NCBI RefSeq assembly: GCF_004138495.1
Contig: NZ_ML142867.1
Span: 115,630-133,405 of the forward strand
Length of the DNA stretch: 17,776 nt
Source: Phytoactinopolyspora endophytica
GTDB taxonomy: Bacteria; Actinomycetota; Actinomycetes; Jiangellales; Jiangellaceae
Direction: 5' to 3'
The translations under genes were made by a program, and so were the position numbers. Position 1 is the stretch's first letter; every line of letters starts with the position of its first letter. The notes under the pieces are model-generated. The model saw nothing but the letters and a program-made list of their open reading frames with translations. It was not told where the DNA came from and searched no databases. Below are positions 1 to 17,776 of the stretch, one piece after another.

Positions 1-838
1 GGTTGTTTGTAAACGCTTCGATGTAGATGTGCAGCGTGGGCACCATCGTGTTGTAGCCCGGCCCGCCATAGGTGAGCACCTGGACCGTGCCGAAGATCTG
101 CAGTGCCGCGAGAAGCGTGAGCACACTCACGATCGAGGTGACGGGTGCCAGTTGCGGCCAGGTGACGTAGCGAAACTTCGCCCAGCTTCGCGCGCCGTCG
201 ATGCTCGCGGCCTCGTATAGCTCCCTGGGGATGTCCTGAAGGCCTGCGAGGAACAGGATAAAGGCGAATCCCCAGTGGTACCAGACGAACGTGGCGGCCA
301 CCGAGAGCAGGGCTGTGGAGGGGTTGCCGAGCCAGTTCTGTTGTAAGTTCTCCAAACCCACGGTCCCGAGCAACGTGTTCAGGATGCCAACGCGTGGCTG
401 GAATAGCCAGAGGAACATCGTGCCGACAACGACCACAGAAAAGACACCCGGGAGGTAGAAGGCCGTACGGAAGAACGCCTGACCGCGCTTCACCCGGGTC
501 ACAGCCAATGCCATAACAAGGGCGATGCTGTTGCCTGCGACGAAGCCGATCAGCCCAAATGCGAGCACATTCCTCATCGACGCCCAGAAGACCTCGTCTT
601 GTAGGACTCTGTCGTAGTTTTCGAGGCCGACGAACGGTATATCTGGACTGATGCCGTCCCAACTCTGGAAACTGAGCAGGATTGCTTGGAAAAAGGGGAC
701 AATCGTGAAGGTCGCAATCAGGCCCACCGCAGGTAGCAAGAAGAGCCAGCCAATCAGGTTCTTGCGATGCTTAGTGCGTATCCTGCGGCGCGGCACCGTG
801 GAAGACCGAACACGTGTGTGTCTAAGTTGCGTCGTCAC
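1..838 (-). CDS. MalF-type sugar ABC transporter permease (3' end outside window)
   Basis: Inner-membrane permease of a carbohydrate-uptake ABC transporter, pairing with the binding protein just upstream. The visible 279 residues read from a GTG at 836-838, which overlaps the binding-protein stop by four bases (GTGA). An AGGA-like ribosome site lies in the end of that gene. A basic N-terminal tail (residues 1-27) precedes hydrophobic segments at about 28-56, 90-113, 126-147, 174-200 and 232-258. The EAA coupling motif of binding-protein-dependent permeases is clear at about 209-230 (EAASIDGARSWAKFRYVTWP), followed by a conserved TYGGPGYNT segment near 256-264. Family members are roughly 290-320 residues, so only the last helix should be missing. 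A MalG-type partner is expected beyond the left edge. Leu165 is encoded by the rare codon TTA (344-346). The family is certain; the substrate is not visible. Confidence 0.93.
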   Translation of the reverse strand, partial: MTTQLRHTRVRSSTVPRRRIRTKHRKNLIGWLFLLPAVGLIATFTIVPFFQAILLSFQSWDGISPDIPFVGLENYDRVLQDEVFWASMRNVLAFGLIGFVAGNSIALVMALAVTRVKRGQAFFRTAFYLPGVFSVVVVGTMFLWLFQPRVGILNTLLGTVGLENLQQNWLGNPSTALLSVAATFVWYHWGFAFILFLAGLQDIPRELYEAASIDGARSWAKFRYVTWPQLAPVTSIVSVLTLLAALQIFGTVQVLTYGGPGYNTMVPTLHIYIEAFTNN

Positions 839-2157
839 GAACTCTGGTCCTGAGCAGCCTGGACTTGGGCGAGCGCCTCCTCTACGGACATCTCGCCCAG
901 GACGATACTCTGAGAAGCGCGAGAGATCGCGTCCTCCACGTCGGCGGCCATGAAGGCGCCAGGCAGGACTTGTGCGTCTTCGGCGAGAGCGGCGAAACCT
1001 TGCATTTCAGGTGGGATACTTCCGCTGTCGAGCAACTCAGCGCTCGTCGGGATCATGCCGACCTCATCAGCGAAGACCTGTTGCTGCTCCGGCTCGGTCA
1101 GCCACCTGGCGAAGGCGAGGGCCTCGTCCGGGTGTTCGCCCTCCGGGTTCACCACCGCGCCTCGACCTCTGCGCGCAACCGCACGTGGCTCGTGGGCGCC
1201 GTTGTCGGCAGCAGGCACGCCCATGGAGAAGTACTCCGTAAACTCGGGCGCCGTGGCGCGTTGGACACCGATGCCAAACGTCCCGTCGAAGATCGCTTCG
1301 ACATCGCGGACACTAAAGAACGACTGCTCCACCCCCGGGTTGTCCTCGGTGCCACCGGGGATCTCGTCGCTCGCAACAACGCCCGCATCCCGGAGGTCGA
1401 TCAGCAGTTGGAACGTCTCGCGCCATGCGTCAGTCTCCCAGCTGGCACGGCCTGCCAGCGTTGCCTCGAGCTCCTCATCGGTCATGAAGTTGGACGCATA
1501 GCTCAACAGCAGCCGGTGCGCCAGTGACGCGGCGACAGAGAACTGGGCGTCTTCCTCGCTCAGTTCTGTCGTCAACTCGCTCATGGTCTCTGGCGGTGCG
1601 TCAGGGCTGATACCCGTGGACTCCGCGACGAGCATGGCGTAGAGGGCCGTTTCCCAGTGGACGGAGTAGATGCCTTCGGGGACGTCAAGGTTGTTCCCGT
1701 CGGCGAACCGCCACAGATCGACGGCGGCAGGGCTGAAGGTCTCTCCCCACTCGCCGTCGAGCTCAGAGCTCAGTTCCATCGCCCATCCGGCATTGTAGTA
1801 CGGAGCCATCTCGAAGGGGTCCGTCGCTGAGTAGAGGTCTGGCATCCTTTCCGCCTGAGCCCTGGACTGGAGATCCTGAAGGTAGTTCCCAGGGCCAGGG
1901 GTCTCGATGGTGACTCCGACGCCGGTCTGATCTTCATAGTCGGCGGCGAGCTCGGTCAGGGTCTCCTCCTGGCCGCGTGACTGGTTGAAGAAGACGAGTT
2001 CAACTTGTCCGTTGGAGTCGTCTTGTCCGTCGGAGTTGTCGTCGGACGATGTGCATCCCTGAAGTACAAGCGCCGCGGAGAGCAGGAATGCTGCAACGGC
2101 CGGCGTCCGGAGGCCACGCGGCGGCCACTGAACTGCGGTTATGGTCTGAGTGCGCAT
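835..2157 (-). CDS. Extracellular sugar-binding lipoprotein (family 1 SBP)
   Basis: Substrate-binding lipoprotein of the same importer as the MalF-type permease. The ATG at 2155-2157 is chosen over one 14 codons upstream because AGGTGAGG sits directly before it and the signal peptide then begins normally. This gives 440 residues: charged N-region with RGLR, hydrophobic core about 18-33, and a lipobox-like LQGC with Cys35 as the lipidation site. An acidic, Ser/Asn-rich linker (about 36-50) precedes the mature domain, which starts with VELVFFNQSRGQEETL. The order 'ELAADYEDQTGVGVTIETPG', 'MPDLYSATDP', 'AVNPEGEHPDEALAFARWLTEPEQQQ' is typical of UgpB/MalE-like sugar-binding proteins. Its stop overlaps the permease start. 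Third-position GC is lower than in the central genes. The sugar bound cannot be told from sequence. Confidence 0.9.
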   Translation of the reverse strand: MRTQTITAVQWPPRGLRTPAVAAFLLSAALVLQGCTSSDDNSDGQDDSNGQVELVFFNQSRGQEETLTELAADYEDQTGVGVTIETPGPGNYLQDLQSRAQAERMPDLYSATDPFEMAPYYNAGWAMELSSELDGEWGETFSPAAVDLWRFADGNNLDVPEGIYSVHWETALYAMLVAESTGISPDAPPETMSELTTELSEEDAQFSVAASLAHRLLLSYASNFMTDEELEATLAGRASWETDAWRETFQLLIDLRDAGVVASDEIPGGTEDNPGVEQSFFSVRDVEAIFDGTFGIGVQRATAPEFTEYFSMGVPAADNGAHEPRAVARRGRGAVVNPEGEHPDEALAFARWLTEPEQQQVFADEVGMIPTSAELLDSGSIPPEMQGFAALAEDAQVLPGAFMAADVEDAISRASQSIVLGEMSVEEALAQVQAAQDQSS

Positions 2158-2361
2158 AGTCCTCACCTTTGATCGACTATCGAAACTGGTTTTCCCCACT
2201 CGTCATGGCAATCGGTCGCCACGTCAGGGGTCTATCTGCCTGCTGGGAGCCCACAGGTTGTCTGGAATACGCGGAGCGGCTGCCGCCACCACGCTTCTCT
2301 CAGGCCCATCGGATACCACCTCTCCGGAGGAATTGGTCCAACCACCTGCTCAGTGGGTGGG

Positions 2362-2391
2362 AGTCTAGGGAGGCCAAGCCGCGCGCGTCAA
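2362..2391 (-). promoter_or_regulatory. Putative sigma-70 promoter for the family 1 sugar transporter genes
   Basis: On the minus strand TTGACG (2386-2391) is followed after 18 bases by TAGACT (2362-2367), close to the primary-sigma consensus. The -10 element lies about 205 bases before the binding-lipoprotein ATG, so the untranslated leader would be long. A start nearer the gene cannot be excluded. An 11-base palindrome just upstream (2408-2418) is a candidate operator. Confidence 0.45.
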
Positions 2392-2407
2392 GAGGGTGAC
2401 GCAGAAT

Positions 2408-2418
2408 GATGTCACATC
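2408..2418. promoter_or_regulatory. Palindrome, candidate operator
   Basis: GATGT-C-ACATC reads as a perfect inverted repeat with a one-base centre. It lies about 17 bases upstream of the candidate -35 element of the sugar-transporter promoter, a usual position for an operator. No regulator gene for this transporter is in the window, so the binding factor is unknown. Confidence 0.3.
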
Positions 2419-2469
2419 GCACTAACCCTTTTTGACGTGCAATAACCCCATACGCACACGCCAAAGGGA

Positions 2470-2495
2470 TGCTCGGGCGACCCAACCGCCGAGCA
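2470..2495. terminator. Hairpin, possible terminator of the long minus-strand unit
   Basis: TGCTCGG and CCGAGCA face each other across a 12-base centre that can extend the stem by further G/C pairs with one bulge. It lies downstream of the GH3 remnant on the minus strand and before the sugar-transporter promoter, a sensible place for transcription to stop. There is no run of T after it on either strand, so intrinsic termination is uncertain. Confidence 0.3.
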
Positions 2496-2548
2496 CCCGC
2501 AGCATGGCCGTCCAGACCTTAACTTAGGTCAAGCGACTCGACCAAAAA

Positions 2549-2579
2549 TTGTTTTCCGTATTACGGATAGTGCTATCGT
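2549..2579 (+). promoter_or_regulatory. Plus-strand promoter-like site with IclR-type palindrome
   Basis: TTGTTT (2549-2554) followed by an extended -10-like TGCTATCGT (2571-2579) resembles an actinobacterial promoter pointing right. The space to TATCGT is 19 bases, or 17 to the alternative hexamer GCTATC. Between and overlapping these lie two palindromes, TCCGTATTACGGA (2555-2567) and GATAGTGCTATC (2566-2577). The first resembles the operators of IclR-family regulators. No intact gene follows on the plus strand: transcription would run antisense into the GH3 remnant. The site may be left over from a gene now lost, or may act on the minus strand. Confidence 0.35.
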
Positions 2580-2827
2580 GCGCCTCGATCGTCGATGGTC
2601 GAGGCGGTCGCGGCGCCGGTGTTCAGTGGTGGAACGTGTGGCGTGCGCTGAGCGTGATCGCCCCGGACGGCCGCGGCAACTCAGTTGCTGTTGCAGGCGA
2701 CGGTCCGCTGCGCGTCGCCGACTCGTGCCCGGAGTGACCCGAGCCAGAGTTCCTGCATAACACGTAATAACGATGAGGTGAGCGGGTCGGCACTGCTCGA
2801 CGCGTCCGATACGCGTGCACACGAGAG

Positions 2828-3842
2828 CTACGCGGAATTCGCTGCTACGCCCCTGCTGCCGTCGTTGCTCGCGGCCATCAGCTGTTCGAGTGTCTCGGTG
2901 GGCACATTCACCCCTGGGAAGTTGCGGAACGTTCTCATCGGCATCGAGCCGATCAGGTTCAGAACATCCTGGCCTTGATCGCTGTCGTCGGCTTCGCTCG
3001 TGCCGGACCATCGCTGCAGCGAGGCGACAAGAGCAAGGGCGGCTACCGTAGCGACCTCACGGATCAGCTCGACCTGGGCCGACGGTAGATCGAGGTGCTC
3101 TCGGTCGAAGCCTTCGGACTCGTCGTGATCGGCAAGTCCGACGAACACCACGGCTACGTCCGCATCCTCCGCTGCCCGAACGACCTCGGCACGCAGGGCC
3201 GCTGAGTCGCTGCGCTCCTCGAGCGCGAAGCCTGGCGCGTACCGCAAGGTCTGGCCATGCTCGGCCGCCAGCACCCGCATGGCGTCCAGCGCGGAGTCGG
3301 TCTGGTGCGCGTTGATGTGTGAGCTTCCGCCGCCTTGGAAGCGCGGAGCCTCGGCGAAGTGCCCGATCACCGCGAGGGTCCCGGCGCTCTCCAGGGGCAG
3401 CACCGGGCCGTCGTTCTTCAGCAGGACCGCGCAGTCTGCGGCCAAACGGCGGGCCAGGTCATGATGCTCGTCCAGGTCGACGCCGCCGGCCCCGTCGGCC
3501 GCGTTCGTCGGCGGCCGCCGCGCCACGCCCAGTCAGGGCGATCACCCGTCGCACACTCGCCTCGACTAGAGCCTCGTCCACCTCGCCGCGGCGGACCGCC
3601 TCCACGATCTCGGCGTCGGTCGCGCCTCCGGTGCCGGGCATCTGCAGGTCGAGGCCCGCCTTCAGGGCGGCCACCCGGTCGAGGACCGCGCCGCAGTCGG
3701 AGACCACCGCACCCCGGAATCCCCAATCGCCCCGCAGCACCTCGGTGAGCAGCCACCGGTTCTCCGAGGCATACACGCCGTTGATCTTGTTGTAGGAACA
3801 CATCACCGTCGCCGGCTGCGTCTCCCTATCCGGACGCCGGAT
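2828..3842 (-). pseudogene. Broken GH3 beta-glycosidase (three lesions)
   Basis: Remnant of a glycoside hydrolase family 3 enzyme (exo-acting beta-glucosidase/xylosidase type). The first part reads in one frame (about 3842 down to 3530) with QPATVMCSYNKINGVYASEN, then GDWGFRGAVVSDCGAV, where Asp (3696-3698) is the catalytic nucleophile, then DLQMPG. The frame shifts near 3500-3545 and continues with HHDLARRLAADCAVLLKN, the start of the GH3 C-terminal domain, then ADVAVVFVGLADHDESEGFD. After LPSAQVELIREVA the protein jumps to GSMPMRTFRNFPG, a sequence normally at the extreme C-terminus, so several hundred residues including the fibronectin-like domain are absent. The N-terminal part of the barrel is also missing: homology begins about 20-40 bases after the esterase stop. 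The usual Trp after the nucleophile is Cys. No functional product is expected. Confidence 0.85.
3828..3842. repeat. Perfect short inverted repeat at the esterase/GH3 junction
   Basis: ATCCGG-ACG-CCGGAT is a 6+3+6 inverted repeat lying between the esterase stop codon and the first recognisable GH3 residues, at the presumed rearrangement point. It could mark the recombination site or act as a weak hairpin after the esterase; no T-tract follows. Confidence 0.4.
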
Positions 3843-3859
3843 TCCGTGCGAACCGTCGG

Positions 3860-5203
3860 TTACTGGGCGAACAGCCAGTCGATGATGACGTCGTTCGTGT
3901 AGGTCGGGATCCACGAACCGTGATCGAACAGGGGCGTCGTGCCGGCGGGGAACGTGGTGAAGATGTGGTTGCTCCTTGTCGCGAGCGCTCGGTCGCGCGC
4001 CTCGGCGGCGTACGCCTCTTGGGCCGCGTCCGGGGCAGTGCCTGCCCACTCGCTCCACGTGACCGGGTAGCCGGCCGCCTCGATCGCGGTGAAGATGCGG
4101 TAGTCCGAGCCCGGCTGGTCGTAGGCGACGATCGAGTCGTCGATAGAGTGCACGGCCCAGATCGGGAATTCGCCCAATGTCGACGCGGCCGCCGCCTCGT
4201 CGCCGCCGGCGCCGCAGACGAGGATCGCGCCGGCGAAGAGGTCGTGGTATTCGGGCAGCAGGCCCCAGGATCCGTACGACCCCATAGATAGACCGGTGAG
4301 ATAGACCCGGTCCGGGTCGATGGCCGGATTCTCCGCCAGCGTCTTGCGCACCAGCTCGACGACGGCCTCCTGCATCGGCGGATCCCACCAGCCGCCGGTG
4401 TCCGGCGTCAGCGGATCCGCTTGCGGGGACAGGACGAAGGCCGGGTGCCGGGCCTGACGTTCGGGATCGGCGAACGCCACCGAGATCTGGTTGCCGGCGA
4501 TCTGGCTGACGTTGTTCGTCCCGCTCTCGCCGTAGCCGTGCAGCGTGACCACCAGCGGGTAGGTCTTCCGACCCGTCACGTCCGGCGAGTACATCCGGTA
4601 CGGCAGGGTCACACCCGCTTCGGCGTCGAACGTTCCGCCGTCGTACTCGTCGACGATCAGGGTATCGACGGCCGAATTGGCCAATACGTTGCCGGGCTGG
4701 GCCTCGATCGTGTGTGGCCGCGCGTCGATGTCCATGACCTGGGCCACGTCGTACGCGCCGTCGAGGTCGTAGAACCGCGTGTAAACGTCGTTGTAGGAGG
4801 CGCCGGCGAGGTCGTCGTTCTCATGCAGCTCCAGGATGACGAACCTGCCGGGCCGCTGCCGGTCGGTGAACTCCGGCGTCCGGTTCGTGTAGGCGTCGAC
4901 CACCGTGCGATCCCCGACGAGTGGCTCGGCCCCCGGGCGCTCCAGGGTGGCCTCGACGTCGAACGCGTCCTCGTCGATGGCATCGCGGCCGACGTGGACG
5001 ACGCCGTCGTACTCGACCGCGAGGCCGGTGACCTTGAGGCCGAGTGGTGTCACCTCGGTGATGACGGTGGAGTCCACGACGGTGAGCTCGTGACCTCCCG
5101 CAGCAGCTGTAGCGGCTGTGGCGGCCGCGCCACCGGCTACGACAGACGCAGCGACAAGGGACGTGGTGATCAGCGCGGCGCCACGTATGGCGTGACTCTT
5201 CAT
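3860..5203 (-). CDS. Secreted alpha/beta-hydrolase esterase with N-terminal Ig-like domain
   Basis: A 447-residue exported serine hydrolase. A signal peptide occupies about residues 1-36 (basic start, long Ala/Val core, no lipobox Cys). Residues about 38-190 form a beta-rich region resembling the Ig-like N-terminal domain of EstA-type esterases. The hydrolase domain (about 197-447) has the oxyanion element LHGYGESG (221-228), the nucleophile elbow GLSMG with Ser306, an Asp in VHSIDDS (355/356) and a His in FDHGSW (His428), in the order expected for a catalytic triad. The class includes polyhydroxyalkanoate depolymerase-like and CE1-like carboxylesterases. Removal of acyl groups from plant polysaccharide is plausible here but not shown. 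It follows the ABC ATPase gene by 62 bases, with AGGAG six bases before the ATG. Its leader and first codons closely match those of the family 5 binding protein. It ends next to the broken GH3 gene. Confidence 0.88.
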   Translation of the reverse strand: MKSHAIRGAALITTSLVAASVVAGGAAATAATAAAGGHELTVVDSTVITEVTPLGLKVTGLAVEYDGVVHVGRDAIDEDAFDVEATLERPGAEPLVGDRTVVDAYTNRTPEFTDRQRPGRFVILELHENDDLAGASYNDVYTRFYDLDGAYDVAQVMDIDARPHTIEAQPGNVLANSAVDTLIVDEYDGGTFDAEAGVTLPYRMYSPDVTGRKTYPLVVTLHGYGESGTNNVSQIAGNQISVAFADPERQARHPAFVLSPQADPLTPDTGGWWDPPMQEAVVELVRKTLAENPAIDPDRVYLTGLSMGSYGSWGLLPEYHDLFAGAILVCGAGGDEAAAASTLGEFPIWAVHSIDDSIVAYDQPGSDYRIFTAIEAAGYPVTWSEWAGTAPDAAQEAYAAEARDRALATRSNHIFTTFPAGTTPLFDHGSWIPTYTNDVIIDWLFAQ

Positions 5204-5226
5204 GTGCCTGCTCCTCGTTGAGTCGG
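5171..5226 (-). repeat. Leader/signal-start repeat, copy 1 (esterase)
   Basis: This 56-base segment, covering the ribosome site, ATG and first eleven codons of the esterase, aligns without gaps to 10494-10549 in front of the family 5 binding protein. The 20 bases upstream (5207-5226) are identical, including AACGAGGAGCAGG on the coding strand. The encoded starts are MKSHAIRGAAL and MKRHAILGTAL. Confidence 0.85.
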
Positions 5227-5265
5227 GGTCGTGCCGTGGTCTGGGCAGCGGGTGCGTTGGAGCGT

Positions 5266-6141
5266 TCAGCCGATGCCGATCGCGGCGCCGGCCTGCTCGT
5301 CTGCCTCGGCCTGGGCGGCCAGCAGGCGGTGCCGGTCGGCGCGTCGCTGCTCTTGACGGTCCGGATCGGGAACGGGTGCGGCCATGAGCAGCCGCTGGGT
5401 GTAGGGGTGATCGGGGTGCGCGGTGACCTGGTCGCCGTCGCCGGATTCGACGATCTCGCCGCGGTACATGACCGCGACCCGATGGCTGATGTGCCGCACC
5501 ACGGCGAGGTCGTGTGAGATGAACAGGTAGGCCACGCCGTTGCGCTCCTGGATCTCGATGAACAGGTCGAGCACCCGCGCCTGGGTGGACAGGTCCAGCG
5601 CGGAGACCGGCTCGTCACAGATGATCAGCTTCGGGTCGAGCGCAAGTGCCCGGGCGATGGCGATGCGTTGCCGCTGGCCGCCGCTGAACTCGCGCGGCAG
5701 CCGGGAGCCGGCGTCGGCGGGCAGGTGTACCGCGTCGAGCAGGCCTGCCACCCGCGCCCGGGCCGTCTTGCCCTCCGTTCCGCCCGCGGTGAGGGGCTCG
5801 GCGAGGATCTGCTCGATGGTCATCGCAGGGCTGAGCGAGCTGTACGGATCCTGGAACACCACCTGGATCTCGCTGCTCAACGCCCGCCGTTCCCGCCGTG
5901 ACAGGTGCGCGATGTCGCGCCCGCGGTACTCGATCCGTCCGGCGGTGACCGGTGCGAGCCCGAGCACCGCACGCCCGAGAGTGGTCTTGCCGGAACCGGA
6001 CTCCCCCACCAGCCCGACCGTCTCGTTCTCCAGGATGTCGAGCGACACCCCGTTCAGTGCGCGAAAGCCCGAAGCCCGGAACCCCTTGCCGGGATACACC
6101 ACGTCGAGGTCGCGTACATCGAGTAGCGGTTCCGCGGTCAT
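5266..6141 (-). CDS. Oligopeptide/oligosaccharide ABC transporter ATPase (DppF/OppF-like)
   Basis: One of the two cytoplasmic ATPases driving the Dpp-type importer; 291 residues. Walker A GESGSGKT (46-53), Q-loop VVFQDPYSSLSP (Gln97), signature FSGGQRQRIAIARAL (152-166), Walker B LIICDEP (172-178) and switch His in FISHD (His210) are all intact, so it should hydrolyse ATP. The C-terminal HPDHPYTQRLLMAAPVPDP (about 242-260) is the hallmark extension of the Opp/Dpp ATPase family. About 30 polar residues follow. The ATG overlaps the stop of the fused permease/ATPase gene by four bases (ATGA), implying coupled translation. In carbohydrate loci this family often serves plant oligosaccharide uptake rather than peptides; which applies here is inferred from neighbours. 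Confidence 0.95.
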   Translation of the reverse strand: MTAEPLLDVRDLDVVYPGKGFRASGFRALNGVSLDILENETVGLVGESGSGKTTLGRAVLGLAPVTAGRIEYRGRDIAHLSRRERRALSSEIQVVFQDPYSSLSPAMTIEQILAEPLTAGGTEGKTARARVAGLLDAVHLPADAGSRLPREFSGGQRQRIAIARALALDPKLIICDEPVSALDLSTQARVLDLFIEIQERNGVAYLFISHDLAVVRHISHRVAVMYRGEIVESGDGDQVTAHPDHPYTQRLLMAAPVPDPDRQEQRRADRHRLLAAQAEADEQAGAAIGIG

Positions 6142-8006
6142 CGCACACCGCCCTTCACGTCGGCCCGGACCAGTGCACCCCGCGGCTCGCCGTCGTCGAG
6201 GATCGCCTCGAGCAGCGACCGCGTGTATTGGTGCTCAGCGGCACGGAAGATGGCCCGGACCGGGCCGGTCTCCACGATCCGCCCGTCCTGCATCACCGAG
6301 ACCCGGTCGCACAGGTCAGCGACAACACCGAAGTTGTGCGTGACCAGCAGCAACCCCATGTTTCGCTCCTCCTGAAGGTCGCGCAGCAGGTCCAGCACCT
6401 CGGCCTGCACCGTGACGTCGAGTGCGGTCGTCGGCTCGTCGGCGATGAGCAGCTCGGGATCGGTCGAGACCGCGCCCGCGATGAGCACGCGCTGCGCCAT
6501 GCCGCCCGAGATCTCGTGCGGGTAGGCGGCGAAGGTGCGGCGCGGCTCCGGGATGCCGACGCGGTCGAGCAGCGCGAGCGCCCGCTCGACCGCATCCTTC
6601 TTTCCGAGGCCGAGCGTCACGCGCAACGGCTCGACCAGCTGGCTGCCCACCGTGAATGCCGGGTCGAGATTACTCATCGGCTCCTGCGGGATGTAGCCGA
6701 TCTTCCGGCCGCGGACGCGCAGATAGTCGCGCTCACCGGCGCCCGCCAGCTCCGCGCCACCGAACCGGATGGCCCCGCCCAGCACCCGGCCGCCATCGGG
6801 AAGCAGGCCCAGCACGGCGAACGCGGTCTGCGTCTTGCCGGACCCCGATTCCCCGATCAAGCCGTGCACCTCGCCGCGGCGCACGCGCAGGTCGATCCCG
6901 TGGACCACTCCGGCAACGCCGCCGTCGGCCTGGTGATAACCGACCCGCAGATCCTCGATCCGCAGCAGGTCCTCACCCAGCCCGCCGTCCGCATCGCGCG
7001 GGTCGTCCGGGTGCTCCACCACCGGATGCCGCGCCTGCTCCGGACGGGCCGTATGGTCCGGATTATCTGGATGGTCCCGCCTGCGCGAGGTATCCGGCCG
7101 GTGGTCCCTGCCCTTCCGCCGGCGCCGGGACTTGGCACCGGTGCGTTCCATCTCATCGCGCATGACGTTGGCGAACAGGGTCAGCGCGATCGTGGTAAGC
7201 GCGATGGCCAGCGCGGGCCACAGCATCAGCAACGGTTCCCGGTAGATGTTGTCGAAGCCTTCGTTGAGCATGCTGCCCCAGGTCGGCACCGACAGGTCGC
7301 CGAGCCCGAGGAACTCCAGGCCGGACTGGATGGCGATCGCGATGCCGGTGACGATCGCCGACTGGATGGTGATCGGAGCCCGCACCACGGAGAGGATGTG
7401 CCGGCCGATGATGCGCCCGTCGCCGAGACCGGAGACCCGGGCCGCGTCCACGTACAGCTCGTTGCGCACCGCGGTCACGGCGGCATAGACCAGCCGGAAG
7501 AAGGCCGGCGACAACAGCACGCCGAAGATCGCCATGGACAGCCACACCGACGGTCCGAGCACCGACCGCGCGGCCAGCAGCACCACGATCCCGGGCAGCG
7601 CCATGATCAGGCTGGTCAGCCAGGTCGAGACGGTGTCGAACCACCGACCGTAGTAGCCGGCCAGCAGACCACCGGCCACGCCGATGACCAGCGCCACGGC
7701 CAAGGCCAGCATCGCGGCCGCGATGCTGATCTGAGTGGCGACGAGCAGGCGCGACAGCACATCGCGTCCGGAACCGTCCGTCCCCAGCAGGTACTCCGAG
7801 CCCGGCGGACGGAGGATGTCCTGCAGCGACGCCAGGTTCGGATCGCGCGGCGCGATGAACGAGCCGGCGACCGCCACGACAGCGACCACCGCCAGGAAGC
7901 CCAGCGCAGCGACCGCCGTCGGGTTGCGCAGCAGGCGCCGGAACAGCGACACCTTGGCCACGACGGCCGACGGCGTCTCGAGCGCCGGGTTCGATGCCTC
8001 ACTCAC
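6138..8006 (-). CDS. Fused ABC permease (DppC-like) and ATPase (DppD-like)
   Basis: A 622-residue fusion carrying two subunits usually made separately. Residues about 1-290 are a DppC-type permease: N-terminal helix about 31-51, the family motif LLGTDGSGRDVLSR (73-86), further hydrophobic segments, a coupling loop YVDAARVSGLGDGRIIGRHIL (185-205), and the GLEFLGLGDLSVPTWGSML segment. A charged linker rich in Arg, His, Asp and Pro (about 290-345) leads to the ATPase: Walker A GESGSGKT (385-392), Q-loop IPQEPMSNLDP (Gln441), signature ISGGMAQRVLIAGA (499-512), Walker B LLIADEP (519-525), switch His557 in VTHNFG, and the EHQYTRSLLEAI tail of the Opp/Dpp family. The GTG start overlaps the DppB-like stop by four bases, with AAGGTGAGG five bases upstream. 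Such fusions are known in actinobacteria. The frame is continuous, so this is not a sequencing artefact. Confidence 0.95.
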   Translation of the reverse strand: MSEASNPALETPSAVVAKVSLFRRLLRNPTAVAALGFLAVVAVVAVAGSFIAPRDPNLASLQDILRPPGSEYLLGTDGSGRDVLSRLLVATQISIAAAMLALAVALVIGVAGGLLAGYYGRWFDTVSTWLTSLIMALPGIVVLLAARSVLGPSVWLSMAIFGVLLSPAFFRLVYAAVTAVRNELYVDAARVSGLGDGRIIGRHILSVVRAPITIQSAIVTGIAIAIQSGLEFLGLGDLSVPTWGSMLNEGFDNIYREPLLMLWPALAIALTTIALTLFANVMRDEMERTGAKSRRRRKGRDHRPDTSRRRDHPDNPDHTARPEQARHPVVEHPDDPRDADGGLGEDLLRIEDLRVGYHQADGGVAGVVHGIDLRVRRGEVHGLIGESGSGKTQTAFAVLGLLPDGGRVLGGAIRFGGAELAGAGERDYLRVRGRKIGYIPQEPMSNLDPAFTVGSQLVEPLRVTLGLGKKDAVERALALLDRVGIPEPRRTFAAYPHEISGGMAQRVLIAGAVSTDPELLIADEPTTALDVTVQAEVLDLLRDLQEERNMGLLLVTHNFGVVADLCDRVSVMQDGRIVETGPVRAIFRAAEHQYTRSLLEAILDDGEPRGALVRADVKGGVR

Positions 8007-8944
8007 GACAGCCTCACCTTCGGGTTGAGCGCCGCCTGCAACACATCGATCACCAGGTTCACCACCACTACGACGACGGCCGTAGCGAGCACCAGACCCA
8101 TGACGATCGGAATGTCACCCGACGTGGTGGCCTGCACGGCAAGTTGCCCCAGACCCGGAATCGCAAACACCTGCTCGACGATCACCGCGCCGCCCAGCAA
8201 CCCGATGAACTGCACCGCCAGCACGGCCAGCGCTGGGCCGCCCGCATTACGCAGCACATGCTTGAACACCACCCGGCGGAAACCGAGGCCCCGGCTGCGC
8301 AGCGTGCGCACGTAGTCACGGTGCAGAGCGTCGATCACCGAACCGCGCACCTGCTGCGCCACGGCCGCGATCGCGCTGATGGACAAGGCGGCGATCGGCA
8401 GCGTGACCGACGCCAGCCATCCCGTGAAGGACGTCGTGATCGGCGTGTACCCGGTCGCCCTGAACAACCCCAGATTGATCGCGAAGAGCAGCACCAGCCC
8501 CAGGGCCAGCAGGAAACCCGGAACGGCGAACCCCAGGACGGAGACGAACTGCACGAACCGGTCGATCCAGCCGCGCCGGACGGCGGCGAGAACCCCCAGC
8601 ACGACGGCGATGGCCGCGGCCACCAGCGTCGCGCCCAGGACCAGGGACAGCGTGACCGCGAGCCGGCCGGTCACGCTCGTCGTCACCAGCTGGCCGTTGA
8701 ACCAGGACCGGCCGAACTCCCCGGTCACTGCCTGCCCCAGCCAGTCCGTGTACTGCTCCCACAGCGGCCGGTCCAGACCGAGGTTGGCCGCCTTCTGCGC
8801 CACCTGCTCCTGGCTGGCGTTCTGGCCCAGGATGCGGCGGGCAATGTCGCCGCCGCCAGCGTAGAGCAGCGCGTACGCGATCGTCGTGATGACGAGGACC
8901 AGACCGGCGCCGGAAGCCAGGCGCCGAAGCACGAATCGAAGCAT
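8003..8944 (-). CDS. Dipeptide/oligosaccharide ABC permease (DppB/OppB-like)
   Basis: First membrane subunit of the Dpp-type importer; 313 residues. The ATG at 8942-8944 is chosen because MLRFVLRRLASGAGLVLVIT is the typical start of the family, the upstream extension of the open frame is low-complexity, and GGGAG precedes the ATG. Features include the N-terminal helix (about 9-28), a periplasmic region with LGLDRPLWEQYTDWLGQAVTGEFGRS (56-80), helices near 95-121, 131-158, 178-198, 238-260 and 278-302, and the cytoplasmic coupling motif DALHRDYVRTLRSRGLGFRR (205-224). Near the C-terminus EQVFAIPGLGQLAVQA is characteristic. Length fits the family. It lies 37 bases after the binding-protein gene, separated by a possible hairpin, and overlaps the fusion gene by four bases. 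Confidence 0.95.
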   Translation of the reverse strand: MLRFVLRRLASGAGLVLVITTIAYALLYAGGGDIARRILGQNASQEQVAQKAANLGLDRPLWEQYTDWLGQAVTGEFGRSWFNGQLVTTSVTGRLAVTLSLVLGATLVAAAIAVVLGVLAAVRRGWIDRFVQFVSVLGFAVPGFLLALGLVLLFAINLGLFRATGYTPITTSFTGWLASVTLPIAALSISAIAAVAQQVRGSVIDALHRDYVRTLRSRGLGFRRVVFKHVLRNAGGPALAVLAVQFIGLLGGAVIVEQVFAIPGLGQLAVQATTSGDIPIVMGLVLATAVVVVVVNLVIDVLQAALNPKVRLS

Positions 8945-8962
8945 GGGCCACTCCCGTCGTGT

Positions 8963-8991
8963 GGCGAGCCGGGGACTATGCCTAGCTCGCC
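8963..8991 (-). promoter_or_regulatory. Hairpin spanning the binding-protein stop codon
   Basis: GGCGAGC (8985-8991 on the coding strand) and GCTCGCC (8963-8969) can pair in a seven-base all-G/C stem around a 15-base loop that contains the binding-protein TAG. It lies just before the ribosome site of the DppB-like gene. Such structures often reduce expression of the membrane subunits relative to the binding protein. No T-run follows, so an RNA-stability or attenuation role is only possible. Confidence 0.35.
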
Positions 8992-10526
8992 GGCCGGAAA
9001 TCGTAGATCGTCGGATAGGCGTTGGTCGGTACGAGCTCGACCGCGGTGGCGGGATCCGTGGCGAAGCTGCCCTGCGCCCGGTAGAACGGGGCGAACCAGG
9101 CCTGCTCGACGAGGTAGGCGTTGAGTTCGCCCGCCGCGGCGGCCTGCTCGTCCTCGTCACCGAACTGTATGCGCTCCATCAGCTCGTTGACCTCGGGATC
9201 CTCGTACTTGAACGGGTTGAACACGGCGTTGGGCCCGACCATGAACTGGATGAGCTGCCAGTCGGGGTTCTGCTCCAGCGCCATGAACGCCAGCGGGAAC
9301 TTCGGCGCCAGCATGTCGGCGATGTAGTTGTTCCCCGGATCGGTGTACTCGACCGTGACGCCGACGTCGGCGAGCTGCTGCTCCAGCAGCGTGAACGTCG
9401 TCGAGCCGAGCACCGCGGACGTCGGCATGGACAGGGTCAGGTTGTCCGCGTAGCCCGCTTCGGCCAGCAGGTCGCGGGCCTTCTGCGGGTCGTAGGTGTA
9501 GCGGTCGTCGAGCGCCGGGTCGAACGCCTCGGAGGACTCCGGGAAGACCTGCGTGGTCACTGTGCCGTGGCCCTGTTCTATCGCTTGCAGCAGCCCTTCC
9601 CGGTCGAAGGCGTAGTTCAGCGCCTGGCGGACTCTGAGGTCACCGAGTGCCTCGTTCATGGTGCCGCCGCGGTCGAGCAGGAGCAGGCCGTGGAAGTTGA
9701 GCTCGTCGGCGTGCACCGTCCACCCGGCAGCCCCGACCTCCTCCAGGTTGTCGTTGGTGGACAGCTTGACGCCGTTCGCCTCGCCCGCCTTGACCGCGTT
9801 GAGCGCCGCAGTGGGGTCCTCGAACACCTTGATGGTGACGGCGTCGTAGTGCTGGAGGTCCGGATTCCAGTAGTCGGGGTTCTGCGTGTAGACGTAGCTG
9901 TTGCCCGTGACGGTAGCGCCGGTGTCGAGGACGTACGGACCGGATCCCACCGGGTCGGTGGCGAGATCCTCGTTGTCGAGGACCTCGCCGCTGGCGACGA
10001 GTCCGGGGTCGCGGGTGAGGTAGTTGAGCAACGCCGGGTCCGGGGCGGCGAGGCGGATCTCCACGGTCGTCTCGTCGACCGCCACGGCCTCGTCCACACC
10101 GGCGAGGTAACCGGCGTCCGGCGAGTCGCCGTTCTTGAACCGCTCGAGATTCTCCTTGACGACGTCGGCGGTGAGCATCGAGCCGTCGGTGAACTCCACA
10201 TCGTCGCGCAGCGTCAGCGTGAGCACCGTGTTGTCGTCGTTGTACGACCAGTCGGTGGCCAGGAACGGCTCAATCTCGCCCTCGGGCGTCATGAGCAGCA
10301 GCGTGTCGTACACCGCCTGGTAGAAGGGGGCGTAGTTGCCCCACTCGCTCCCGGCCGGATCGAACGTCGCCGGCGCGCCGATGGCGCCCAGGGTCAACGT
10401 CCCGCCGCTACTGCCGCCGCCGTCATCGCCGCCGGACGACGACGACGGCGATGACGTGTCGCTTCCGCACGCGGCCAAGGCCAATGCGGCGGCCAGCGCG
10501 GTGCCCAGGATGGCATGTCTCTTCAT
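8982..10526 (-). CDS. Family 5 solute-binding lipoprotein (Dpp/Opp type)
   Basis: Extracytoplasmic receptor of the Dpp-type importer; 514 residues. Signal peptide MKRHAILGTALAAALALAAC has a perfect lipobox (LAAC) with Cys20 as the lipid anchor, then a Ser/Gly/Asp spacer (about 21-41). Family 5 features follow: TLTLGAIGAPATFDP, the LATDWSYNDDNTVLTLTLRDDVEFTDG region with LTADVVKENLERFK, DPVGSGPYVL, the NPDYWNPDLQHYDAVTIKVF segment, RVRQALNYAFDREGLLQAI and DPQKARDLLAEAGY. The ligand is not predictable; in loci like this, family 5 proteins commonly bind plant oligosaccharides. The ATG is supported by GAGGAGCAGG upstream. The leader and first codons match those of the esterase gene. It lies 84 bases after the glycosidase gene in the same direction. 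Confidence 0.95.
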   Translation of the reverse strand: MKRHAILGTALAAALALAACGSDTSSPSSSSGGDDGGGSSGGTLTLGAIGAPATFDPAGSEWGNYAPFYQAVYDTLLLMTPEGEIEPFLATDWSYNDDNTVLTLTLRDDVEFTDGSMLTADVVKENLERFKNGDSPDAGYLAGVDEAVAVDETTVEIRLAAPDPALLNYLTRDPGLVASGEVLDNEDLATDPVGSGPYVLDTGATVTGNSYVYTQNPDYWNPDLQHYDAVTIKVFEDPTAALNAVKAGEANGVKLSTNDNLEEVGAAGWTVHADELNFHGLLLLDRGGTMNEALGDLRVRQALNYAFDREGLLQAIEQGHGTVTTQVFPESSEAFDPALDDRYTYDPQKARDLLAEAGYADNLTLSMPTSAVLGSTTFTLLEQQLADVGVTVEYTDPGNNYIADMLAPKFPLAFMALEQNPDWQLIQFMVGPNAVFNPFKYEDPEVNELMERIQFGDEDEQAAAAGELNAYLVEQAWFAPFYRAQGSFATDPATAVELVPTNAYPTIYDFRPAS

Positions 10527-10549
10527 GGCCCTGCTCCTCGTTGAGTCGG
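10494..10549 (-). repeat. Leader/signal-start repeat, copy 2 (family 5 binding protein)
   Basis: Counterpart of 5171-5226. The upstream 20 bases (10530-10549) are identical to the esterase copy, the spacing to the ATG is the same, and 27 of the next 33 coding bases agree by eye. Similarity fades after the eleventh codon and upstream of 10549, so this is a short shared module rather than a gene duplication. Confidence 0.85.
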
Positions 10550-10610
10550 TGTGATGCTTTCGGCGGCGGGCGTGGCTCGTCGCCGCCGGCGTGTGGTGAC
10601 GGTTGGTGGC

Positions 10611-12365
10611 CTACTCCGCCGCCGTGAGGCGCAGCGCCACGTACTGCCGGCCGGGTAGCTGGATGGTGAACGTGCCCTCGTAAGTGCCGTCGACGGGTTC
10701 GATCGTCATGTTCCAGGTGTCAATGACCTCGACGCGGTACCGGACCCCCGGCGGGAGGGACACGGTACGGAAGCGGGGGCGGTTGAACCCGAAGTAGAGA
10801 ATGACGTACTCCCCCGCCACGCCGCCCCACGGCGTGTCCCACTCGGATGGCAACGGGTCGAGGACGCCGCGTGGCGCCTCGGCCACGATGGAGGCCAGGA
10901 ACCGGATCCGTTCCGGGCTGTCGCCCTTCAACACCCCGCCCTTCGCCCACCAGATGACCTCGTCGTCGGCGAAGTAGGTCTCGCCGTGCTGCACGTAGCC
11001 GCCGCGGACGGCACCCTCCCAGCAGCGACGGACCATCTCCTCCGCGGTGATGTTGCCCCACCCCTGATCGAGGTCGCCCTCGTAGGCGCATTCGTCGACG
11101 ACGACCGCCTTGCCCCACTCCTCGCGCCAGGCGTCGATGTTCTCGGCCGTTCGATAGACGTCGATCCGCTGCATGCTGGCGTGGGTAATCCACGGCTTCG
11201 AGTAGTCGTAGAAGCCGAAGCAGTTGTGGATCGAGATGAGGTGGCCGGCGTGATCGTTGTCGACAACGACGGCGGCGAGCCGTTCCCAGTCCTCGATGCT
11301 CTTCGTCCACATCAGGTCGTACTCGTTCGCCATCGACCACCAGATATTGGGATATGCGGCGAGCCGCCTGACCAGGTACGTCACGTATCGGTCATCGGCG
11401 GCCCGGCCCAGGTCGGCGAAACCCCACCGGTCGTACGGATGGAAGATTATGAGGTCCGCCTGCACGCCGATCGCGTCGAGCTGGGCGATGCGGTTCTCCA
11501 GGTGACGGAAGTACTCGACGTCGAATCGCGTGGTGTCCCAGCCGCCGTCCTCGTTCCGGGCGTACGGGTATCGGGGCGGTTCGTTCGTGTTGTAGAGGTA
11601 CGACTTCGGGAACACACACATCCGCACCTTGTTGAACGGCGACGCCTGCAACGATGCGAGTGTCTGCGCTTCCAGGTCATCACCTTGGTGCGTCCACGCG
11701 TATGCCGTCGTGCCGAACGGGGCGTACCGAGTCCCGTCGGCGTGCCGGAAATGAAACTGATCCGCGACCCGCACCCGGCCGGGGTTCTCAGACGGCGTGA
11801 TCTCGAACGTGCTCGAGACGCCGTTCAGCGATCGGGCCGTCGACGACGACGTGAATCGCCACGTGCCTGTCTCTTCAGGCAGAAGGCGGACCAGGTAGCG
11901 CCCGTCCCCGTCGTAGAACCCACCGACGCGCAGCTCGGAGCCGGCGGGCGACACGAAGGTCACCGTGAGCTCGACGTCGACGAAGGGGTTGCCGTGCGCC
12001 GGGCCGTCGAAGGCGATCTCGAACGGGGCGTGCACCGGACCTGATCCGGCAGCGCGAACGGCTGCCGAACCTTCCGCGACGTCGTCGGGCTCGTAGTCAA
12101 GGCGTGGCTCGATCGGGGCAGCCTCGACCCGCGGCGGCGTGGTGTCGTCGATCTGGGCCATCTCTTCCCAGAACTGCTTGCGTGCCTGCTCGTCTACTCG
12201 CATCGCCGGATCGCGATCGACGAGGACACCCACGGGCATGCTGCTGAGATTCTGCACCATGGGTGAGTTGGCGACCCCAGGGACCGCCTTTTCCAGCAGC
12301 GCTCTGGCCCTCGGATTGGCGAGGACCGCGCTCAGGCGGGACTCGGAGGAGAAAGTCCGGCTCAT
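10611..12365 (-). CDS. DUF5060/apiosidase-like TIM-barrel/DUF5605 glycoside hydrolase, cytoplasmic
   Basis: A 584-residue putative glycosidase without signal peptide, so expected to act on imported substrate. A helical N-terminal segment (about 8-75, with LANPRARALLEKAVPG) precedes a beta-sandwich like DUF5060 (about 112-195, 'FEIAFDGPAHGNPFVDVELTV', 'GFYDGDGRYLVRLLPEETG'). The TIM barrel of the DUF4038/apiosidase-like superfamily (about 203-500) starts FHFRHADGTRYAPFGTTAYAW. Candidate catalytic acids are Glu348 in WWSMANEYD (end of strand 4) and Glu425 in VVVDECAYEG (strand 7), the spacing of a retaining GH-A-type enzyme. A C-terminal beta domain (about 505-584, EYVILYFGFNRP) matches DUF5605. 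Characterised apiosidases (GH140) share the fold but not necessarily these acids, so the sugar cleaved is open. First gene of the minus-strand unit, with GGAGAG before the ATG. Confident on architecture, not on substrate. Confidence 0.85.
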   Translation of the reverse strand: MSRTFSSESRLSAVLANPRARALLEKAVPGVANSPMVQNLSSMPVGVLVDRDPAMRVDEQARKQFWEEMAQIDDTTPPRVEAAPIEPRLDYEPDDVAEGSAAVRAAGSGPVHAPFEIAFDGPAHGNPFVDVELTVTFVSPAGSELRVGGFYDGDGRYLVRLLPEETGTWRFTSSSTARSLNGVSSTFEITPSENPGRVRVADQFHFRHADGTRYAPFGTTAYAWTHQGDDLEAQTLASLQASPFNKVRMCVFPKSYLYNTNEPPRYPYARNEDGGWDTTRFDVEYFRHLENRIAQLDAIGVQADLIIFHPYDRWGFADLGRAADDRYVTYLVRRLAAYPNIWWSMANEYDLMWTKSIEDWERLAAVVVDNDHAGHLISIHNCFGFYDYSKPWITHASMQRIDVYRTAENIDAWREEWGKAVVVDECAYEGDLDQGWGNITAEEMVRRCWEGAVRGGYVQHGETYFADDEVIWWAKGGVLKGDSPERIRFLASIVAEAPRGVLDPLPSEWDTPWGGVAGEYVILYFGFNRPRFRTVSLPPGVRYRVEVIDTWNMTIEPVDGTYEGTFTIQLPGRQYVALRLTAAE

Positions 12366-12481
12366 GAGCTCTCCAATGCTTAAGTTGGCGGGACACCTGC
12401 GGCCGCGTGGCGCCGACGTCCCGTTGCGCCCCCGAGAAGCCGGTCACGGTTTGCGCAGCGTGTGAGGCCTTGTGTCCGGGG

Positions 12482-12510
12482 ACTGTAGCACCGTTCCACC
12501 ATGTGTGCAA
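12482..12510 (-). promoter_or_regulatory. Putative promoter for the glycosidase/importer unit
   Basis: On the minus strand TTGCAC (12505-12510) and TACAGT (12482-12487) are separated by exactly 17 bases, a good primary-sigma promoter. Transcription would start near 12475, giving a leader of about 110 bases before the glycosidase ATG. The -35 hexamer is one arm of an inverted repeat shared with the divergent operon. Confidence 0.55.
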
Positions 12511-12544
12511 TTCCACCCGCTATTGAATGGACATGACTTTGCAC
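12505..12544. promoter_or_regulatory. Inverted repeat between divergent promoters, candidate operator
   Basis: GTGCAA (12505-12510) and TTGCAC (12539-12544) face each other about 34 bases apart, start to start, roughly three helical turns. The left arm overlaps the -35 of the leftward promoter; the right arm abuts the -35 of the rightward one. A multimeric regulator such as the SorC-family protein encoded at 16950 could bridge both, but binding is inferred only from position. Confidence 0.35.
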
Positions 12545-12573
12545 TTGCGCCGCCCTCCCGGATGCGACATTAT
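12545..12573 (+). promoter_or_regulatory. Putative promoter for the transketolase/kinase/isomerase operon
   Basis: TTGCGC (12545-12550) and CATTAT (12568-12573) are 17 bases apart on the plus strand. The predicted start near 12580 would leave an untranslated leader of under 30 bases before the first ATG of the operon. The -35 is only partly consensus, which would suit an activated or repressed promoter. Confidence 0.45.
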
Positions 12574-12607
12574 GGGCACACCCATTCGCTCCTGACTAGG
12601 TATGCTC

Positions 12608-13489
12608 ATGATGATTGCTGCACCAGATTCGCTGCGGGACTGGCAGGCCGAGCGCTCGGAGATCGCCCAGCTGCCCACCACGGCCGCAGGTGAACGCCTA
12701 CGCGCCCGCGCACAGCGCACCCGGCGGTCGATCATCCGCATGATCGACCAGGCCGGCGCCGGTCACATCGGCGGGGATCTGTCCGCCACCGACATCCTCA
12801 CTTCTGTCTTCTTCGGCGTCATGCGGGTCGATCCGAACGAACCGACGGCGCCCGATCGGGACTGCTTCATCCTGAGCAAAGGCCACTGCGCCGCCGCGCT
12901 CTACTCCACGCTCGCCGCGGCCGGGTACGTCGACGAGCGCGAGCTGGACACCTTCATGGCGCCCGGCTCCGCACTGAACGGTCACCCGAGCCGAGGGAAA
13001 GTGGCCGGGGTGGAGACCAGCACCGGGCCGCTCGGCCACGGCCTGCCGGTCGGCGTCGGCACCGCCATCGCGGCCAAGCTCACCGGTTCGGACGCCCGGA
13101 CCTACGTCGTCACCGGCGACGGCGAGATGCAGGAAGGCAGCAACTGGGAGGCACTCATGTCCGCCGCCCAGTACCACCTGGACAACCTGACCCTGATCGT
13201 CGACCGCAACCGGCTCCAGCAGGGTGCCCGGACCGAGGAGACGAACGGCCTGGATCCGTTGGACACAAAGCTGGCGAGCTTCGGCTGGGACGTCCGGGAG
13301 GTTGACGGCCACGACTTCGGCCAGCTGCTCACCGCGCTGACGACGCCGAGCGACCGACCCGTCGCGATCATCGCCAACACCATCAAGGGCAAAGGGGTCT
13401 CGTTCATGGAGGACCGCGTCGAATGGCACCACAAGGTGCCGGACGCCGAGCAAGTGCGGCGCGCGCTCGCAGAGCTGGAGCCGGCGTGA
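12608..13489 (+). CDS. Transketolase, N-terminal (TPP-binding) subunit
   Basis: Thiamine-diphosphate-binding half of a split transketolase; 293 residues from the ATG at 12608. CTAGG at 12596-12600 is correctly spaced for this ATG, while the earlier ATG at 12602 is too close to it. Motifs in order: AGAGHIGGDLSATDIL (49-64), ILSKGHCAAALYSTLAAAGY (88-107), GPLGHGLPVGVGTAIAAKL (140-158), and the TPP/Mg motif GDGEMQEGSNWEAL (170-183) ending in IVDRNRLQQ. The C-terminal IKGKGVSFMED is also standard. With the next gene it makes a complete transketolase transferring a two-carbon ketol unit. Stand-alone split pairs like this are common in sugar operons and are distinct from the housekeeping single-chain enzyme. 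In characterised D-apiose loci such a pair splits apulose 4-phosphate; here that substrate is an inference from the kinase and isomerase downstream. The stop overlaps the next start by four bases. Confidence 0.95.
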   Translation: MMIAAPDSLRDWQAERSEIAQLPTTAAGERLRARAQRTRRSIIRMIDQAGAGHIGGDLSATDILTSVFFGVMRVDPNEPTAPDRDCFILSKGHCAAALYSTLAAAGYVDERELDTFMAPGSALNGHPSRGKVAGVETSTGPLGHGLPVGVGTAIAAKLTGSDARTYVVTGDGEMQEGSNWEALMSAAQYHLDNLTLIVDRNRLQQGARTEETNGLDPLDTKLASFGWDVREVDGHDFGQLLTALTTPSDRPVAIIANTIKGKGVSFMEDRVEWHHKVPDAEQVRRALAELEPA

Positions 13490-14466
13490 GGGAACAGACG
13501 ACGATCTCGGACGTACCGCCGTTCGACGAGCCTGTGTTCGACAATCGCGTGGCGTTCGCCGAGGAACTTATCGACATCGCACACCGGGACGAGCGGATCG
13601 TCGCGGTCTGCAACGACTCCGTCGGCTCGAGCAATCTGGTGAAGTTCCGCGCGGAGTTCCCGGACCGAGTCATCAACGTCGGCATCGCCGAACAGAACAT
13701 GGTCGGCGTCGGCGCAGGCCTCGCCGCCCGCGGCCTGATCCCGTTCGTCTGCGGCGCGTCGCCGTTCCTGACCGGGCGCGCACTGGAACAGATCAAGGCC
13801 GACATCGCGTACAGCCAGCACAATGTGATCCTGTGCGGGATGAGCCCGGGCATGGCCTACGGCGAGCTCGGCCCGACCCACCATTCGGTCGAGGACCTCA
13901 GCTGGCTCCGCGCCCTGCCCGGTCTGGACATCGTCGTCCCCGCGGACGCGGAACAGACCCGGCTCGCCGTGCGGCAGGCGGCTTCGCACCCACGGCCCAC
14001 GTTCATCCGCGTCGGGCGGTTCAAAGTTCCCGACGTCACGCATGGCGCGGCGAAGCTCGTCCGGGGACGCTTCTCGACCGTTCGCGACGGCGACGACGTG
14101 ACGGTGATCGCCACCGGGACCATGGTCTCCCGGGCACTACAGGCAGCCGACGTCCTCGCCGCCGCCGGGGTGTCCGTCCGCGTGCTGGACGCTGCATACA
14201 TCGCACCGCTCGACATCGAGGCCATTACCGCGGCCGCCGGTGCGACGCGCGGTATTGTCACCGCCGAAGAGGCCAGCGTGTCCGGAGGGCTCGGCGCGGC
14301 CGTCGCCTCCGTCGTCGCACAGCTCCCGGCACCAGCCAGGGCGCCGATGCGGATACTCGGGGTGAACGAGTTCGCTCCCACCGGCAGCACGGCGTATCTC
14401 CTGGACCATTTCGGGCTGAACGTTGACGGTATCGTCACTGCGGTGAAGGAGTTGCTCACCGAATGA
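13486..14466 (+). CDS. Transketolase, C-terminal (pyrimidine-binding) subunit
   Basis: Second half of the split transketolase; 326 residues from GTG at 13486, with GGAG six bases upstream and a GTGA overlap with the N-terminal subunit. The open frame extends further upstream but that part is the other gene read out of frame. The pyrimidine-domain motif INVGIAEQNMVGVGAGLA (63-80) carries the conserved Glu69 that activates TPP. GMSPGMAYGELGPTHHSVED (118-137) holds the active-site histidines, and the C-terminal domain includes EEASVSGGLGAAV (261-273). All key residues are present, so the pair should be active. Gene order N half, C half, kinase, isomerase places it in a catabolic pathway, not in the general pentose phosphate cycle. 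Confidence 0.95.
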   Translation: MREQTTISDVPPFDEPVFDNRVAFAEELIDIAHRDERIVAVCNDSVGSSNLVKFRAEFPDRVINVGIAEQNMVGVGAGLAARGLIPFVCGASPFLTGRALEQIKADIAYSQHNVILCGMSPGMAYGELGPTHHSVEDLSWLRALPGLDIVVPADAEQTRLAVRQAASHPRPTFIRVGRFKVPDVTHGAAKLVRGRFSTVRDGDDVTVIATGTMVSRALQAADVLAAAGVSVRVLDAAYIAPLDIEAITAAAGATRGIVTAEEASVSGGLGAAVASVVAQLPAPARAPMRILGVNEFAPTGSTAYLLDHFGLNVDGIVTAVKELLTE

Positions 14467-15929
14467 GCCGGCGCACGGGGTACGTGATCGCCGTCGATCA
14501 GGGAACCGGATCCACCAAGGCGATCGCGCTCGATCACGCCGGCGACGTCGTCGCGCACGAGTCCGTGCCTACCGGCCAGACGTTCCCGCAGCCGGGATGG
14601 GCGGAGCAGGATCCTCACGAGATCATCGACAGTGTCCGCACGGCGCTCAGCAGGCTCTGTACGCGACTCGATCAGCCGGTGGCGGCGGTGGGTGTCAGCT
14701 CCCAGCGTGAGTCGGTGTTGCTGTGGGACAGCCGCACAGGTCAGCCGGTCAGCCCGCTCATCAGTTGGCAGGATCGTCGCACCGCCGAACTCGCCGCTCG
14801 ACTCAAGGTGCACGACCGGGCGGTGCGGGATACGTCGGGCCTTCCGATCAGCCCGATGTTCTCCGCACTCAAGCTGAACTGGCTCGTCGGCGCCGCCGAC
14901 GGCACGGCCGATGTCACCGCGGGAACAGTCGACGCGTGGATCCTCGCCTGCCTGACCGGCGAGCGCAGGATCGAACAAGGGAACGCCAGCCGGACCCAGC
15001 TCCTGGAGCTGTCCAACGCTCGGTGGAGCCCGGCGCTGCTGGACATTTTCGACATCCCGGTGAGCGTGCTCCCGGACGTCGTGCCGTCGAATCTGCCGTC
15101 GTCGCCGATCCGAGGCATCGACGGCCTCGAAGGCGTCCGGATCACCGGCGTCCTCGCCGACTCCCACGCCGCGTTCTACGCCCACGGCGCCTTTATGCAA
15201 CCGTCGGTCAAGGTCACTTACGGGACGGGCTCGAGCGTTCTCGGCATCGGCGACGGCCGCAGCACGCCCGCACCTGCCGGCCTGGTGAGCACGATCGCGT
15301 GGGCGGCACCTGAGACTGTCTACGCGTTCGAGGGCAACGTTCTCTCGACCGGAAGCACGCTCACCTGGCTTGCGCGGCTGCTGCGACTGACCCCCGACGA
15401 GCTCGCCATGGCGGCGTCGCAGGCGCCTAGCCACTGCGGGGTGGACCTCGTCCCCGCGTTCGCCGGCCTGGGTGCGCCTTGGTGGGACGAGGGCGCCGCC
15501 GGCGTCATCACCGGGCTCACCTTCGACACCGACACGGACGTCATCGCGCGGGCCGCGCTCGAGTCGATCGTCCTTCAGGTGGAAGACGTGCTGGCAGCGG
15601 CAGACCTCCCGGGAGACGCGCCGATCCTCGCCGACGGCGGACCGACCGGCAATCCGTTCCTCATGCAACTTCAAGCCGATTTCAGCCAGCGCACCGTCCA
15701 TCGCGCCGACACCGCCGAACTTTCCGCCGTCGGCGCCGCGCATCTCGCAGGCCTGACCGCCGGCTTCTGGACCGACGACGAACTCGCCGGACTGCCTCGG
15801 CCGCGGACCGTCTTCACACCCGCCATGGACACCGGCGAGGCCGGCACCCGACGCGAGCAGTGGCACGCTGCCGTCGCCATGTCCCGGCTCCACCCTGCCG
15901 CATCAACCACCGCAAAGGAGCACCCATGA
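14463..15929 (+). CDS. FGGY-family carbohydrate kinase
   Basis: ATP-dependent sugar or ketose kinase; 488 residues, normal for the family. The ATG overlaps the transketolase stop by four bases (ATGA). The phosphate loop [14 protein letters not shown] (11-24), [11 protein letters not shown] (41-51), GVSSQRES (77-84), the catalytic Asp in GVLADSHAA (Asp233), adenosine-site [12 protein letters not shown] (252-263), [23 protein letters not shown] (331-353) and [16 protein letters not shown] (391-406) are all intact. The N-terminal motifs look more like the glycerol-kinase side of the family than like XylB. The product is presumably a ketose phosphate fed to the co-encoded transketolase. Apulose kinase is the favoured role by comparison with known D-apiose operons; xylulokinase, erythrulose-type or other pentulose kinases are alternatives. 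Confidence 0.93.
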
Positions 15930-16906
15930 GCGACCGCGAGCAGCTCTTCGGCGCAGGAATCTGGCACTTCGCCACCTACGTCGACCGCTACGCCACCGAC
16001 GGATACGGCGAACCACGCAGCATCATCGACGCGATCCGCCTCGCCGGAAAGGTCCGGGACCTCTCGGTGGTCGACCTCAACTACCCCTTCTTCGGTGGCG
16101 ACTTCTCCAACGACGACGTCGCGGCCGCGTTGAAGGAGGCCGGGCTCGGCGTCATCGGGATCACGCCCGAGATCTACACGCGCACCTTCGCCAAGGGGTC
16201 GTTCACCAACCCAGATCCGGGTGTCCGCGAGCTCGCCCACGACCTCGTCACCAAAGCGGCCGACGTCGTCCGTCACTTCGGAGCCAGCTACGTCAAGCTC
16301 TGGCCGGGCCAGGACGGCTGGGATTACCCGTTCCAGGTCGACCACGGGGCACTGTGGAAGCACTCGCTCGACGGCGTCGGCCGGCTGGCGCAGGAGAACC
16401 CGGATCTGAGATTCGTCATCGAGTACAAGCCTCGCGAACCCCGGGTACACATGAGCTACGACTCCGTGGCCCGGACCCTGCTCGGCATCGAGAAGATCGG
16501 GCTGCCGAACGTAGGCATCCTGCTCGACTTCGGCCACGCCCTCTACGGCGGCGAATCGCCGGCCGACTCGGCCCAGCTCGCCATCGACTACGGGCGTCTG
16601 TTCGGCATGGACGTCAACGACAACCTCCGGGGTTGGGACGACGACATGGTCGCCGGAACCGTGCACCCGATCGAGTTGTTCGAGTTCTTCTGGGTGCTGA
16701 AGAAGAACGATTGGCACGGCGTGTGGCAACTCGACCAGTTCCCCTTCCGCGAGGACAGCGTCGAAGCCGCCGACCTCGCCATCGACTTCCTCAAACGCAT
16801 CCACACCGCACTCGACGTGCTCGACGTGGAGGGACTCCGCGAGGCGCAGGCGAACCACGACGCGCTCGCCGCCCACCGGATCGTCCAGCGCGCCCTCTAC
16901 CACTAG
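15926..16906 (+). CDS. Xylose-isomerase-like TIM-barrel sugar isomerase
   Basis: A 326-residue AP endonuclease/xylose isomerase-superfamily barrel; ATG four-base overlap with the kinase stop and AAAGGAG six bases upstream. Likely metal ligands sit at strand ends: Glu166 in [11 protein letters not shown], Asp201 and His204 in LLDFGHAL, Asp229/Asp232 in GMDVNDN, the WDDDM cluster (237-241) and Asp270 in [11 protein letters not shown]. The DxxH and DDD motifs recall L-rhamnose isomerase-type aldose isomerases more than classical XylA, which is longer. Where related sequences have His in the strand-7 motif, this protein appears to have Asp229. As last gene of the operon it would convert an aldose into the ketose used by the kinase; D-apiose isomerase is the leading candidate. 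Activity and sugar are inferred from context. Confidence 0.85.
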
Positions 16907-16949
16907 GTACACTGGCCGCGGCGCACCAGATTCGAGCGAAAGAGGGCCA

Positions 16950-17776
16950 GTGACGGCTACCGGACCGCAGACGCGTGCCGAACCACAGACGCGGAGGCCA
17001 CCACAGCTCGAGCGCCTAGGCATGCTGACCAAGGTCGCCCGCATGTACCACGAGCAAGGCCTGCGTCAGCCCGAGATCGCCGCGCGTTTGCACCTCTCCC
17101 AATCGCGCGTCTCTAGACTCCTCAAGGAAGCCGTCGACCTAGGGATCGTCCGTACAGTCGTCATCCCGCCCAGCGGGATCTACTCCGACATCGAGGACGC
17201 CATCCGCGACCGGTACGAGCTGGCCGACGTCGTCATCACCGAGGTCTCCGGAGAAGGCGACTCGGCCCTGCTCGCAGCGCTCGGCAGCGCGGCAGGCAGC
17301 TACCTGGAGGCGACGCTGACCGGCTCCGACCATGTAGGGATCTCCTCCTGGTCAGCCACGCTGCTCGCCACCGTCGACTCGATGCAGCCCCGCACCATCC
17401 GTAGCGCCGTCAAGGTCGTGCAGATGATCGGCGGAGTCGGCTCGGCCAACGTCCAGGTCCAAGCGACCCACCTCGCAGACCGCCTGGCCCAGGTCACCGG
17501 GGCAGGCACGACGTTCCTGCCCGCCCCCGGCATCGTCGCGAACAGTAGCGTCCGAGACGCCCTGCTCTCCGACCCGTCGATCCACGACGTCCCGCCGGAG
17601 TGGGACGACCTCACCGTCGGCCTCGTCGGCATCGGGTGCCTCGAACCCTCACCACTGCTCGAATCGTCCGGCAACGCCGTCTCCAAACAAGACCAAGACG
17701 AGCTGCGATCCGCCGGCGCGGTCGGCGACGTCTGCCTGAGGTTCTTCGACATCGACGGCGAACTCGTCGACACACC
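16950..17776 (+). CDS. SorC-family sugar-responsive transcriptional regulator (3' end outside window)
   Basis: The 275 visible residues start at GTG 16950, preceded by AGAGGG; an internal ATG at 17022 is an alternative start that would still include the DNA-binding domain. Residues about 25-68 form a helix-turn-helix (LRQPEIAARLHLSQSRVSRLLKEA), followed by IVRTVVIPP and the SorC/DeoR-type effector domain, recognisable by VVQMIGGVGSANVQVQ, THLADRLAQVTGA, FLPAPGIVA and GLVGIGCLEPS. SorC proteins bind sugar phosphates and control the operon beside them. It lies 43 bases after the isomerase gene in the same direction, so it may be cotranscribed and autoregulated. It is the only regulator in the window and the natural candidate to control the divergent promoters at 12366-12607. 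About 40-60 residues are missing at the right edge, judged from usual family length. Confidence 0.92.
   Translation, partial: MTATGPQTRAEPQTRRPPQLERLGMLTKVARMYHEQGLRQPEIAARLHLSQSRVSRLLKEAVDLGIVRTVVIPPSGIYSDIEDAIRDRYELADVVITEVSGEGDSALLAALGSAAGSYLEATLTGSDHVGISSWSATLLATVDSMQPRTIRSAVKVVQMIGGVGSANVQVQATHLADRLAQVTGAGTTFLPAPGIVANSSVRDALLSDPSIHDVPPEWDDLTVGLVGIGCLEPSPLLESSGNAVSKQDQDELRSAGAVGDVCLRFFDIDGELVDT

Follow-up and report, generated by a model that had tools for sequence, protein, structure and literature searches.

The window analysed here is a 17,776-nucleotide stretch of Phytoactinopolyspora endophytica (assembly GCF_004138495.1, contig NZ_ML142867.1, positions 115,630-133,405 of the forward strand). 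The following genes and sites were identified in it:

3059..3824, minus strand: GH3 remnant with broken frames
3860..5203, minus strand: esterase with an N-terminal EstA Ig-like domain and a signal peptide judged by eye; putative part of the system
5266..6141, minus strand: DppF-type ATPase
6138..8006, minus strand: fused DppC-type permease and DppD-type ATPase
about 8003..8944, minus strand: DppB-type permease (the listed ORF, 8003-9160, starts too early)
8982..10526, minus strand: family 5 extracellular solute-binding protein (SBP5)
10611..12365, minus strand: DUF5060-PF13204-DUF5605 glycosidase (GHapi), likely catalytic pair Glu348/Glu425
12515..12538, plus strand: operator-like site, 14.2 bits
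12584..12607, plus strand: operator-like site, 20.1 bits, where the transketolase operon begins
12602..13489, plus strand: transketolase N-terminal half, AptA-like (annotated ATG at 12602)
13486..14466, plus strand: transketolase C-terminal half, AptB-like (GTG start)
14463..15929, plus strand: FGGY kinase, AplK-like
15926..16906, plus strand: TIM-barrel isomerase, ApsI-like (start placed too early in the listed ORF, 15479-16906)
16950..17776, plus strand, continuing past the window edge to about 17960: SorC-type sugar-binding regulator

The plus strand thus carries the transketolase N half, the C half, the FGGY kinase and the isomerase, followed by the SorC-type regulator. The four core genes (12602-16906) overlap by 4 bases at each junction. 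The glycosidase and the Dpp-type importer are divergent from this operon; the glycosidase leads the opposite arm, across a 236-bp region. No Rfam family reached the gathering score in a scan of the window, and no tRNA was detected. Domain matches and ORFs placed every enzyme family named in a preliminary description of this DNA where it had been reported. The span given there for the locus, 10611..16906, includes the glycosidase and the core, but the importer lies outside it (5266-10526). The sequence itself shows which gene families are present, their order and coupling, their kinship to genes of the apiose pathway, and the conserved sites.

As the preliminary description had suggested, the core proteins were compared with those of the D-apiose pathway. 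The isomerase is 66% identical over 317 residues to PDB 3ktc, which we take to be ApsI of Pectobacterium. This identity, in combination with its family neighbourhood, assigns it to the ApsI type of the D-apiose transketolase route. The kinase shares 37% identity with AplK of the E. coli SE15 apiose cluster, and the transketolase halves share 43% (N half, 274 residues) and 34% (C half, 299 residues) with AptA and AptB from the same strain. Both transketolase halves retain their catalytic motifs (GDG...N in the N-terminal one, AEQN in the C-terminal one), and by these identities and motifs the pair is of the two-subunit AptA/AptB type. The route itself (ApsI, AplK, AptA/AptB) was reportedly described by Carter et al. 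in 2018 for Pectobacterium and its relatives. Its proposed presence here is well supported at the level of sequence, and we consider it highly likely that the core is a D-apiose isomerase/kinase/transketolase route.

In the pathway that we infer, substrates included, SBP5 and the Dpp-type ABC importer would take up a glycoside or oligosaccharide of plant origin that probably bears apiose, and the cytoplasmic DUF5060-PF13204-DUF5605 hydrolase would cleave it. The isomerase would convert D-apiose to apulose, and the FGGY kinase would convert apulose to apulose 4-phosphate. The two-part transketolase would then transfer a two-carbon unit to glyceraldehyde 3-phosphate, yielding xylulose 5-phosphate and dihydroxyacetone phosphate. 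Overall, the locus would channel D-apiose into central metabolism.

We examined the gene neighbourhoods of 80 named isomerase loci (20 actinobacterial, 28 AG-type alphaproteobacterial and 32 other), another comparison proposed in the preliminary description. The transketolase N half occurs near the isomerase, within the stretch examined, in 67 of the 80, and thus the core set is no chance arrangement. Three loci from the window's own family (L100-L102) encode an AplK-like kinase, transporter parts, the isomerase and both transketolase halves. A triosephosphate isomerase in one cluster (Rhizobium L155) was considered as chemical support and dropped; it carries no weight because such a gene is present in only 3 of the 80 loci.

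The SorC-type regulator is 37% identical to the regulator of the E. coli SE15 apiose cluster. Both operator-like sites match a conserved 24-bp motif that precedes this operon in other actinobacteria, and their scores (20.1 and 14.2 bits) compare with a top score of 18.3 bits in 200 shuffles of the window. As the stronger site overlaps the annotated ATG at 12602, the true start of the transketolase N half may be the ATG at 12608 or 12611. The regulator probably controls both arms via these sites in the divergent region, a pairing that we infer. It is through these sites, in the promoter region that the two arms share, that the data are consistent with the earlier suggestion of a common regulon for the glycosidase and the route.

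The preliminary description had put this forward as a candidate complete apioside locus, and that claim depends on the glycosidase. Its PF13204 "Apiosidase" domain was detected at 51.8 bits (cut-off 26.5), along with DUF5060 and DUF5605, and no signal peptide was seen by eye. Membership in PF13204 is therefore clear from the domain match, but neither the catalytic pair nor the sequence places the enzyme in GH140. Where GH140 has an Asp/Glu pair, the window protein has Glu348 and Glu425, which do not vary across an alignment of 37 relatives. The pair in BT1012 is D187 and E284, and Glu occupies the Asp position in 17.3% of the PF13204 family (PMC4032388). Given this frequency, the Glu/Glu pair separates the glycosidase from BT1012 and not from PF13204. 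A phmmer search for kinship to BT1012 (up to E 10) returned PDB 4n0r and noise at no more than 13.4 bits, and 4n0r was the sole match in a profile search for GH140 kinship up to E 1. The relation to GH140 was found by fold only, and assignment as an apiosidase by homology to BT1012 was rejected for want of a sequence match. No relative of the glycosidase was found in viral contigs.

The glycosidase accompanies the isomerase more often than expected by chance. Among 296 genomes of the class, the isomerase is present in 7, the glycosidase in 10 and both in 4 (window genome included; Fisher p 2.2e-5), and in three of those four the pair lies within about 5 kb. We judge the chance that the glycosidase is an apiosidase to be about even. 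It is also quite possible, if somewhat doubtful, that the core handles D-apiose and the divergent glycosidase and importer are mere neighbours that serve another substrate; the glycosidase would then be GH5-like, attack oligosaccharides of the pectin side-chain, saponin or mannan type, and release no apiose. The invariant Glu348/Glu425 pair and the closest functionally named full-length fold, a GH5 mannanase, are consistent with this. Moreover, genomes that lack the isomerase contain cassettes in which a Dpp importer and this glycosidase are accompanied by GH3, GH42 or GH78 enzymes, which also weighs against the claim of a complete apioside locus. On the glycosidase-bearing piece of the Microbacteriaceae apiose clusters, no motif site of at least 11 bits was detected in any of five (L106, L108, L109, L112 and L114), and next to the importer a gene for a TetR-type regulator is found repeatedly. 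However, the glycosidase of the window heads the arm that faces the apiose operon, with two operator-like sites between them, and the two genes are also linked in other Actinomycetes (G154 and G213), in five of seven Microbacteriaceae isomerase genomes (glycosidase and isomerase 15-17 kb apart) and in 6 of the 32 other loci, each from Rhizobiales or Devosia.

It is improbable that the core metabolises another sugar, such as xylose, rhamnose or some other aldose, by the same isomerase-kinase-transketolase logic. The isomerase does match the xylose (TIGR02631) and L-rhamnose (TIGR02635) isomerase models, but weakly, at 71.0 and 63.5 bits, far below the cut-offs of 447 and 531.35. A separate XylA elsewhere in the genome scores 692.4 bits, above the TIGR02631 cut-off, and is adjoined by an FGGY kinase. 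The kinase of the window falls short of the glycerol kinase (TIGR01311; 387.9 bits, cut-off 590.35) and xylulokinase (TIGR01312; 169.6 bits, cut-off 380.25) models. In a quick tree it fell into a supported group of kinases of actinobacterial apiose loci (27 rows, SH-aLRT 99), apart from the genome's own XylB and with no firm tie to AplK itself. By cut-offs, tree and own paralogs, assignments of the core to xylose, rhamnose and glycerol were rejected, and at sequence level neither isomerase nor kinase showed the xylose or rhamnose placement that the preliminary description had named as evidence against its reading.

Two comparative observations favour another sugar. Marine-type alphaproteobacterial genomes, where a supply of apiose is not obvious, encode isomerases 74-79% identical to that of the window. 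Also, most AG-type alphaproteobacterial loci (AG-, AH- and like-titled; two, L017 and L049, bear the name Pelagibacteraceae and the rest have no stated family) have no permease closely related to that of the E. coli apiose cluster. A permease at least 50% identical to it was found in 3 of these 28 loci. The same threshold gave 21 of the 32 other and 3 of the 20 actinobacterial loci, counts that speak for apiose (27 of 80 in all; the 50 loci counted at E up to 1e-20 were an overestimate). Also in favour of apiose, the actinobacterial loci L014, L025 and L026 combine transporter, isomerase and transketolase.

Decay of the system in this genome, with the genes around the broken GH3 perhaps silent, is very unlikely: the GH3 remnant, kin to the GH3 of the Microbacteriaceae cassette, has lost its N-terminal part and spans several frames, but the reading frames of the eleven other described genes are open, and the 4-base overlaps persist throughout the core.

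Compared with described systems, the locus very probably holds the known D-apiose pathway in a new variant form. It shares with the Pectobacterium-type route the isomerase, FGGY kinase, split transketolase and SorC-type regulator (34-66% identical to their E. coli counterparts or 3ktc), but has a Dpp-type importer and a cytoplasmic glycosidase instead of a ribose-type monosaccharide importer, and the series of four coupled genes ends with the isomerase. The E. coli/E. fergusonii apiose cluster (ECSF_RS02670-RS02715) has homologous AptA, AptB, AplK and regulator, whereas E. coli lacks the isomerase and has two SDR genes together with an ABC importer of the ribose type. Escherichia strains with this cluster are reported to grow on D-apiose (PMC13001218). 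In contrast to the GH140 apiosidases BT1012 (3kzs, 5msy) and 8t9w, the window glycosidase has Glu for Asp and flanking DUF5060 and DUF5605 domains; it shares 15-17% identity with them and no profile match at E up to 1. It is longer than the uncharacterised BVU_0362 (PDB 4n0r) by about 100 N-terminal residues.

Apiose, a branched sugar of plants, is present in RG-II pectin, many flavonoid glycosides and saponins, and to our knowledge few apiosidases have been characterised. A literature search returned nothing on apulose, on GH140 or nucleoside hydrolases with apiose, or on a bacterial or actinobacterial combination of apioside and glycoside hydrolase. Titles and abstract openings included no apiosidase paper on the DUF5060-PF13204-DUF5605 type, and the only report on the D-apiose route was PMC13001218; as most subscription papers fall outside the search coverage, this absence is weak evidence. 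If import and intracellular cleavage are indeed coupled to the apiose route, the locus would show actinobacterial use of whole glycosides.

We know of no apioside activity in either the DUF5060-PF13204-DUF5605 or the nucleoside-hydrolase-fold family, and the comparison nominates both as candidates. Two unrelated enzyme families may, judging from gene context, serve as apiose-releasing enzymes. It is a tentative and rather doubtful proposal that either fold can take the position of the glycosidase in apiose loci of actinobacteria and Devosia. The nucleoside-hydrolase-fold proteins (PF01156 subfamily, PF07632) would then be metal-dependent O-apiofuranosidases, an activity new to their fold, and the DUF5605 enzyme would represent a second, Glu/Glu type of apiosidase. 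The genome of P. endophytica yielded no nucleoside-hydrolase-fold relative at E up to 1e-5 in a search with no positive control; in a separate search, the query protein had matches in 27 of 249 other genomes. Such a protein is encoded in other apiose loci of actinobacteria and Devosia, with Microbacterium sp. STN6 (L018) and Occultella gossypii (L009) among the carriers. In some of these loci it occupies the place of the glycosidase, and in two it lies directly behind an operator-like site.

The window (G000:C19:115630-133405, from a 7.6 Mb genome in 64 contigs) holds two divergent arms of genes. From the transketolase N half through the C half and the FGGY kinase to the isomerase, there is a 4-base overlap at each junction.

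Features of the right (+) and left (-) arms, in window coordinates
12602-13489, +, transketolase N half
13486-14466, +, transketolase C half
14463-15929, +, FGGY kinase
15926-16906, +, isomerase
from 16950, beyond the window edge, +, SorC-type regulator, 3' of the isomerase
10611-12365, -, DUF5060-PF13204-DUF5605 glycosidase
8982-10526, -, family-5 binding protein
about 8003-8944, -, DppB
6138-8006, -, fused DppC-DppD
5266-6141, -, DppF
3860-5203, -, esterase
3059-3824, -, GH3 remnant with broken frames, directly behind the esterase

The window also includes, at 835-2199, the binding protein of a second sugar system, whose GHL6 glycosidase, glycerate kinase and SDR lie past the edge (L104:9888-16195).

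The top PDB match of the isomerase was 3ktc (468 bits, 66% identity, 317 residues), which is titled "xylose isomerase" and which we take to be the D-apiose isomerase of Pectobacterium. The second match, a xylose isomerase, reached only 65 bits. Identity to the E. coli apiose proteins is 34-43% for the kinase, both transketolase halves and the regulator. In a tree, the kinase clusters with actinobacterial apiose-locus kinases (27 rows, SH-aLRT 99), away from the XylB of its own genome; long branches in this quick tree leave its branching relative to AplK and GlpK unsettled. According to PMC13001218, E. coli and E. fergusonii strains that carry the E. coli cluster grow on D-apiose, and apsI is present in the Pectobacterium cluster and absent from the Escherichia version.

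Comparison of gene neighbourhoods, the check suggested alongside the D-apiose route in the preliminary description, supported that proposal: in 67 of 80 named isomerase loci (the best 80 of 382 relatives in a search of genome contigs), a transketolase N half lies nearby, a lower bound since many of the stretches do not reach 21 kb. By group, the counts were 16/20 actinobacterial, 25/28 AG-type alphaproteobacterial (mostly single-cell genomes, two named Pelagibacteraceae) and 26/32 other loci. Counting against the route, no N half was detected in the long stretches L008, L046, L064, L077, L082 and L083, and Pantoea sp. At-9b has no further route gene annotated within 9 kb in its incomplete gene table. 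At E up to 1e-20, 50/80 loci encode a relative of either the binding protein or the permease for apiose in E. coli; a permease at least 50% identical occurs in 27/80 (actinobacterial 3/20, AG-type 3/28, others 21/32). The remaining transporter relatives in AG-type loci, at 30-35% identity, may be ordinary ribose-type systems. We are confident, short of certainty, that the core encodes a D-apiose isomerase/kinase/transketolase route.

The isomerases of the 28 loci titled AG-, AH- or Pelagibacteraceae (from single-cell genomes and MAGs; e.g., L017, L020, L023, L049) are 74-79% identical to that of the window; a literature search found no publication joining apiose and SAR11. Six isomerase-bearing alphaproteobacterial loci (L017, L041, L042, L049, L051, L062) also hold 52-57% relatives of both E. 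coli SDR proteins. PMC13001218 proposes that the SDR pair takes the place of the isomerase; because the genes co-occur here, this need not be so, and the two SDRs perhaps form a reductase/dehydrogenase pair working via apiitol.

At E up to 1e-90, the isomerase is rare in the order (4/22 genomes), in the class (7/296) and in a Microbacteriaceae-type sample, so named from its matches (7/249). It is 85% identical to an Agromyces copy versus 67-68% to copies from its own family, which suggests transfer. A distant paralog (37-39% identity) lies about 90 kb off on the same contig (G000:C19:39776-40594, L002).

The core of the locus is ordinary; its periphery holds a testable lead that literature searches did not find in print. 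The glycosidase occurs in 10/296 genomes of the class sample (E up to 1e-60) and in four of the seven with the isomerase, including the window genome (Fisher p 2.2e-5). Three pairs are close (window, G154:C18, G213:C1); in G144 the two genes are on separate contigs. In the Microbacteriaceae sample the glycosidase occurs in 29/249 genomes and in 5/7 with the isomerase (p 2.7e-4), in all five with a copy 15-17 kb away on the same contig; where scanned, the intervening stretch encodes a Dpp importer, GH42, GH3 and GH43. None of the 20 actinobacterial 21-kb stretches includes a glycosidase relative, because it sits further out; 6/32 other named loci (Rhizobiales, Devosia) do. Against linkage, 24 of the 29 glycosidase-bearing Microbacteriaceae-sample genomes lack the isomerase. 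None of 19 genomes from these 24 has a close transketolase N half (two have relatives at 42-47%), and eight isomerase-free loci (L117-L122, L134, L137) carry similar cassettes, or parts thereof, with no operator-like motif site of at least 11 bits. For the glycosidase, we consider an apiosidase function an even call. The window GH3 remnant is related to the cassette GH3, so the left arm resembles a reduced version of the glycosidase-Dpp importer cassette. The cassette partner families (GH78, GH43, GH3, GH42) would suit apiosides bearing rhamnose, arabinose and xylose, e.g., saponin sugars.

The 24-bp motif (consensus atTCActagTGAATaGATATGCAa, with a TTCA-TGAA palindrome) was found by pattern in 19 of 22 non-window actinobacterial upstream regions (18 different sequences). 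The pattern missed a site in L021 that scores 30.8 bits by matrix, and in L089 and L091, where the isomerase is the first operon gene, weaker sites (18.3 and 15.7 bits) precede it instead. With a matrix built without the window sequence, the two best window scores both fall in the divergent region (12584-12607, 20.1 bits; 12515-12538, 14.2 bits); best scores in 200 mononucleotide shuffles of the window had a median of 5.9, 95% at 13.1 and a maximum of 18.3. In L026 the motif also lies upstream of the apiose transporter genes, and in L105 and L111 upstream of the regulator; the SorC-type regulator would be its predicted binding protein.

Nucleoside-hydrolase-fold genes in six apiose loci lie behind an operator-like site or divergent to the transketolase operon.

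Nucleoside-hydrolase-fold proteins in apiose loci
L018:5534-6469
L019:5623-6567
L024:5592-6539
L009:5633-6553
L013:12178-13074 and 16471-17325 (two proteins)
L093:3717-4583

Their assignment as apiosidases is tentative and rather doubtful. Adjoining such genes are proteins of 616-638 aa (L121:7121-8971, L123:6247-8163), with no Pfam match at 1e-5, of a family seen in five loci.
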